Positions 1 through 64,000 of a DNA stretch of 64,000 nt are shown here, in pieces (positions within the stretch are counted from its first letter, which is position 1; each line of letters starts with the position of its first letter). The translations under genes and the position numbers were made by a program. The notes beneath the pieces are model-generated. The model made no database searches. It was not told the DNA's origin and was given only the letters and a program-made list of their open reading frames with translations. The DNA is from Methylotenera sp. L2L1 (GTDB taxonomy: Bacteria > Pseudomonadota > Gammaproteobacteria > Burkholderiales > Methylophilaceae): assembly GCF_000744605.1 (NCBI RefSeq), contig NZ_JQMG01000001.1, positions 806,001 through 870,000 of the forward strand, read 5' to 3'.

Positions 1-1
1 A

Positions 2-322
2 GAGTTGCTAGCACATGTTAAAGAAATGTCTGATTTAGCGCCGCAAGACCGCGCGCGCATGATGAAAGTGGTATTTGCTGTAGAAACTGCATTAAGAGAA
101 GCGCTCAACCCAGACAAAATCAATTTAGCGAGCTTAGGTAATAAAACCCCACATATTCACTGGCATGTGATTCCGCGTTTTGAGCATGATAAACACTTCC
201 CCAACTCGCATTGGGGGCAAGCGATACGTGAAAGCCACACCTCGCTGCTAAATGCGCAAACCAAACAGGCTTTGGCCGACAATATGGGCACATTGATTGA
301 ATGTGCACTTGGCTCTAGTTAA
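2..322 (+). CDS. HIT family protein, C-terminal part (gene starts left of window)
   Basis: This is the C-terminal part of a histidine-triad nucleotide-binding protein. The reading frame is already open at base 2 and no start is visible. The signature HIHWHVIPRF (bases 149-178) is the H-x-H-x-H active-site strand of the HIT superfamily, whose last histidine region forms the nucleotidyl-His intermediate in nucleotide hydrolases and transferases. The next stretch (FEHDKHFPNSHWG) resembles small bacterial HIT proteins of about 140 residues, so roughly 30-40 residues lie outside the window. The exact substrate cannot be told from sequence. It converges with the ferredoxin gene on the other strand. 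Confidence 0.85.
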   Translation, partial: ELLAHVKEMSDLAPQDRARMMKVVFAVETALREALNPDKINLASLGNKTPHIHWHVIPRFEHDKHFPNSHWGQAIRESHTSLLNAQTKQALADNMGTLIECALGSS

Positions 323-369
323 ATTGCCAACAAATTAACTCGTTTCAGCAAACTACCAATTTCCTTAGT

Positions 370-681
370 TTAAACCAGCAAACGCTCAACTACTTTGCCA
401 TTGATTAAGTGGCTTTCAATAATTTCATCAATATCATCGTTATCGACAAAGGTGTACCAGACCGCCTGCGGGTAAACCACCATCACTGGCCCGTCATTAC
501 AGCGATCTAAACAGCCGGCACGGTTAATGCGTACTTTACCTTTACCATTCAAGTTTAGCTTTTTCACGCGGGACTTCATGTGCTCAAAGGCCTGTTCTGC
601 ACCATGATCCATACAGCAGGCGGCACCGCCTTCGCGCTGGTTAAGGCAGAAAAATACGTGGTGTTCGAAATGGCTGGTCAT
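370..681 (-). CDS. Thioredoxin-like [2Fe-2S] ferredoxin
   Basis: A 103-residue soluble protein of the thioredoxin-fold [2Fe-2S] ferredoxin family. The cluster ligands can be read as Cys12, the CC pair at 22-23, Cys57 and Cys61 (AGCLDRCNDGP). The N-terminal HVFFCLNQR and the NRAGCLDRC block are typical of the short stand-alone proteobacterial members, which often read (2Fe-2S) ferredoxin domain-containing protein. The partner is unknown: no redox enzyme is adjacent, and the neighbours are a HIT protein (convergent) and a TonB-like gene. Electron transfer is inferred from family only. Confidence 0.85.
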   Translation of the reverse strand: MTSHFEHHVFFCLNQREGGAACCMDHGAEQAFEHMKSRVKKLNLNGKGKVRINRAGCLDRCNDGPVMVVYPQAVWYTFVDNDDIDEIIESHLINGKVVERLLV

Positions 682-834
682 AATTTTCTCATATCAATTC
701 TTAAGGCAACAACGGGCTCTGTATTTTCAAACCAAGTAAAACCATTAACATTTTTAATTTCTATTAGGTACTTGAGTGCAGACTGCGCCCTTAGTACAGC
801 AAGAGAAGATAACAGCAATTAAAATGACGAGAGC

Positions 835-1824
835 TTACTCTGTCGCTAGGCTTTCTTCCTTAGTAAACGTCCAAGTTCTGGTGATGCTTAGTACATCGAT
901 CTCTTTACGCACATCATCAGGAAACCTAGCGTAAGGCGCACCTAATTCAACAATATGTCTTGCAGCGGCATCCAGGACTTTATGCCCGGAACTGCGGTTG
1001 ACTTCTATAGATTCAATGCTGCCATCGGCTTTAATAGAAACCGTCATTTGCAGCTGACCATACAGTTTTAAATTTTTTGCGGCTTCCGGATAATTCAGAT
1101 TACCAATCTTTTCCACTTTTTGGCGCCAGGCCTCTACATATAGCGCATAGCGATATTCCTGCGCGCGGCCACCGACAAATTTGCGTTTGGGTCGTTTTTG
1201 ATACTCATCCTGCTGCTTAGCAATCAAGGCTTCCAAGCGGTCCATCTCCAGCGCGGCGGCAGTTATATCTTGAATATTGACCTTCTTACTCAAATTCTCT
1301 TGAGGCGCGGTCTCGACCTCGGTAGCACTCACCTTTTGCACCGGCTGAGATTCGACCTTATGCGTGGCTTCCAGCTGCGTCATCAAGGCCTGCGCTTGCC
1401 GCTCTAGTGCGGCAACATTTTTCTTCGATTGCTTCTCTTCTGCTGGCTGCTCTGCCGATTTGGCTGCTTGCTTTGCGTTCACCACGGGTTTAAGCGTCAC
1501 GTCTGCCTGCTGCTGTTTGAATGCAGGCAATGCGGTTTTCATCTGACGGTCTAAGTCCGTATTGCCGCCGCGGTCTAAATTGGCTTGTGCATAAACCTCG
1601 GTGTTCTGCGGTTTTGACTTGGTTTTGGTGTTAACCAACATCACCTCGAGCACTGGCAACTTATCACGAAACTTTTTAAGTTCAGGTTCAAAATGTACGC
1701 TGAGAATCACCAAATGCACCAGCAAAGAGATGCTCAGCGCAATGGTCATCACACGCATTGTTTTAATTTTTACAATGAGTGATGCCAATGGATTTAACGC
1801 TGTTTTTGCTGGCTGCTTGCTCAA
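835..1824 (-). CDS. TonB-family energy transducer-like protein
   Basis: A 329-residue protein with a cytoplasmic N-terminus, one membrane segment at about residues 24-44 (MTIALSISLLVHLVILSV), a long Gln/Lys/Ala-rich periplasmic region (about 85-215) and a C-terminal TonB-type domain (about 230-320: YPEAAKNLKLYGQLQMTV...SSGHKVLDAAARHIV). That layout is the TonB plan, energy transfer from the inner membrane to outer-membrane receptors, but no exbB/exbD lies beside it. The gene sits 4 bases after mpl on the same strand, so the two are probably co-transcribed. The partner receptor is not predictable. Confidence 0.8.
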   Translation of the reverse strand: MSKQPAKTALNPLASLIVKIKTMRVMTIALSISLLVHLVILSVHFEPELKKFRDKLPVLEVMLVNTKTKSKPQNTEVYAQANLDRGGNTDLDRQMKTALPAFKQQQADVTLKPVVNAKQAAKSAEQPAEEKQSKKNVAALERQAQALMTQLEATHKVESQPVQKVSATEVETAPQENLSKKVNIQDITAAALEMDRLEALIAKQQDEYQKRPKRKFVGGRAQEYRYALYVEAWRQKVEKIGNLNYPEAAKNLKLYGQLQMTVSIKADGSIESIEVNRSSGHKVLDAAARHIVELGAPYARFPDDVRKEIDVLSITRTWTFTKEESLATE

Positions 1825-1828
1825 ATGC

Positions 1829-3205
1829 TTACACTTCTTTTAACGCATCTAGCAATTTTTGGTGAATGCCGCCAAAGCCACCGTTACTCATTACCAACAC
1901 ATGGTCTCCAGCCGTTGCCACTTGCTTAATCGCAAGGATTAATTGCGTCAGGTCATCGTGCACTTGGGTTTTATTGGCGATGGGCGCAAGCGCCGCGCCA
2001 GCATCCCAGCCCAAATTGGCTTGATAACAAAACACCAAATCAGCTTGCGCTAAGCTAGCTGGTAGGGCGTTTTTCATCACCCCAAGCTTCATGGTGTTAG
2101 AACGTGGCTCCAATACTGCCAAGATACGGGCAGCACCTACTTTGGCGCGCAAGCCGGCAATGGTGGTTTCAATGGCGGTAGGATGATGCGCAAAATCATC
2201 ATACACCACCACGCCATGGCTCTCTCCACGCACTTCCATACGGCGTTTTACGTTCTTAAATTCAGTCAACGCAGCAATACTCACCTCAACCGCCACACCT
2301 GCATGACGAGCTGCTGCAATACTTGCCAGCGCATTCATGCGGTTGTGCTCACCTAACAAACCCCATGCCACGTGCCCTTGCATTTGGCCTTTGTAAATAG
2401 CATCAAAACTACCGTCACCTTGTGCGTTAGTGGCTTGCCAGTCGTCATCCGTGCCAAACTTCTCTACGGGTGTCCAGCAGCCTTTATCCAGCACGCGCTG
2501 CAAGCTATCCTCTTTACCATTGGCAACTACTAAGCCTTGCTGCGGTACAGTTCTGACCAAATGATGGAACTGCTTTTCAATCGCATTCAAATCATCAAAA
2601 ATATCGGCATGGTCAAACTCCAGATTGTTCAATACCGCAGTACGTGGGCGGTAATGTACAAACTTGGAGCGCTTATCAAAGAAGGCGGTGTCGTATTCGT
2701 CTGCTTCAATCACAAAAAATGGCGATACACTGTTTTTATCTTGTGCTGGTGCTTGTGGCAGACGCGCTGACACTGAGAAATTCTCAGGCACTCCGCCAAT
2801 TAAAAAGCCAGGCGCTAAACCTGCATACTCCAATATCCAGGCCAACATTGAGCTGGTTGTAGTTTTGCCATGCGTGCCAGCCACTGCAAGCACCCATTTA
2901 CCTTGTAGTACATTCTCTGCCAGCCACTGCGGGCCTGAAATATACGGCAAGCCCTGATTTAGAATCGCTTCCATTAAAGGGTTGCCGCGTGATACCACAT
3001 TACCAATCACGTAAATATCTGGATTAAGTGCGGTTTGCGATGGGTCGAAACCCTCAATCAACTCCACCCCTTGCGCCTCTAGCTGTGTGCTCATTGGCGG
3101 ATAAACATTGGCGTCACAACCTGTGACTTTATGACCTGCGGCCTTAGCCAGCACTGCGATGCCGCCCATGAATGTACCGCAAATACCTAATATATGAATG
3201 TGCAT
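1829..3205 (-). CDS. mpl: UDP-N-acetylmuramate:L-Ala-gamma-D-Glu-meso-DAP ligase
   Basis: Mpl recycles murein tripeptide by joining it to UDP-MurNAc with ATP. At 458 residues it has the usual family length. The N-terminus HIHILGICGTFMGGIAVLA is the Mpl nucleotide-sugar domain, the ATP loop is GTHGKTTTSSM (about residue 110), and the Mur-ligase central motif EADEYDTAFFDKRSKF and C-terminal domain (YDDFAHHPTAIETTI) are intact. The DDFAHHPTA motif separates Mpl from MurC. Located between metH and the TonB-like gene on the same strand. Confidence 0.95.
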   Translation of the reverse strand: MHIHILGICGTFMGGIAVLAKAAGHKVTGCDANVYPPMSTQLEAQGVELIEGFDPSQTALNPDIYVIGNVVSRGNPLMEAILNQGLPYISGPQWLAENVLQGKWVLAVAGTHGKTTTSSMLAWILEYAGLAPGFLIGGVPENFSVSARLPQAPAQDKNSVSPFFVIEADEYDTAFFDKRSKFVHYRPRTAVLNNLEFDHADIFDDLNAIEKQFHHLVRTVPQQGLVVANGKEDSLQRVLDKGCWTPVEKFGTDDDWQATNAQGDGSFDAIYKGQMQGHVAWGLLGEHNRMNALASIAAARHAGVAVEVSIAALTEFKNVKRRMEVRGESHGVVVYDDFAHHPTAIETTIAGLRAKVGAARILAVLEPRSNTMKLGVMKNALPASLAQADLVFCYQANLGWDAGAALAPIANKTQVHDDLTQLILAIKQVATAGDHVLVMSNGGFGGIHQKLLDALKEV

Positions 3206-3248
3206 AAGTTGTTTTTTTACTTGCTTGTAAACGATTAAATTTTCGGAA

Positions 3249-6200
3249 TTAAGAAAGATTAGGCGCTAACCAACGCTCTAAATATTCTTTAGTTAAGCCC
3301 CTACGTTCAGCCATGTCCTGCAACTGATCTGCGCCAATTTTATCCACGCTGAAATATTTACTTTCCGGATGTGCAAAATAGAAGCCTGACACCGCAGCCC
3401 CTGGCGACATAGCGAATGACTCTGTTAATGCCATGCCAATAGTCTCCGCTTGTAGCAACTTAAACATATCTGGTTTAACCGTGTGATCAGGGCAAGCAGG
3501 GTAGCCCGGTGCAGGGCGTATGCCTTGGTATTGCTCTTTAATCAGCCCCTCTTTGCTTACGTTTTCATTCGGCGCATAGCCCCAGAAATCCACACGCACG
3601 CGCTCATGCATATATTCTGCAAACGCTTCAGCCAGCCTATCCGCCAAGGCCTTGAGCATGATGCTGCTATAGTCGTCATGCGCGGCTTCAAAGCGCTGCA
3701 CATGCTTCTCAATACCCAAACCAGCAGTCACAGCAAATAAGCCGATGTAGTCAGGCGTGCCTTTAGGTGCGATAAAGTCGGCCAGACATTGGTTAGGGCG
3801 CGCAATGCCATCTATCACGGGCTTTACGGTTTGCTGGCGCATGCCGTAGTAGGTGAAGGCGATATTTTCACGCGTTTCATCGGTATAGATTTCAATATCG
3901 TCATCACCGGCACGATTAGCCGGATGTAGCGCCACCACACCATTGGCGGTGAGCCAGCGACCATCGATGATTTTTTTCAGCATCACCTGCGCTTCATTAA
4001 ATAGCTTAGTCGCAGCATCGCCCACCACTTCATCTTTCAAAATAGCGGGGTAGAACCCTGCTAAGTCCCAAGTCTGGAAGAACGGCGTCCAGTCTATGTA
4101 TTGGGCGATGATGCTCAAATCTGTATTCTTAATCTCGCGACGGCCGATAAACTTAGGCTTAACTGGCGCATCTGCCCCTGCAAAAGACAAATCGGCTTTA
4201 TTGGCGCGCGCTTCTGCAATGGTGAGCATAGGCGTGCCTTTTTTATTGGCATGCTGGGTACGGGCTTTTTCATAATCGGCCTGAATCTCAGCCAAGTAGG
4301 CACCGCGAGTTTCCGGCGTGAGCAAGCTCTGCATCACGGTGACTGAACGTGATGCATCCGCGACATAAACAATCGGGCCATCGTAATGCGGCGCAATTTT
4401 TACTGCAGTATGCGCACGTGAAGTAGTGGCGCCACCAATCAACAACGGCATTTTTTGCTCTTTAAAGTACGGGTCGCGCTGCATTTCGCGCGCCACATGC
4501 GCCATCTCTTCCAATGACGGTGTAATCAAGCCAGATAAGCCTATGATGTCAGCATTTTCTGCTTTGGCCATGGCGAGAATCTCAGAGGCAGGCACCATCA
4601 CGCCCATGTTCACCACCTCAAAGTTATTACATTGCAGCACTACGGAAACGATGTTTTTACCGATGTCATGTACATCGCCTTTTACCGTCGCAATCACCAT
4701 TTTTCCTTTAGGTTTAGCAACAATGCCAGTACGTGCCTCATCGGCGGCTTTTTCTGCCTCAATAAATGGGATGAGATGCGCAACAGCAGATTTCATCACG
4801 CGCGCGGACTTCACCACTTGCGGCAAGAACATCTTGCCCTGGCCGAACAAATCTCCCACCACGTTCATGCCATCCATGAGCGGGCCTTCAATCACGTGAA
4901 TCGGCCTGCCACCAGCCGCATCGACTTTTTGCCGCGCTTCTTCGGTATCTTCTACAATAAATTCGGTAATACCATGCACCATAGCGTGACTTAAGCGTTT
5001 TTCTACTGGTGTAGGGGCTTCTGCCGTGCCGCGCCATTCTAGTGTCGCAGCCTCTTTTTTACCGCCAGCCACTAAGGTGCTGGCAATCTCAATCATGCGC
5101 TCGGTAGCAGCTAATGGGTTATTGGGGTCAACCACACGGTTAAGCACCACGTCTTCTACGCGCTCTTTAAGCTCTGCTGGTAAATCGTCATACACGCCCA
5201 TCATGCCGGCATTGACGATACCCATGGTCATACCAGCCTTGATGGCATGGTATAAAAATACGGTGTGAATCGCTTCACGCGCGGGGTCATTGCCCCTAAA
5301 GCTGAAACTCACATTGGATACGCCGCCGGAAATCTTAGCGTAAGGCAGATGCTGCTTAATCCAATGCGTGGCGTTGATAAAATCAACCGCGTAGTTGTTA
5401 TGCTCTTCAATACCGGTTGCGATGGCGAAGATATTGGGGTCAAAAATAATATCTTCTGGCGGGAAGTCGAGCTTTTCTACCAGCAAATCATAAGCGCGCT
5501 TGCAAATCTCAATCTTACGTTCAAAGGTGTCAGCCTGACCTTTTTCATCGAATGCCATCACGATAGCGGCGGCGCCGTAGCGTTTGCATAGCATCGCTTG
5601 ACGTATAAACTCTTCTTCGCCTTCCTTCATGGAAATCGAATTGACAATAGCTTTACCCTGCACGCATTTTAAACCTGCTTCAATCACAGACCATTTACTA
5701 GAGTCAATCATAATTGGCACGCGCGCGATATCCGGCTCTGACGCCACCAGATTCAAAAAGTGCGTCATGGCTTTAATCGCATCCAACATGCCTTCATCCA
5801 TGTTGATATCGATCACCTGTGCGCCGTTTTCTACCTGCTGGCGGGCTACTGTGAGTGCTTCATCATATTGCTCGTTGATGATCAATCGTGCAAAGGCTTT
5901 TGAGCCAGTCACATTGGTACGCTCGCCCACGTTCACAAATAGCGAATCATCATCGACGACGAACGGCTCTAAGCCAGACAACTTCAGCGTGCGTGGCAAC
6001 ACTGGAAGCTGACGTGGCGGTAGGTCTTTAATTTCGTTATAAATGGCATTGATATGGTCTGGCGTGGTACCGCAGCAGCCGCCAGCAATGTTCAAGAAAT
6101 TGCTCAGTGCAAATTCTTTTACCAAACTTGAGGTGACATCTGGCGTTTCATCAAAGCCAGTGTCGCTCATTGGGTTAGGCAAGCCAGCATTGGGGTAGAT

Positions 6201-7040
6201 ACACACAAAAGTATCTGCAATCGAAGACAGCTCTTCCACATAAGGGCGCATTAAGGTAGCGCCTAATGCACAATTGAGGCCGATGGTAAGTGGCTTGGCA
6301 TGGCGTACAGAATGCCAGAACGCGGTTACCGTTTGGCCAGACAAAATGCGCCCAGAAGCATCGGTCACCGTGCCAGAAATCATAATAGGCAGGGTGTAGC
6401 CCACCTCTTCAAAAAAAGCGTCGATCGCAAACAATGCCGCTTTACAGTTAAGCGTATCAAAAATGGTTTCAACCATTAAGATGTCTGCACCACCTTCAAC
6501 CAGCGCGCGCGTTTGCTCCAAGTAAGCATTCACTAACTGATCAAAATTCACATTACGTGCGGCGGGGTCGTTCACATCTGGTGAAATAGAGGCGGTTTTA
6601 GGGGTAGGTCCCAATGCACCAGCCACAAAACGCGGCTTATCTGGCGTGCTGTATTTTGCACAAGCAGCCTTTGCTAACTTAGCTGACTCAACGTTCATTT
6701 CATACACCAGATGCGCCATATGGTAGTCATCTTGCGCCACAGCTGTAGCACCAAAGGTGTTGGTTTCAATGATATCAGCACCAGCCGCTAGGTACTTTTC
6801 GTGAATTTCTTGAATAACGTCAGGCTGGGTTAAGGTCAATAATTCGTTATTGCCTTTAACAAACAACTCACGCTCACCCGCAGGTGCTTTAAAGTCCACA
6901 AAGCGTTCGCCACGATAGTCCGCTTCTGTCAGCTTGTATTGCTGAATCATAGTCCCCATCGCACCATCTAAAATCAGGATGCGTTGCGCTAGCAAAGCGC
7001 GTAATTGGGTTTCTATCGGGGAGGGTGTTAAATGAGCCAT
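3249..7040 (-). CDS. metH: Cobalamin-dependent methionine synthase
   Basis: MetH transfers a methyl group from methyl-tetrahydrofolate to homocysteine through cobalamin. From the chosen ATG at 7040 the protein has 1263 residues. All four modules are visible: the homocysteine domain with the zinc motif [11 protein letters not shown] (about residue 320), the pterin-binding domain ([13 protein letters not shown], about 370-650), the B12 domain with the cobalt ligand motif DVHDIGKN (about 788) and SGL/GGATTS loops, and the AdoMet reactivation domain with [13 protein letters not shown] (about 1180). A TTG at 7085 would add 15 residues; the ATG that begins MAHLTPSP is preferred because the family N-terminus aligns there. 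The space to yifB is too short for a riboswitch. Confidence 0.97.
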
Positions 7041-7108
7041 GAAAATCAGTTCAGTCGTTAAAATTTTCTCAATTTTATCATGCAAGTATCGGGTTGCTAT
7101 ATCTAGTT

Positions 7109-8599
7109 CTATACTTCGCCACGTCTATATTGCACAGCCTCGGCGATGTGTGCAGGTTTAATATCAACCTCCCCCGCCAAATCGGCAATACTACGTGCTA
7201 CTTTTAAGATACGATGATAAGCACGTGCCGATAAATTAAGGCGTGATATCGCGGTTTTTAACAAAGCTAAACCAGCCGCATCAGGCTGGCAATATTGATC
7301 TATTTCCGAGCTACCAAGCGCAAAATTAGCTTTACCCTGACGTCGCAGTTGCACATCACGCGCCTTTTCAACTCGGGCACGAATGACCTCTGTTGCTTCT
7401 GCATTCGTAGCTTTAGTAAGCTCATCTTCTTTTAAGGCCGCTACTTCTATATGTAAATCGATACGGTCTAATAGCGGACCTGAGATTTTGCCTTTATAAC
7501 GGGAAACCTGATCGGGTGTGCAACGACACTTATTGTTGAAATGTCCTAAATATCCGCAAGGGCAAGGGTTCATGGCAGCGATTAACTGAAATTGGGCCGG
7601 GAAATCAGCTTGACGTGCCGCGCGTGAAATGGTGATATGTCCACTTTCCAAAGGCTCGCGCAACACCTCCAGCACTTTGCGGTCAAACTCAGGTAGCTCA
7701 TCTAAAAACAAAACACCTCGATGCGCCAATGAAATTTCACCCGGGCGAGGAATACCACCACCGCCCACCAAAGCCACACCAGAGGCAGTATGATGAGGAG
7801 ACCTAAATGGACGCCGCTTCCAATGCTCCACTTTATATTGGCCATTGAGCGACTGTAGCGCAGCGGATTCGAGCGCTTCGTCTTCTGCCATGCTGGGCAA
7901 TATGCCAACAAAGCGGCTTGCCAGCATACTTTTACCAGTGCCGGGCGGCCCGCTCATAATCACACTATGGCCACCGGCTGCTGCAATTTCCAAAGCGCGC
8001 TTAGGGCCAGACTGCCCTTTCACCTCACTAAAATCAGGATAAATAATGGGTTGTGCTTGGCGCTGCGCATCCACTTGCACCAATAGTGTGCGTCCACTCA
8101 AATGTGCGCACACTTCTAGCAAGTTTTTAGCTGGATAGATGACGGCATCATTTACCAATGCGGCCTCTAGCGCACTCTCAATAGGCAAAATAAAGGCGCG
8201 CCCGCTTTGATAAGACTTATAAGTCATGGCTAGTGCACCACGCACTGGGCGCAACTCACCAGTTAATGCCAACTCACCCGCGAACTCGTACTGAGATAAA
8301 GCGGCGGTTGGAATCTGACCACTGGCGGCCAATATGCCAAGTGCGATCGGTAAATCATAGCGTCCGCTCTCTTTGGGCAAATCCGCAGGGGCTAAATTCA
8401 CAGTGATACGACGGGCAGGAAACTCAAACTGCGCGGTTTGCAAAGCGGCTCGCACACGGTCTTTACTCTCTTTCACCTCGGCTTCAGGTAAGCCCACGAT
8501 GGTGAAACTAGGCAAGCCATTGGCTAGATGTACCTCCACCACTACTTGCGGCGCATCCATACCAGTAAGGGCGCGGCTGTATAACACAGCTAAACTCAT
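7109..8599 (-). CDS. comM: YifB/ComM family Mg-chelatase-like AAA+ ATPase
   Basis: A 496-residue ATPase of the YifB family. In naturally transformable bacteria ComM is a branch-migration helicase that helps integrate donor DNA. The N-terminal Lon-like domain ([18 protein letters not shown]), the Walker [15 protein letters not shown] (about 217), the Walker B LDELPEF, the Mg-chelatase PCPCGYLGH segment and the C-terminal [16 protein letters not shown] helix bundle are all present. Its start overlaps the end of ubiK by 4 bases, so the two are translationally coupled. Which role it has here depends on whether the organism takes up DNA, which the window does not show. Confidence 0.92.
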
Positions 8600-8835
8600 A
8601 AAGCTTGCTGCCTCTCCAATTCAGCCAGCCTAGCCTCTAGCAAAGCAAGCTTCTCCCGTGTGTTACGTAACACCTCGGCCTGCACCTCAAACTCCTCACG
8701 CGTCACAAGCTCCATTTTGGTGAATGCGCTCTTTAATAGTGCATTTAGGTTTTTCTCAACATCTGCCAATGGCGAGCCTGCCACTACCTCTTTGATTTTA
8801 TTAGATATTTCATTAATTTTATGATTGTCTAGCAT
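8596..8835 (-). CDS. ubiK: UbiK-family accessory factor (BMFP, YqiC-like)
   Basis: A 79-residue protein of the membrane-fusogenic BMFP/UbiK family. UbiK assists the ubiquinone biosynthesis complex under aerobic conditions. The N-terminal amphipathic part (NEISNKIKEVVAGSP) and the C-terminal trimeric coiled coil (REEFEVQAEVLRNTREKLALLEARLAELERQ) match the family layout and its usual 75-100 residue length. It is the first gene of a ubiK-yifB pair, an order common in betaproteobacteria. Confidence 0.88.
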   Translation of the reverse strand: MLDNHKINEISNKIKEVVAGSPLADVEKNLNALLKSAFTKMELVTREEFEVQAEVLRNTREKLALLEARLAELERQQAL

Positions 8836-8944
8836 ATTAAATTCCTTATTAATTTAGTCTAGTTTAGCAGATTATTTATCAGCATTATATAAACACAACA
8901 ATCACACCATTTAATATCCTATTGATTATAAACAGTTTTATTAT

Positions 8945-8960
8945 TGGCACGGCACTTGCT
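8945..8960 (+). promoter_or_regulatory. Sigma-54 promoter for the porin-glnK-amtB unit
   Basis: TGGCACGGCACTTGCT matches the sigma-54 consensus TGGCAC-N5-TTGCW at every defined position, with GG at 8946-8947 and GC at 8958-8959 exactly 10 bases apart. Transcription would begin near 8971, leaving a leader of about 43 bases before the porin ATG. The genes downstream (PII protein and ammonium transporter) are classical NtrC/sigma-54 targets. No clear NtrC palindrome was recognised upstream. Confidence 0.85.
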
Positions 8961-9013
8961 TTAACAAAATCGTGTATTTTTTAGATAACACTTTTTAATT
9001 TGGAGTTAATAGC

Positions 9014-9937
9014 ATGCGTAAATCATTACTATCACTAGCAGTTCTAAGTGCTCTCGCTTTACCTTCGTTCGCATCTGCAGCAGAAGACGTTGCAGAAGCT
9101 ACTACAACCAAAGAGGCAGAGCCTACTTGGACATTAACATCTAACGTAGGCTTTGTATCTGATTACTACGTTCGTGGCGTTTCACAATCATGGCACAAGC
9201 CAGCACTACAAGGTGGCTTTGACCTTACACATTCAAGCGGCTTTTATGCTGGTATCTGGGGCTCAAGCATCACACCTAACACATTTCCTGATGCATCATT
9301 AGAAGTAGACGCATACGCTGGCTACAATGGTTCGATTTCAGCAGTTGAAGGTTTAGGCTACACTGTTGGTGCAATTGGTTACTTCTATCCGGGTGGTAGC
9401 TGGAAAAAATACAACTTCCAAGGCACGCCTGACCAAACACCAAGAGGCGGTCGTTGGGATACTTATGAAGCTAACGTAGGCCTTTCATACAAATGGTTAA
9501 GTGCTAAAGCATCTGTGACATTGGGTGACTGGTTTGGTGCAGAGAAAGCTACTGGTTGGGATGGCGGCACTAGCGGTACTACATATCTTGAATTAAACGC
9601 GGCATATCCATTACCATTCTGGGACCTAACTTTAGTTGGTCACGTTGGCCATTTAAACGTTGCTGGTAAACTAGATTTAACAGTATCAAGTAGTGCAAAC
9701 AATGCTAATGAAGACAACCCTGACTACACAGACTACAAAGTTGGTTTAAGCAAATCATTTAGCGTGCTTAAAACAACAGGCTGGAATGCTGGTTTATATT
9801 ATGTAGGTGCAACAAATGGTGGTAAAAGTGGATACTGGGGTCAAAATGGCTTCGGTGGCGCAAGCTTTAACGGCAGTTTAGAAGTTAAAGATTTAACAGA
9901 TGATCGCTTGATTGTAACATTGGGTCGCTCATTCTAA
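9014..9937 (+). CDS. TorF-family putative outer-membrane porin
   Basis: A 307-residue exported protein with a signal peptide (MRKSLLSLAVLSALALPSFASA, cleavage near residue 23) and a beta-barrel pattern of alternating aromatic/polar strands ending in a C-terminal Phe (VTLGRSF), the usual BAM signal. The segment TLTSNVGFVSDYYVRGVSQS is the start of the TorF putative porin family (formerly Gcw_chp, CHP02001). It sits directly before glnK and amtB behind one sigma-54 promoter, which suggests a role in outer-membrane passage of a nitrogen source, perhaps ammonium, methylamine or urea. This is context inference only. Confidence 0.87.
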   Translation: MRKSLLSLAVLSALALPSFASAAEDVAEATTTKEAEPTWTLTSNVGFVSDYYVRGVSQSWHKPALQGGFDLTHSSGFYAGIWGSSITPNTFPDASLEVDAYAGYNGSISAVEGLGYTVGAIGYFYPGGSWKKYNFQGTPDQTPRGGRWDTYEANVGLSYKWLSAKASVTLGDWFGAEKATGWDGGTSGTTYLELNAAYPLPFWDLTLVGHVGHLNVAGKLDLTVSSSANNANEDNPDYTDYKVGLSKSFSVLKTTGWNAGLYYVGATNGGKSGYWGQNGFGGASFNGSLEVKDLTDDRLIVTLGRSF

Positions 9938-9949
9938 TTAATCTAAAGA

Positions 9950-9973
9950 AATGACGGGCCAAAACCCGTCATT
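9950..9973 (+). terminator. Hairpin between porin and glnK
   Basis: AATGACGGG and CCCGTCATT form a perfect 9-bp stem with a 6-base loop, 13 bases after the porin stop. The following GTTAAT is a poor U-tract, so it is better read as an attenuating or mRNA-protecting hairpin that lets part of transcription continue into glnK. Confidence 0.55.
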
Positions 9974-9989
9974 GTTAATATCAATCTAG

Positions 9990-10337
<348 letters not shown>

Positions 10338-10344
10338 GGGGATC

Positions 10345-11859
10345 ATGATGAAGAAATTACTCTCGATGTTTGCTTTAGTTACCATGCTAGGTTTCGGCTT
10401 CACAGGTAACACATTGGCAGAAGATGCTGCACCAGCAGCTGAAACTGTAACAGCAACTGAAGTAGCGCCAGCCGCAGAGGCTGTTGCTCCTGTAGCAGAA
10501 GTTGCACCAGTTGCAACAGAGGCTGCTCCAGCAGAAGCGGCTCCAACACCAGTACCAAACAAAGGTGACACAGCATGGATGTTAATCGCAACCGTACTGG
10601 TAACCCTAATGGTTATCCCTGGCTTAGCATTGTTCTATGGTGGCTTAGTTCGTCAAAAGAATATGTTGTCAGTATTGATGCAAGTATTCATGATTTTCTC
10701 ACTAATGGCAGTATTGTGGGCAATTTATGGTTACAGCGTTGCTTTTACAGGCGGCAGCCCATTCTTTGGCGGTTTAGGTAAAGCTTTCCTTGCTGGCGTT
10801 ACTCCTGAGTCATTAGGCGCAACCTTCAGCAAAGGTGTTTACATTCCTGAACTAGTGTTTGTTGCGTTCCAATTAACGTTTGCAGCAATCACACCGGCAC
10901 TAATCATCGGTGCATTTGCTGAGCGCATGAAGTTCTCTGCAATCCTTGCATTTATGGTGTTGTGGTTCACATTTGCTTACTTGCCACTAGCACACATGGT
11001 TTGGTACTGGGATGGTCCTGATGCGATTACTGATGCAGCTTCACTTGAAACTGTAGTAGCTAACGCAGGTTGGTTATGGGCTAAAGGCGCACTAGACTTT
11101 GCAGGCGGTACAGTTGTACATATCAATGCTGGTGTTGCTGGTTTAGTTGGTGCCATCATGGTTGGTAAACGTATCGGTTACGGTAAAGAGGCAATGACTC
11201 CTCATAGCTTAACTTTAACGATGGTTGGTGCAGCGTTACTGTGGGTGGGCTGGTTTGGTTTCAACGCTGGTTCTAACCTTGAAGCTAACGGTTATGCAGC
11301 GCTTGCTTTAGTCAACACAATCATTGCAACTGGTGCAGCAACATTGTCTTGGACATTCTCTGAGTGGTTACTAAAAAGCAAACCATCAATGTTAGGTGCA
11401 GTATCTGGTGCAGTAGCAGGTTTAGTGGCAATTACTCCAGCTTGTGGTTTTGTAGGCCCAATGGGTGCAATCGTGATCGGCTTGTTAGTATCTCCAATCT
11501 GCTACTTCATGGTAGCTAAAGTGAAATACTTACTAGGTTACGATGATGCATTAGATGTTTTCGGTATCCATGCAATTGGCGGTATCTTCGGCGCATTAGC
11601 GACTGGCGTGTTTGTTAACCCAGCACTAGGCGGCGCAGGTGTTGTTGATTATGTAGCAAACGGCGTAGCAGCTTACGACTTTGGTGCACAAATGACGGCT
11701 CAACTTTATGCTGTAGGTACTGCAATCCTGTTATCAGCAGTGGTTTCATTCATTGCATTCAAGATCGTAGACGTGTTAATCGGTTTACGTGTAAGCGAAG
11801 AATCTGAACGTGAAGGTTTAGATACAAGTCAACACGGTGAACGTGCATATCACAACTAG
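10345..11859 (+). CDS. amtB: Ammonium transporter
   Basis: A 504-residue inner-membrane ammonium channel. A cleavable signal peptide (MMKKLLSMFALVTMLGFGFTGNTLA) is followed by an Ala/Pro/Glu-rich periplasmic extension to about residue 70, then about 11 membrane segments. Family landmarks include ALFYGGLVRQKN, the conduction-pore His in FGIHAIGG, the second pore His in GTVVHINAG and the hydrophobic pore FNAGSNLEANG. The C-terminal tail (EESEREGLDTSQHGERAY) is the GlnK-interacting cytoplasmic end. The Ala/Pro extension, about 45 residues, is longer than in E. coli AmtB. Ends at a strong intrinsic terminator. Confidence 0.95.
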   Translation: MMKKLLSMFALVTMLGFGFTGNTLAEDAAPAAETVTATEVAPAAEAVAPVAEVAPVATEAAPAEAAPTPVPNKGDTAWMLIATVLVTLMVIPGLALFYGGLVRQKNMLSVLMQVFMIFSLMAVLWAIYGYSVAFTGGSPFFGGLGKAFLAGVTPESLGATFSKGVYIPELVFVAFQLTFAAITPALIIGAFAERMKFSAILAFMVLWFTFAYLPLAHMVWYWDGPDAITDAASLETVVANAGWLWAKGALDFAGGTVVHINAGVAGLVGAIMVGKRIGYGKEAMTPHSLTLTMVGAALLWVGWFGFNAGSNLEANGYAALALVNTIIATGAATLSWTFSEWLLKSKPSMLGAVSGAVAGLVAITPACGFVGPMGAIVIGLLVSPICYFMVAKVKYLLGYDDALDVFGIHAIGGIFGALATGVFVNPALGGAGVVDYVANGVAAYDFGAQMTAQLYAVGTAILLSAVVSFIAFKIVDVLIGLRVSEESEREGLDTSQHGERAYHN

Positions 11860-11881
11860 TTCTAAACAGTAGTAAATCAAA

Positions 11882-11906
11882 GGGGCGCTTTTAGCGCCCC
11901 TTTTTT
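11882..11906 (+). terminator. Rho-independent terminator of amtB
   Basis: GGGGCGCT-TTT-AGCGCCCC forms a perfect 8-bp GC-rich stem with a 3-base loop, followed by six T residues. Confidence 0.93.
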
Positions 11907-12026
11907 ATATCTATTTATTGATACTGAGATACTGATTGTTAAGCCTTTACTAATAACTCAACCTCATAAGGTTTCTGCAAAAATAATAAACATTGCTTTC
12001 AGTATTACCCTATGCATATCAATAAT

Positions 12027-12272
12027 TTATTTACTATGCGTATCCATATAAGGCCTTTTACCCAAAAACTGGGTTTTTAACACATCGTACTGATGTGGCT
12101 TTTCTTCCAACGTATTCTTTGTGGCTGCTTTAGTTTCATCAATAGTGTTCACTGCTGATGACTGTGCTTGTAATTTCTGAACTGCCGCTGCATCGTTCTC
12201 AACGTTGCTTTCGTTTGCGCTTACATTAAACGTCAATACATGACTAAAAATAAAAAATGTGAATAACTTCAT
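12027..12272 (-). CDS. Small exported protein of unknown function
   Basis: An 81-residue reading frame with a signal-peptide-like N-terminus (MKLFTFFIFSHVLTFNVSA, cleavage near residue 19) and a polar Gln/Lys/Thr-rich remainder ending in FLGKRPYMDTHSK. An AGGAG-like sequence lies just upstream of the ATG, which supports translation. No family is recognised. It follows the RND operon on the same strand but is separated from it by a hairpin, so it probably has its own promoter. Confidence 0.55.
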   Translation of the reverse strand: MKLFTFFIFSHVLTFNVSANESNVENDAAAVQKLQAQSSAVNTIDETKAATKNTLEEKPHQYDVLKTQFLGKRPYMDTHSK

Positions 12273-12378
12273 TAGTACTCCTAATATTTTATAAAACTGA
12301 TCATGGCCTAGAAAACCAGACGGCTATTTAAAGCTTTGGAGATGGCGAGAAGGGGCTAACACTGAGGTGAATAGCTTT

Positions 12379-12416
12379 GTGTGATTCGTTAGGAAATAAC
12401 TACTAACGAACCACAC
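12379..12416 (-). terminator. Hairpin after the RND efflux operon
   Basis: On the minus strand GTGTGGTTCGTTAG pairs with CTAACGAATCACAC (14 bp with one G-T pair, 10-base loop), 15 bases after the stop of the outer-membrane factor gene. There is no U-tract, so it may protect mRNA or act with a factor rather than terminate by itself. Confidence 0.5.
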
Positions 12417-12430
12417 AACCACTGCCCAGC

Positions 12431-13876
12431 TTACTTCCAACCACCGCCTAGTGCTCGATATAGACCCACCATTGCACTAATCTGCTTTTGCTTAGTTTCT
12501 ATCAGCTCATTCTTGGCTTCTAAAGCTTCTCGTTGCGTTAACAACACTTCCAAATAATCTGCCCTTGCGGATTTAAACAGCTGGTTAGCCACATCAACCG
12601 ATTCAGTTAAAGCCTCCACCTGCGTACTTTTAAGTTGATAGTTCTTTTCTAAGTTATCAATACTTGAAAGCTGATTAGAGACTTCACCATATGCGTTGAT
12701 AATGGTTTGCTCATAATCGTAAGCCGCTTGGATTTGCGTTGCATTTGCGTTTTTATACACGGCAGTAATCGCATTACGATTAATGAGTGGCGCCATTGCA
12801 TCACCAGCGATTGAGAACATTAAAGACTCAGGCGTATTGAGCAAGTATTTAGGATTAAATGCTTGAAACCCTAACCCTGCACGTATTGCAAATGAAGGGT
12901 AGAAGTTTGCTTTCGCCACCTCAATATTTAAATCAGCCGCAGCAAGCTCAAGCTCTGCTTTTCTGATATCTGGACGATGTTGCAGTAACTGAGAAGGCAC
13001 ACCAGCCTGAATAAGCTTAGGCTTTTTATCCATAAAGCCAGATGAGGCCCGTTGGATAGGTTGAGGCGTTCTGCCTAGCAAAAAGTTAATGCGGTTTTCT
13101 AGCTCAACCATTTGCTGCTTAATCACATACTGCTTGCTCTGGTTTTTCTTAACTTCAGCCTCAAAACGCTTCACAGCCAACGAGGTCGCTCTCGCATATT
13201 GCTGAAGTTGCTTGGTGACTTCTAACGCGTTTTGCTGGATTCGAATATTTTGTTCCAAATTCTCCAGCTGATTATCTAAGGCAATCAGCTCATAGTAAGC
13301 ATTAGCAATTTCTGCCACTAGGTTAGTGACTAAAAAGTTCTTTCCTTCAATAGAGGCCATGTACTCCATGGTCGCTACTTTGGTTGCATTTCTTAACTTT
13401 TTCCAGACATCTAACTCCCAAGATGAATAAAGCCCGAACTGATAGTTTCCTAAATACTCTGGAAATGACTTACCTTCCTTAATCTCCAGATTTTCCTCTA
13501 CGGCGCCATTGCGAGTAAAACGCCCGACTTTTTCAACCTCGGCACCCGCGCCAAAATTAACAAAAGGCAGATATTCACCCTTGCGTGCCTGTATCTCATT
13601 GGATGCGATACTGATACGCTGGATTAAAATATTGACTTCTTTATTGTTAGTAATCGCCGTATCAATCAATGCTGGTAGATACGGGTCCTCAAAGAAATCC
13701 TTCCAGTTAACATCAGCAGTATTCTCCGCGGCCTGAGCACGGTTATTGAAGTGCTCAGGAAGTTGAGTGTCTGCCTTTTTCGTGGTTAACAACGGGATGG
13801 AGCAAGCTTGCATCATCAACGCCAACGCGCTGATGACTGCCAAGCGAATGTAGCTGTGTTTATTCATCATTATCAT
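12431..13876 (-). CDS. RND efflux outer-membrane lipoprotein (NodT/OprM type)
   Basis: A TolC-fold channel for the RND pump, up to 481 residues. A lipoprotein signal ends at the lipobox MMQAC (Cys about residue 25). Two OEP repeats follow, with the typical SWELDVWKKLRNAT strand in the first half and VASQ-like LLQHRPDIRKAELELAAADLNIEVAKANFYPS start of the second. The start codon overlaps the stop of the permease gene (ATGATAATGATGAATAA), so translation is coupled; the third or fourth codon ATG could equally be the start. Outer-membrane partner in the operon adaptor-permease-channel. Confidence 0.9.
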   Translation of the reverse strand: MIMMNKHSYIRLAVISALALMMQACSIPLLTTKKADTQLPEHFNNRAQAAENTADVNWKDFFEDPYLPALIDTAITNNKEVNILIQRISIASNEIQARKGEYLPFVNFGAGAEVEKVGRFTRNGAVEENLEIKEGKSFPEYLGNYQFGLYSSWELDVWKKLRNATKVATMEYMASIEGKNFLVTNLVAEIANAYYELIALDNQLENLEQNIRIQQNALEVTKQLQQYARATSLAVKRFEAEVKKNQSKQYVIKQQMVELENRINFLLGRTPQPIQRASSGFMDKKPKLIQAGVPSQLLQHRPDIRKAELELAAADLNIEVAKANFYPSFAIRAGLGFQAFNPKYLLNTPESLMFSIAGDAMAPLINRNAITAVYKNANATQIQAAYDYEQTIINAYGEVSNQLSSIDNLEKNYQLKSTQVEALTESVDVANQLFKSARADYLEVLLTQREALEAKNELIETKQKQISAMVGLYRALGGGWK

Positions 13877-16800
13877 CTCTATTGTAGTGATACAACTCAG
13901 TTAAAGGCTCGAAGTCTTCATTTTTAATCAATGACTTACCTTCTTCCATCTTTGCAAATATGTAGTAAAGCCCAGGGATCAGAATCACACCAAACACCGT
14001 GCCAAACAGCATCCCTCCTAACGCAGAGGTACCGATGGTGCGGTTGCCGACTGCACCTGCGCCAGTAGCAACCACCAGCGGTATCAAGCCTGCAATGAAA
14101 GCAAATGATGTCATTAAAATAGGGCGGAAACGAGCTTTGGCGCCTTCTATCGCTGCAGCAGCTACCGACATCCCTTGTTCGTGTTTTTGTACGGCAAACT
14201 CCACAATCAACACTGCGTTCTTACCTAACAAACCAACCAGCATGACCAGCCCAAGTTGCGCATAGATATCATTGGCCAGACCTAAGGTTTTGAGTAAGAG
14301 GAATGTGCCGAAAATACCGGCTGGCAATGACAGAATCACCGCGAGTGGTAGCAAGAAGCTTTCGTACTGTGCAGCTAACACCATGTAAACAAACACCAAC
14401 ACCACGGCAAAAATAATCACCGCTTCGTTTCCGCGCTTGGCTTCATCAAAAGACAAGCCCTCCCATCCGATGTCATATCCATGTGGCAGCGTTGCTGTTG
14501 CTACTTCCTGCACAGCTTTAATTGCATCGTCAGTGGTGTAGCCTTTCGCAGGGGTGGCGCGAATCGTTGCTGAGTTATACAGGTTGTAACGTGTAATCTC
14601 ATTCGGGCCCTGCTTCTTCTTAAGCTTCATAAAAGACGAATACGGCACCATTTCACCATCATCGTTTTTAACGTAGTAATTCAAAATATCAGTTGGGTAT
14701 CGACGGAACTCAGGGCTAGCCTGTGTATACACTTTAAAGAAGTTATTGAAGCGGATGAAACCCTGCTCATACGTACTACCAATCAAAATATTGAGATTTT
14801 CCATCGCTTTACCAATGGACACCCCTTTTTGCATCGCAGCCTTATTGTCTATTTCTAGCTCATATTGCGGGTAGTTTGCCGCATAGAACGTAAACAGACC
14901 TGTTAGCTCTTTACGCTTGCCTAATGCCGCCATGAACTCCTGATTAATCTTGTCAAACTCATGATAATCAGTGCCATCGGTTTTATCTAACAAACGCAAT
15001 GCCAAACCAGAAGCTGCACCATAGCCCGGTACTGCAGGCGGCTCGAAGAACTCCACCACAGCACCAAAGTTCTTGGTCTTTTCTTCAAGCTCCTCAATGA
15101 TTTCATGTACCGATTTATCACGGTCAGACCAGTCTTTAAGGTTGATCAAACACGTACCCGCATTTGAGCCGCGACCTTCCGTCAGAATCTCATAACCGGC
15201 CAAGGATGAAACCGAAGCAATCCCTTCAATTTTCTCTGCCTCTTTTTGCAGCTCGCGTGCCACCTTATTGGTAGCCTCTAGCGTACTGCCTGGGGGCGTT
15301 TGAATAATGGCATAAATCTGACCTTGGTCTTCTCCTGGGATAAAGCCAGCAGGTAAGGTTTTATTAATGTAGAAAGTGCCAAACGCAAACCCAGCCAACA
15401 CCAAAATAGTCACAGCCCGCAACGTGACCACTTTGTTTAATAAGTTGGTGTAGCGACCAGTCAGACGCTCAAACCAACGATTAAACATATCGATAAAGTA
15501 ACCTATTGGTGTTTTTCTCTTAGGATGCCCATGATGATTTTTCAACAACATGGCACAAAGTACCGGTGTCAAAGACAGCGCCACCACACCAGAAATCACA
15601 ATAGAGGAGGCCATGGTAATGGAGAATTGCCTGTAGAACACACCGACTGGCCCTGTCATAAAGGCAGCTGGTACAAACACTGCCGTCATCACCAGCGTAA
15701 TGGCCACAATCGCACCACCAATTTCCCCTAATACTTTTTGCGTAGCTTTATATGGCGTGATATCTGCATCTTCCTCCATTTTGGCGTGTACCGCCTCTAC
15801 CACCACAATCGCATTATCAACCACAATACCAATTGCCAAGACCAGCGCAAAAAGGGTAATGAGGTTAATCGTAATGCCAAACATCTGCATACAAAAGAAA
15901 GTACCGATCAACGATACTGGTACAGCCAAGATAGGAATCAGCGTAGAGCGCCAATCACCAAGAAAGATAAATACCACCAATGCAACCAATAAAAAGGCTT
16001 CAACTAAGGTGTGCAATACTTTTTCAATCGAGGCATCCAAGAACTTAGAAACATCGTAGTCGATCTCATATTCCATGCCTGCTGGAAACGAACCTTCTAG
16101 TTCTTTCATCTTCTCCTTAACTTGGTCAATCACTTCACTCGCATTACTGCCGTAATTTTGTTTCAAAATAATCGCAGAAGACGGGTAACCATCTTTATTG
16201 GAATAAATATCAAAGAACTCACTACCTAACTCTATTTTTGCCAAGTCTTTCAGCTTCAGAATTTCACCTTCAGAATCAGCACGGATAATGATGTCACCAT
16301 ACTCCTCAGGCTTGTTGTAGCGCCCCTTGTAAACCAACACATACTCTTTAGACTGTGCAGCTATTCCGGAGCTTTGCCCCAATCGACCCGGACGGCCGAT
16401 GATACTTTGCTCACCAATCGCCTTCATCACTTCATCGATAGAAACCTTGTAAGCGCGCATTCTGTCGGGGTTAAGCCAAATACGCATTGCATACTGACGG
16501 CTACCTAAAATCTTGGCACTGGCAATACCGTTGACACGCTGAATCTCAGGAATCACATTGACGTTGGCATAGTTGAATAGGAACTTCTCATCAGCATTTT
16601 TATCTTTGCTGAATAAGTTGATGTACATCAGCATACTAGGCTGCACACGCTCCACCACTACGCCTTCTAACTGCACTAGTTCCGGCAGCCGGCTCATCAC
16701 CTGATCTAAACGGGTTTTCACGTTAATCATGGCCTGATTCGGGTCGGTACCCAGCGCGAAAATCACCTGAATAGTGGCTTCACCTGCACTGGTTGCATCT

Positions 16801-17039
16801 GAAATAATATATTTCATGCCCGGCACACCGTTAATCGCACGCTCTATGGTGATAAGCGAAGACTGCACCAGCACATCCGCACTTGCACCAGGAAACGCTA
16901 ATGAAACAATCACCCGCGGTGGCGCAATATCAGGGAACTGAGAGGTAGGCAGTGTTCTAATGGATAAAAATCCCAAGAACACAATAATCAGCGACAGCAC
17001 GATCGCCATCACTGGTCTTTTTATAAAAATATTAAGCAT
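13860..17039 (-). CDS. RND multidrug efflux permease, HAE1 family
   Basis: A 1059-residue inner-membrane proton-drug antiporter of the AcrB type with 12 TM segments and two large periplasmic loops. The N-terminus MLNIFIKRPVMAIVLSLIIVFLG and the GRN-like PVGVFYRQFSITMASS and ALGGMLFGTVFGV segments are typical. The proton-relay pair that is Asp407-Asp408 in AcrB reads Asp408-Asn409 here (VVDNAIVVVEAV); the relay Lys of TM10 is kept (LLGKNAVLIVEFA). The VVEAVHAKMEE wording is typical of Bacteroidetes pumps, as is the adaptor. Substrate not predictable. Confidence 0.93.
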   Translation of the reverse strand: MLNIFIKRPVMAIVLSLIIVFLGFLSIRTLPTSQFPDIAPPRVIVSLAFPGASADVLVQSSLITIERAINGVPGMKYIISDATSAGEATIQVIFALGTDPNQAMINVKTRLDQVMSRLPELVQLEGVVVERVQPSMLMYINLFSKDKNADEKFLFNYANVNVIPEIQRVNGIASAKILGSRQYAMRIWLNPDRMRAYKVSIDEVMKAIGEQSIIGRPGRLGQSSGIAAQSKEYVLVYKGRYNKPEEYGDIIIRADSEGEILKLKDLAKIELGSEFFDIYSNKDGYPSSAIILKQNYGSNASEVIDQVKEKMKELEGSFPAGMEYEIDYDVSKFLDASIEKVLHTLVEAFLLVALVVFIFLGDWRSTLIPILAVPVSLIGTFFCMQMFGITINLITLFALVLAIGIVVDNAIVVVEAVHAKMEEDADITPYKATQKVLGEIGGAIVAITLVMTAVFVPAAFMTGPVGVFYRQFSITMASSIVISGVVALSLTPVLCAMLLKNHHGHPKRKTPIGYFIDMFNRWFERLTGRYTNLLNKVVTLRAVTILVLAGFAFGTFYINKTLPAGFIPGEDQGQIYAIIQTPPGSTLEATNKVARELQKEAEKIEGIASVSSLAGYEILTEGRGSNAGTCLINLKDWSDRDKSVHEIIEELEEKTKNFGAVVEFFEPPAVPGYGAASGLALRLLDKTDGTDYHEFDKINQEFMAALGKRKELTGLFTFYAANYPQYELEIDNKAAMQKGVSIGKAMENLNILIGSTYEQGFIRFNNFFKVYTQASPEFRRYPTDILNYYVKNDDGEMVPYSSFMKLKKKQGPNEITRYNLYNSATIRATPAKGYTTDDAIKAVQEVATATLPHGYDIGWEGLSFDEAKRGNEAVIIFAVVLVFVYMVLAAQYESFLLPLAVILSLPAGIFGTFLLLKTLGLANDIYAQLGLVMLVGLLGKNAVLIVEFAVQKHEQGMSVAAAAIEGAKARFRPILMTSFAFIAGLIPLVVATGAGAVGNRTIGTSALGGMLFGTVFGVILIPGLYYIFAKMEEGKSLIKNEDFEPLTELYHYNRDDNDE

Positions 17040-17058
17040 TTTTCAATCTCTACTTTCA

Positions 17059-18141
17059 CTATTCAGCATGAAGTTCTAATTGAGAAAGCACTTGCGCTGG
17101 CTGCTTAAAATCCACTTCGATTTTCTGACCGTTATGTACTTTGCGTAAACCTTCTAGCAGCACCTTGTCATCGTCTTTTAAACCGCTTTTAACAATAAAC
17201 AAGTGCGGCAACTCGGCAGCAATCGTAATCAGCCTTTGTTCCAATTTGTTATCTTTATTCACTACGTACACATAGGTCTTATCCAGAATTTCGAAAGTAG
17301 CCTTTTGTGGAATGATTAGAGCATTCTTGTATGGGATATCAATTAAGATGTTGCCAGTTTCACCATGTCTAAGCAGTTGGTTAGGGTTGGGGAAAACTGC
17401 TCTGAATTCAATATTGCCGGTTTTATTATCAAAATCCGCTTCTATGGTTTCAATCACACCAGCTTGGTCAAATACTTCCCCATTCGCCATTTTTAACTTT
17501 ACCTTGACTGGAGATTGGTCATGTTTGCTGGTCTTGTAATCTAAATATTCAGACTCAGGCACATTGAAATAAACCCACATTTTGCTGATATCAGAAAGCG
17601 TTGTTAACAAATCACCCTCATCGACAAGGCTGCCATTTCTCACATTAAAATGGTCCATAATGCCGCTGAAAGGCGCATTGATATCGGTAAAGCTTAAATG
17701 GGTTTGTGCAAGTTTGACTTCAGCCTCAGCCTTATCTAGCTTTGCTTTTGCCAGTGACAACTCATTGGGAGAAACAATATTTTTATCACTCAAGGCTTTT
17801 GTGTTTTGGTATTCGATACGCACCATCTCTGCCTCAGCTTTAGACTTTTGCAAATCCACCTGATACAGATTAGGCATAATCTTGAACATGCGCTGACCCT
17901 TGGTCACCACCTGCCCTTCATCTACAAAGATATCTTGCAAATAGCCGCGCTCAAAGGCGCGTAATTCAATATGTATAAACGCATGAATCTGGCTAACATG
18001 CTCGCGCGTAATGGTGGTGTCTTTGCGCAAAGGATTTGTAACTTCAAGTTTGAATGCCTCTTCTTTCGCTTCCTCTTTGTGATGGCAACCGCTAATCAAC
18101 AGGACGACTAGCCCCAACCCTACAAATAATTTATTGGTCAT
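17059..18141 (-). CDS. RND periplasmic adaptor lipoprotein (HlyD/AcrA type)
   Basis: A 360-residue membrane-fusion protein, first gene of the efflux operon. The lipoprotein signal ends at the lipobox LLISGC (Cys19). Lipoyl halves (GYLQDIFVDEGQVVTKGQ and FTDINAPFSGIMDHFNVRNGSLVDEGDLL) flank an alpha-hairpin (about 95-140), followed by beta-barrel and membrane-proximal domains. The segments REHVSQIHAFIHIELRAFERG and SKMWVYFNVPESEYL closely resemble adaptors of Bacteroidetes RND pumps. It is 19 bases before the permease start. No dedicated regulator is adjacent in the same orientation. Confidence 0.92.
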   Translation of the reverse strand: MTNKLFVGLGLVVLLISGCHHKEEAKEEAFKLEVTNPLRKDTTITREHVSQIHAFIHIELRAFERGYLQDIFVDEGQVVTKGQRMFKIMPNLYQVDLQKSKAEAEMVRIEYQNTKALSDKNIVSPNELSLAKAKLDKAEAEVKLAQTHLSFTDINAPFSGIMDHFNVRNGSLVDEGDLLTTLSDISKMWVYFNVPESEYLDYKTSKHDQSPVKVKLKMANGEVFDQAGVIETIEADFDNKTGNIEFRAVFPNPNQLLRHGETGNILIDIPYKNALIIPQKATFEILDKTYVYVVNKDNKLEQRLITIAAELPHLFIVKSGLKDDDKVLLEGLRKVHNGQKIEVDFKQPAQVLSQLELHAE

Positions 18142-18465
18142 ATAATTTCTAATCTAAAAATTTCAAAGAATATGAAGCTCTGCGGACGGCGGTAAGCTTC
18201 AATAGCTGGCTAGATCGCTGGAGTAACATCCAAGCCGGAATCAAAGGTAAGTTAGAAATTGATACAACGGGCAGGATGTGCCTAGCGATTTTGCTAGAAA
18301 TCGGTCAACAAATGAGGTCTGGAAGGGCTGTGCTTTACTTAACACTGTAGATGCTATAGTCGAATCACCACTGTATGCTCAGGGCGTATCGAGATAATAC
18401 CTAAGGAAAATATGCGTATTGCGTAGCTAAACCAACACAGCTATACAAACATCATGTTAATCCGA
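18142..18465. other. Intergenic, upstream of the RND operon
   Basis: This 324-base stretch should hold the promoter of the minus-strand RND operon. A weak palindrome, CGATTT-TGCTAG-AAATCG near 18288-18305, might be an operator. A 15-base sequence at 18408-18422 recurs in inverted orientation at 19133-19147 (listed separately). No gene or RNA is supported. Confidence 0.4.
18408..18422 (+). repeat. 15-bp sequence, left copy of a distant inverted pair
   Basis: AAATATGCGTATTGC here is the exact reverse complement of GCAATACGCATATTT at 19133-19147. The two copies bracket the small two-TM gene and lie before the RND operon and before the ArsR-family gene respectively. Flanks of the copies do not match, so they are more likely shared binding sites than transposon ends. 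Confidence 0.5.
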
Positions 18466-18798
18466 CTAAAACAGTGGAGGAGAACGGGGACGTACGTGGG
18501 AGAGAAACGTAAGGCGAGGAAAAACCTCGCTAACAACAATAAGCGCTAGTACAACAAAGCCTGTGCATATAAACACAATGCTCGAGAGCAAATCGTCTCG
18601 TGGCGGCCCGTCTTGCGGCGGTGGTTCGGTATCGCCAGTAACCTCTTGGATTTCGGCGATACGTAAACGCGGTGTGTCATCGTTGTAAGATGAGCTGTCA
18701 GAAAGTTGCGCAAGGAAAACGAATCCAAGCATAGAGATCAGCGCTGTTAAGAATAACAGTCTGATGCGGAATGCAACTGAATTTAAGCTATAGTTCAT
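18466..18798 (-). CDS. Small two-TM protein of unknown function
   Basis: A 110-residue reading frame with a hydrophobic N-terminal segment (IRLLFLTALISMLGFVFLAQL, about 13-32), an acidic Pro-rich loop (EPPPQDGPPRDD) and a second membrane segment (LSSIVFICTGFVVLALIVVSEVF, about 71-93). The topology is plausible for an inner-membrane protein with the loop outside, but no family is recognised and no ribosome site is evident. Its position before the RND operon on the same strand may be chance. Confidence 0.4.
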   Translation of the reverse strand: MNYSLNSVAFRIRLLFLTALISMLGFVFLAQLSDSSSYNDDTPRLRIAEIQEVTGDTEPPPQDGPPRDDLLSSIVFICTGFVVLALIVVSEVFPRLTFLSHVRPRSPPLF

Positions 18799-19172
18799 AT
18801 ATGCCGTTTTACAATGCTGTAATGTAAATTACCCAATTTCTGCATGAATATAATCTAAGCAAACATTTGCTTTGATTGTTCTGGCACATACTATATGAAA
18901 AGAATTAGTTTCACAATGACTCCATCGCATCGCCGTAAAATACTGTAATTAATACATGATTTGTAATTAGACGGGGTGCCTCATTAGTGATGAAACTTAT
19001 GTCATCAACATATTGTGTTAAATAGCTTTCTATTACTATGCCTCTATTGGTCCCTAATATTGCACGGTATTTTCATTTAGGGTTTTCTATCAACAGCAGA
19101 ACCCAGCCAAAATATATGCTGGAGAATTTTATGCAATACGCATATTTATTTTAAACAACCCCTCTTGACTTT
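18799..19172. other. Intergenic, AT-rich
   Basis: No gene is supported in this stretch. It contains the right copy of the 15-base inverted pair at 19133-19147 and, at 19165-19170, the TTGACT -35 box of the arsR-type gene that follows. Confidence 0.4.
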
Positions 19173-19202
19173 CATAACTAAATAACTAATTATTTAGTTA
19201 TG
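19165..19202 (+). promoter_or_regulatory. Promoter and palindromic operator overlapping the arsR-type start codon
   Basis: CATAACTAAATAA (19173-19185) and TTATTTAGTTATG (19190-19202) form a perfect 13-bp inverted repeat around CTAA. The last three bases are the ATG of the repressor gene. A TTGACT -35 box lies at 19165-19170 and a TAATTA/AATTAT -10 candidate at 19187-19193, inside the palindrome. Transcription would then start at or near the ATG, and no Shine-Dalgarno sequence precedes it, so the mRNA is probably leaderless and the site autoregulatory. Confidence 0.75.
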
Positions 19203-19505
19203 AAACAAATAGCAGAAATTCCAAGCAGCTTCAAAAATACCGCTGATATTTTCATCGCCCTAGGTGACGAGCATAGACAGCTGATTCTGCTTGCTTTTGA
19301 AAAGGGTGAGAAACTAAATATTCTGCAAATTGTTTCCACCACCACACTCAGCCGCACCGCAGTAACGCATCACTTAAAAGTATTACACCGTGCAGGTGTA
19401 TTGGCGTCAGAAAAAATAGGCAAAGAAGTCTTTTTCTGGATTAATAGCCCGTTAATTGCCAATGCCCTGCAACAAGTTCTGCATTACATCCAAAACGAAA
19501 CCTAA
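19200..19505 (+). CDS. ArsR-family winged-helix repressor
   Basis: A 101-residue DNA-binding protein. The helix-turn-helix is at about residues 36-66 (LQIVSTTTLSRTAVTHHLKVLHRAGVLASEKIG) with the wing KEVFFWIN after it, which is the ArsR/SmtB plan. There is no CVC arsenic motif and no clear metal-site Cys/His set, so the inducer is unknown and may be a lipid or metabolite. The start codon lies inside a 26-base palindrome. The gene is 17 bases before the acyltransferase/ligase gene, so it most likely controls the whole envelope cassette that follows. Confidence 0.88.
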   Translation: MKQIAEIPSSFKNTADIFIALGDEHRQLILLAFEKGEKLNILQIVSTTTLSRTAVTHHLKVLHRAGVLASEKIGKEVFFWINSPLIANALQQVLHYIQNET

Positions 19506-19522
19506 TAACACATGGAGAAAGT

Positions 19523-21646
19523 ATGATTGCAACGCTGTTACAACTGGTTTGTCGCATTATTTTCAGAGTAGATGTCTCTGGAGTTGCCAACCTGCCTAAA
19601 CAAGGCAAGTTGTTGATTATTGCAAACCACGAATCCTTTTTAGATGGCTTGCTACTAGGCTTATTTTTGCCGATTCGCGCCACATTTGTTGTGCATACCA
19701 CCGTACTGAACCATTGGTTTTTTAGACAAGTATTACGCCTGACGCCATACCTAGCGGTAGACCCAACCTCACCGCTCGCCATGAAAAAGGTCATTAAGTT
19801 GCTGGAGGCTGGCAAACCTGTAGTGATTTTCCCCGAAGGACGCATCACACTCACCGGTTCGTTAATGAAAGTCTATGACGGCCCCGGCTTTGTCGCGGCA
19901 AAAACAGATGCCATTATTTTGCCGGTACGCATTGACGGCGCAGCACGCTCTTACTTTAGCCGCCTCCGTGGCAGCCACCCCAGAAAACTATTCCCCAAAG
20001 TCACCATCAGCATCTTGCCTATACGCCACATTGGCATGCCGCAAGCGCCTACCGCTAAAGCCAGACGCAGACTGGCCGGTGACGCCATGCGCCGTGAGAT
20101 GCAAAACATGCTGTTTAGCTCTGCGCCTATCAGCACCTTGTTTAGTGCGTTTCTGGATGCGATTAAAACCTATGGGCGCGGCACCATGCTGGTGGAAGAC
20201 ATGCGCCAGGTTGAAGAAAGCTATGGCGACTTGCTGAAAAAGAGCCTTGCCTTAGGACGCTTGACGAACAAAATCAGTAGCAAGCATGAAAACATAGGTG
20301 TACTTATGCCTAATGTCACCAACACCATTTGCCTGATATTTGGCATGAGCGCCTTTGGCCGCGTGCCGGCGATGCTGAACTACACCGCAGGTAGCGCTGG
20401 CATTCAAAACGCCTGTACCGCAGCCAGCGTTAAAACCATTATCAGCTCGCGTGAATTCATTAAAGCCGCCAAGTTAGAAGAAGTCATCTCCGGCTTAAAA
20501 CACATCAAAATCGTCTATCTTGAAGACCTATTCAAACAATTTAGCTGGCTCGACAAACTGTGGCTCATGGGCTTTGCACAATGGCTACCTAAGCTGGCTA
20601 CCCACAAATGTAAATCAAATGACCCAGCAGTCGTGCTGTTTACATCGGGCTCCGAAGGCAAGCCCAAAGGCGTGGTGCATACGCACACCAGCATCTTGGC
20701 GAATATTGCACAGATTAAATCCGTGATTGATTTTTCCATGCAGGACAAATTCATGATGGTGCTGCCGCTGTTCCATGCATTCGGCTTCACTTGCGGCGCA
20801 ATCATGCCGTTAGTGGCGGGCAGTAAACTCTTTGTATACCCATCACCATTGCATTACCGTGTGATTCCGGAAGTGATTTACGACCGCGGCTGCACTGTAC
20901 TGTTCGGCACCAGCACTTTCTTAGCTAACTACGCCAAATTCGCCAACCCTTATGATTTTTACAAACTACGTTATGTAGTCGCTGGTGCAGAAAAGCTCAA
21001 CGAAGAAGTACGTAAAACCTGGATGGATAAATTTGGCATCCGCATACTTGAAGGCTATGGCGCTACCGAATGCGCACCAGTACTTGCCGTTAACACGCCT
21101 ATGGCCAACAAACTGGGTTCAGTAGGCGCGCTTATGCCTAGCCTAGAATCCAAACTAGAAAGCATCCCCGGCATTGAGCAAGGTGGTTTACTCTCAGTAC
21201 GCGGCCCCAACGTCATGCTCGGTTATTACCTGTTTGATAACCCAGGTGTGATACAAGCCCCTAAAGACCAGTGGTACAACACAGGCGATATCGTAGAAAT
21301 TGATGCCGATGGCTTTGTGTTCATCAAAGGTCGCGTTAAACGCTTTGCAAAAGTAGCGGGCGAAATGGTTTCTCTAGAAACAGTAGAATCCATCGCCAAC
21401 CAAGCCTCACCGCAACACCAACATGCAGCCACCACACAAACTGACTTGCAGCGTGGGGAAAATATCATTCTTTACACTACAGACGCAACACTCACTCGCG
21501 AGCTTCTTAGCGCTAGTGCTAAAAAGCTCGGCAGCCCTGAGCTTGCCATTGCACGCAAGATTATCCTGATAGAAGAGCTACCGTTATTAGGCACCGGAAA
21601 AACCGATTATGTGACTTTGAAGCAGATGGCAGAAAATGAAAAATAA
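19523..21646 (+). CDS. aas: Aas-like acyltransferase/acyl-ACP synthetase fusion
   Basis: A 707-residue two-domain enzyme like E. coli Aas, which re-acylates lysophosphatidylethanolamine. The N-terminal PlsC domain (about 1-190) has the catalytic NHESFLDG motif (residues about 35-42) and the FPEGRITLTG substrate block (about 100). The C-terminal AMP-binding domain has the P-loop LFTSGSEGKPKGVVHTH (about 372), GYGATECAP and the hinge GDIVEIDADGFVFIKGR. E. coli Aas also lacks a long linker, so the length (719 there) agrees. An AGGA-like site precedes the ATG. An LplT-like flippase, the known partner, is encoded three genes further on. Confidence 0.9.
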   Translation: MIATLLQLVCRIIFRVDVSGVANLPKQGKLLIIANHESFLDGLLLGLFLPIRATFVVHTTVLNHWFFRQVLRLTPYLAVDPTSPLAMKKVIKLLEAGKPVVIFPEGRITLTGSLMKVYDGPGFVAAKTDAIILPVRIDGAARSYFSRLRGSHPRKLFPKVTISILPIRHIGMPQAPTAKARRRLAGDAMRREMQNMLFSSAPISTLFSAFLDAIKTYGRGTMLVEDMRQVEESYGDLLKKSLALGRLTNKISSKHENIGVLMPNVTNTICLIFGMSAFGRVPAMLNYTAGSAGIQNACTAASVKTIISSREFIKAAKLEEVISGLKHIKIVYLEDLFKQFSWLDKLWLMGFAQWLPKLATHKCKSNDPAVVLFTSGSEGKPKGVVHTHTSILANIAQIKSVIDFSMQDKFMMVLPLFHAFGFTCGAIMPLVAGSKLFVYPSPLHYRVIPEVIYDRGCTVLFGTSTFLANYAKFANPYDFYKLRYVVAGAEKLNEEVRKTWMDKFGIRILEGYGATECAPVLAVNTPMANKLGSVGALMPSLESKLESIPGIEQGGLLSVRGPNVMLGYYLFDNPGVIQAPKDQWYNTGDIVEIDADGFVFIKGRVKRFAKVAGEMVSLETVESIANQASPQHQHAATTQTDLQRGENIILYTTDATLTRELLSASAKKLGSPELAIARKIILIEELPLLGTGKTDYVTLKQMAENEK

Positions 21647-23264
21647 TAATTCAAGAACTAAAGCATTCGCTATTGGCGTATCGATTATCACGTCTTTTTA
21701 TAGTTTAGCCAGCGTGGCAGAGAGTCAATTTAGTCATGCACTAAACGGAAATAATTTGCTAGGCCTCTACCGTACCAATCAGTTCCAACTAAATCAGGGT
21801 GCTTGCAAGAATTGTGCGATAACGCCACAAGCATCGTGGTATTTCGAGCAGGAAACAATTGCCATACCACTGAGCAACGCACATAGTTTTGATCCAACTT
21901 TAAGCGCTCAAGATGATGTCAAGCAATGGGTTACGAGCCAATCATCTGCAACTAACGCTATGCCGCCTTTGGTATGGTTAGGTTCACCACATGTTGCTGT
22001 GGGCAAGCTCAGTCAAGATGGTAAATTTATGCAAAGTGAAAATAGCAAAACTCCGTTATCGATTACACCAAAAATCGAAAGCAATCAGTCTTACTATAAC
22101 CAAGCAAGCGAACAGCATTTCGCTGGACGCAATTTAGTAATGCATGGCACGGCGGAGCAAACTCATTTTACCGCCCGCAGTATTTGGCCATTGGATTACA
22201 ACCTGGATTTGAATCAAATCCCCTACAAACCACTTGCTGATCAGGAAACTATTGCTAGTTTAATACGTGACAAAAATGGTGGTGCATCAGCACCTTTTTC
22301 TGCGCGTATTTTGTATAAAAACCCTAATCTGACTAGCTTGCAAAATAAGCCGGTATTAAGCTTTGTGCTTAACGGGGCGCAGGGTGACGATGATGAAGCG
22401 CATGGCGGCCACTTTGCTGTTGCAACCGGTCGCTTTGGTGCACAGGGTGAGTGGCAGGATTGGCTGGTCAATAACTTCTACAACCTAGGCTCCGTTAGCG
22501 AAAAAGGTATCATTGCCGCCAGTTTACCGATGGATAGTTATCAAGGTGACTTAAACAGCGGTCAGTCCTGGTACCGTCCTTCCTACATGCTGGTGGCGGT
22601 ACTAAAAAATGAACGTAGTGCAGCCACCTATCAAAGTGCAATCAACCGCGTCATGCAGCATTTTTACCGGCAAGATTTCTTATACCGTCACGCCGGTGTC
22701 AATTGCGCAGGCATCAATTTGGAAACTTTACGCTCGCTTGATTGGAACATACCCAAACTCGGCGCGACCAATCTACCGAAAGCCTTTGCTGCACTGCCAT
22801 ATAAAGCTTTAAGCGACATGAATCTGGAAAGTGGCTTGAAAGCATACGATTACCTGAGCGCAGAGCAAACCAATTTATATCCTTTTGTAGCGTTTGAAAC
22901 CATAGGTAATGATTTACTGAGTCGTATTGCTAAAAATCAGGCTAATAGTGCATTTGAGAAACAGCTGGCAGAAGACCTGGAAGCGATTATTTATGTGCAT
23001 ATTCCGCAATTTCCTTCATCACGCGCCATGGGTCAGGCACCCGTCGCTTCTTTGGATGAGTATATAGCGCGTACACCGGCAGACATGTCGCAATGGAAAA
23101 TTATCCCGGTAGGCGCACGTGATTTCCCAGATGCGTTAAAAGACAAAAACGCGCCTGCTGAACCCCTTCGCCCGGCCTACTATGGCTTGATTGCATGGTT
23201 CGTTATCTTGATGTTGGCGCTATTAGGCATGCGAAACATTTTCCGAAAATTACGTAAAAGTTAA
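21636..23264 (+). CDS. Exported, membrane-anchored putative permuted papain-fold enzyme
   Basis: A 542-residue protein of no family I can name with certainty. It has a signal peptide (about 1-28), a long extracytoplasmic region and a C-terminal membrane anchor (YYGLIAWFVILMLALLGMRNIF, about 513-534) with a basic tail. Two conserved-looking blocks stand out: DDDEAHGGHFAVATG with His256 and His259, and YRHAGVNCAGINLETL with Cys357. His before Cys in N-C-x-G context is the order of permuted NlpC/P60 (LRAT/YaeF-like) hydrolases and acyltransferases, so a lipid or peptidoglycan amide/ester activity is possible. The start overlaps the aas stop by 11 bases, showing translational coupling. Confidence 0.75.
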   Translation: MKNNNSRTKAFAIGVSIITSFYSLASVAESQFSHALNGNNLLGLYRTNQFQLNQGACKNCAITPQASWYFEQETIAIPLSNAHSFDPTLSAQDDVKQWVTSQSSATNAMPPLVWLGSPHVAVGKLSQDGKFMQSENSKTPLSITPKIESNQSYYNQASEQHFAGRNLVMHGTAEQTHFTARSIWPLDYNLDLNQIPYKPLADQETIASLIRDKNGGASAPFSARILYKNPNLTSLQNKPVLSFVLNGAQGDDDEAHGGHFAVATGRFGAQGEWQDWLVNNFYNLGSVSEKGIIAASLPMDSYQGDLNSGQSWYRPSYMLVAVLKNERSAATYQSAINRVMQHFYRQDFLYRHAGVNCAGINLETLRSLDWNIPKLGATNLPKAFAALPYKALSDMNLESGLKAYDYLSAEQTNLYPFVAFETIGNDLLSRIAKNQANSAFEKQLAEDLEAIIYVHIPQFPSSRAMGQAPVASLDEYIARTPADMSQWKIIPVGARDFPDALKDKNAPAEPLRPAYYGLIAWFVILMLALLGMRNIFRKLRKS

Positions 23265-23266
23265 CG

Positions 23267-24496
23267 ATGAACCGCAGACAATTTTTACTTGGGCTATCAG
23301 CCATTGGTGCCAGCGGCCTTACCATTGCCGGCGCGAGATATTGGCCGGAATCAGGCTTCACCAACCCATGTTTCAGCCATTTACCGGATGAATTAAAGCA
23401 GCATCCACTGATGCAGAAAATATGGGGGGATATAGATGCCGCACAAGTATGGGATACCCATGCCCACATTATCGGCGCAGGAGATAACGGTGGTGGTGTA
23501 TGGTACAACCCGGACATGGATAGCTGGTCGCACCCCATCTTGAAAATTCAAAAAGATTTCTACATGAATGGCGGCTGTATTACTAGCGGACGCGAAGATG
23601 AAACCTTCATCGCCCGCATGGTAGATTTGTCCGCTAACATGCCTGCTGGCTACAAAACCATGCTATTTGCGTTTGACTGGACGCATAACGCACAAGGCCA
23701 GCCCGAAAAAGCGCACTCTATCTTTCACATTCCTGATAGCTATGCTGAGAGCATTGCCAAACAGTATCCGCAACACTTTGAATGGGTCGCATCCATCCAT
23801 CCCTATCGGCCAGATGCGATTGACGCATTAGAAAGTGCGAAAGCTAACGGCGCGCGTGCAATTAAATGGCTGCCTTCTGGTATGGGTATAGATCCAAGCT
23901 CACCTAAATGTGACAAGTTTTACCAAAAGCTAGCAGAATTTAACATGCCGATTATCAGCCATACTGGGCGTGAAAGTGCAGTACAGGGCGGTGACCAATC
24001 TTTTGGCAACCCACTACACATGCGTCGCGCACTGGATGCTGGTGTGCGTGTGGTACTCGCACATTGCGCCAGTGATGGCAATGACGATGACTTGGATAAC
24101 CATGGAAAAACCATCAAAAGTTTTGAGCTATTTACAAGAATCATGGATACGCCTGCCTATGCAGAACTAGCATTCGGTGAGATATCAGCCATTACTTTAA
24201 TTAACCATGCTTGGGTGATTAAACCATTACTGCAGCGCCCAGATTGGCATGCCCGCTTACTCAACGGTTCTGACTATCCATTACCCGGTATATTGCCATT
24301 AGTCTCCACCAAACAATTGTTTCGCGCAGGGTTATTGGAGGAGTCACACTTATTATTCTTACAAACCTTACGCGACTACAACCCATTGATGTTTGATTTT
24401 GCCGTAAAACGACTCATCCAATTTAATGGCGCTAGCTTTGGCCGCAAAGTTTTTGAAACCAGAGCATTTTTTGATAATGCCACGACTAATGCATAG
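23267..24496 (+). CDS. Tat-exported amidohydrolase-superfamily enzyme
   Basis: A 409-residue protein. The N-terminus MNRRQFLLGLSAIGASGL is a twin-arginine signal (R-R-x-F-L), which suggests periplasmic export in folded, metal-loaded form. The TIM-barrel amidohydrolase metal set is readable: D-T-H65-A-H67, K in ARAIKWLPSG, H in IISHTGRES, H in VVLAHCASD and D in NGSDYPLPG. The fold is the amidohydrolase_2 type (hydrolases, deacylases, decarboxylases). Substrate unknown. It begins 3 bases after the previous stop, so it belongs to the same operon. Periplasmic location and neighbours point to an envelope lipid or sugar substrate. Confidence 0.82.
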   Translation: MNRRQFLLGLSAIGASGLTIAGARYWPESGFTNPCFSHLPDELKQHPLMQKIWGDIDAAQVWDTHAHIIGAGDNGGGVWYNPDMDSWSHPILKIQKDFYMNGGCITSGREDETFIARMVDLSANMPAGYKTMLFAFDWTHNAQGQPEKAHSIFHIPDSYAESIAKQYPQHFEWVASIHPYRPDAIDALESAKANGARAIKWLPSGMGIDPSSPKCDKFYQKLAEFNMPIISHTGRESAVQGGDQSFGNPLHMRRALDAGVRVVLAHCASDGNDDDLDNHGKTIKSFELFTRIMDTPAYAELAFGEISAITLINHAWVIKPLLQRPDWHARLLNGSDYPLPGILPLVSTKQLFRAGLLEESHLLFLQTLRDYNPLMFDFAVKRLIQFNGASFGRKVFETRAFFDNATTNA

Positions 24497-24560
24497 CTAG
24501 ATGACATATTCCCTAACCAATAAAGATTCAAAATAAACCCAATAACAAAAGGCCAGGCCC

Positions 24561-25910
24561 ATGAGCAACCAGTTTCAATTGATGCGAGAAAAGCGTTTTC
24601 GTCCATTTTTCTTTACCCAGTTCTTAGGTGCATTTAATGACAATGTTTTTAAAACCGCACTAATCACACTGGTGGCATTTCACACCGCCAAACTCACCAC
24701 GATAGACGGCAGCACACTAGCGACCTTGCTGCCGGGTTTATTCATTCTGCCATTTTTTCTATTCTCTGCCACCGCGGGGCAATTGGCAGATAAATATGAA
24801 AAGTCACAAATCATCCGTTTAGTTAAAGTATTTGAGATTGGCATCATGTTGTTTGCCAGCGCTGGATTTTTTCTACATAACATTTGGCTGTTAGCCACGG
24901 CATTATTGATGATGGGCATGCATTCCACACTATTTGGGCCAGTGAAATACTCCTACTTGCCGCAACACTTGAACGAGCATGAAATTGTGGGCGGCAACGG
25001 CATGGTAGAAATGGGAAGCTTTGTTGCAATTCTACTTGGGCAAGTGCTTGGCGCATGGCTCGCCATGCAGAACGAACATGCGGCATTAACCAGCATCACC
25101 GTTTTAGGCATCGCCATACTAGGCTACTGGACTAGCCGCGGCGTGCCAAACTCACCTGCAGCTGCCCCAAAACTCAGTATCAACTGGAACCCGATCACCG
25201 AAACCTATAGAAGTATCAAGTTTATCTGGCAACACCAAGCCATCTGGCTCACCATTATTGCCATTTCTTGGTTCTGGTTTTATGGCGCGACGCTACTGGC
25301 GCAATTCCCTAACTTTGCAAAAAACATATTGCATGGTGATGAAAGCCTGTTTATTTTGTTACTGTCTATTTTCTCATTGGGCATAGGCATAGGCTCACTC
25401 ATGTGTGAAAAACTCTCTAAAGGGAAGGTCGAACTGGGCCTGGTACTGTTTGGCGCGTCAGGCTTAACTATATTCGGCGTTGATTTATATTTGGCCAGCA
25501 CCAGCATCTATGAAAGCTTAAACAATAAAGTGTTGTTGGATTACACGGCATTTATTGCAAAGCACTACGATGCAGATGGACACTTAATCTTCACTTATTG
25601 GCGCTTACTTGCCGATATCGCATTGATTGGTGTGTTTGGTGGCTTATATATTGTGCCGCTATATGCATTTATCCAAACCCATGCTGAGAAAAGCCATCAA
25701 TCACGTGTGATTGCGGCTAACAACATTCTAAATGCCTTATTTATGGTCATTTCAGCGCTATTTTCTGTGTACATTTTCAATATGGGATTGAACATTCCCC
25801 AGTTATTTTTAGTCACAGCACTGCTCAATGTCATCATCATGATTTATTTATGCATTCGACAGCCAGTTTACTTAAGGTCTTGTATTACTTGGTTGAAACC
25901 TAATTCATAA
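24561..25910 (+). CDS. lplT: MFS transporter, LplT-like lysophospholipid flippase
   Basis: A 449-residue major facilitator protein with about 12 membrane segments. The N-terminus MREKRFRPFFFTQFLGAFNDNVFKTAL is the LplT family signature; the FLGAFNDN block carries the residues used in lysophospholipid recognition and is shared with the MFS part of large Aas-type fusions. LplT moves lysophosphatidylethanolamine from the periplasmic to the cytoplasmic leaflet, where Aas re-acylates it. In E. coli lplT and aas are adjacent; here an unknown exported protein and an amidohydrolase lie between. Symbol given by similarity and context. Confidence 0.85.
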   Translation: MSNQFQLMREKRFRPFFFTQFLGAFNDNVFKTALITLVAFHTAKLTTIDGSTLATLLPGLFILPFFLFSATAGQLADKYEKSQIIRLVKVFEIGIMLFASAGFFLHNIWLLATALLMMGMHSTLFGPVKYSYLPQHLNEHEIVGGNGMVEMGSFVAILLGQVLGAWLAMQNEHAALTSITVLGIAILGYWTSRGVPNSPAAAPKLSINWNPITETYRSIKFIWQHQAIWLTIIAISWFWFYGATLLAQFPNFAKNILHGDESLFILLLSIFSLGIGIGSLMCEKLSKGKVELGLVLFGASGLTIFGVDLYLASTSIYESLNNKVLLDYTAFIAKHYDADGHLIFTYWRLLADIALIGVFGGLYIVPLYAFIQTHAEKSHQSRVIAANNILNALFMVISALFSVYIFNMGLNIPQLFLVTALLNVIIMIYLCIRQPVYLRSCITWLKPNS

Positions 25911-25998
25911 ACACCTCTAAACAACAGGCATAAAAATATCTTTAACCTTATAATAGCAAAACTATTTTTCATCACTATCTTTTCATCATTACGCAACT

Positions 25999-27963
25999 AT
26001 GTCTTTAATCAGAAAACTGCACCTCTCCATCTGGAAGCTTTCCTCCAAACTAGGTCCGTTTGCGCCATTCATTGCCATGTTGATACTAGGCCTGCTCATG
26101 CTATCTGCGGCACGTGTTGGCTTAGTGTTATGGAAGTTTGACCGTGTGACCAGCACAGGAAAGCTAATAGAGATTTTGGTGCAAGGCATACGCGTAGACG
26201 TAATCCAACTGTGTCTAATCGCGTTAATTCCATTATTACTCGCGCCAATTTTAGCCACCCAGCGCCTATTTAAGATTTGGCAAAAATTTACTTATGTTTG
26301 GGTATCAATCGCGCTGGTTTTATTAGTGTTTCTAGAAGCGGCGACCCCAGGGTTTATTGGCGAATATGACGTACGGCCAAATCGAATTTTTGTTGAATAC
26401 CTTAAATATCCAAACGAAGTATTTAGCATGCTATGGCGTGGCTTCAAGATTGAAATCTTCTCAGCATTAAGTGCGGTCGTATTCGCAGGGTGGCTCGTGC
26501 ACAGCTTCATGCGCCCTTGGTTAACTGTGCAATCTAGTTGGTCTAATAAAAAGTTATGGTTGGTATGGCCGCTCGTCTTTATATTAACTGCGTTTGGCAT
26601 CCGCTCTACCTTGGGCCATCGCCCTGCCAACCCTGCCTTATTTGCCATCACAGCAGATAGCATGGTGAATAGCCTAGTCCTTAATTCAGGCTACTCTGTG
26701 GTATATGCAACCTACAACCTGATGAAGGAAACCAAGTCGAGCGACATCTACGGCAAAATGCCACGTGAAGACATTTTTAAAATCACTGGCGCCAAAGAAG
26801 CGGATCTTCCCACACTCACCACGCTTAATCCGAGCAATAAACGTGATAAGCCGCTCAATCTGGTGATTATTCTGCAAGAAAGTTTAGGCGCCACCTTTGT
26901 GGAGTCTTTAGGCGGCGTTCCAGTAACGCCCAACTTAGAGAGACTAAAAGAGCAAGGCATCTGGTTTGAACAGTTATATGCAACCGGCACCCGCTCCGTG
27001 CGCGGTATTGAGGCTGTGGTCACTGGCTTTCAGCCAACACCGGCCGACAGCACGGTTAAGTTATCCAAATCACAAAAGAACTTTTTCAGCATTGCTGCAT
27101 TATTGGAAAAACAAGGCTACCACACTGAGTTTATCTATGGGGGAGAGTCACATTTTGACAATATGCGCAGCTTCTTCATGGGTAACGGCTTTAACTATAT
27201 CGTAGATCAAAAAGATTATAAAAACCCAGTATTTACAAGTAGCTGGGGCGTGTCAGATGAAGACTTGCTCAACAAGACTCACGAGCAATTATTGGCGCAC
27301 CACCAAGCAGGCAAGCCATTTTTCACGCTGGCATTCTCGTCATCCAACCATTCACCATTCGAGTTCCCGGATGGCCGTATTGAGTTGTACGAACAACCCA
27401 AAAGCACAGATAACAATGCAGTGAAATATGCAGACTACGCCATCGGCGAGTTCTTTAAAAAAGCACAAAAAAGCGCCTATTGGCAGGATACGGTGTTCCT
27501 GATTGTTGCCGATCATGATATTCGGGTGCGTGGTGCTGATTTAGTGCCGATAGAGCGCTTTCATATTCCCGCGCTGATTCTAGGCGCAGGCATCAAACCG
27601 CAGCGCTATACTGGGCTTGCCAGCCAACTAGACTTGCCAGTGACCATGCTGTCACTGATGGGCGTACACGGCCAGCACCCCATGACAGGGCGCGATTTAT
27701 CCAGTATTGCAGCTGATAGCCCAGGCCGCGCCATGATGCAATACAATGAAAACTATGGCTGGATGGAAGAGAGTGCGCTAGGCAAACAAGTAGTGGTATT
27801 ACGCTCAGGCAAAGCACCGGCGCACGGCTTATACGACACTAAAACCAAAAAACTGGCGGAAGTACCAGCGCCAGCCAATGCAAAACTGCTTGAAGAGCGC
27901 GCCTTGGCAAACGTATTGCTGCCGGACCTTTTATACAACGAACAGCGTTACCATTTACCGTAA
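25999..27963 (+). CDS. LtaS/MdoB-type phosphoglycerol transferase (sulfatase fold)
   Basis: A 654-residue inner-membrane protein with about five N-terminal TM segments (to about residue 200) and a periplasmic alkaline-phosphatase-fold domain. The metal/nucleophile set is readable: E in NLVIILQESLG, catalytic Thr in ATGTRSVRGIEAV (about 333) and D-H in VADHDIRV (about 513). The family moves phosphoglycerol or phosphoethanolamine from phospholipids to glycans or lipid A and releases diacylglycerol. The target here may be osmoregulated glucans or a surface glycan. The start lacks an obvious ribosome site; 88 bases separate it from lplT, so an internal promoter is possible. Confidence 0.87.
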   Translation: MSLIRKLHLSIWKLSSKLGPFAPFIAMLILGLLMLSAARVGLVLWKFDRVTSTGKLIEILVQGIRVDVIQLCLIALIPLLLAPILATQRLFKIWQKFTYVWVSIALVLLVFLEAATPGFIGEYDVRPNRIFVEYLKYPNEVFSMLWRGFKIEIFSALSAVVFAGWLVHSFMRPWLTVQSSWSNKKLWLVWPLVFILTAFGIRSTLGHRPANPALFAITADSMVNSLVLNSGYSVVYATYNLMKETKSSDIYGKMPREDIFKITGAKEADLPTLTTLNPSNKRDKPLNLVIILQESLGATFVESLGGVPVTPNLERLKEQGIWFEQLYATGTRSVRGIEAVVTGFQPTPADSTVKLSKSQKNFFSIAALLEKQGYHTEFIYGGESHFDNMRSFFMGNGFNYIVDQKDYKNPVFTSSWGVSDEDLLNKTHEQLLAHHQAGKPFFTLAFSSSNHSPFEFPDGRIELYEQPKSTDNNAVKYADYAIGEFFKKAQKSAYWQDTVFLIVADHDIRVRGADLVPIERFHIPALILGAGIKPQRYTGLASQLDLPVTMLSLMGVHGQHPMTGRDLSSIAADSPGRAMMQYNENYGWMEESALGKQVVVLRSGKAPAHGLYDTKTKKLAEVPAPANAKLLEERALANVLLPDLLYNEQRYHLP

Positions 27964-27969
27964 ACCTGC

Positions 27970-30228
27970 ATGAATAATCCAATTAAACAACGTAGCATGC
28001 TCACATGGCCTATTGTTAGAAAAGGGCTTGCCTACATACTAACTGGCAAAATTAGGCAAAAAAATGCTCACTTGCCAGCAGAACACCATACTGTTCCAGC
28101 CAATTTTATCGGTGTTTGTGTTGCATCCGCAGTTGACCCAACGATGGATGATTATGTCATTGCAGAATTACGCGCATTAGGCATCAACCAAGTGCGCTTG
28201 GACTTCACCTATGGTGATTTAGAAAGCTTTAACGCACGCTTTCTGCAACGCTTAATTAATGACGGGTTTCATGTCACCCTGCATTTGATACAGCCATTTA
28301 TACATGCAAAAAATATGGAAAACAAGGCAGAACAGGACGCTTGGCAAAGCTTCTTAAATAATGTGCTCAATCGTTTTGGGCGCGATGTGATGCGTGTGGA
28401 AATCGGTAACACCATCAATAGAAAACGTTGGGCAGGTTACACGGTTGATGGCTTCCTTGCGGCGTGGAATATTGCTTACACCACCATCAAACAACATGAT
28501 ATCGAACTGGCTGGCCCAAACGTCACGGACTTTGAGCCGATATACAACATCGGCATCTTAAGCCTGCTGAAAGCCAAGCAGCAGTTACCAGATACCCACA
28601 GCAACAATCTATTTTCCGAGCGCGTGTCGGAGCCAGAACGCTTTGATCACCGCATATTAAAATACCGCTGGGCAACTGTATTAAAGTTTAATCTGATTAA
28701 AAAAGCACGCTTACTGAAAAAGATTGGCCAAGACTTTGGCATCCAACGCTTTATTTCTCCAGTGGCATTTTGGGCAATCTATCGCATTCAACGTCTACTG
28801 CCTGATGGCGAACAAAAACAGGCAGACTATGCAGCACGTTACATGCTGCTCAACGCAGCCTCTGGTGCGTTAGACCAAGCCTTTTGGGGTGCATTTATCT
28901 GTCAGCGCGAAGGCTTAATCGATGACGGGCTAACAGATGCAGAATACCCTGCATTAGAGCGTGTTACCCACTATGCCAGCGTAGATGGCGAGCAAAGCAA
29001 TTTCTGGCGTCATGCCAGCTTTAATGCCATTAAAACCGTTGCATCGATGATTCAAGGTGCTGAATATATCAAAGCAATATCAAGTGCCAATGGGCTGGAA
29101 ATTCATCACTTTCAGACCAATGAACACGACATACATGCACTGTGGACGATAAACGGCAAAGTAGCCTTACTGCAAGATATCTACGACATCACCGATATCA
29201 ACACCGCCACAATCACGCACCGTGACGGTCATTTATTGCACGCTCAAACCCATATCGTATGCGAATCGCCTATCTATATACACTGGCCAAAAAATCAGGC
29301 CGTGCAAATAAAAGACACTGCCACACTGGCTAAAGACTTAGCGATACACGCACATATTCAAGCACTGCAATACTATCCATTTCGCCAAGATAATTGGTTT
29401 GGCATGATATTGGCACAGAATGCCGAAGAAGCTTTGCTGATTGGTGAGCAGTTACATCCCAGCAAACTGATTAGCCCGCAAAAAACCAGTGCATTGCGCC
29501 ATGCACGCAATGCAATATGGGCGTTACCTGACCCACGCGATACGCAAGCACAAATAACCGTCAAACAACCGGTTAAAATGTATCCGCATAAGGCATTTTT
29601 AGATAGATTCAAGCCAAGCAAAGCCAAACGCAGCTGGAATGGAGCAGTTGAGTTGTTAAGACGCGGCATCAGCACCGCACATCCCGTTGCATTTTTCGAG
29701 CAGCAAGGTGATAAGACACTCAAACAGAATTTCTATATTTGCGACTACGTCAAAGCAGACTGCTCAGTAGGCGAAATGTTCGTGCACTTTGCAAAAGGCA
29801 ATAAAGAGTTTCATTTTGCCGGAAAAAACAGCACCATCCGCGCAACAGAAGTGTACCAACAGCTGGCACAATACTTACATCGCATGCATCAGACTGGCGC
29901 TTTTTTCAGGGATCTATCAGGCGGCAATGTACTAGTGCAACTGCAAGATAACAATCAATTGTCATTCTCACTGATTGATACAGCGCGAGCGCGGTTCTAT
30001 ACGCACCCCACACCGATGAATCAACGTGTGTCAGACTTAGCTAGAATGTGTAATAAACTGCACTGGGCAGGGCGCGAGCGCTTCATGGGCTTATACCTCG
30101 CCAACATCGGTAGGAAACTAAACCCAGGCATTAAATTTTCATTTTACTTATATGACTTTAAAGTCTCATTTAAAAGAAAATTTGGCCGCAAAGGCATTAA
30201 AAAGTTAATACAGAAGTTTAAAAAGTAA
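27970..30228 (+). CDS. Glycosidase-like TIM-barrel / Kdo-kinase-like fusion protein
   Basis: A 752-residue protein with two unlike halves. Residues about 45-340 look like a glycoside-hydrolase TIM barrel (GINQVRLDFTYGDLESFN; VEIGNTINRKRWAGY, resembling the N-E acid/base region of clan A enzymes with E in IGNT context uncertain). Residues about 535-752 look like a WaaP/KdkA-type lipopolysaccharide kinase: VKMYPHKAFLDRFKPSKAKRSWNGAVELLRRGI, then FFRDLSGGNVLVQL (catalytic loop with Phe for the usual His) and LIDTARARF (metal-binding Asp). It starts 6 bases after the phosphoglycerol transferase and lacks a signal peptide, so the kinase half is cytoplasmic. Function unknown. Confidence 0.75.
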   Translation: MNNPIKQRSMLTWPIVRKGLAYILTGKIRQKNAHLPAEHHTVPANFIGVCVASAVDPTMDDYVIAELRALGINQVRLDFTYGDLESFNARFLQRLINDGFHVTLHLIQPFIHAKNMENKAEQDAWQSFLNNVLNRFGRDVMRVEIGNTINRKRWAGYTVDGFLAAWNIAYTTIKQHDIELAGPNVTDFEPIYNIGILSLLKAKQQLPDTHSNNLFSERVSEPERFDHRILKYRWATVLKFNLIKKARLLKKIGQDFGIQRFISPVAFWAIYRIQRLLPDGEQKQADYAARYMLLNAASGALDQAFWGAFICQREGLIDDGLTDAEYPALERVTHYASVDGEQSNFWRHASFNAIKTVASMIQGAEYIKAISSANGLEIHHFQTNEHDIHALWTINGKVALLQDIYDITDINTATITHRDGHLLHAQTHIVCESPIYIHWPKNQAVQIKDTATLAKDLAIHAHIQALQYYPFRQDNWFGMILAQNAEEALLIGEQLHPSKLISPQKTSALRHARNAIWALPDPRDTQAQITVKQPVKMYPHKAFLDRFKPSKAKRSWNGAVELLRRGISTAHPVAFFEQQGDKTLKQNFYICDYVKADCSVGEMFVHFAKGNKEFHFAGKNSTIRATEVYQQLAQYLHRMHQTGAFFRDLSGGNVLVQLQDNNQLSFSLIDTARARFYTHPTPMNQRVSDLARMCNKLHWAGRERFMGLYLANIGRKLNPGIKFSFYLYDFKVSFKRKFGRKGIKKLIQKFKK

Positions 30229-30373
30229 ACCACAGCCATCAAACAAGTGCACTTCTAATGATTTTCATTACCCTGCATTCATGAACTAAGTCATGCTACA
30301 AAGTCTGGGGCGCCGTAATATCTCATTCACGTAATGCAATTGTAATTAAGCAAATGCGGTACGAATTTATATA

Positions 30374-30380
30374 AAAGGAG
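30374..30380 (+). promoter_or_regulatory. Strong Shine-Dalgarno site of pqqA
   Basis: AAAGGAG lies 7 bases before the ATG of the 23-codon pqqA gene. This near-ideal site supports translation of a gene that would be missed by length filters. Confidence 0.8.
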
Positions 30381-30387
30381 AATTACT

Positions 30388-30459
30388 ATGTGGACAACAC
30401 CAGCTGCTACTGAAATGCGTTTCGGTTTTGAAGTTACAATGTACGTAATGAACAAGTAA
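30388..30459 (+). CDS. pqqA: PQQ precursor peptide
   Basis: A 23-residue ribosomal peptide, MWTTPAATEMRFGFEVTMY followed by VMNK. It matches PqqA in length, in the N-terminal MWT-P and in the essential E-x3-Y pair (E15 and Y19 in FEVTMY) whose side chains PqqE crosslinks to make pyrroloquinoline quinone. No pqqB, C, D or E gene lies within the window. The gene has its own strong ribosome site and its own terminator, so it is a stand-alone transcript supplying precursor to a Pqq machinery encoded elsewhere. PQQ is the cofactor of methanol dehydrogenases, in keeping with a methylotroph. Confidence 0.95.
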   Translation: MWTTPAATEMRFGFEVTMYVMNK

Positions 30460-30476
30460 TATCTTACGTATAAATA

Positions 30477-30503
30477 AAAAGGGTGCTATAGGCACCCTTT
30501 TTA
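30477..30503 (+). terminator. Rho-independent terminator of pqqA
   Basis: GGGTGC (30481-30486) pairs with GCACCC (30492-30497), extended by A-T pairs outside, and is followed by a T-run. It ends the pqqA transcript 20 bases after its stop. Confidence 0.85.
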
Positions 30504-30554
30504 TTTGCCTCAAACCATTGAGGTCATCCTATAGCGATAGATTAAGTGTTTATT

Positions 30555-31835
30555 TTATTGAGCCTTAATCACAAAGTCTTTTGGTAAAAACACCCAAATC
30601 TTACCGGTTTGCTTCATCGCGCCAGCTTTTGCGCCTGCACTGGCTCCCGCCCCCCAAAAGAAATCTGCACGAACGCCGCCTTTAATGGCACCGCCAGTAT
30701 CTTGCGCCATCATTAAACGTTTTAGAGGCTTACTGGTATTTGGCTCTGTTGTTGATAAAAACACCGGAGCACCTAACGGTACAAACTTAGGATCAACCGC
30801 GACACTGCGCTCAGCCAAAATGGGTACACCTAATGCGCCTAATGGCCCCGGCAAACCAGCAGGAAGCTCTCTAAAGAATACATAACTTGGGTTCTGATTG
30901 AGTAAGTCGCGTAGCTTGTCTAAATTATTACGTGCCCAGTTCTTAATACCTTGCATAGAAGCTTGCGCCAATGTCAATTCGCCACGCTCTATCAACAAGC
31001 GACCGATTGAATTATAGGTATGCCCATTCTGATCAGCATAACCAACGTGCATTTGCTCGCCAGTATCTAACTGCACCAAGCCTGAACCCTGAATCTGTAA
31101 GAAAAAGACGTCAATAATGTCATCGATATACACAAACTCACGTCCCTTGACCGGCGAAGCATCGGTTTCAATCTCTGCTCGGTTGTAATAAGGCACTAAC
31201 TTATTACCCACTAAGCGGCCGCGCACACGCTTATATTTCAGCTCGGGGAATAAGCTGTCCAGCTCCACGGTAATCAAGTCATCCGGTGCCGCATAGAGTG
31301 GGTTAGGATACTTAGCTGACTTAGTGCGGCTGCCTTTTAGTAAAGGTTCATAATACCCTGTAATCAAGCCTTGTTCAGAACCGTCAAGATTACTCGCTTT
31401 ATACACTGAGAAATGTTCCTGAAAGTAATTAAGCACGGCCTGTGTTTGCGGCTTGTTTGCAGTGTCATTATTGAGCTTTTGTGCGGCAGTGCAAGCACCT
31501 TTCCACACCGGCTTATTAATTAATGTTGAACAACTTTGCATCCATGCAGGCCAAGCCAAGCTTAAGTTATCAACTTGCAGTCCATCAATGTCGTTCCAGT
31601 CTGCCGTTTGCAACAAGCTGTAATCAGGCAACTTAGCCAGCTGCTTCTGCTGGTCAACCGTTGCCTCAGCAGGCTTACTACTGGCTGGCACTTGCACCGG
31701 CGCCCCAACAGTTGGACAGTCGCACTTTGCCTGCGGTGGTGCAGGGGCGGCAACTGGCTTAATGCTTTTATTTGCACATGCCATCACCAGCAGTGTGAGT
31801 AATACGAGCAAGGTATGATGTGCAATTTTTTTCAT
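30555..31835 (-). CDS. mltA: Membrane-bound lytic murein transglycosylase A
   Basis: A 426-residue outer-membrane lipoprotein. The signal ends at the lipobox LLVMAC (Cys about 20), followed by a Pro/Ala-rich linker. The MltA barrel (GLITGYYEPLLKGSRTKS, about 155-170) and the C-terminal 3D domain with its Asp triad (RLMMAQDTGGAIKGGVRADFFWGAG, about 370-395) are both intact. It cleaves glycan strands with formation of 1,6-anhydro-MurNAc. It is followed by apaG in the order apaG-mltA on the minus strand. Confidence 0.94.
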   Translation of the reverse strand: MKKIAHHTLLVLLTLLVMACANKSIKPVAAPAPPQAKCDCPTVGAPVQVPASSKPAEATVDQQKQLAKLPDYSLLQTADWNDIDGLQVDNLSLAWPAWMQSCSTLINKPVWKGACTAAQKLNNDTANKPQTQAVLNYFQEHFSVYKASNLDGSEQGLITGYYEPLLKGSRTKSAKYPNPLYAAPDDLITVELDSLFPELKYKRVRGRLVGNKLVPYYNRAEIETDASPVKGREFVYIDDIIDVFFLQIQGSGLVQLDTGEQMHVGYADQNGHTYNSIGRLLIERGELTLAQASMQGIKNWARNNLDKLRDLLNQNPSYVFFRELPAGLPGPLGALGVPILAERSVAVDPKFVPLGAPVFLSTTEPNTSKPLKRLMMAQDTGGAIKGGVRADFFWGAGASAGAKAGAMKQTGKIWVFLPKDFVIKAQ

Positions 31836-31896
31836 TGTGATAACTAGCCTTGTATAGGGTGTTGAATGCTGAGCAATAAAGGGCTAAACGCTTAAC

Positions 31897-32280
31897 TTAA
31901 TGCAATATTCTAGGCATTGCGAGTGAGAAAGGAGCAATCACCGCATCGAACTGTGTGCCGTCTTCCGCCACCATTTGATAAGTGCCGTGCATCTCACCCA
32001 TGGGGGTGTTAATCAAGGTGCCACTCGTATATTCATAATGCTCAGTAGGCTTAAGTAAGGGCTGTGCGCCAACTACGCCCAGCCCTCTAATCTCTTTTTG
32101 CTCGCCGTTAGCTTCTGTCACCACCCAATGGCGGCTAATCAACTGTGCCGACACATTGCCAGTATTCGTAATGGTCACATGGTAAGCAAAAGCATATTGA
32201 TTGTGCTCGATATCGGACTGCTCGGCGATAAAAGTGACCTCCACTTTTACGGTGCATTCATAATGTTTGGCGCTACTCAT
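31897..32280 (-). CDS. apaG: ApaG domain protein
   Basis: A 127-residue protein of the ApaG/DUF525 family, an FN3-like beta-sandwich. The block HYEYTSGTLINTPMGEMHGTYQM is the family hallmark, and RHWVVTEANGEQKEIRGLGVVGAQP is the preceding conserved strand pair. In enterobacteria ApaG is linked to apaH and to Co/Mg tolerance; the biochemical role is unclear. Full length. It lies 61 bases before mltA on the same strand. Confidence 0.93.
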   Translation of the reverse strand: MSSAKHYECTVKVEVTFIAEQSDIEHNQYAFAYHVTITNTGNVSAQLISRHWVVTEANGEQKEIRGLGVVGAQPLLKPTEHYEYTSGTLINTPMGEMHGTYQMVAEDGTQFDAVIAPFSLAMPRILH

Positions 32281-32354
32281 GATCGTGTTCTATGCCTAAC
32301 GTTTGAATTAAGATACAAGTGGCACGCTTTAGCATACCGCTGAATGGGTTAGAT

Positions 32355-32777
32355 TTAATTTGCAAGATTTTTCTCATAAGCGATGAGCTTTAATGTACGT
32401 TCACGAACTAAATTCATGCCATAACCAGTGGCCATTAGCTGATGTATTGTACCTTCTTGAGCTGCGATTATTTCTAGAATGACTTTTCCTTCAGAATCAC
32501 TGAACTTAATCCAATTACGCTGTGATTCGCGAAGAATGGCTCGCTGATTTGGTGATAATTTAGACATGAGGCGACGGTACACTACATTCATCTCTTTGTC
32601 CCACATCTCTTGAACCTCAACTGTAGTTTTACGCATACCAGCAGTTGAATAATCGTCACTCATATGAGCATCAAGCCACACATCAATTGGATGTTGATGC
32701 GTAGTATCCTCTGCATTGGTAATGCAAGAGAACGTAAAGAAAGCTAGAGCTACTGTAGTAATTTTTAATATGTTCAT
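32355..32777 (-). CDS. LprI/DUF1311-type exported protein
   Basis: From the ATG at 32777 the protein has 140 residues. This start is preferred to an upstream TTG-type extension because it opens directly on a signal peptide (MNILKITTVALAFFTFSCITNAE; a lipobox-like FSC at about 17 also makes a lipoprotein possible). The region WDKEMNVVYRRLMSKLSPNQ...LRESQRNWIKFSDSE matches the lysozyme-inhibitor LprI-like (PF07007) family. Exact function is unknown: some members inhibit lysozyme, most are uncharacterised. Single gene. Confidence 0.75.
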   Translation of the reverse strand: MNILKITTVALAFFTFSCITNAEDTTHQHPIDVWLDAHMSDDYSTAGMRKTTVEVQEMWDKEMNVVYRRLMSKLSPNQRAILRESQRNWIKFSDSEGKVILEIIAAQEGTIHQLMATGYGMNLVRERTLKLIAYEKNLAN

Positions 32778-32973
32778 ATGTTCGCGACAAATGTAACGGC
32801 TTCTAAGCTTAACTATTAAGTGCAAAAATGTAAGACTTATCATCTATCGTATATGTTGTCATCAGAACACATGGCTGAATAGTTACATACGACTACAGAT
32901 CAGCTATCTAAATTCACTAAATAGCATGCAATAAAGCCAACATGCGCAACAAAACTAAGGACGCATCGTCGCT

Positions 32974-33777
32974 TTACTTCGAAATCAATCCTGTCGTTGG
33001 TGAACTAGGGCTCGCTGAATATAGCTTTTTAGGCATACGACCAGCCAGATACGCTTCACGACCTGCCTCAACTGCTTTCTTCATGGCGCTAGCCATTAGC
33101 ACTGGATTGTTAGCCGCGGCAATCGCGGTGTTCATCAATACACCCTGACAACCAAGCTCCATCGCAATCGCCGCATCAGAAGCAGTGCCAACACCAGCAT
33201 CGACTAATACTGGGATTTTTGCATTTTCAATGATGATTTGCAGATTCCACGGGTTTAAGATGCCCATGCCAGAGCCAATTAAAGACGCTAATGGCATCAC
33301 AGCGCAACAGCCAATCTCTTCCAACTGCTTGGCGATAATCGGGTCATCAGAGCAATATACCATTACCTCAAAGCCATCTTTGACCAAGGTTTTGGCAGCG
33401 GCCAGCGTTTCCGTCATGTTCGGGTATAAAGTGTTAGGGTCACCTAGCACTTCTAACTTCACTAATTGATGGCCATCTAGCAGTTCACGTGCCAAGCGTA
33501 ATGTACGCACGGCTTCATCTGCAGAATAACAGCCCGCGGTATTCGGCAAATAAGTAAACTCTTCAGGCGGTAAAAAGTCCAGAAGTGAGGGCTCACCTGC
33601 GGTTTGACCAATATTGGTACGGCGTATCGCCACGGTGATAATTTCTGCACCACTGGCATCAATTGCTGCACGGGTTTCTGCAAAGTCTTTATATTTACCA
33701 GTGCCCACCAACAAGCGTGATTGATAGGTCTTATTTGCTATTTTCAATAAATCTGACAACTTATTATCCTTCATCAT
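32974..33777 (-). CDS. thiG: Thiazole synthase
   Basis: ThiG makes the thiazole phosphate of thiamine from deoxyxylulose phosphate, dehydroglycine and ThiS thiocarboxylate. 267 residues, full length. Readable blocks are [38 protein letters not shown] (the Lys forms the Schiff base), [18 protein letters not shown] and [21 protein letters not shown]. Two adjacent ATG codons are possible starts. It lies 45 bases after thiS on the same strand, so the pair form an operon. Confidence 0.96.
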
Positions 33778-33822
33778 TCATTAATCGCGATTTTACAATC
33801 GTGAGTCTACTCAACGTGCTGA

Positions 33823-34026
33823 CTAGCCGCCACCTACTGCGCCGACAATCTCTAGTTTGTCACCATCTGACAACGTAGTGTCTGCAAATTGGCTACGCGG
33901 TACGATTTCGCCATTAAGCTCTATTGCCAAGCGTTTTCCGACTAGTTCCAGCTGCTCCACCAACTGCGCAGCATTCATCTGTGCAAGTTCAAAACTGCGT
34001 GCTTTACCATTTATTGTAAGTTGCAT
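33823..34026 (-). CDS. thiS: Sulfur carrier protein ThiS
   Basis: A 67-residue beta-grasp carrier ending in the diagnostic VGAVGGG, whose terminal Gly-Gly is adenylated and thiocarboxylated to deliver sulfur for thiazole formation. [12 protein letters not shown] and [15 protein letters not shown] are family strands. It precedes thiG. No thiamine riboswitch is visible upstream. Confidence 0.94.
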
Positions 34027-34118
34027 AGAAATTGCACCATCTGATTAATTACACTATGTGATTAGATCAGGAAATCATGACCATCTGACTAACTCACCAG
34101 ATACCAATTCACCTGATA

Positions 34119-34149
34119 TTGGATAAACAATATGTGATTGTTTATCCAA
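34119..34149. repeat. Perfect 13-bp inverted repeat in a divergent intergenic region
   Basis: TTGGATAAACAAT (34119-34131) and ATTGTTTATCCAA (34137-34149) are perfect complements around a 5-base ATGTG loop. The site lies between the divergent thiS and dienelactone-hydrolase genes, about 93 bases before the thiS ATG and 204 bases before the other. No U-tract follows on either strand, so it is better read as an operator than a terminator. Confidence 0.55.
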
Positions 34150-34352
34150 ATAGATTCAAAACAACATTTTACGAAAATTGTACTACTCTTAGCAAACCTT
34201 AATTTAGTTATCTCTAATATTTAACTAATCTGATTTGCAACGCCAAATGCTTGATTTACATGCTTAGAAAGCACACATATCCCACAAAAAACATGTGTGT
34301 CGTTGTACAATATCTCGAGTTTTTTATTTGGAAGTCTATTCAGAGAGCTATC

Positions 34353-35093
34353 ATGAACATTCAAAGCCACATTGCTGACATTAACACACCTACCGGTGTC
34401 ATGCGCACATATATTCACCGCCCAACAGGCGATGGAACATATCCTACTGTTTTATTCTATTCAGAGATTTTTCAGCAAACCGGCCCGATTGAACGTGCCG
34501 CTAAAGTGATTGCCAGCCACGGCTATGCTGTACTCGTGCCTGAAGTATTCCATGAGCTTAACCCTATCGGCACGGTATTAGGTTACGACGATGCCGGCCG
34601 CGATAAAGGCAATGCAGATAAATCAGCAAAAGATGTTGAGGGTTATGATACTGATAACGCCGCCATGATCGCTTTTGTGAAGCAACAAGCTTGGTATAAC
34701 GGTAACATTGGTGCAATGGGTTTCTGCATCGGCGGGCATTTAGCTTTCCGCGCCGCATTACAACCTGAAGTTAAAGGCACTGCATGCTTCTACGCGACAG
34801 ACCTGCACACACAAGTGATTCCTAACAAACCAGGTCAACACAGCATGGAACGCCTCAGCGACATTACAGGCGAGCTATTGATGATTTGGGGTAAACAAGA
34901 TCCGCACATCCCTGCAGCTGGTCGTGCTGATGTTTATAAACAGCTAGGTGACACTAACATCACATTCACATGGCATGAGTTTAATGCTCAGCACGCGTTT
35001 ATGCGTGATGAAGGCGAACGTTATGATGCGCAAACAGCAATGATTGGCTACCAACTGGCGTTAAATCTATTTAGCCGTACGTTACATCAGTAA
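34353..35093 (+). CDS. Dienelactone-hydrolase family alpha/beta hydrolase
   Basis: 246 residues from the ATG at 34353, which is preferred over an earlier in-frame start because family similarity begins at MNIQSHIADINTPTGVMRTY. The DLH nucleophile elbow is GFCIGGH (Cys about 128), with the acid in WGKQDPHIP and the His in NAQHAFMRDE, so the Cys-Asp-His triad of DLH is complete. Many such genes act outside chloroaromatic degradation and the real substrate is unknown. It is a single gene ending at a strong terminator, divergent from thiSG. Confidence 0.9.
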   Translation: MNIQSHIADINTPTGVMRTYIHRPTGDGTYPTVLFYSEIFQQTGPIERAAKVIASHGYAVLVPEVFHELNPIGTVLGYDDAGRDKGNADKSAKDVEGYDTDNAAMIAFVKQQAWYNGNIGAMGFCIGGHLAFRAALQPEVKGTACFYATDLHTQVIPNKPGQHSMERLSDITGELLMIWGKQDPHIPAAGRADVYKQLGDTNITFTWHEFNAQHAFMRDEGERYDAQTAMIGYQLALNLFSRTLHQ

Positions 35094-35130
35094 TACAATT
35101 CATTCGTTTAATTGTAAGTCTGATCCATTA

Positions 35131-35160
35131 AAAAAACCTGATCACTTGATCAGGTTTTTT
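35131..35160 (+). terminator. Rho-independent terminator after the hydrolase gene
   Basis: CCTGATCA (35135-35142) and TGATCAGG (35145-35152) form an 8-bp stem with a 2-base gap, followed by six T residues and preceded by an A-run, so it may work in both directions. Confidence 0.88.
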
Positions 35161-35235
35161 AATTTCAATCTCCCCAAAAGTTAGACTGATGTGCCTACTT
35201 CTTATGGCAAGTCCAAGGTCCGCTTGAGGGGAGGA

Positions 35236-35991
35236 TTAAGCATCTGGCGCACCAACCACCTTAAGTATTGCATCATCGACATTGACATATACCCCTGGGG
35301 TAAACGGCTGTATTGAAGTCTCTTCTGCGGCCAGGGTATTCATAAAGCCAGTAATGAACATACAGAACTCGATATTCTTGGCATCCAAGTTCGTGGTCTC
35401 TGTACCGTGCCACATCTTCGAAGCCCCGTCATAGAACCAGTAGCCCTTACCTAGTACGCATAAGACAGTACACGGAGGAGTCTCATCTAACGTGTGCTTC
35501 ACATAGCGTTCAATTTCTGACCCTGTTATATCTGATTCAAAGGCGAGCAACACAGTCGTTGGAAGCGCGCCATGCGTCTTTTTTCCGTCCGAACTTGTTC
35601 TTGGGAATGATCTTAGGTCACGGACAGACCGAAATTTCTTGTTTGCGTCCTTGACCTCTGTCGCGGTAAGAGTGGATTTTATTTCGAAAACGTACCTTAC
35701 GCACTCGACTGGAAACAGGCCAAGGTCTCTGCTTATTAGAATTGGTGGCGCCACCTTACGGTGGTAGACGATCAGGTCGATTTGGTCCGATATTGACTGG
35801 TATGAGTCAATTACTTTCCCATTCCCACATGAGTAGCTTTGAGTAAGGAATGGCTCTACGCATTCTTTCATCGCGAGTTCACGAATTTCCCCTTCCATCC
35901 CGCGGTGACCAACTCCAGAGCTTAAGCTTTTGGCGCTGTGCTTTGCCGCGGAGATCTTGCTCGAGATGAACTCAAAGTGCTTGGTGGTCAT
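35236..35991 (-). CDS. DUF6602-like protein with nuclease-fold signature
   Basis: A 251-residue cytoplasmic protein. The middle block has the look of a PD-(D/E)xK nuclease core: SISDQIDLIVYHRK (Asp about 71) followed by PVECVRYVFEIKSTLTATEV with E-x-K (about 102-104), and the N-terminal HRGMEGEIRELAMKECVEPFL supplies a conserved Glu. This arrangement matches DUF6602 as I recall it, which occurs in defence-rich neighbourhoods in many bacteria. No methylase or toxin partner is adjacent, so it is an orphan between a hydrolase gene and a PH-domain gene. Function not shown. Confidence 0.7.
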   Translation of the reverse strand: MTTKHFEFISSKISAAKHSAKSLSSGVGHRGMEGEIRELAMKECVEPFLTQSYSCGNGKVIDSYQSISDQIDLIVYHRKVAPPILISRDLGLFPVECVRYVFEIKSTLTATEVKDANKKFRSVRDLRSFPRTSSDGKKTHGALPTTVLLAFESDITGSEIERYVKHTLDETPPCTVLCVLGKGYWFYDGASKMWHGTETTNLDAKNIEFCMFITGFMNTLAAEETSIQPFTPGVYVNVDDAILKVVGAPDA

Positions 35992-36010
35992 TGGAGATAA
36001 CTAACTAAAA

Positions 36011-36421
36011 TTAAGCACTATCTTGGGCTTCCATAAATGCGCGACGGAATGCCATTGGTTCTGAAATGCCAAGAATAGGCGCCTGTGGATTGCCCGCTCC
36101 AGAAATAATTAATGTCCCGAAGTTAAAAATACGTCCGAGTATCCCTTGCTGCACTTGAATGCTTTCAACTTTATTGATGTTGAGTTCAATTGTACTTCTA
36201 CTAATAAAACCAAACTTTGCGATGACTCTTTTATTGGTGAAAGCAAGCTCTGTGGTTTTGTACCGAATATATGCCGCCACCCAAAAAATGAGCCCTAAAC
36301 CAAATATCCACACGGTAAGAAATCCAAGTGCAATTAACGGAGCCAGTGACCATAAACTAATATGGCCCACATAAATTACCCGTTCATCTTTAATTAATGC
36401 ACCATCGATATAACTAGTCAT
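36011..36421 (-). CDS. Bacterial PH-domain (DUF304-type) membrane protein
   Basis: A 136-residue protein with two N-terminal membrane segments (about 22-60) and a C-terminal bPH2 domain (AFTNKRVIAKFGFISRSTIELNINKVESIQVQQGILGRIFNFGTLIISG). The RVI...R-S-x-E-L...KVESI...GR-I-F-x-F-G-T-I order is the family hallmark. Role unknown. It lies 20 bases before the DUF6602-like gene on the same strand, so the two may be co-transcribed. Confidence 0.87.
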   Translation of the reverse strand: MTSYIDGALIKDERVIYVGHISLWSLAPLIALGFLTVWIFGLGLIFWVAAYIRYKTTELAFTNKRVIAKFGFISRSTIELNINKVESIQVQQGILGRIFNFGTLIISGAGNPQAPILGISEPMAFRRAFMEAQDSA

Positions 36422-36473
36422 ATTCTTCCTTTTTATGAGTCGATTTAAAAGTGCAACCCAAATCTTGATTCAG

Positions 36474-37538
36474 TTATAGGTGATATTGCTGACTATGCTT
36501 GCGCACTGCCTCTAACATCGCTGCCGCATTTTCTGGCGGCGTCCATTGTGTAATGCCATGACCTAAGTTAAATACGTGGCCATTGCCGTTACCGTAACTG
36601 GCTAAGACCCTAGCCACATCCGTCTCAATAGCTTCAGGGGTTGATAGCAAAATGGCTGGGTCTAAATTGCCTTGTAATGCCACTTTATCGCCTACACGTT
36701 GGCGTGCGCTACCTATATCCACAGTCCAATCCAAGCCCAAGGCATCTGCACCTATCTCTGCTTGTGCTTCCAGCCACAAACCGCCGCCTTTAGTGAATAC
36801 AATACTAGGCACTTTACGGCCATCATTGGTTTTAATTAAACCATTCACAATTTTTTGCATGTAATTGAGTGAGAACTCAGTATAGGCGTTGTGTGAAAGC
36901 GCACCGCCCCATGAGTCAAAAACCATCACAGCTTGTGCACCGGCCATAATTTGCGCATTCAGATATTGAATCACGGTCTGCGCCGTGGTTTCTAAAATAT
37001 GGTGCAATAAGTCAGGGCGCGCATACGCCATCTTTTTAGTGGTCAAAAAATCAGTACCGCCTTTGCCTTCCACCATATAAGTGGCGAGTGTCCAAGGACT
37101 GCCTGAAAAACCAATTAAAGGTACACGGCCATCCAATGCTTTGCGGATGCTGCTCACCGCATCAAACACATATTGCAGCTTTGCCATGTCTGGCACGACT
37201 AACTGTTGAATATCAGCCTCTTGCTGCAAGGTGCGCTCGAACTTAGGACCTTCACCTTCTTCAAAGTACAAACCCAAGCCCATGGCATCGGGCACAGTCA
37301 GAATATCTGAAAACAGAATTGCAGCATCAAGCAATGGATAGCGGTCTAGAGGTTGCAGTGTTACATCTGTCGCAAATTGTGCATTTTTACAAAGCTGTAA
37401 GAAACTGCCCGCTGTTTTACGACTCTCACGATATTCAGGTAAATAGCGTCCAGCTTGGCGCATCATCCACACTGGTGTGTAATCCGTTGGTTGGCGCATC
37501 AGCGCTTTTAAGAACGTGTCGTTTTTTAATTGATTCAT
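36474..37538 (-). CDS. hemE: Uroporphyrinogen decarboxylase
   Basis: HemE converts uroporphyrinogen III to coproporphyrinogen III in heme synthesis. At 354 residues it is full length. Diagnostic blocks are [17 protein letters not shown] (about 21-37, the Arg that binds substrate carboxylates), [14 protein letters not shown] with the catalytic Asp, [16 protein letters not shown] and [15 protein letters not shown]. Located after gltBD in the same direction with a terminator between. Confidence 0.97.
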
Positions 37539-37552
37539 TTGATTACCTAAAT

Positions 37553-37596
37553 AAAAAAGGACACAAAGTGGTTTTACTTTGCATCCTTTATTTTTA
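37553..37596 (-). terminator. Terminator between gltD and hemE
   Basis: On the minus strand AAAGGATGCAAAGT and ACTTTGTGTCCTTT pair with one mismatch around AAAACC and are followed by a U-rich tract. It is 30-60 bases after the gltD stop and separates gltBD from hemE. Confidence 0.8.
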
Positions 37597-37619
37597 CATT
37601 GTCATACTGTAGCGTTAAC

Positions 37620-39047
37620 TTAACGTGGCAATACTGATGAGCCCATTAAAAATTCATCTACTGCACGCGCAGCCTGGCGGCCTTCACGAATTGCCCAAAC
37701 CACTAAAGACTGGCCACGGCGTACATCGCCAGCAGCAAACACTTTATCTTTGTTGGTTTTGTAACTTGCATCGCCTTCAGTCGCTGCTTTAGCATTGCCG
37801 CGATTGTCTTTCTCTACGCCAAACGCTTCAAGCAATTTTTGTATTGGTGACACAAAGCCCATCGCTAAGAATACTAAATCTGCAGGAATGGTGAATTCAG
37901 AGCCAGCAACTTCGGTCATTTTGCCGTCAATCCACTCCACGCGCGCGCCTTTTAGTGCAACCACTTTACCATTCTCGCCAATCAACTCTTTAGTAGTGAT
38001 TGACCAGTCACGGCTAGCGCCTTCTTCATGTGAGCTTGAAGTACGCATCTTTAATGGCCAGTTTGGCCATACTAGTTCTTTATTTTCTTTTTCAGGTGGT
38101 TGTGGCATCAACTCAAACTGCGTAATGCTGACTGCGCCATGACGGTTTGAGGTACCCACACAGTCAGAACCTGTATCACCACCACCAATCACGATCACGT
38201 GCTTACCTGTGGCTTTAATTTGGTCAGGGATAGTATCACCAGCCACCACTTTATTTTGCGGTGTTAAAAAGTCCATCGCAAAATGTACGCCATCCAACTC
38301 ACGGCCAGTGACTGGCAAATCACGTGGTTGCTCTGCACCTGCAGCCAATACCACAGCATCAAATTCAGCCACTAACTCGTCAGCATTCACGTTCTCGCCT
38401 ACGTGCTGATTAACACGGAACTCAACGCCTTCCACTTCCATTTGTGCCATGCGGCGGTCAATGTGCGATTTTTCCATTTTGAAGTCAGGAATACCGTAAC
38501 GTAACAAACCACCGATACGGCTGTTTTTTTCCAATACCACTACACTGTGACCAGCGCGCGCCAATTGTTGCGCAGCGGCTAAACCAGCAGGGCCAGAACC
38601 CACCACAGCTACTTTTTTGCCAGTTTTATTTGGGTTTACTTGTGGTTGTACCCAGTCGTTTTCCCAAGCTTTATCAATAATTGCATGCTCGATTGATTTA
38701 ATACCAACAGCATCCGCATTGATGTTCAACGTACATGCTGCTTCACATGGAGCAGGGCAGATACGGCCAGTGAACTCTGGGAAGTTATTAGTTGAATGCA
38801 ATACATCAATCGCACTACGCCAGTCTTGCTGATACACCAAATCATTCCAGTCAGGAATGATATTGTTGATTGGACAACCTGTTGTACAAAATGGAATACC
38901 ACAGTCCATACAGCGCGCACCTTGCTGCTTCGCTTGGTCATCTGTTAAATGCAGTACAAATTCTTTGTAATTCTTAACGCGATCCTGTACTGGCAAATAT
39001 GCCTCGGACAGACGTTCAAATTCCATAAATCCCGTTACTTTACCCAT
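37620..39047 (-). CDS. gltD: Glutamate synthase, small (beta) subunit
   Basis: A 475-residue FAD/NADPH subunit that feeds electrons to GltB. The N-terminal Fe-S cysteines are seen in [15 protein letters not shown] and [12 protein letters not shown], and the FAD and NADPH Rossmann motifs in [14 protein letters not shown] and [13 protein letters not shown]. The end ([21 protein letters not shown]) is typical. Second gene of gltBD, 57 bases after gltB. Key enzyme of ammonium assimilation together with glutamine synthetase. Confidence 0.97.
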
Positions 39048-39103
39048 ACTATAAAGCCTTTTCCCAAAAGAGTCTCTTTACTTGTTTCATATTAAAAGCG
39101 ACT

Positions 39104-42100
39104 CTAGGCCGCTACTAGCGCTTTATCTTCAGCCAATTCAATCAAGGCGCGTTTATATTCATTTGGCATCACTTTAACAAACTTGCCACGCATGTTATCC
39201 CAATCAGCAATAATCGCTTTTGCGCGCTCGCTGCCAGTGTACTCAAGATGCTTGTTGATTAGAGCGAGCAATGTCACTTCATCAGGTTGGTTAAGATGAT
39301 GAACAGCATCTGCTGCGACATTGTCGATATGCTCTACTTTTTCTAAAGACACCATGCCCATGTTGCAACGTTTTGCAAATAAACCGTCTTCATCGTAAAC
39401 ATAAGCCACACCGCCACTCATACCCGCAGCAAAGTTTTGACCAGTCACGCCTAACACCACCACCGTGCCGCCCGTCATGTATTCACAACCGTGGTTACCA
39501 ACGCCTTCAACCACTGCGGTAGCGCCTGAGTTACGCACACAGAAACGCTCACCAGCCACGCCGCTGAAATAGCTTTCACCGGTAGTTGCACCAAACATTA
39601 CGGTGTTACCCACAATAATGTTCTCGTGTGAAATACCACGGAATGTTTTTGGCGGTTTGATCACGATACGGCCACCGCATAGCCCCTTACCTACATAGTC
39701 ATTGCCTTCGCCTGTTAGGTCAAAAGTAATGCCTTTAGCCAGGAATGCAGCAAAACTTTGGCCAGAAGTACCAGTGAAGTTCACATGGATAGTATCATGC
39801 GGTAAACCAGCGTTACCGTAGCGCGTAGCTACCTGATTTGACAGCATAGTACCTACAGTACGGTTAGTATTGGTGATTGCAATATCCAACACAACTTTCT
39901 CGCTTTTTTCTAGCGCTGGTGCTGCTAGTGCTACTAACTTGTTATCCAGTGCATTCACCAAGCCGTGGTCTTGCACGTCATTGTTTTTACGTGACACGCT
40001 AGCTGGCATATCTGGTTGATGGAATACTTTGCTGAAATCTAAACCGCTGATTTTCCAGTGGTCGATACCTGCTTGCATATCCAACAAATCTGGGCGGCCG
40101 ATTAAGTCGTCAAACTTAGCAATACCCATAGAAGCCATTAATTCACGCACTTCTTCAGCTACAAAGAAGAAGTAGTTCACCACGTGCTCTGGTTGACCTG
40201 TAAAGCGTTTACGCAATTCTGGATCTTGTGTAGCAACACCAACTGGGCAAGTGTTCAAATGACACTTACGCATCATGATACAGCCTTCAACCACTAGCGG
40301 CGCTGTCGCGAAACCAAACTCATCTGCACCTAATAGAGCACCGATCACTACGTCACGGCCAGTCTTCATTTGGCCATCAACCTGCACCACCACACGGCCG
40401 CGCAATTGGTTTAATACCAAAGTTTGCTGTGTTTCAGAGAGACCTAGCTCCCATGGTGCGCCAGCATGTTTAATTGATGAAATTGGCGATGCACCGGTAC
40501 CACCATCATGACCTGCGATCACGATATGGTCAGATTTTGCTTTTGCCACGCCTGCTGCAACCGTACCTACGCCAGTTTCAGATACTAATTTCACTGAAAT
40601 AGAAGCTTTCGGGTTGGCATTTTTCAAGTCATGAATCAGCTGCGCCAAGTCTTCAATTGAATAAATATCATGGTGTGGAGGAGGTGAAATCAAGCCTACG
40701 CCTGGTACAGAGAAACGCAATTTAGCGATGTACTCTGATACTTTATGGCCAGGTAATTGGCCACCTTCACCCGGTTTTGCACCTTGTGCCATTTTAATTT
40801 GGATTTGGTCTGCATTCGCCAAGTACTCAGCAGTCACACCGAAACGGCCTGATGCTACTTGCTTGATGCTAGAGCGCATTGAGTCGCCAGCTTTTAGATT
40901 GATGTTGCTCTCAATCAGCTTGCTACCCAGCACATCAGCCATGGTAGTTGCATTGGTTACCGGGATAAAGCGTTTAGCGTCTTCACCACCTTCACCGGTA
41001 TTAGATTTACCGCCAATACGGTTCATCGCAATCGCTAAAGTCGCATGCGCTTCAGTTGAGATAGAACCCAATGACATCGCACCTGTAGCAAAACGTTTAA
41101 CGATTTCTTTTGCAGACTCAACAGACTCTAAAGGAATCGCCGCAGCAGCTGGTTTGATTTCAAACAAGCCACGTAGCGTCATATGACGGCGTGATTGATC
41201 GTTAATTAACTTAGCGTACTCTTTATATGTGTCATATTTACCGGTACGTGTCGCATTTTGCAATTTAGCTACTGATTCCGGGGTCCAAGTGTGCTCTTCG
41301 CCGCGTACACGGTACGCATACTCACCACCAGCTTCTAGGTGGTTTGCTAACACTGGGTCTGTACCGAAAGCTGCTGTATGTAAACGCACAGCTTCTTCAG
41401 ATACTTGATCTAAACCGATACCTTCAATATTAGTAACCGTGCCAGTAAAGTACTGCTCAACAAACTCACTATTTAAACCAATTGCCTCAAAAATTTGAGC
41501 GCCACAGTAAGACTGGTAAGTAGAAATGCCCATTTTAGACATGACTTTATACAGGCCTTTACTGATTGCTTTCACAAAGTTCTTATTAGCAGTGTAGCTA
41601 TCTAATGCCATGTCTTTAATGGTCTCAAAGGTGAGCCATGGACAGACAGCCTCTGCACCGTAACCTGCCAATAAGGCAAAGTGATGCACTTCACGTGCTG
41701 AACCGGTATCAACCACTAAGCCAGTGCTGGTTCTTAAACCTACTTTTACCAAATGCTCGTGCGTTGCTGAACAAGCTAATAGGGCAGGAATCGCTACGCG
41801 ATCAGCGCTTACGTTACGATCAGATAAAATTAAGATATTAAAACCATTTTGGACGGCATCAGATGCCGCTTTGGTAATGCTAGCAACCGCGGCCGCCATA
41901 CCAGCTTTACCTTGTACTGCTGGGTAGGTAATGTCCAATACCAATGATTTATATTGGTTTTGCGTCAAGGTAGCAATTGCTTTTAATTGCTCCAACTCGT
42001 CCAACATCAACACAGGCTGACTAGCTTCCAAACGCATTGGTGGAGTCGTTTCGTCTACACCCAACAAGTTTGGTTTAGGGCCAATAAAAGTGATTAGAGA

Positions 42101-43795
42101 CATCACCAACTCTTCGCGAATCGGGTCGATTGGCGGGTTAGTCACTTGTGCAAATAACTGTTTGAAGTAGTTGTACAAGACTTTTGGTTTAGCTGACAAC
42201 ACCGGCAATGCAGCATCGTTACCCATAGAGCCTGAGCCTTCTTCACCACTTTGTATCATAGGCTGCAAGATAAACTTGATGTCTTCTTGTGTGTAACCAA
42301 ATGCTTGCTGTGTATCTAGCAAATCAGCCGTTAATTCTAGATGACCATCTATTTTTGGCATATCGCTCAAAAAGTAGCGTGATTTTTCAATCCATTGTTT
42401 GTATGGTTTGGCTGTTGCCAACTGATGCTTCACTTCAGCATCATCGATAATGCGGCCTTGCTCCATATCAATCAGCAACATTTTACCTGGCTGTAAGCGC
42501 CATTTTTTAACGATTTTCTCTTGCGGGAATGTCAATACGCCCATTTCAGAAGCCATCATCACGATGTCATCATCAGTCACCAAGTAACGCGCTGGACGCA
42601 AGCCATTACGGTCTAGCGTAGCGCCAACCATGCGACCATCCGTAAACGCAACGGCAGCTGGACCATCCCATGGCTCCATCAATGCAGCATGGTATTCGTA
42701 GAATGCACGGCGCTCTTCATCCATTAATGGATTACCTGACCATGCTTCTGGAATCAACATCATCATGGCATGCGGCAAGCTATAGCCACCCGCAACCAAC
42801 AGCTCTAAACAGTTATCAAAACAGGCAGAATCTGACTGACCTTCAGCGATTAATGGCCATAGTTTTTCTAAATCTTCACCAATCACCGTTGAACGCATCG
42901 CCTCATGACGTGCAGCCATCCAGTTAACATTACCTTGTACGGTATTGATTTCACCGTTATGCGCAATCATGCGGAACGGGTGCGCTAGATCCCACGCTGG
43001 GAATGTATTGGTTGAGAAACGTTGGTGTACTAAAGCCAGTGCTGAAACGATGCTTTCATCGTTAAGGTCGGTATAGTAAATACCCACCTCGTTGGCTAAT
43101 AACATGCCTTTGTAAACAATGGTGCGTGATGACAAGGAAGGCATATAGAACGCTGCATTGTCTTGCAACTCAAGTGCACGGACCGCATGTTCAATGCGTT
43201 TGCGAATCACGAATAACTTACGCTCAAATACGTTTTGGTCAGCAACAGTGCTTGAGATAAACACTTGGCGCATGGTTGGCTCTACGTCACGTGCAGCCTG
43301 CGCAATGTTGCTGTTATCTACTGGCACATCGCGCCAGCCTAGCAATGTTTGATTTTCTTCTGCAACGATTGTTGTAAATAAGGCCTCACAGGCTTCGCGA
43401 TTTTTTGCAGTTTGCGGTAAAAATACATTACCTACCGCATATTGGCCAGCAGCCGGCAACTCAATACCGAGCTTCGCAGCTTCTTTGCGCATAAATGCGT
43501 CTGGCATTTGCATCAACAAACCAGCGCCATCACCCAATTTAGGATCATAGCCGGTAGCACCACGGTGCGTAAGGTTGGTTAAAAGCTCCAAGCCTTTTTG
43601 CACGATATCGTGACTTTTCTTGCCTTTAATATGCGCTACAAAACCAACACCACAAGCATCGCGCTCGTTAGAAGGTCTGTATAAACCTTGTTTCGCTGGT
43701 CGACCTGAATACATATCAGGATTAACTGAAGCCACATCATCGTGTGCAGCCAGTGCGTTTTCAGAACCAATTTGCTTACTTAAATCTGTTGCCAT
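39104..43795 (-). CDS. gltB: Glutamate synthase, large (alpha) subunit
   Basis: A 1563-residue glutamine amidotransferase/FMN synthase subunit. The N-terminal nucleophile is Cys48 in [12 protein letters not shown], so a pro-peptide of about 47 residues would be removed. The ammonia-tunnel and FMN domains ([42 protein letters not shown]), the 3Fe-4S loop ([19 protein letters not shown]) and the C-terminal beta-helix ([10 protein letters not shown]) are all intact. Transcribed before gltD. A hairpin lies in its leader region. Confidence 0.97.
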
Positions 43796-43812
43796 ATTAT
43801 CTAATCACAAAA

Positions 43813-43846
43813 CATTTAGCGGAACCTTCAAGTTTACCGCTAAATG
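43813..43846 (-). terminator. Hairpin between hemL and gltB
   Basis: CATTTAGCGG and CCGCTAAATG form a perfect 10-bp stem, loop 14, in the 147-base gap between hemL and gltB. On the minus strand it is followed by TTTT. It could end the thiD-thiE-hemL transcript or act as a leader element of gltB, since the ATG is only 18 bases away. Confidence 0.6.
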
Positions 43847-43942
43847 CCTATGAGTTCAATAAGATAGGGCTGAAAGATAAATATTTTTTTATCAATAACC
43901 TTCAAGCAAGCAAATTAGACAAAGCTAGCTTTGCCGGGAACA

Positions 43943-45232
43943 CTAGCGAGCGGCAATTGCTGCAAATGCTTTTTTAGCCGCAGCCAAGGTAACGGCAATA
44001 TCGTCATCCGTATGCGCAGCAGACACGAAGCCCGCCTCAAATGCAGATGGCCCTAAATAAATACCGGAGTCCAACATGCTGTGGAAGAATTGATTGAAGT
44101 TTTCTTTATTGGCCTGCATCACTTCTGCAAAACTAGTCGGACACTGCTCACTAAAGTACAAACCAAACATGCCGCCAACACTTTGTGCACTAAACACCAC
44201 GCCAGCCTCTTTTGCCGCAGCCACCAAGCCATCCACCAGTTTTTTAGTTTTTGCGGTAAGTTTGGTATGAAAATCCGGCGCTTGAATCAGCTTCAAGGTT
44301 TCTAAACCAGCAGTCACAGCAACTGGGTTACCTGACAAGGTACCAGCCTGATACACCGCACCCAATGGCGCTAAGCATTGCATAATATCTTTACGCCCGC
44401 CAAAGGCACCCACTGGCAAGCCGCCACCAATCACTTTACCCAAAGTCGTCATATCCGGCTTAATGCCGTATAACGCCTGCGCACCGCCCAAATGCACACG
44501 AAAGCCAGTCATCACTTCATCAAAAATCAGCACCGCACCGTGTTGCGTACAAAGCTCGCGCAAGGTTTGCAGAAACTCTGCGTGCGGCACTACTAGATTC
44601 ATATTGCCGACCACCGGCTCAATAATCACACAGGCAATTTCATCACCCGCGGTTGCGAACAACTGTTTTAATTGCTGCGTATTGTTATATTCCAGCGTTA
44701 AGGTGTGAGCGGCCACTTCTGCCGGCACACCCGCTGAGCTAGGCTCGCCAAAGGTGAGCAAGCCGGAGCCTGCTTTCACCAATAGCGCATCTGAGTGCCC
44801 ATGGTAACAACCTTCAAATTTCACTAATTTATTGCGGCCGGTAAAGCCGCGCGCCACGCGAATCGCACTCATGGTCGCTTCTGTGCCGCTGCTCACTAAG
44901 CGCACTTGCTCCATGCTCGGCACCAACTTATTGATAAGCACCGCCATCTCCAGCTCCAGACCAGTCGGCGCGCCAAAAGATAGGCTATTGGCTGCAACTG
45001 CTTGTACCGCACCAATCACATCCGGATGCGCGTGACCAACAATCATTGGACCCCAAGAGTTAATGTAATCAATATACTCTTTGCCATCGACATCCCACAG
45101 CTTAGAGCCTAAGCCCTTTTTGAAAAATATAGGCGTACCACCTACGCTGCGGAACGCACGCACTGGCGAATTAACACCACCGGGAATAAGTTGTTGTGAT
45201 TTTTCAAAAAGGGCTTGATTGGCTGAGGTCAT
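43943..45232 (-). CDS. hemL: Glutamate-1-semialdehyde 2,1-aminomutase
   Basis: HemL makes 5-aminolevulinate from glutamate-1-semialdehyde in the C5 heme pathway. At 429 residues it is full length. The PLP motifs are [10 protein letters not shown] and the lysine in [18 protein letters not shown] (about 268); [20 protein letters not shown] and the [16 protein letters not shown] block are also clear. It overlaps the end of thiE by 4 bases (translational coupling), an unusual thi-hem link that is common in betaproteobacteria. Confidence 0.97.
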
Positions 45233-45849
45233 GATTGAAATAGCTTTGTAAATTGTTGAGAGGTTAATTTTACGTCATCTGCATTAAAAATTGCATTGAT
45301 GACTGCTACGGAGTCTGCACCGGCGACTATCGCTAACGGTGCGTTTTCTAAAGTAATACCGCCGATTGCTACGGCAGGAACATTCAACTCTGCTTTCGCC
45401 TGTGTAAACAAATGCAACCCTGCTACTGGCGCATTTGGCTTGGTATTTGAAGCAAAGCAAGCACCAAACGCCACATAGTCTGCGCCTAGCTGCTGTGCAG
45501 AAAACGCCAAATCAAAACGGTTATAACAAGAGGCGCCCAAGATTTTATTTGCGCCCAATCTCGCTCTCGCCTCTGCCAAATTGCCGTCATCTGCGCCCAA
45601 ATGCACGCCATCTGCATCCAATGTCAGACAAAGCTTGATGGAGTCGTTAATAATAAATGGCACTTGGTATTGACGGCACAAAGGTAGCAAGGCACGAGCC
45701 TGCTGGGTTTGCAGCTTATGATCTGCGAGCTTATTGCGGTACTGCAGAACACCAATACCACCCTGCAATGCGGCCACAACCTTAGCGAGCAGGATATCCG
45801 TATCCAGCTCATCTGGCGTGATTGCGTAAAGCCCTTTAATTGCCGACAT
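45229..45849 (-). CDS. thiE: Thiamine-phosphate synthase
   Basis: ThiE joins HMP-PP to thiazole phosphate. 206 residues, TIM barrel. Family blocks are [78 protein letters not shown] and [14 protein letters not shown]. The QYRNK loop is slightly off the commoner QLREK/QYRDK. Stop and hemL start overlap; thiD is 15 bases upstream, so thiD-thiE-hemL form one operon. Confidence 0.95.
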
Positions 45850-45864
45850 ACTTATTATTAGAGC

Positions 45865-46725
45865 CTAGTGCGTTTTAACACTGCCATCACCACTATTGAT
45901 GACTGGATCTTCTTCATCGCGCGCCCAGAACATACGGTCTGGAATGTACTGACCCATGCCTGGTCTAAAGCCATTTTTAAGGGTTTGCCATGTGTATTCT
46001 TGTGCCTCTAGCACAGCATCTTCTATGCTAAGACCATGTGCCATACAGGCAGCAATTGCACTGGTGAGCGTACAACCTGAGCCATGGTAACTGCCAGCTA
46101 AGCGCTCCCATTTATAAGCTTTAATCAGCTTATCTTCACCATATAGGGTGTTGGTCACTTCAGCGGTACGTTCATGCGTACCTGTAATCAATACATACTC
46201 ACTACCCATTGCCAGCAAGCGTGCAGCGCTCTCATCTAAAGAAGTCAATCCTACCTCTTCAGCTTCATCAGCAAATGCGAACCTACGCGCCTCTAAACTA
46301 TTAGGGGTAATTAATGTAGCTTGTGGAAACAGCAACTCGACCATTGCCTCCATCATTTCATCATTACTTAAATCATCGCCACGCCCAGAAGTTAAGATAG
46401 GGTCAATTAGCAAAGGAATATCGGGGTAATCTGCCATGATTTCAGCAATCACCGCAATATTTTCAACCGAGCCTAACAGCCCCAGCTTAAACGCTGAAAC
46501 TTGCACATCCTCTAAAATCGCACGCGCCTGATCATTGACCCAATCTGGGTCCATGGCCAACACGCCATCAACACCAACGGTATCCTGCGCAGTAATTGCC
46601 GTCACTACTGATAACGGATGACAACCAATACTGGCAAACGTAAGAATATCCGCCTGCAGCCCAGCCCCACTACTTGGGTCCGTACCTGCGAATGTCAACA
46701 CTGATGGGGGGGCTTGGTTTGCCAT
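45865..46725 (-). CDS. thiD: Hydroxymethylpyrimidine/phosphomethylpyrimidine kinase
   Basis: A 286-residue ribokinase-fold enzyme that phosphorylates HMP to HMP-PP. The N-terminus VLTFAGTDPSSGAGLQADILTF and ITAQDTVGV, with the anion-hole region LAGSYHGSGCTLTSAIAA (about 220-237), are diagnostic. First gene of thiD-thiE-hemL. It lies 27 bases downstream of tRNA-Gly, which leaves no room for a thiamine riboswitch, so read-through from the tRNA promoter is possible. Confidence 0.95.
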   Translation of the reverse strand: MANQAPPSVLTFAGTDPSSGAGLQADILTFASIGCHPLSVVTAITAQDTVGVDGVLAMDPDWVNDQARAILEDVQVSAFKLGLLGSVENIAVIAEIMADYPDIPLLIDPILTSGRGDDLSNDEMMEAMVELLFPQATLITPNSLEARRFAFADEAEEVGLTSLDESAARLLAMGSEYVLITGTHERTAEVTNTLYGEDKLIKAYKWERLAGSYHGSGCTLTSAIAACMAHGLSIEDAVLEAQEYTWQTLKNGFRPGMGQYIPDRMFWARDEEDPVINSGDGSVKTH

Positions 46726-46749
46726 AATATAATCGCTAATCGCTAAAGT

Positions 46750-46823
46750 TGGAGCGGGTGACGGGAATCGAACCCGCGTATCGAGCTTGGGAAGCTAGCG
46801 TTCTACCATTGAACTACACCCGC
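46750..46823 (-). tRNA. tRNA-Gly(CCC)
   Basis: A full cloverleaf is readable on the minus strand: acceptor GCGGGTG/CACCCGC, D stem GTTC/GAAC, anticodon stem CTAGC/GCTCG (one mismatch), loop TTCCCAA with anticodon CCC, T stem GCGGG/CCCGT and loop TTCGATT. The discriminator is T and the 3' CCA is encoded. It reads GGG glycine codons. Located directly upstream of thiD. Confidence 0.95.
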
Positions 46824-47225
46824 AGAAATAACTACTCAGGCATCATGCGAACAGCACTTAACCTGCTAGCGTATTTTACCACCAATCACGCAAGCACTAA
46901 ACCTAGCAAACGAGTAATCACACTTTAAGCATCCAAGTGTTTAGTTAAATTAAGTGTTTACTTAAAACTTAGGAAGGCTGGCACTCAATACAGTAGCATT
47001 GGCGATGCATACCTAATATTTTAATATTTCTATAGACAAACTATTGACTACAAAGCCTAATTTTATTGCATAATGCGATTTAACATTGTTATGCATGTGG
47101 TTTATTGGTGCGTCATAGATAAGTCATCATCAAGACCAGCATTTAATAAAGCGTAGGTGCTAGTTTAATGCATCGTTAAAATGCAATTCGCTTATTTACT
47201 TAGCAATAATTATTTTTGAAACAAC
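46824..47225. other. Intergenic region between tRNA-Gly and the amyloid cluster
   Basis: An AT-rich, 400-base stretch with no gene supported. An imperfect palindrome, TGCATAA (47067-47073) and TTATGCA (47089-47095), lies about 130-160 bases upstream of the sigma-54 promoter candidate at 47226, a normal distance for an enhancer-binding activator site. It is the only such candidate I see. Confidence 0.4.
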
Positions 47226-47240
47226 TGGCACAGAAGTAGC
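47226..47240 (+). promoter_or_regulatory. Candidate sigma-54 promoter of the FapF-like gene
   Basis: TGGCAC-AGAAG-TAGC has GG at 47227-47228 and GC at 47239-47240 with exactly 10 bases between. The -24 half is perfect; the -12 half is weaker (TAGCG against TTGCW). Start of transcription would be near 47252, leaving a leader of about 18 bases that still contains the CAGGAG ribosome site at 47257-47262. Confidence 0.6.
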
Positions 47241-47269
47241 GGTGATGATTTATTTTCAGGAGATTGATA

Positions 47270-48565
47270 ATGGACATGAGGGTATATAAATTAAGCGCTA
47301 TTACATTAGCAATAAGCGCATGCTTATCAACAAATGCATGGTCCGGTGAGGCCTCTGCTGGCACACAAGATGTAGAACAGCTACGCAAAGAACTAGGTGA
47401 ACTAAACAGCCGCTATGAAGCACAGAGCGCTGCGCTACAAGCTTTAGCACAAAGACTACAGCAGCTTGAAACCTCTGGGCAAGGGCAAGCTAGACCAATG
47501 CACGCTGTGAATAAAAAAATGGTCGTTGCTGATACGGATACTGCTCCTAGCGCAAGCGGTGAAAGAACGCCGGCATCAGAAGCCAATGAACCAGTCATCA
47601 AAGAAGCGCCAGCCTCTCGTAGTGCTGAAGCGGTTTATCGTGAACAAAATGCTTTATTCAATAAAACATTCACCTTAGAGGCTGGCGTTAGCTACAGCCA
47701 TACCGATCGCCGCCAACTGACACTAGAAGGCTTTTTGGCACTAGATGCTATTTTCCTTGGTAATATTAACCTTGACCGCATTCAATCAGACATTACCCAG
47801 TTTGACCTCACTGGTCGTTATGGAGTAACTGACCGCCTTCAATTTGACCTCAATTTACCTTTCCTCTACCGCGCCTCAACCTATGAGTCCGGCGGTGCGG
47901 CTGGCGGTAGCGCTTCAACACTAAGTGAGCGTGATATCAGCAATGCTGGCTTAGGTGATGTAAGTGCCGGTGCTTACTACCGCATCTTCCCCGAAACACC
48001 TACAACCCCTGACGTAGTGTGGAATGTGCGTGTAAAAGCACCTACGGGCAAAGATCCATATGGCATTAAACTTAGAACAGACCCAGGCAACTCTAACTTG
48101 GTTGTTCCCGACGACCTGCCTACAGGTAATGGCGTATGGACACTATCTTCTGGCTTAACTTTCGTTAAAACCATAGATCCAGCGATTCTATTTGCCAATG
48201 TTAGCTATGCGCACAACTTTACCCGAAAATTTGATGACATTAGCGGTCAGCCAAATGTAAGCACCTCTGGTGAAATTGATTTAGGTGATGCTTATCAATT
48301 AGGTGGCGGCTTGGCTTTTGCATTGAATGAACGCATGAGCATGAGCATGTCTTACGCACATCGCTTTACACAAAAATCTAGGATTAAAGCCGATGGGCAA
48401 AGCTGGGTAAGCGTTGTTGGTAGTGACTCAAGCGCTGGTTCACTTAATTTTGGTGTGACTTATGCCATGACAGACCATCTTTCAATGGTCGCCAACGTTG
48501 GTGTGGGGGTAACGCCTGACGCACCGGATGTAACCGTAGGCATGAAGTTCCCGTATAACTTCTAA
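47270..48565 (+). CDS. fapF: FapF-like coiled-coil/beta-barrel amyloid exporter
   Basis: From the ATG at 47270, which has CAGGAG 7 bases upstream, the protein has 431 residues. A signal peptide (about 1-25) is followed by a heptad coiled coil (about 30-65: VEQLRKELGELNSRYEAQSAALQ is the start of it), a Pro/Ala/Ser/Thr-rich linker to about 120, then a beta-barrel (FNKTFTLEAGVSYSHTDRRQ to the terminal KFPYNF). FapF of Pseudomonas has this same N-terminal trimeric coiled coil, plug linker and 12-stranded barrel that passes Fap amyloid subunits across the outer membrane. Symbol by architecture and by the C39/FapC-like neighbours; not verified by alignment. Confidence 0.72.
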   Translation: MDMRVYKLSAITLAISACLSTNAWSGEASAGTQDVEQLRKELGELNSRYEAQSAALQALAQRLQQLETSGQGQARPMHAVNKKMVVADTDTAPSASGERTPASEANEPVIKEAPASRSAEAVYREQNALFNKTFTLEAGVSYSHTDRRQLTLEGFLALDAIFLGNINLDRIQSDITQFDLTGRYGVTDRLQFDLNLPFLYRASTYESGGAAGGSASTLSERDISNAGLGDVSAGAYYRIFPETPTTPDVVWNVRVKAPTGKDPYGIKLRTDPGNSNLVVPDDLPTGNGVWTLSSGLTFVKTIDPAILFANVSYAHNFTRKFDDISGQPNVSTSGEIDLGDAYQLGGGLAFALNERMSMSMSYAHRFTQKSRIKADGQSWVSVVGSDSSAGSLNFGVTYAMTDHLSMVANVGVGVTPDAPDVTVGMKFPYNF

Positions 48566-48589
48566 ACTGACCACTTTGTAATACATCTC

Positions 48590-48625
48590 CTAGTAACTAC
48601 CGACTTTAGTGTCAGTGGTTACTAG
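48590..48625 (+). terminator. Hairpin after the FapF-like gene
   Basis: CTAGTAAC (48590-48597) pairs with GTTACTAG (48618-48625), with additional inner pairing. It lies 25 bases after the stop. No U-tract follows, so termination is only probable. Confidence 0.45.
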
Positions 48626-48850
48626 GTAACCTTCCCGCCAGTCAACACCAATCGCCACACGCTCACATTAATAGTGCTCAAAGTTAAACGCTTTACCCCA
48701 AACATACTAAGGTGTCGCCCTTAGTTTCAAACCCGTTGAATCAATATACGATGCAGATTCGTTGTAAAGCTTCACTTAAGGTGGCTTATACGCCTCACTA
48801 TCACCATTAACCATGCCTGATATTGGATAAACCGTGATGCCGCCTATAAG

Positions 48851-50236
48851 ATGCAAAACGGAAACCCAATCATGCATGAAATTGAATACCGTCATCTGCT
48901 TTACTTTAACACATCGTCTACACCCCCGATTTTGGTAGGTGAAATCAACGGTGCGGGCTGGCATGTAAAGCTGGCCGAAGATGTCCCTAGCGCCCAAAAC
49001 ATACTGTACAAATACACCCCACGGGTTGCTATCGCCCAATTTGACGATGCAAACGGGCGCCTGCCAGTACCTATTGAAAATTTTTTCAGAAACGTAGATC
49101 AAATAGAATGGGTTGCTTTAATCCCTAAAAAGGCGATTAACAATCACCACATCAAGCAAATTATTAGTGAATCTTTCTACGACTTTCATACGCTACCACC
49201 AGAAACAGAAAAACTACTCGCTACACTAGGACATGCTGAAGGCATGGCGCTCATGAAACGGGATAACCCTGCCGCACGGCAATTGCAATTAGAATTGCAG
49301 CCTAGTGAAGATGAAATGGTGGGTGCCAGCCCGCAGATGCTGGACTTATTTAAAAATATACGCAAGGTGGCCAGCGTAGACGCACCTGTGTTGATTACTG
49401 GCGAAAGCGGGACAGGCAAAGAGCTTGCAGCACTGGCGCTACACGAACGCTCAGCTCGACATCACAAGCCATTTGTTGCGGTCAATTGTGGCTCTCTACC
49501 CAGTGGGTTGATTCAGTCAGAGCTATTTGGCCACGAAAAGGGCGCATTTACTGGTGCTAGCCAGCGTAAAATTGGCCGCATTGAAGCCGCATCCGGTGGC
49601 ACCATTTTTCTGGATGAGATTGGTGATTTACCGCTGGAATTACAAGTGAATCTTTTGCGTTTTTTACAAGAAAAAACCATTGAACGCTTAGGCAGTACGG
49701 AGAAAATTCACGTTGATGTGCGTGTGCTTGCAGCGACACATATTGACCTAGAAGCTGCAGTAAAAGAGGGGCGGTTTCGAGAGGATTTATATTATCGACT
49801 GCATGTATTAAAAATTAAAACGCCTGCACTACGCGATAGAGAAGGTGATATTGAAGTGCTTGCTAAATACTTCTTTGATAAGTTTTTTAACGAAAAAAGA
49901 CGCAACGTCAAAGGGTTTTCACCATCGGCATTGCAGTTGATGAATCACTATGCTTGGCCTGGCAATGTACGAGAGCTTATCAGCAGAGTTAGGCGAGCCA
50001 TGGTGATGTGTGAAAGACGCCTTATCGCGCCAGAAGATTTAGATCTTGACCGCAGGAATGGTGAGCGCCACATAACAACACTTGAGTCTGCTAGAAATAC
50101 CGCTGAGATGGAGGCGATTCGCAATGCCTTGCATAAAAACAACAGCAATCTAACACTTGCATCACGTATGCTTGGGGTATCCCGTGCGACCTTATACCGA
50201 TTAATGGAAAAGTACGACTTAATGCCTAAATCCTGA
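48851..50236 (+). CDS. Sigma-54-dependent activator of the amyloid cluster
   Basis: A 461-residue enhancer-binding protein. The N-terminal ~140 residues resemble a degenerate receiver (VpsR/FleQ-like), with no clear phospho-acceptor Asp pattern. The AAA+ core has Walker A GESGTGKE (about 182), the sigma-54 contact loop GAFTGAS, Walker [11 protein letters not shown], and WPGNVREL. The C-terminal Fis-type helix-turn-helix is [19 protein letters not shown] (about 434). It sits between the exporter gene and the amyloid run, each of which has a GG-N10-GC promoter candidate, so it is likely their dedicated activator. An ATG 7 codons later is an alternative start. Confidence 0.9.
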
Positions 50237-50521
50237 AATATAATCATTCGTAATCATTTAATTTTCTATATCTAATTTCCCTGCTTTTAACTCACCCATA
50301 CTTGCTTAGGCACCTCCACCGTCAGCCCCAAACCGGCTTGTTACCTCTTTAAAACATCACTGTTGCAATTTTGATACACTTTTTAAAACTTAATTTATTC
50401 ATTAAATTCAATAAGATACAAAAATAACACCTAACATCTGTCACAAATTCAGTACATATATATCCTAGCAGCCAGTTCTTATTTTCCATAAATATACAAT
50501 AAAAACAACATCTTATATAGT
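50237..50521. other. Intergenic, AT-rich, upstream of the amyloid run
   Basis: No gene is supported between the activator stop and the sigma-54 promoter at 50522. This 285-base, strongly AT-rich stretch is where activator sites and an IHF site would be expected; I cannot pick out a clear palindrome. Confidence 0.35.
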
Positions 50522-50537
50522 TGGCATGCCGATTGCT
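50522..50537 (+). promoter_or_regulatory. Sigma-54 promoter of the amyloid gene run
   Basis: TGGCAT-GCCGA-TTGCT matches TGGCAC-N5-TTGCW except for the last base of the -24 box. GG (50523-50524) and GC (50535-50536) are exactly 10 bases apart. Transcription would start near 50548, about 50 bases before the first ATG at 50600, which has GAGGAGCAGG as its ribosome site. Confidence 0.8.
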
Positions 50538-50599
50538 ATACCTATCCCAACGATTCGATGCGCAATGTTATCGCATCGACAAGTTGAGGAGCAGGCAAT

Positions 50600-50968
50600 A
50601 TGTACTGGGTATCAAAGCTACTAAGCAAACATGAGAATCAACATCTAAATAGCGATCAGCATTTAGCTGACATCGTCGTTAGAGTACTCGTGATTGCGGT
50701 GTTTTGTAGCTCAAGTTTAGCATTTGCCGGCGCTACGGAGATTACCTCCGAACCCAATGAACTGAATTGGTTGGGTGATGATACCGTGACGATAGACGAT
50801 ACAGATTTATCATCGATTAACGGTAAAGGTGCGGAAGTCACTGCTTTAGACAGTGACTCAAAATTAGCGATTATTCTTTGGGATGAAGGTAGGCAGGGTA
50901 ACAAAGGCGGCACACATCATGAAATGAGTAGCCGCCCTGTGATTACGTTGACCGTCATTCAAAAATAA
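50600..50968 (+). CDS. Small exported protein, first gene of the amyloid run (FapA-like position)
   Basis: A 122-residue protein with a long N-region and a membrane/signal segment (IVVRVLVIAVFCSSSLAFAGA, about 25-45). The mature part is acidic and carries DDTDLSSINGKG (about 67-77), similar to the LSxxxG motif in other exported proteins of the cluster, and ends in PVITLTVIQK. The GAGGAG site gives a firm start. In Pseudomonas the first Fap gene (fapA) makes a small periplasmic protein that guides amyloid composition; the position agrees but I see no certain sequence identity. Confidence 0.65.
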   Translation: MYWVSKLLSKHENQHLNSDQHLADIVVRVLVIAVFCSSSLAFAGATEITSEPNELNWLGDDTVTIDDTDLSSINGKGAEVTALDSDSKLAIILWDEGRQGNKGGTHHEMSSRPVITLTVIQK

Positions 50969-50981
50969 AGGAATCCATATC

Positions 50982-51530
50982 ATGCACAACAAGCACTTAC
51001 AAATAGGACAGCAAGCAAGCACTGCTTCACTATTGTGTGAGTTTGTTATGTCAGGTCTTATTATTTTAGGTTCAACTGTGCCGACCACGACAGCATTGGC
51101 AGCAGACGGCATTGTCGTACTACAACGTGAAGTGTCAGTCCGCCCAGCCATCCGTGATGGTCAACCTGGGCGCGCAGTCACCGTTGACACTTCACCAGAT
51201 GACAAGATTAAAACGTCTGTGGGTCAAAGTATAGGGGTTAAGCCAATTGAGTTAGATGATGCTGAATTTTCCGCAATTTCTACTAACACCCCAGCATCAT
51301 TAAACGTTACCACTGACACAAACAAACTATCGGGGGCTGTGCTCAACAGCTATGGCCTAGGCAACAGCCATCCAGCACAATCAGCAACATCAACGCTATC
51401 AGGTACGATTGGCGGCGCAGTTGGTGGTGCGGTTGGCGGTTTGCCAAGTCAAATTAACGCTGGGCTTAATGGCACTAGTAATGCATTAAACGGCATGACT
51501 GGCGCCATTATGCGTAGTAGCGGCCAGTAA
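50982..51530 (+). CDS. Exported cluster protein of unknown function
   Basis: A 182-residue protein with a signal peptide ending at about residue 41 (STVPTTTALAA). The mature N-terminal half (VVLQREVSVRPAIRDGQPGRAVTVD) is beta-rich and includes ELDDAEFSAIS, a weak version of the shared D-x-x-[LF]-S motif. The C-terminal part is Gly/Ala/Asn-rich (GGAVGGAVGGLPSQINAGLNG) and lacks cysteine after the signal. It begins 14 bases after the previous stop. Probably secreted or periplasmic; no family recognised. Confidence 0.6.
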   Translation: MHNKHLQIGQQASTASLLCEFVMSGLIILGSTVPTTTALAADGIVVLQREVSVRPAIRDGQPGRAVTVDTSPDDKIKTSVGQSIGVKPIELDDAEFSAISTNTPASLNVTTDTNKLSGAVLNSYGLGNSHPAQSATSTLSGTIGGAVGGAVGGLPSQINAGLNGTSNALNGMTGAIMRSSGQ

Positions 51531-51553
51531 GAAAAGAGCATGAGGAAACCATC

Positions 51554-52180
51554 ATGAACTCACAAATCTTAGTCTCAGTATTATTAATCCCGCTATCTGT
51601 ACTGCATAGCCAGTTAGCAATTGCACAAGATAACTTGCCTGATATTCCTAGCTATATGACGCAAAGTGTTATTGATAGCAATGTATTAAGCCATGTGCGT
51701 GGTCGCTTTGCTGTCAACATGACAGCAGGGGACTCCAACACCCAAGCAAATGCCGCAGCCATCGCGCTTGGCACACAAAATGGCCCAGCGATTGGCATCG
51801 TGAATGGCATGCAGGCCATTGGTTCTCATCAAGCTAATTTACCAGACATCGCGATTGCCGCCATCGGCGGTCAAGCCTTTGCATATAGCTCAGGTTTGAT
51901 TTCGGTGAATCAATCAAGTGGTGTAGGTAACGCACAAGCGAATGGCGCAGCATTCGCAATGGGATTTGAGGAAGTGATAGCAGAAAGCGTGCTTTCTGCC
52001 GCGACTTCAAATGCAGTACCGATTGACGCAGGAAACAGCAAGCGTCACCAAGCAGTATCGATTGATGATACTGCGTTTCATGGTGCACACGGGCTAGTTC
52101 AGGTCAACCAATCGGCAGGGTCGGGCAATAGTACGGCCAATAACTTTGCGCTCCAAGTGCAATTGGGCGCAAAGCCGTAA
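51554..52180 (+). CDS. Fap-type repeat protein (minor amyloid-like subunit)
   Basis: A 208-residue exported protein with signal peptide (about 1-25). After the motif SNVLSHVRGRF (about 43-52) come three degenerate copies of the same repeat: FAVNMTAGDSNTQANAAA, ISVNQSSGVGNAQANGAA and VQVNQSAGSGNSTANN. These G-x-x-x-N-x-Q-A-N strings are the amyloid repeat of Fap subunits in short form. FapB, the nucleator, also has three repeats, so FapB-like is a fair description, but a FapE-like role is not excluded. Starts after GAGGAAACC ribosome site. Confidence 0.68.
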   Translation: MNSQILVSVLLIPLSVLHSQLAIAQDNLPDIPSYMTQSVIDSNVLSHVRGRFAVNMTAGDSNTQANAAAIALGTQNGPAIGIVNGMQAIGSHQANLPDIAIAAIGGQAFAYSSGLISVNQSSGVGNAQANGAAFAMGFEEVIAESVLSAATSNAVPIDAGNSKRHQAVSIDDTAFHGAHGLVQVNQSAGSGNSTANNFALQVQLGAKP

Positions 52181-52217
52181 TTTCAAGTTCTTTACCAACC
52201 GCAATTAGGAGAATAAC

Positions 52218-53417
52218 ATGAAATCGTCTTTTGAAAAAAAATCCATCGCGTTGGCAGTGGCCGCTTTGCTCACTTCGCCAGCAATATTTGCTAATGATAA
52301 CGATCGTGGTCGAGGCCATGAAGATGTCGAAATCAAAAAAGAAATTAGCTTGGAACAAGATGTAGAAATTGAAGGTACAGTCGATGTGAGCGGTAGTATT
52401 TATATTGACGCTAGTTCTGCAGCAATCGTTAATGACAAGCAAATTAACGGTGACAATGAAGTGACCAATAATGAATCCACCAACACTGCAACTGTAGACG
52501 GCAATGCACTTAATAGTGCCAGTGGTAACATTGGTATCAACGTTACCGCAGGTGATAACAACCAACAAGCTAACGCAGCCGCATTTTCTGCCGCTGATGC
52601 CAGCTTTGTGTTTGGTTCATCTGATGCCGAGGTCTTTGCAACGCAAGCTGTGGTTGGCAACAACGTCACTAACTTAGGCCAAACTAATGCAGCGGCACTT
52701 GGCGGTGACGCACTTGCTAATGCCAGCGGTAACATCGGTGTTAATATTTCTGCTGGTAACAATAATCAGCAAAAAAATGACCTTGCTGCATCTGTAGCTG
52801 TTGCTCGCATGGCCACTGCCACTGTTGAAGTAACTCAAATCAATGGTCATAACACAACCTCTAACGATCCTATCAGTAAAGAAGAAATACAGAATATTGC
52901 TGTCAACCTAGCCCTTAGCGCGACTGGCGGTTACTCTGGTTCTGGTAGTGGTACCTATTCTGGTAGCGCATCAGGCACCACAACTGGTACTTCCGATCAG
53001 ATTGGCAATGTCTACCCTGATATTTGGACAGGTAACACTCACCCTAATGGTAGCCAAACTGGTCACTTTGACCTAGATACAGCAACTCAAGGCGGTAGTG
53101 ACCTTAACGATGACGGCGGTGCGCTTGCATTTGGCAACAATGGCACATATTCAGGTACAGAGGGTGGCGGCCTAGGATTTTATGAATCTGGCACCCAGAC
53201 TTTATCTGGCAGTGTGACTGGTTATATTCCAGTGGTTGTAGCGACTAACCTAGCAACAACAAATACATCGACCCTAGGTGATAACGCACTGATGAACGCT
53301 TCTGGCAATATTGGCGTTAACATCGCATCAGGTACCAACAATCAGCAATATAACGGCCTAGCAATCTCTGCTACACAAGCTGGCGTTGGCGGCGGAAGTG
53401 GTGGTGGCGGTGAGTAA
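52218..53417 (+). CDS. fapC: FapC-like major functional-amyloid subunit
   Basis: A 399-residue exported protein with signal peptide (about 1-25). Three copies of ASGNIG[IV]N-x-x-[AS]G-x-NNQQ-x-N occur at about 101-120, 169-187 and 361-379. A 50-residue linker separates R1 and R2, and a 170-residue Gly/Ser/Thr-rich linker separates R2 and R3. This is the repeat and linker design of Pseudomonas FapC, where repeats form the fibril core and linker 2 is the variable part. It has no cysteine at all, whereas Pseudomonas FapB/FapC end with a CxxC motif. TTAGGAG precedes the ATG. The end is GGGSGGGGE. Confidence 0.78.
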   Translation: MKSSFEKKSIALAVAALLTSPAIFANDNDRGRGHEDVEIKKEISLEQDVEIEGTVDVSGSIYIDASSAAIVNDKQINGDNEVTNNESTNTATVDGNALNSASGNIGINVTAGDNNQQANAAAFSAADASFVFGSSDAEVFATQAVVGNNVTNLGQTNAAALGGDALANASGNIGVNISAGNNNQQKNDLAASVAVARMATATVEVTQINGHNTTSNDPISKEEIQNIAVNLALSATGGYSGSGSGTYSGSASGTTTGTSDQIGNVYPDIWTGNTHPNGSQTGHFDLDTATQGGSDLNDDGGALAFGNNGTYSGTEGGGLGFYESGTQTLSGSVTGYIPVVVATNLATTNTSTLGDNALMNASGNIGVNIASGTNNQQYNGLAISATQAGVGGGSGGGGE

Positions 53418-53473
53418 TGGTGCTTAGATAGCACAACTATCGTGCACTGACAGCCCAAAAGGCCGTCTCGCAG

Positions 53474-53501
53474 GTCCCCGCTAGCTTTTTCTAGTGGGGA
53501 C
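53474..53501 (+). terminator. Strong intercistronic hairpin between FapC-like and C39 peptidase genes
   Basis: GTCCCCGCTAG (53474-53484) pairs with CTAGTGGGGAC (53491-53501), 11 bp with one G-T pair and a CTTTTT loop. It lacks a 3' U-tract. Likely function is to block 3' decay or reduce read-through, so that the amyloid subunit is made in excess over the peptidase. Confidence 0.6.
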
Positions 53502-53553
53502 TTCGCTACTTCTTACCGCTCGCATCACGCTGTGTTACGAAAAGAGAATTGCG

Positions 53554-54306
53554 ATGTTACATACCCATCAATACACACTGACTCATAAATCAATACGTGT
53601 ACTCACGATGATTGTCGTCATGCATGTAAGTGTCACTATCTCGTCTGCATTGATGCACCCAGCCATGGCAACCGATATTAGATTCGGTGGCATAGTGCCG
53701 GGCATGGGGGTCATTCAAAAAGACATGCTGAGCATGCGGGAGTTAAAGTTTACAGATATGGTGCCACAACACACTGACTTTAGCTGTGGGGCTGCTGCAT
53801 TAGCGACTATTTTGAATTATGCATATAAGAAAAATTTAACTGAAGAAGATGTCATCGAAGGCTTATTAAAAGTGAGCGACCCTGAATTAGTGCGTCAAAA
53901 AGGGTTTTCTCTATTGGATATTAAAAACTACACGCAAAGCATTGGCTTCCGCGGACGTGGCTATAACGTCACCCCTGAGACCTTAGAAAAGGTCACGATT
54001 CCAACCATTGTTTTACTTAACTACAAAGGTTACAAACACTTTGTTGTACTAAAAAAATCTACTGCGGAAAGAGCTTATATCGCAGACCCTGCCTTAGGTA
54101 ACCGCATCATGAAAAGAAGTGAATTTGATGCCAACTGGAATGGCATTGTATTTGCTGTCATTGGACAAGACTTTGATCGTGAATCTATCTTACTCAAACC
54201 AAAAGAACAATTAACGGCTAGAACATTAACCGATTCATTTCACCCTTTAACCGACGCAGAACTGTTTGATTTTGGGTTTGTGCGTTCAGATATGCTAGGA
54301 CTATAA
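53554..54306 (+). CDS. fapD: C39 peptidase, FapD-like (no transporter domain)
   Basis: 250 residues from the ATG at 53554; an upstream in-frame start at 53494 would place translation inside the hairpin and has no ribosome site. A signal/anchor segment (SIRVLTMIVVMHVSVTISSA, about 12-31) leads to a papain-like C39 domain: catalytic Cys in QHTDFSCGAAALATIL (about 79), His in YKHFVVLKKS and Asp in YIADPALGN. Single-domain C39 peptidases of this kind are FapD in Fap systems, needed for amyloid export. It lacks the ABC transporter part of bacteriocin exporters. Expected in the periplasm. Confidence 0.8.
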   Translation: MLHTHQYTLTHKSIRVLTMIVVMHVSVTISSALMHPAMATDIRFGGIVPGMGVIQKDMLSMRELKFTDMVPQHTDFSCGAAALATILNYAYKKNLTEEDVIEGLLKVSDPELVRQKGFSLLDIKNYTQSIGFRGRGYNVTPETLEKVTIPTIVLLNYKGYKHFVVLKKSTAERAYIADPALGNRIMKRSEFDANWNGIVFAVIGQDFDRESILLKPKEQLTARTLTDSFHPLTDAELFDFGFVRSDMLGL

Positions 54307-54446
54307 AATTTAGTAAGTAGACACTAACGCAACAGAATTAATGAAGAAAGTAGTTCGTTCACATGCACTCAACAGCAATACATTTAGGTACAACATCAAG
54401 AGCAATTAGAAATAAATGTAGCTGAGGAGTTTAGGAGGTTTTAAAA

Positions 54447-55322
54447 ATGAACATCTCTACAATGAATTCGATTCAACACGCGCAATATTTACACCAATTG
54501 AATTTGAAAACGGCGCATCAATCTAGTGTGCTGGCAACTCCCTCTAAGAAAATTGCATTCATGTTAGCTAGCGTTATTGCTATTAGCCCTGTAACCAGTG
54601 CAGCCTTACCACCAGACATAGAAGTTTTTAATGGTATGCAAGAGGTTTCTGATAACGATCTGGGCCATATGCGCGGTAAGTTCGCAAGTAACAACCAAGT
54701 GCTATATTTTGGGGTGGAAATGATTAGCCAATGGGAAACCTCAACAGGCAATGTCATTACTGCTGGCGCTAACCTCAATATAGACTTTAGATCCAACACG
54801 CCATCTGTGCACTATGTACCAACTGTCAGTATCGAACAATCTCAAAACACTGTGACCGCTCAGCAATCGGATGGAAATAACAATGTCAGTGGCGGTGCAG
54901 GCTTAGCCAACATCAGCGGTGTTTCACAAACCATACAAGTCGCTGGCGCTTCTAACAGCATTCATAACGGCATCGACATGCAAGTGGAGCTAACATCGGC
55001 TAACCAAGGCGGCTCTATCGCCGATGCAGTAGGCAGTCAGGCTGGATTAGTATCAGCCACAGCCAGTGACGGAACTGTCGCCACGGTCACACTGTCAAAT
55101 AACAGTATTGGTGTTAATGTGATGGTGCCTGGACAAGGGCAGATACTACAAGAAATTAGGAATCAGGGCATGTTCCAAGCTGCACGGATTGGCGGGGATC
55201 TTAACCAAATTCATAACGCAATTACCATGCATATTGGTTTAAATGCAGCAACAGGCAACGGTAGCACCAGTGCTTTTGCAGCAATACAAAGTTTGAAGAG
55301 TCTGCCTCAACATAGCTTTTAG
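54447..55322 (+). CDS. FapE-like exported repeat protein
   Basis: A 291-residue protein with an extended N-terminus and signal peptide (cleavage near residue 53, TSAALPPD). It carries SDNDLGHMRGKFAS (about 68-81), the shared motif in clearest form, followed by Asn/Gln/Ser-rich beta repeats (NTVTAQQSDGNNNVSGGAG; QVAGASNSIHNGIDMQV; RIGGDLNQIHNAITMHIGL). The AGGAGG site at 54433-54438 is ideal. The distance of 140 bases from the peptidase gene would allow a separate promoter, but no GG-N10-GC site was seen. The position after C39 peptidase matches fapE. Confidence 0.62.
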   Translation: MNISTMNSIQHAQYLHQLNLKTAHQSSVLATPSKKIAFMLASVIAISPVTSAALPPDIEVFNGMQEVSDNDLGHMRGKFASNNQVLYFGVEMISQWETSTGNVITAGANLNIDFRSNTPSVHYVPTVSIEQSQNTVTAQQSDGNNNVSGGAGLANISGVSQTIQVAGASNSIHNGIDMQVELTSANQGGSIADAVGSQAGLVSATASDGTVATVTLSNNSIGVNVMVPGQGQILQEIRNQGMFQAARIGGDLNQIHNAITMHIGLNAATGNGSTSAFAAIQSLKSLPQHSF

Positions 55323-55400
55323 GCTCAACTGAGGTTAGCCATCTAGGAAATGTAGTCATCCAGTGTTAATCATCTACGATTAACATAAGGTATAAAATAG

Positions 55401-55540
55401 GTTAAGAGAGGTGTGGAAGATGCGCTTATGGTAAAGTCTAATGCCAAGGCAACACTTGCGATTTTAGTAATCGCTCGCTCCATGGGCATGAAACAATGGT
55501 TATCCATCATCATTGGCGTATCTTCCTCACCTCTCTTAAC
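55401..55540. repeat. 25-bp near-perfect inverted repeat with 90-base spacer
   Basis: GTTAAGAGAGGTGTGGAAGA-TGCGC (55401-55425) is matched, with two mismatches, by the reverse complement of 55516-55540. The spacer contains an open frame of 43 codons (55428-55559) coding a hydrophobic peptide. It may be a small palindromic element (MITE-like) or a long RNA hairpin that ends the amyloid transcript. No target duplication was found. Confidence 0.55.
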
Positions 55541-55567
55541 TCTCATCACGCCAGCATAACTTGTGTA

Positions 55568-57904
55568 TCAAAACTCCAATGGATTCACGTCCACTGCCCA
55601 TCTCACCTTAGCCGCTATCGGTTCAGACCTTAATTGATGCACCAATTGTGTCAACAGCTTTTGCAATGCTGGCCGTTGGGTTGAGTGCATTAAAATATAA
55701 GCACGCTCCATCCCTTTTAAGCGCTCCATCTGCGGCCTCACTGGGTCATAAGTCATGACATGCTGACCAAGCTGGCGCGCCTGCTCAAACGCAAACTGTA
55801 GAAATTTCTGTACCAACGCAAAATCATGCGCTTCCGCACGCAACAATGCAGTGAAGACATAAGGTGGGAACTGCACCTGTGCACGCTCCTGCAGCAAATC
55901 ATTGGCATAGCTTGCGTAATCTTGCGTACGCAATGCATTGAACAAGGCATGATCTGGAAATGCCGTCTGAATAATTACTTGCCCCGCTTTATCAGCTCTA
56001 CCCGCACGCCCAGCAACCTGCATCAGCTGTGCAAACAAGCGCTCGCTCGCCCTAAAGTCAGGGCTATGCAGGGCGCTATCAGTATCAATCACGCCCACTA
56101 ACGTTAAGTTAGGAAAGTCATGTCCTTTAGCCAGCATCTGCGTGCCCACTAAAATATCTATTTCCTGATTATGTACACGATCTAGAATTTCAACCAAAGC
56201 ATGCTTGCGGCTAATGCTGTCACGATCCACCCTTGCGATACGCGCTGCTGGGAGCAGGGTAGCTAAGGTCTGCTCCAGGCGCTGCGTACCATGACCGGTC
56301 GGGTGTAAATCCGCATCGCCACAACTTGGACATTGATTCGGAATACGCTGCTCATGCCCACAGTGATGGCAGCGCAATTTTCTTTGCCCTAAGTGCACCA
56401 CCAAGCGGCTACTACAGCGCGTGCAAGGCGCAATCCAGTGGCAAGCGGAACACAATAGGACCGGCGAATACCCGCGGCGATTGATAAATAATAGCGACTG
56501 CTCTTTACGCTCCAACCGTAAACGCAACGCTGAAACAAGCTGTGGTGTTAATCCATACTGTAAATTGACCTTAGTGGTATCAATACAATCAATCTTAGGC
56601 AGCCGTGCGGCCGTCACCGCGCGCTGTTTTAATGTGAGCAAGCCATATTTATTAGGCTGACTATTGCTAGGTGCTGCGTTTAAAGCCTGCGCATGACTGC
56701 CCATTGCGTTGTACCAGCTTTCTAACGCAGGGGTTGCAGACCCCATCACCACAGGAATATTGAGCCGTTTTGCACGCACCAAAGCAACGTCGCGCGCATG
56801 GTAACGCATGCTATCTTGCTGCTTATAGGAGCTATCATGCTCTTCATCAATAATTATCAGCTTTAAATTAGGCATAGGCGTAAAAATTGAAAGCCGCGTC
56901 CCAATAATAATCTGTGCTGCTCCCGCCTGTGCAAGCTGCCAGTTATGTAAGCGCTCACTCTCACTCAGGCTGCTATGTAAACTCACTAAACTATATTGAG
57001 GCAATCGCGCTCTAAACCTTGCCTCTAGCTGGGGGGTCAGGTTAATTTCGGGCACTAGTACCAGTATCTGAGCACTGATTTGTTCAGGCTTTGTTGCAGC
57101 CGAGTCACCCGTATTATTTTTTGCTTCTGGGTTATCTTGTACTTCTTGTTTATCTTGCGATGCTTGCAATATATGTTGCATCAAGCGGATATAAACTTCG
57201 GTTTTTCCACTTCCGGTGATGCCATGCAATAACCACGCTCTAAACGCCTTAATGTCTTGCGTGATACTTGCCACGGCCTGCGCTTGCTCATCATTCAGCG
57301 CAGGTTGCGGTGTTTCTAATATGGCAGGCACACGCTTGACCGCCAACACTTGCTCGCTTGACGCATAGCCCAAAGCCACTAGTTCTTTTGCCGCCTTACG
57401 CGCACTACCTGACAGCGCATCAAGCTCTGCTTCAGTTTGAGCGTTATCTGCCTGCAATGCTGTCAATACTTGGCGCAACACACGCTGCCTTTTGGGCATA
57501 GCCTCAAGGTCAACCTGCCGGCCTAAATCAGTGATTTGATATAAATATTGTTTACGCGAAACCGCTGGTGCCACTTGGCGCAAACGTGCAGGTAAAGCTG
57601 CTAACAACGCCTGGCCAAACGGATAGTGATAATAATCCGCGCTAAACTTAATCAAACTTAACACTTCAGCATCAAGCGGCGCTTCTTCAACAAACGCCTG
57701 CGTAATTGGCTTAAGTTTCTCTATGGCAAACTCACTGCTATCAGTGTGGTCTATCACAATGCCAATTTGATTACGGCGCCCAAACGGTACCAGTACGCGC
57801 TGGCCAATCTCTACGTGTTGATCCGCACTTAAATAATCAAATAAGCGTGCGAGCGGTACATCAAGTGCAATTTTTAAGATGGGTTTAGACAATGGCAGTA
57901 ACAA
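55568..57904 (-). CDS. priA: Primosomal protein N' (replication restart helicase)
   Basis: A 778-residue helicase that restarts stalled forks. The N-terminal DNA-binding domain (ILKIALDVPLARLFDYL), Walker A HGITGSGKTEVY (about 227), DEEH box IIDEEHDSSYKQ, two zinc sites (CSACHWIAPCTRCSS and CHHCGHEQRIPNQCPSCG), motif V TQMLAKGHDFPNLTLVGV and motif VI QVAGRAGRADKAG are intact. A region near 263-280 is a low-complexity insert (NPEAKNNTGDSAATK) not usual for the family. Encoded alone on the minus strand. Confidence 0.96.
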   Translation of the reverse strand: MLLPLSKPILKIALDVPLARLFDYLSADQHVEIGQRVLVPFGRRNQIGIVIDHTDSSEFAIEKLKPITQAFVEEAPLDAEVLSLIKFSADYYHYPFGQALLAALPARLRQVAPAVSRKQYLYQITDLGRQVDLEAMPKRQRVLRQVLTALQADNAQTEAELDALSGSARKAAKELVALGYASSEQVLAVKRVPAILETPQPALNDEQAQAVASITQDIKAFRAWLLHGITGSGKTEVYIRLMQHILQASQDKQEVQDNPEAKNNTGDSAATKPEQISAQILVLVPEINLTPQLEARFRARLPQYSLVSLHSSLSESERLHNWQLAQAGAAQIIIGTRLSIFTPMPNLKLIIIDEEHDSSYKQQDSMRYHARDVALVRAKRLNIPVVMGSATPALESWYNAMGSHAQALNAAPSNSQPNKYGLLTLKQRAVTAARLPKIDCIDTTKVNLQYGLTPQLVSALRLRLERKEQSLLFINRRGYSPVLLCSACHWIAPCTRCSSRLVVHLGQRKLRCHHCGHEQRIPNQCPSCGDADLHPTGHGTQRLEQTLATLLPAARIARVDRDSISRKHALVEILDRVHNQEIDILVGTQMLAKGHDFPNLTLVGVIDTDSALHSPDFRASERLFAQLMQVAGRAGRADKAGQVIIQTAFPDHALFNALRTQDYASYANDLLQERAQVQFPPYVFTALLRAEAHDFALVQKFLQFAFEQARQLGQHVMTYDPVRPQMERLKGMERAYILMHSTQRPALQKLLTQLVHQLRSEPIAAKVRWAVDVNPLEF

Positions 57905-58152
57905 TATTGGCGTAAAAAGTTTATTAGATTAAAAGTATCTTAGGTTCACAGAAGATTAAGCATAATTGGTCGTCCATTATGCTGCTTTTACCGGCAATTG
58001 GCGTATTTAACACATATTTATAATCGCTTTTCTTGCATATGGAGTAGCTATCTTAAACCATTAAGCTTGATGTATTCACTGGCACATGATGACTAACGTG
58101 CTAATCACTAATATGGGTTAAAATACCGTTTTTAGCTTTATATGCAATTATT

Positions 58153-59811
58153 GTGAAAACACATCTTACCCAATTACTGACCACTGCCGCAAAAAGTATT
58201 GCGCCAGACATTACTGACCTAACGATTATATTAGAGCGCCCAAAATCAGCCGACCATGGCGATTTTGCCACAAATCTAGCGCTCGTTTTAGCAAAACCGT
58301 TAAAACAAAATCCGCGCGCAATCGCCACACAAATTATTGCAGCATTACCAGTCAGTGAATATATCGCTAAAACTGAAATTGCAGGTGCTGGCTTTATTAA
58401 CTTCTTTTTAAGCCCACAATCTAAGCAGGTTGTGATTAAAGACATTCTCAATGCGGGTGCGCAATACGGCCGTAACAACAACGGTCAACAGCAAAAAGTA
58501 CAGGTAGAGTTTGTATCAGCGAACCCAACCGGCCCTCTGCATGTGGGTCATGGCCGCGGCGCAGCGGTGGGCGACTGCTTGGCTCGCCTCTTGGATGCAA
58601 ACGGCTGGGATGTCACCCGTGAGTTCTATTACAACGATGCTGGTGCTCAGATTGATAACCTCACCATCTCAGTGTTGGCAAGATGCAAAGGCATCTCTAC
58701 CGAGCATGAAAGCTTTCCTGAAAATGGCTATCGCGGCGAATATATCAATGATATTGCAGCGGCATTCTTAGCCAAGCATACCGTGGTTGCAGACGACATT
58801 GAAGTGACTGCGAGTGGCGATATCAATGACTTGAACTCAATTCGCACTTTTAGCGTGGCGTATTTGCGTCATGAGCAAGATTTAGACTTAAAAGCGTTTC
58901 AAATTAAGTTTGACGTTTTTTCACTAGAAAGTGCGCTTTATACGACTGGCAAGGTTGAGCAAACGGTTCAAGCCTTAATTAAAAGCGGCCACACTTATGA
59001 AGATAACGACGCGCTTTGGCTTAAAACCACAGACTTTGGTGATGACAAAGACCGTGTCATGCGTAAAACTGATGGCGGCTACACTTACTTTGTCCCCGAT
59101 GTTGCTTACCACACCGACAAGTGGAACCGTGGCTTTGTACGCGTGATTAACGAGCAGGGCGCAGACCATCACAGCACCATCACCCGCGTACGCGCAGGCT
59201 TGCAGGCGTTAGATATCGGCATCCCAAAAGGCTGGCCAGATTACGTATTGCATCAAATGGTGACCGTGATGCGCGGCGGTGAAGAAGTTAAACTTTCAAA
59301 ACGTGCAGGTAGCTACGTCACCTTACGTGATTTAATTGAAGAGGTAGGTTGCGATGCAACGCGCTACTTCTTAGCCGCACGCCGCGCCGATTCACAATTA
59401 GTATTTGATATTGATTTAGCGCGTAGCCAAAGCAACGACAACCCAGTGTATTACATTCAATATGCACATGCGCGTATTTGCAGTGTACTAAGCCAGTGGG
59501 GTGGTGATATCAGCAGCTTGGCTAACGCCAATTTAAACCCACTAGTCACCGCGCATGAAACTGCACTGATGCAACGCTTAAGTGAGTACCCAGAAGTAGT
59601 AGCCAATGCAGCAACTGAATTAGCACCGCACGTGGTGGCGAATTACTTAAAAGAATTAGCCAGTGACTTACACAGCTACTACAACGAATATAAATTCTTG
59701 ATTGAAGACGAGTCACTGAAACTCGCTCGCTTAAGCCTAATTAGCGCTACCCAGCAAGTCCTTAAAAATGGACTGGATTTACTTGGTGTTGCCGCCAAAG
59801 AGAGAATGTAA
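58153..59811 (+). CDS. argS: Arginyl-tRNA synthetase
   Basis: A 552-residue class I synthetase charging tRNA-Arg. The HIGH box is [14 protein letters not shown] (about 124), the KMSKS-like box is [12 protein letters not shown] (about 378), and the C-terminal DALR anticodon domain and N-terminal Add-1 domain ([23 protein letters not shown]) are present. The start is GTG without a clear ribosome site; an upstream alternative is not visible. Followed 9 bases later by a SPOR protein, the common argS-SPOR pair of betaproteobacteria. Confidence 0.96.
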
Positions 59812-59820
59812 GGAAACAAG

Positions 59821-60444
59821 ATGAGTAGAGATTACAAACCAAGACCAGAGCGCACCGCAAAACAAAGCCAAGGCAACCCCTTTATCACAGGCCTATTAGT
59901 CGGCTTCTTATTAGGCGTAGCCGCATCTTTAACTGTAGTCATGATGATTAAAGGTGAAGAAAGCCCATTTGCGGATTTAGCCTCTCCTGAAAAACCACTC
60001 TCTGAGAAAATAGCGGAAAGCGCTAAAGTGCAAGCGGCTAAAGACAACGATAAAGCACAAGAAGCAAAAACTGAAACTTCAGAAACCACTGAAGATAAAA
60101 CACGTTTTGATTTTTACACGATTCTGCCTGGAAGCGAGCGCCAAGTAAGCACAGAAGAAGTTAAAATTAAAGAGCAAAGTGCGGAACCTTCCGTACAAAA
60201 TACTTATTTTCTTCAAGTTGGCGCATTCCAAACCGAAGAAGAGGCTGACAACATGAAAGCCACACTAGCGTTACAAGGCTTTGAGGCTCTGGTACAAACC
60301 GCCACTATCCCTAACAAGGGCGTTTGGCATCGTGTTCGTGTTGGCCCACTGAAAAATCTGGAGCTTATTAACAAAACAAAAGCAGATTTAGCAAGCAATG
60401 GTTTTAAATCTGATTTAATTACAGTCAATAATGAAACCCAATAG
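59821..60444 (+). CDS. SPOR-domain membrane protein (FtsN-like)
   Basis: A 207-residue inner-membrane protein. One TM segment (FITGLLVGFLLGVAASLTVVMMI, about 21-43), an acidic Lys/Glu/Thr-rich periplasmic linker, and a C-terminal SPOR domain (YFLQVGAFQTEEEADNMKATLALQGFEALVQT, about 130-205) that binds denuded glycan at the division site. Organisation as in FtsN-type proteins downstream of argS. Whether it is the functional FtsN is not shown. Confidence 0.9.
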   Translation: MSRDYKPRPERTAKQSQGNPFITGLLVGFLLGVAASLTVVMMIKGEESPFADLASPEKPLSEKIAESAKVQAAKDNDKAQEAKTETSETTEDKTRFDFYTILPGSERQVSTEEVKIKEQSAEPSVQNTYFLQVGAFQTEEEADNMKATLALQGFEALVQTATIPNKGVWHRVRVGPLKNLELINKTKADLASNGFKSDLITVNNETQ

Positions 60445-60714
60445 GCTTATGGCTGGTCTATGGGTAGGATTAGTGTGATGGAGTCAGACGCATGGAATCC
60501 GATGCAAAGTAAATTTTGTGCAAATTGCACTCAATAATAAACAACAAAAATAGTAACTAAAAAAATAAATAGAATCTAAAAACAATTGTCAGCCAAATTC
60601 AACATGACACGTTTCAACAAACATATTTAGAGAACTTGCTTCTGAATAAATGTTAAATAGAATAGCTGAATTTTTAATCACCAATTTAAAGAATCGTTAA
60701 CAAGGACAATATCA

Positions 60715-61362
60715 ATGAAAAAATTATTAACCGCTTTAATGTTGCTGGCCTCATTTAGCGTGATGGCTGCCCCACAAATGGGCAAAGACTTTGATCGTAC
60801 CGCGCAAACCATTAATACTGACACCCCTAACAAAATTGAGGTAGTCGAGCTATTTTGGTATGGTTGTGGCCACTGCCACAGCATGGAAGTACCATTAAAC
60901 GCATGGGTAAAAAAACTACCGGCTGACGTCGTATTTAAACGTGTACCAGGCTTGCCGCATCAAGCATGGGCCCCGATGGCAAAAGCTTACTACGCAATGG
61001 AAACGCTCGGTGTTTTAGAGAAACTACATACCCCATTGTTTGATGCTATCCACACTAAAAAAACACTTAAACCAACTGATGAAAAAGCAGCGATTGACTG
61101 GGTAACGCAACAAAGTGGCCTAGATAAGAAAAAAGTTGAAGAGGCTTTTGGCTCATTTGCGACCAACACTAGCCTAAACCGTGCAGCGAATATCTTCCGC
61201 TCATCTGGCGCAACAGGTGTACCTAGCTTGATTATCAACGGTCAATTCATTACCTCAAGCACTATGGCTGGTAACAATGATTTAGCACTTAAAACAGCTG
61301 ACTATATCATCGCAAATATTCGTGCTGATAAAGCCAAGGCAGCTACCCCAGCAAAAAAGTAA
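60715..61362 (+). CDS. dsbA: Thiol:disulfide interchange protein
   Basis: A 215-residue periplasmic oxidase. A signal peptide (MKKLLTALMLLASFSVMA) is followed by the thioredoxin fold with active site CGHC in FWYGCGHCHSME (about 51-54) and the cis-Pro loop TGVPSLIING. Helical insertion domain (MAKAYYAMETLGVLEKLH...) is intact. Catalyses disulfide formation in exported proteins. It is a single gene with its own terminator. The ribosome site AAGGACA precedes the ATG. Confidence 0.95.
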   Translation: MKKLLTALMLLASFSVMAAPQMGKDFDRTAQTINTDTPNKIEVVELFWYGCGHCHSMEVPLNAWVKKLPADVVFKRVPGLPHQAWAPMAKAYYAMETLGVLEKLHTPLFDAIHTKKTLKPTDEKAAIDWVTQQSGLDKKKVEEAFGSFATNTSLNRAANIFRSSGATGVPSLIINGQFITSSTMAGNNDLALKTADYIIANIRADKAKAATPAKK

Positions 61363-61440
61363 CAGCGCCCACTCATTGGTTTAAGGCACTTTACCAAAAG
61401 CTCTTTAACTGGTGATGCTGTAAACATATGCTGAACTTAA

Positions 61441-61479
61441 AAAACCCGTTTCTACCTGATGGTAAAAACGGGTTTTTTA
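61441..61479 (+). terminator. Rho-independent terminator after dsbA
   Basis: AAAACCCGTTT (61441-61451) pairs with AAACGGGTTTT (61466-61476), followed by T residues. It lies about 80 bases after the dsbA stop and may work in both directions. Confidence 0.85.
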
Positions 61480-61570
61480 TATTTAGTATCAATATGTATT
61501 TAATACTAATATGGTCATTCAGCTATAGCTACTCCGTCAAACAATCTGATGCTGTGTCCCATCGCACAAA

Positions 61571-61641
61571 TCGTCATACCGACGAAAGTCGGTACCCAGA
61601 GTCTTTAAGTCACTTGATTACGTGTCAAGCACGGAATGATT
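61571..61641. repeat. Dispersed palindromic repeat unit (RHSRESGNP-type)
   Basis: TCGTCATACCGACGAAAGTC continues to GGTACCCAGAG and ends in GTCAAGCACGGAATGAT. It has a hairpin ACCGAC-GAAA-GTCGGT with a GNRA loop and reads TDESRYPES...QARND in one frame, the pattern of the widespread non-coding repeats of beta/gammaproteobacteria often misread as RHSRESGNP proteins. A single copy is seen in this window. Confidence 0.65.
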
Positions 61642-61700
61642 AGCTGGTAGTAGGATTATTTAGTGGAATAGCTATATCAACCAATCAATGAAAGATAGTC

Positions 61701-62498
61701 ATGAAAGTTTTTATCACAGGCGCATCAAGTGGTATAGGTGAAGCACTTGCATATGAATATGCAAAACGCTATCAAAATGAAAATACCATTATTGGTCTAG
61801 CGGCTAGACGCAGTGAGCACTTACAAGCACTCAAGCATGCTCTAGAAGTTAGTTACAACATCAAGTGTGCTATTTACCCCTTAGATGTACGCGATAGCGC
61901 TGCACTTGTGGCTGCCGCCAATGACTTCACACAACAATATGGCGCACCAAATATAGTGATTGGCAGTGCAGGTGTTAGTAGCGGCACGCTCACAGAAAAT
62001 GCAGAGGACACAAACGCATTTCAAGCGGTCATGGATATTAACGTCACGGGGCTAGTCAATACGTTTCAACCATTTATCCACGCCATGCGCCTAGCCGCCC
62101 AACATGGCCAAACAGCTCAACTAGTTGGCATCGCCAGCGTTGCAGGCATACGCGGTTTACCAGGAGCGGGAGCGTACAGCGCATCAAAAGCAGCTGCCAT
62201 TGCCTACCTTGAAAGTTTACGGGTTGAGATGCTATATCACAATATCGCGGTTACCACCATTGCACCCGGGTACATTCGCACCCCAATGACAGACATCAAC
62301 ACGTATAAAATGCCATTTTTAATGGATGCGGATATTGCTGCACATAAATTTGTAAATGCAATTAAACGCAAAAGACGCTTTGTGGTCATCCCATGGCAAA
62401 TGGGTTGGGTGGCAAGGCTGATGCGACTAATTCCGCCTGTACTTTGGGACTTTCTTGCAAAGAACGCACCCCATAAACCTCGCATTCATGTTCAATAA
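61701..62498 (+). CDS. SDR-family oxidoreductase
   Basis: A 265-residue short-chain dehydrogenase/reductase. The cofactor motif is TGASSGIGEALAYEY (residues 6-20), the adenine ring region is LDVRDSAALV, and the catalytic set is S in VGIASVAGIRGLPG (about 149), Y-x-x-x-K in AYSASKAAAIAYL (about 162-166). NADPH preference is suggested by the RR after the Rossmann strand (AARRSEHL). The substrate is unknown. The gene stands alone after the repeat unit. Confidence 0.93.
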   Translation: MKVFITGASSGIGEALAYEYAKRYQNENTIIGLAARRSEHLQALKHALEVSYNIKCAIYPLDVRDSAALVAAANDFTQQYGAPNIVIGSAGVSSGTLTENAEDTNAFQAVMDINVTGLVNTFQPFIHAMRLAAQHGQTAQLVGIASVAGIRGLPGAGAYSASKAAAIAYLESLRVEMLYHNIAVTTIAPGYIRTPMTDINTYKMPFLMDADIAAHKFVNAIKRKRRFVVIPWQMGWVARLMRLIPPVLWDFLAKNAPHKPRIHVQ

Positions 62499-62605
62499 TC
62501 AAATACCGCAATATGTACCATGTTGAGTGCGATAATAAAAAATCCGTCCATATGCTTACTCATCAACAAAGCTAACTATAAGAAATTTGTTAAGGCTGAC
62601 AAATA

Positions 62606-63277
62606 ATGACCAACTATGTAATAGAGTTTTTTAAATTAATTATCTTACCCAAAAATGCATTTAAAGTTGGGCTTACTATTATGCTTTTTTCTGGATTAGG
62701 ATTATCAAATATCCTTTCAACCATTAACGCAGCGCTAGCTAATATAGATTTGCCAAGATACTCAGTTAACATTTTAGTATTTACTCTTTGTTTTTCAGTA
62801 TCATCAATCTTAATTGATTGTTTAATATGGACATGTGGTAAAACACTACTAATTATTAATAGCTCTTGGAACTTCTTAAGACTTAAGGCAATTGTTCTTA
62901 AAAACTATTTAAGCAATCAACGTGCAACTGATGATAATTACAGAGAAATAATAATTGACCTCTCGAATAATGAGTTGGATTATTTAGACTTATTTAATTC
63001 AGAAAAATTAAAGTTGTCTGAGATTGAAAAAAACCCTATGCATTCAGATATATATATGGCGCATTATAGTTTAGTAAAAAATAAAATTATTTCAACTAAA
63101 AGAAGATCTGGCTCTAGCATTGAAGTACATACTATAAATCCTCACGCTTTCAAGATATTGACTAAATTTGTGTTTAAATGCAAAAAACCATGTCCTTCTA
63201 TCGAAATACCTCTTGATCACGTTTTAGCCCCTATAAACTCTGGTGGCGGTGCTTTAGGTAGTTCAAAAGTAAACTAA
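62606..63277 (+). CDS. Two-TM protein, possibly superinfection-exclusion (SieB)-like
   Basis: A 223-residue, visibly AT-rich gene. Two N-terminal TM segments (GLTIMLFSGLGLSNIL and NILVFTLCFSVSSILIDCLIW, about 22-75) are followed by a hydrophilic C-terminal domain with many Lys, Asn and Ile residues. The size and topology fit phage-type SieB superinfection-exclusion proteins, but no diagnostic motif is certain. Codon use is unlike the neighbouring housekeeping genes, so acquired DNA is likely. It is followed 12 bases later by another AT-rich unknown gene. Confidence 0.6.
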   Translation: MTNYVIEFFKLIILPKNAFKVGLTIMLFSGLGLSNILSTINAALANIDLPRYSVNILVFTLCFSVSSILIDCLIWTCGKTLLIINSSWNFLRLKAIVLKNYLSNQRATDDNYREIIIDLSNNELDYLDLFNSEKLKLSEIEKNPMHSDIYMAHYSLVKNKIISTKRRSGSSIEVHTINPHAFKILTKFVFKCKKPCPSIEIPLDHVLAPINSGGGALGSSKVN

Positions 63278-63289
63278 TCGAATAAAAAC

Positions 63290-64000
63290 ATGAAACCTTT
63301 TACATATCTATTAATTATAGTTTTCTTATACTCAGCTACAGCATCCGCAGATAACCTCAATCCTGATAATGATGATGCAATTATTGGTAAAACATTATGG
63401 GTCAATTACGAAAGTAGCACCTGTGTGGAAAATTTCAAAATATACAAAAACCAGCTAACCAACGATAAGTACATCCTTAATCAGCCTGTACAAATCCAGA
63501 TAAAGAGTTTGGAAAAGACTCCTTTTAATTGGAAAGCTGGTGCCTGGTATTCGGTCACCATCGACAATGGAAGCAGTGAAGGACAGATTACTTATAACGA
63601 CATGCATGCAAGCTATGGATATATTAAAAATCTATACATCACTGAAGATAATGCTGTTGACCTTACTCTTCTTAAAGATGCATGCGTAAGCAATATACCA
63701 CCTGAAAAAAAATTAAGCCTGATTGATGCTGATAAAAAGCTAATGCTAGCAAGTGATAAATTAATTGATGAAGAAAATCAAAGGAAAAAGGCTATAAGGG
63801 AGGCAGAAGCTCAAGCAACCATAGAGGCAGAAAAGACTAGAAAAGAAAAGCTAATCTCAGATCGAATACAAGCTCACAAGGAACAACAAGCTATTTCATT
63901 AAAAAATGCTCCCGAAGAAATTAAAATAATTTCAACAAAGCAGTTTTGTGAGTATTACGGCTATATGCTACGAGGTGAATACATTACTGATTTTGGCTCG
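63290..64000 (+). CDS. Exported coiled-coil protein of unknown function, truncated at window end
   Basis: The frame stays open for 237 codons to the last base. A signal peptide (MKPFTYLLIIVFLYSATASA) is followed by a beta-rich domain (about 21-135; GKTLWVNYESSTCVENFKIY, two Cys at about 46 and 131), then a Lys/Glu/Ala-rich coiled coil (about 140-205) and the beginning of another region (STKQFCEYYGYMLRGEY). No family recognised. It belongs with the preceding AT-rich gene and probably forms an operon with it. Confidence 0.65.
   Translation, partial: MKPFTYLLIIVFLYSATASADNLNPDNDDAIIGKTLWVNYESSTCVENFKIYKNQLTNDKYILNQPVQIQIKSLEKTPFNWKAGAWYSVTIDNGSSEGQITYNDMHASYGYIKNLYITEDNAVDLTLLKDACVSNIPPEKKLSLIDADKKLMLASDKLIDEENQRKKAIREAEAQATIEAEKTRKEKLISDRIQAHKEQQAISLKNAPEEIKIISTKQFCEYYGYMLRGEYITDFGS

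Follow-up and report, generated by a model that had tools for sequence, protein, structure and literature searches.

In Pseudomonas, the genes for Fap functional amyloid are arranged as fapABCDEF (PMC5557850, PMC3792158). The target of the peptidase FapD was called unclear in a fap study of this genus, in which secretion was reported to need the FapD Cys residue and N-terminal processing was described in FapE alone, with FapB and FapC intact (PMC5557850). According to the mass spectrometry in that report, FapE was missing over about 70 residues, and FapA is read as unprocessed because its peptides were found throughout (PMC5557850). A December 2025 review goes no further than to name FapE and FapF as presumed FapD substrates (PMC12822426). 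In P. fluorescens PF07, a gene beside fap encodes BrfA, described as a sigma-54 activator dedicated to fap (PMC9207406, PMC13101488) and, as cited in PMC13101488, a c-di-GMP sensor.

Here, we describe a fap locus of Methylotenera sp. L2L1 within a window, i.e., the whole stretch of DNA that was analyzed, of 64,000 nucleotides (assembly GCF_000744605.1, contig NZ_JQMG01000001.1, positions 806,001 to 870,000). Taken as a whole, our proposal is that of a complete Fap biogenesis system under BrfA-type control, in which FapD would cut leaders; we give it a probability of about 80%.

Gene content of the locus

The window contains a run of eight consecutive plus-strand open reading frames (ORFs) at positions 47264 to 55322, as a preliminary description of this DNA had stated (Table 1). 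That description had also proposed a Fap-type cluster with the exporter first and an activator embedded. A profile search bore this out, giving the order fapF-activator-X-fapA-B-C-D-E, in which X is a small exported protein without a name (here called FapX). All six Fap families were matched by NCBIfam profiles with E values of 1.1e-8 or better, and only FapC, among the six proteins, was above the curated cut-off. The matches of FapA, FapB, and FapE, all under their cut-offs, were in the right order, and iterative profiles agreed with them. For FapF, the cut-off was missed in every one of the 399 genomes of the order that were searched.

Two of the earlier assignments had to be refined. Both of the small exported proteins are present, and one of them is FapA; the short three-repeat protein does have three repeats (GxxxVN..(A/S)G..N, at residues 50, 114, and 180), and its corrected identity is FapB. 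The others held, namely, the three-repeat FapC-like subunit (repeats at residues 97, 165, and 357), the FapE-like exported protein, the FapD-like C39 peptidase, and the FapF-like exporter, which in sequence comparisons matched both the solved FapF barrel (PDB 5o65, 5e-107) and the solved FapF coiled coil (PDB 6fue, 6e-4). The catalytic set Gln-Cys-His-Asp of the peptidase was invariant across 42 aligned proteins, a chosen subset of 30 FapD proteins and 12 FapD-like proteins of sister loci. Residue differences between FapD and the sister C39 proteins (T94, A100, A221, and G224, numbered in a 270-amino-acid reading) were considered as an Arg/Lys pocket and were suggestive only. As for start codons, ATG 47270 is also possible for fapF, and an ATG start was preferred to GTG 53494 for fapD.

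The single fapABCDEF operon, usual but not defining for Fap, was not found here: fapF comes first and stands apart. This order, with its embedded activator, is common to other Methylotenera, and a fapF gene standing apart from the fap operon is a variation of a known kind, seen in 4 of 16 genera. Judged from sequence comparisons, the locus almost certainly encodes a Fap functional-amyloid system that is complete, and the genome is Methylotenera-like. We infer that it may also form fibers and have a role in biofilms in Methylotenera sp. L2L1.

Table 1. Features of the fap locus, with positions in the window
Feature	Position	Strand	Description
Sigma-70-like fapF promoter candidate	47044..47074	+	TTGACT, 19-base spacer, CATAAT
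Sigma-54-like site before fapF, unsupported	47226..47241	+	2 mismatches to consensus
fapF	47264..48565	+	Outer-membrane exporter, N-terminal coiled coil; NF058560 502 bits, cut-off 700
BrfA-type sigma-54 activator	48851..50236	+	VpsR N-domain PF20161, AAA+ PF00158, Fis HTH PF02954
Candidate activator (enhancer) palindrome	50361..50378	+	TGTTGCAATTTTGATACA; starts 160 bp upstream of the 50521 promoter
-24/-12 sigma-54 promoter	50521..50537	+	TTGGCATGCCGATTGCT; 11/12 consensus positions; ends 63 bp before fapX ATG
fapX (name given here)	50600..50968	+	122-aa exported protein, C39-type leader, LWDE motif
FapX leader motif	50792..50827	+	IDDTDLSSINGK, then G
fapA	50982..51530	+	NF058617 35.6 bits, cut-off 110, E 1.1e-8; position
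FapA degenerate leader-like stretch	51252..51287	+	LDDAEFSAISTN
fapB	51554..52180	+	Minor subunit, three repeats; NF058557 87.4 bits, cut-off 190, E 9e-25
FapB leader motif	51671..51706	+	IDSNVLSHVRGR, then F; directly before repeat 1
fapC	52218..53417	+	Main amyloid subunit, three repeats; NF058558 211.6 bits, cut-off 195
fapD	53554..54306	+	Periplasmic C39 peptidase; NF058616 278 bits, cut-off 330; PDB 6mpz 2e-14
fapE	54447..55322	+	NF058559 119 bits, cut-off 250, E 1.6e-34
FapE leader motif	54645..54680	+	VSDNDLGHMRGK, then F

Activator, promoters, and palindrome

The claim that the cluster has its own sigma-54 activator stands on the Pfam domains of the protein, although such a fap activator is already known from the reports on BrfA (PMC9207406, PMC13101488). 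The AAA+ domain carries GAFTGA at residue 231. A VpsR domain was present in all four scanned activators tied to a fap or sister locus (from Pseudomonas, Methylophaga, a betaproteobacterium of group f27, and one sister locus), and two of the two other Methylophilaceae activators had Response_reg in its place. In a phylogenetic tree that left out VpsR and BerB, one branch (SH-aLRT, 99) separated the 38 activators of fap and sister loci from 16 others; the Methylotenera branch belonged to the same large group (99) as Pseudomonas and was not its direct sister, as read from a quick tree in which long branches were flagged. Homologues scoring >500 bits were found in 7 of 150 Methylophilaceae genomes, that is, all 6 with FapF and one more (G149). 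The same activator type occurs in 12 of the 19 sister loci, which were taken from the 30 lower-scoring FapF matches listed (121 to 172 bits). The genome has one rpoN gene and 38 GGDEF matches. These features make BrfA-type control of the fap locus very probable.

Sigma-54 promoters had been proposed both before fapF and at about 50521. The latter site was strongly conserved, with TGGCA and TTGCTA invariant in five Methylotenera, and the same 17 bases precede one of two fapX genes in a gammaproteobacterium (G619). The site before fapF, at 47226, was rejected, being absent in M. mobilis 13 (L038) and weak in M. oryzisoli (L039). Both boxes of a sigma-70-like candidate at 47044 also occur upstream of fapF in these two species; given the long spacer and the close relationship of the species, this is weak evidence for what may be the fapF promoter.

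The region searched for promoters began 400 bp ahead of the first gene and reached 60 bp into it. The best GG-N10-GC site in this span had at least 9 of 12 positions in 81 of 91 fap loci, compared with 17 of 91 loci on the reverse strand and 6.8% of mononucleotide shuffles; these and the other locus counts given here are not independent because most of the loci are from Pseudomonas. Three duplicates (L134 to L136, of L039, L038, and L041, respectively) were dropped from the promoter, palindrome, and leader counts. Methylophaga was without a clear -24/-12 site. In the window alone, a loose -24/-12 pattern gave no excess (62 sites versus a shuffle mean of 58.8), and a sigma-70-type scan gave 16 sites, fewer than in shuffles (19.4).

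The palindrome TGTNNCA-N4-TGANACA was invariant in five Methylotenera, and the copy at 50361 is the only perfect match within the window. Of 91 fap operons, 65 had a similar palindrome upstream, versus 1.6% of mononucleotide shuffles, as counted with a pattern that was first seen in the Methylotenera alignment and was loosened after two Methylophaga spacers had been viewed. The fap operons of Beta- and Gammaproteobacteria are repeatedly preceded by elements like the 50521 promoter and this palindrome. A wider regulon was considered and dropped: outside the locus, the genome has a single perfect copy (312036), with no -24/-12 site of at least 9/12 within the surrounding 3 kb, and when up to one mismatch was allowed, the counts (20 and 23) were similar to those of the reversed control (21 and 17). 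Nor was the same palindrome a feature of the sister loci, being absent from most of the 19. Two copies were seen at one sister locus (L171), and two others (L176 and L181) had a variant palindrome 119 to 203 bp from a -24/-12 site.

Leader motif and FapX

FapE, FapX, and the FapB of this locus have a common leader with a hydrophobic residue at -12, usually an acidic one at -8, Leu at -7, a hydrophobic residue at -4, and Gly at -2; its -1 residue is Arg or Lys where C39-peptidase leaders have Gly. By sequence, the FapE and FapX of the window fit the -12/-8/-7/-4 rule, and FapB fails it at -8 (Val). The Gly-Gly/Ala/Ser of canonical C39 leaders at -2/-1 is replaced by RG[RK], and we therefore say that the Fap leader would work like a C39 leader, not that it is a canonical member. 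As a predicted FapD cleavage site, it looks new within the open-access literature searched.

The strict literature pattern was found in 79 of 90 FapE, 5 of 10 FapX, and 3 of 90 FapB proteins and in 1.5% of 2909 other ORFs; a looser pattern, composed after the sequences had been viewed, matched 89 of 90 FapE proteins. All 89 matched FapE leaders had RG[RK], and the 90th (L132) reads TGK. With a matrix trained on FapE only, and at a score that 1% of shuffles attained, FapX was recognized in 7 of 10 cases, FapB in 6 of 90, and FapA in only 1 of 88; one FapC of 88 was also flagged. A canonical-looking motif was present in FapA of 65 of 88 loci. With patterns likewise composed after viewing, the FapB leader was found in 13 of 13 fapX-positive versus 0 of 82 fapX-negative proteins, and 17 of the 18 sister loci had an RG[GRKA] leader, mostly a true RGG, beside their C39 gene (near ORFs, 29 of 74; far ORFs, 13 of 420). 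L168, at a contig edge and with no C39 gene found, was left out of this count. L120 was without a match among the 100 loci searched.

Neither Pfam nor NCBIfam gave a family match to FapX at E values up to 1. The protein is conserved, with the motif DxxLxxxxGxG...LWDE, in fap clusters of five lineages, which rules out a lone Methylotenera orphan; a match in genome G312 was, by eye, a chance match in a cytochrome-like ORF. FapX is an additional, conserved component of Fap systems and looks new within the open-access literature searched. Tentatively, it might be a processed minor fiber component or an export trigger.

Discussion

Instead of Fap, the cluster might be an export system of the Fil type or another one built on FapF/C39. 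The FilB and FilC profiles do match (117 and 77 bits), and sister systems with FapF/C39 occur within the same order, but much better scores were obtained with the Fap profiles (278 and 502 bits), FapC is above its cut-off, and FapA, FapB, and FapE are all there; a Fil-type identity, dropped on these NCBIfam scores, is hardly credible. It is also very improbable that the activator governs other genes and lies here by chance, even though activator genes are common (10 candidates in the genome at first look): it co-occurs with FapF and adjoins it in several lineages, the promoter and the palindrome are conserved, and published brfA genetics in P. fluorescens speak against it (PMC9207406).

The leader is probably the site at which FapD recognizes and cuts its substrates. 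Alternatively, the motif could serve for docking on FapD or FapF and be bound without being cut; the FapD cuts would then lie elsewhere, e.g., in the linker of FapF or at GG/GA motifs in a later part of FapE. Some C39-like domains bind only, which would suit docking, whereas C39 enzymes cut at the leader GG position, and the RG[GRKA] leaders beside sister C39 genes, mostly true RGG, together with the RG in all matched FapE leaders, as expected of a scissile region, argue for cutting. Several published points favor docking: the motif is present in so many FapA proteins, yet Pseudomonas FapA was reported as unprocessed; FapE was reported missing to about residue 70; and sites at GG/GA in FapE or in FapF were proposed by the authors of that study (PMC5557850), an earlier review indicating a double glycine in FapF (PMC5135000). 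Besides FapA, the Arg/Lys at -1 in place of Gly/Ala/Ser and the Val at -8 of the window FapB count against cleavage, and the site predicted for Pseudomonas FapE, at about 35 to 45, falls short of the reported loss of about 70 residues (PMC5557850). The distribution of the leader motif in Pseudomonas nevertheless predicts processing of FapE only, as reported there (PMC5557850), and in trypsin-based proteomics an RG[RK] site would stay hidden, since cleavage after Arg/Lys resembles that by trypsin. We consider docking possible but doubtful. A structural element of the mature proteins unrelated to FapD, such as a turn before the fiber core, is improbable: it would fit the conservation of the FapE motif along with the next residues (RG[RK][YF]) and the position of the FapB motif abutting repeat 1, but the spacing and residue types obey the C39 leader rule as described (PMC6363468), and the motif occurs in the otherwise unrelated FapE, FapX, and FapB and beside sister-locus C39 genes.

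With FapD cleavage as the preferred reading, the system could work as follows. High c-di-GMP would activate the VpsR-domain activator, which would bind the 50361 palindrome and open the 50521 promoter for fapX-A-B-C-D-E, while fapF would be transcribed from its own promoter. The products would cross the inner membrane via Sec, and periplasmic FapD would dock on the C39-type leader helix in FapE, FapX, and FapB and cut after RG[RK] (NGK in this FapX). Cleavage of FapB would free its first amyloid repeat as a new N terminus; FapF would export the subunits, and FapC would polymerize on FapB. Fap and the sister FapF/C39 systems may further form one two-step secretion class, in which the Fap site changed from GG to RG[RK] and FapX is a dedicated co-substrate paired with processed FapB, a proposal to which we give somewhat better than even odds. 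If it is true, a second, periplasmic leader of the C39 type, carried by the Sec substrates, is read and removed by a free FapD-like peptidase. The comparison yields an exact and cheaply testable FapD site and points to a new component. The results also suggest that sigma-54 control of fap, and probably c-di-GMP control, reaches beyond Pseudomonas, and they provide a recognizable DNA signature for finding sigma-54-controlled fap.

Compared with fapABCDEF of Pseudomonas as described (PMC5557850, PMC3792158), the Methylotenera cluster has all six proteins, the three-repeat FapB and FapC, the C39 FapD, and the FapF barrel in common; it differs in having fapF first and separate, an added fapX, and a FapB with a leader that is absent from the Pseudomonas FapB proteins examined. 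With the BrfA system of P. fluorescens PF07 (PMC9207406, PMC13101488), it shares a sigma-54 activator gene adjoining fap and a -24/-12 promoter ahead of the fapA operon; in PF07, co-induction is reported not to include fapF. In the Methylotenera cluster, the gene for the activator is flanked by fapF and fapX and has their orientation, whereas brfA of PF07 is described as convergent and downstream of fapF; in a P. fluorescens genome examined, the activator that occupies the place of brfA also has a VpsR domain. The Fil putative pilus system (NCBIfam FilB and FilC) and the sister loci have a FapF-like barrel and a FapD-like C39 peptidase in common with Fap, and the sister loci encode other exported proteins, and none of FapA, B, C, E, and X was matched there at the profile thresholds used. 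Finally, the double-glycine leaders described for LahT150/ComA (PMC6363468) share with the Fap leader the hydrophobic -12, often acidic -8, Leu -7, hydrophobic -4, and Gly -2 residues, and the C39 catalytic residues are conserved in FapD; the Fap leader has Arg/Lys at -1 instead of Gly/Ala/Ser, and FapD, free in the periplasm, would act after Sec export.

The fap cluster and its gene order

The preliminary description had claimed a Fap-type cluster, and all six Fap families were indeed matched by NCBIfam (bit scores: FapF, 502; FapA, 36; FapB, 87; FapC, 212; FapD, 278; FapE, 119), with FapC alone exceeding the curated cut-off. FapF matched solved FapF structures by sequence, and the FapD profile matched the double-glycine protease LahT150 (PDB 6mpz) at 2e-14. 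Also confirmed were the eight plus-strand genes and the repeats, three each in FapC and FapB; of the two small exported proteins described, the 122-residue one, whose gene we call fapX, matched no family in either Pfam or NCBIfam with E values allowed up to 1. The second gene codes for a VpsR-domain sigma-54 activator. The cluster is real, with a variant gene order and one extra component. The genome holding it is a single contig of 2.64 Mb. The nearest relatives at this locus were Methylotenera mobilis 13, with 95% identity in FapF, and M. oryzisoli, with 92%. Since FapF relatives (E up to 1e-10) were found in 6 of 150 Methylophilaceae genomes, the cluster is patchy in this family.

Features in and around the fap cluster (window positions)
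Feature	Position	Strand	Remark
Perfect sigma-54 pattern match, TGGCACGGCACTTGCT	8945-8960	+	Sole zero-mismatch match in window
thiD-like kinase gene			Precedes tRNA-Gly
tRNA-Gly gene	46750-46823	minus	One flank of cluster
fap cluster	47264-55322	plus	Eight ORFs
Palindrome TGTNNCA-N4-TGANACA	50361-50378		Sole perfect match in window; one of two genome-wide
-24/-12 site, TTGGCATGCCGATTGCT	50521	+	Before fapX
fapX	50600	plus	122 residues
Long stretch before signal-peptide core, FapX	50600-50700		See text
Long stretch before signal-peptide core, FapE	54447-54560		See text
priA	55568-57904	minus	Other flank of cluster

Layouts were compared across 100 loci (the window plus 80 plus 19 further genome regions; 3 duplicates and 1 without a match). 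The order fapABCDEF followed by an activator gene (R) on the opposite strand was found in 56, with the activator starting 24 to 166 bp after fapF in the 7 whose coordinates were checked; 18 of the 100 had fapABCDEF with no activator detected. The exporter-first order with an embedded activator, as originally described, holds for the window and its close relatives, which read F-R-X-A-B-C-D-E (X, fapX). Methylophaga has R-X-A-B-C-D-E-F, one beta lineage (f9) has R-X-B-C-D-E-F, and in another (f27) F-R is convergent with A-E. In the gammaproteobacterium G619 the cluster is duplicated in tandem, reading R-X-B-C-D-E-X-A-B-C-D-E-F; the duplication spans L199:2736-14439 and includes two fapX genes with a -24/-12-like site before each. 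Two fap clusters, separate from each other, share a contig in Pseudomonas frederiksbergensis 36C6 (L089 and L091). Separation of fapF has already been described as a variation in 4 of 16 genera in one study (PMC3792158), and about 95% of fap clusters are canonical or lack only fapA according to a review (PMC12822426).

FapX and a shared leader motif

In 12 aligned FapX sequences, D67, L70, G75, G77 and LWDE (93-96) were invariant, together with the start Met and one Ala. When genomes were searched with this alignment, five of the 399 from the order had a match, four of these at fap loci; so did three of the 398 from the phylum, where every match was at a fap locus. The fifth match in the order, in genome G312, was judged by eye to be a chance match. 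Because the matches were few and all but that one lay in fap loci, FapX is rare and, in the searched samples, occurred only with fap, except for a remnant in genome G149. By eye, Methylotenera FapX and FapE have an unusually long stretch, about 25 to 35 residues, before the signal-peptide core, kept among close relatives.

The invariant FapX residues outside LWDE sit in a motif also found in FapE and in the window's FapB. As described in PMC6363468, C39 leaders have Leu at -12, Glu at -8, Leu at -7 and a hydrophobic residue at -4, followed by GG, GA or GS. A strict pattern taken from this rule ([LIVM]...[DE][LIVMF]..[LIVM].[GS], first 130 residues, one protein per locus) matched FapE in 79/90, FapA in 65/88, FapX in 5/10 and FapB in 3/90 cases; the figures were 0/88 for FapC, 2/91 for FapD and 1/96 for FapF, against 1 to 5% of shuffles and 1.5% of 2909 other ORFs. 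A looser pattern, set after looking at the sequences, matched 89/90 FapE proteins, with RG[RK] followed by Tyr or Phe in every match; the remaining one (L132) reads TGK at the RG[RK] position. A matrix built from 12 representative FapE leaders, with the 99% shuffle level as threshold, retained 7/10 FapX, 6/90 FapB, one FapC of 88 and only 1/88 FapA. The leader stood directly before FapB repeat 1 in 13/13 proteins from fapX-positive loci versus 0/82 from fapX-negative loci, using a pattern set after looking and applied to related proteins, so that a P value for this contrast carries little weight. At this position Pseudomonas FapB has a stretch resembling I-D-x-S-G-M-Q-Y-x-G-N, which may be an eroded leader.

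Sister loci with a FapF-like barrel and a C39 peptidase

Nineteen of 30 lower-scoring FapF matches were sampled, all from the window's order, Burkholderiales in GTDB. A FapD-like C39 gene was present in 18/19 of these sister loci and an activator of the same type in 12/19. The motif [LM]..xRG[GRKA], mostly as RGG, occurred in at least one near ORF (80 to 350 residues, within 1 kb, same strand; first 130 residues searched) at 17/18 loci with the C39 gene, and in no near ORF at L176. Overall, it was found in 29/74 near ORFs versus 13/420 distant ORFs; 11 loci had two or more such near ORFs, some overlapping frames being counted. A FapE matrix score of at least 9 was reached by a near ORF in 12/18 loci versus 2/420 distant ORFs. 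Among nine proteins from two loci, the C39 and barrel proteins were nearest to FapD/FilB and FapF/FilC in NCBIfam, and the small proteins all lacked a family name. The loci (L133 and L165 to L182) combine a FapF-like barrel, a FapD-like C39 peptidase and small exported proteins with RGG leaders, with an N/S/T-rich exported protein in several and a VpsR-type activator in 12/19; they are possibly another fibre system.

A predicted promoter and a candidate enhancer palindrome upstream of the operon

A GG-N10-GC site with at least 9/12 consensus positions was found in 81/91 loci within a stretch from 400 bp before the first gene (fapX, fapA or fapB) to 60 bp into it, compared with 6.8% of mononucleotide shuffles and 17/91 reverse strands. 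In G619, the same 17 bases as in the window precede one fapX, and a close variant precedes the other. Across five Methylotenera, TGGCA and TTGCTA were invariant, with a mean spacer identity of 47%; the palindrome was conserved in the same alignment. Its looser form, TGT-N12-ACA with at least 5/7 arm pairs, occurred within 350 bp upstream in 65/91 loci versus 1.6% of mononucleotide shuffles, the pattern having been loosened after inspection of two Methylophaga spacers and then counted; Pseudomonas loci played no part in finding it. In Methylophaga, the palindrome was present and a clear -24/-12 site was not found.

An activator probably of the BrfA type

The window's activator is of a known kind, probably the BrfA type. 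According to PMC9207406, brfA of Pseudomonas fluorescens PF07 is a reverse gene adjoining fapF and is required for fap expression, the RpoN -24/-12 promoter of the fapA-E operon was mapped by 5'-RACE, and fapF was not coinduced with fapA-E. BrfA senses c-di-GMP, as stated in PMC13101488. The VpsR domain was present in all four activators scanned from Pseudomonas, Methylophaga, an f27 beta and one sister locus, whereas two other Methylophilaceae activators had a response-regulator domain instead (six proteins scanned in total). A quickly built tree of 54 activators, with long branches flagged, placed 38 from fap or sister loci and 16 others on opposite sides of a branch with an SH-aLRT of 99. 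Homologues above 500 bits were found in 7/150 Methylophilaceae genomes, namely, all 6 with FapF plus G149; the next-best score was 320 bits. G149 retains an activator in split form and a weak remnant of fapX (L163:3498-5710), with the other fap genes absent from the 12 kb read, and this region looks like a decayed fap locus. Next comes an ORF of 1923 residues carrying haem-peroxidase, RTX and cadherin domains. The window's genome has one rpoN and 38 GGDEF matches. In the relative G102 (L161:2290-9082), signalling genes that by eye are CheB/CheR-like, PAS-LuxR-like and PAS-GGDEF lie between fapF and the activator.

Comparison with known processing

In the work of Rouse and colleagues (PMC5557850), the target of FapD is described as unclear, and peptides were recovered throughout FapA to FapD, with FapE lacking its first ~70 residues. 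Intact FapB and FapC and a processed FapE are consistent with the distribution of the motif in Pseudomonas; the unprocessed FapA does not agree with it, and the loss of ~70 residues from FapE, farther than the ~35 to 45 predicted in Pseudomonas, counts against the predicted site. Since a cut after Arg or Lys would mimic a tryptic cut, we infer that trypsin data cannot decide this site. The FapD question is opened to a direct test by the leader motif, by the sister systems and by the DNA signature. The best evidence for the leader as the predicted FapD site is that the RG[RK] of Fap stands at the same position where the sister loci mostly have RGG, and these sister systems support that prediction.
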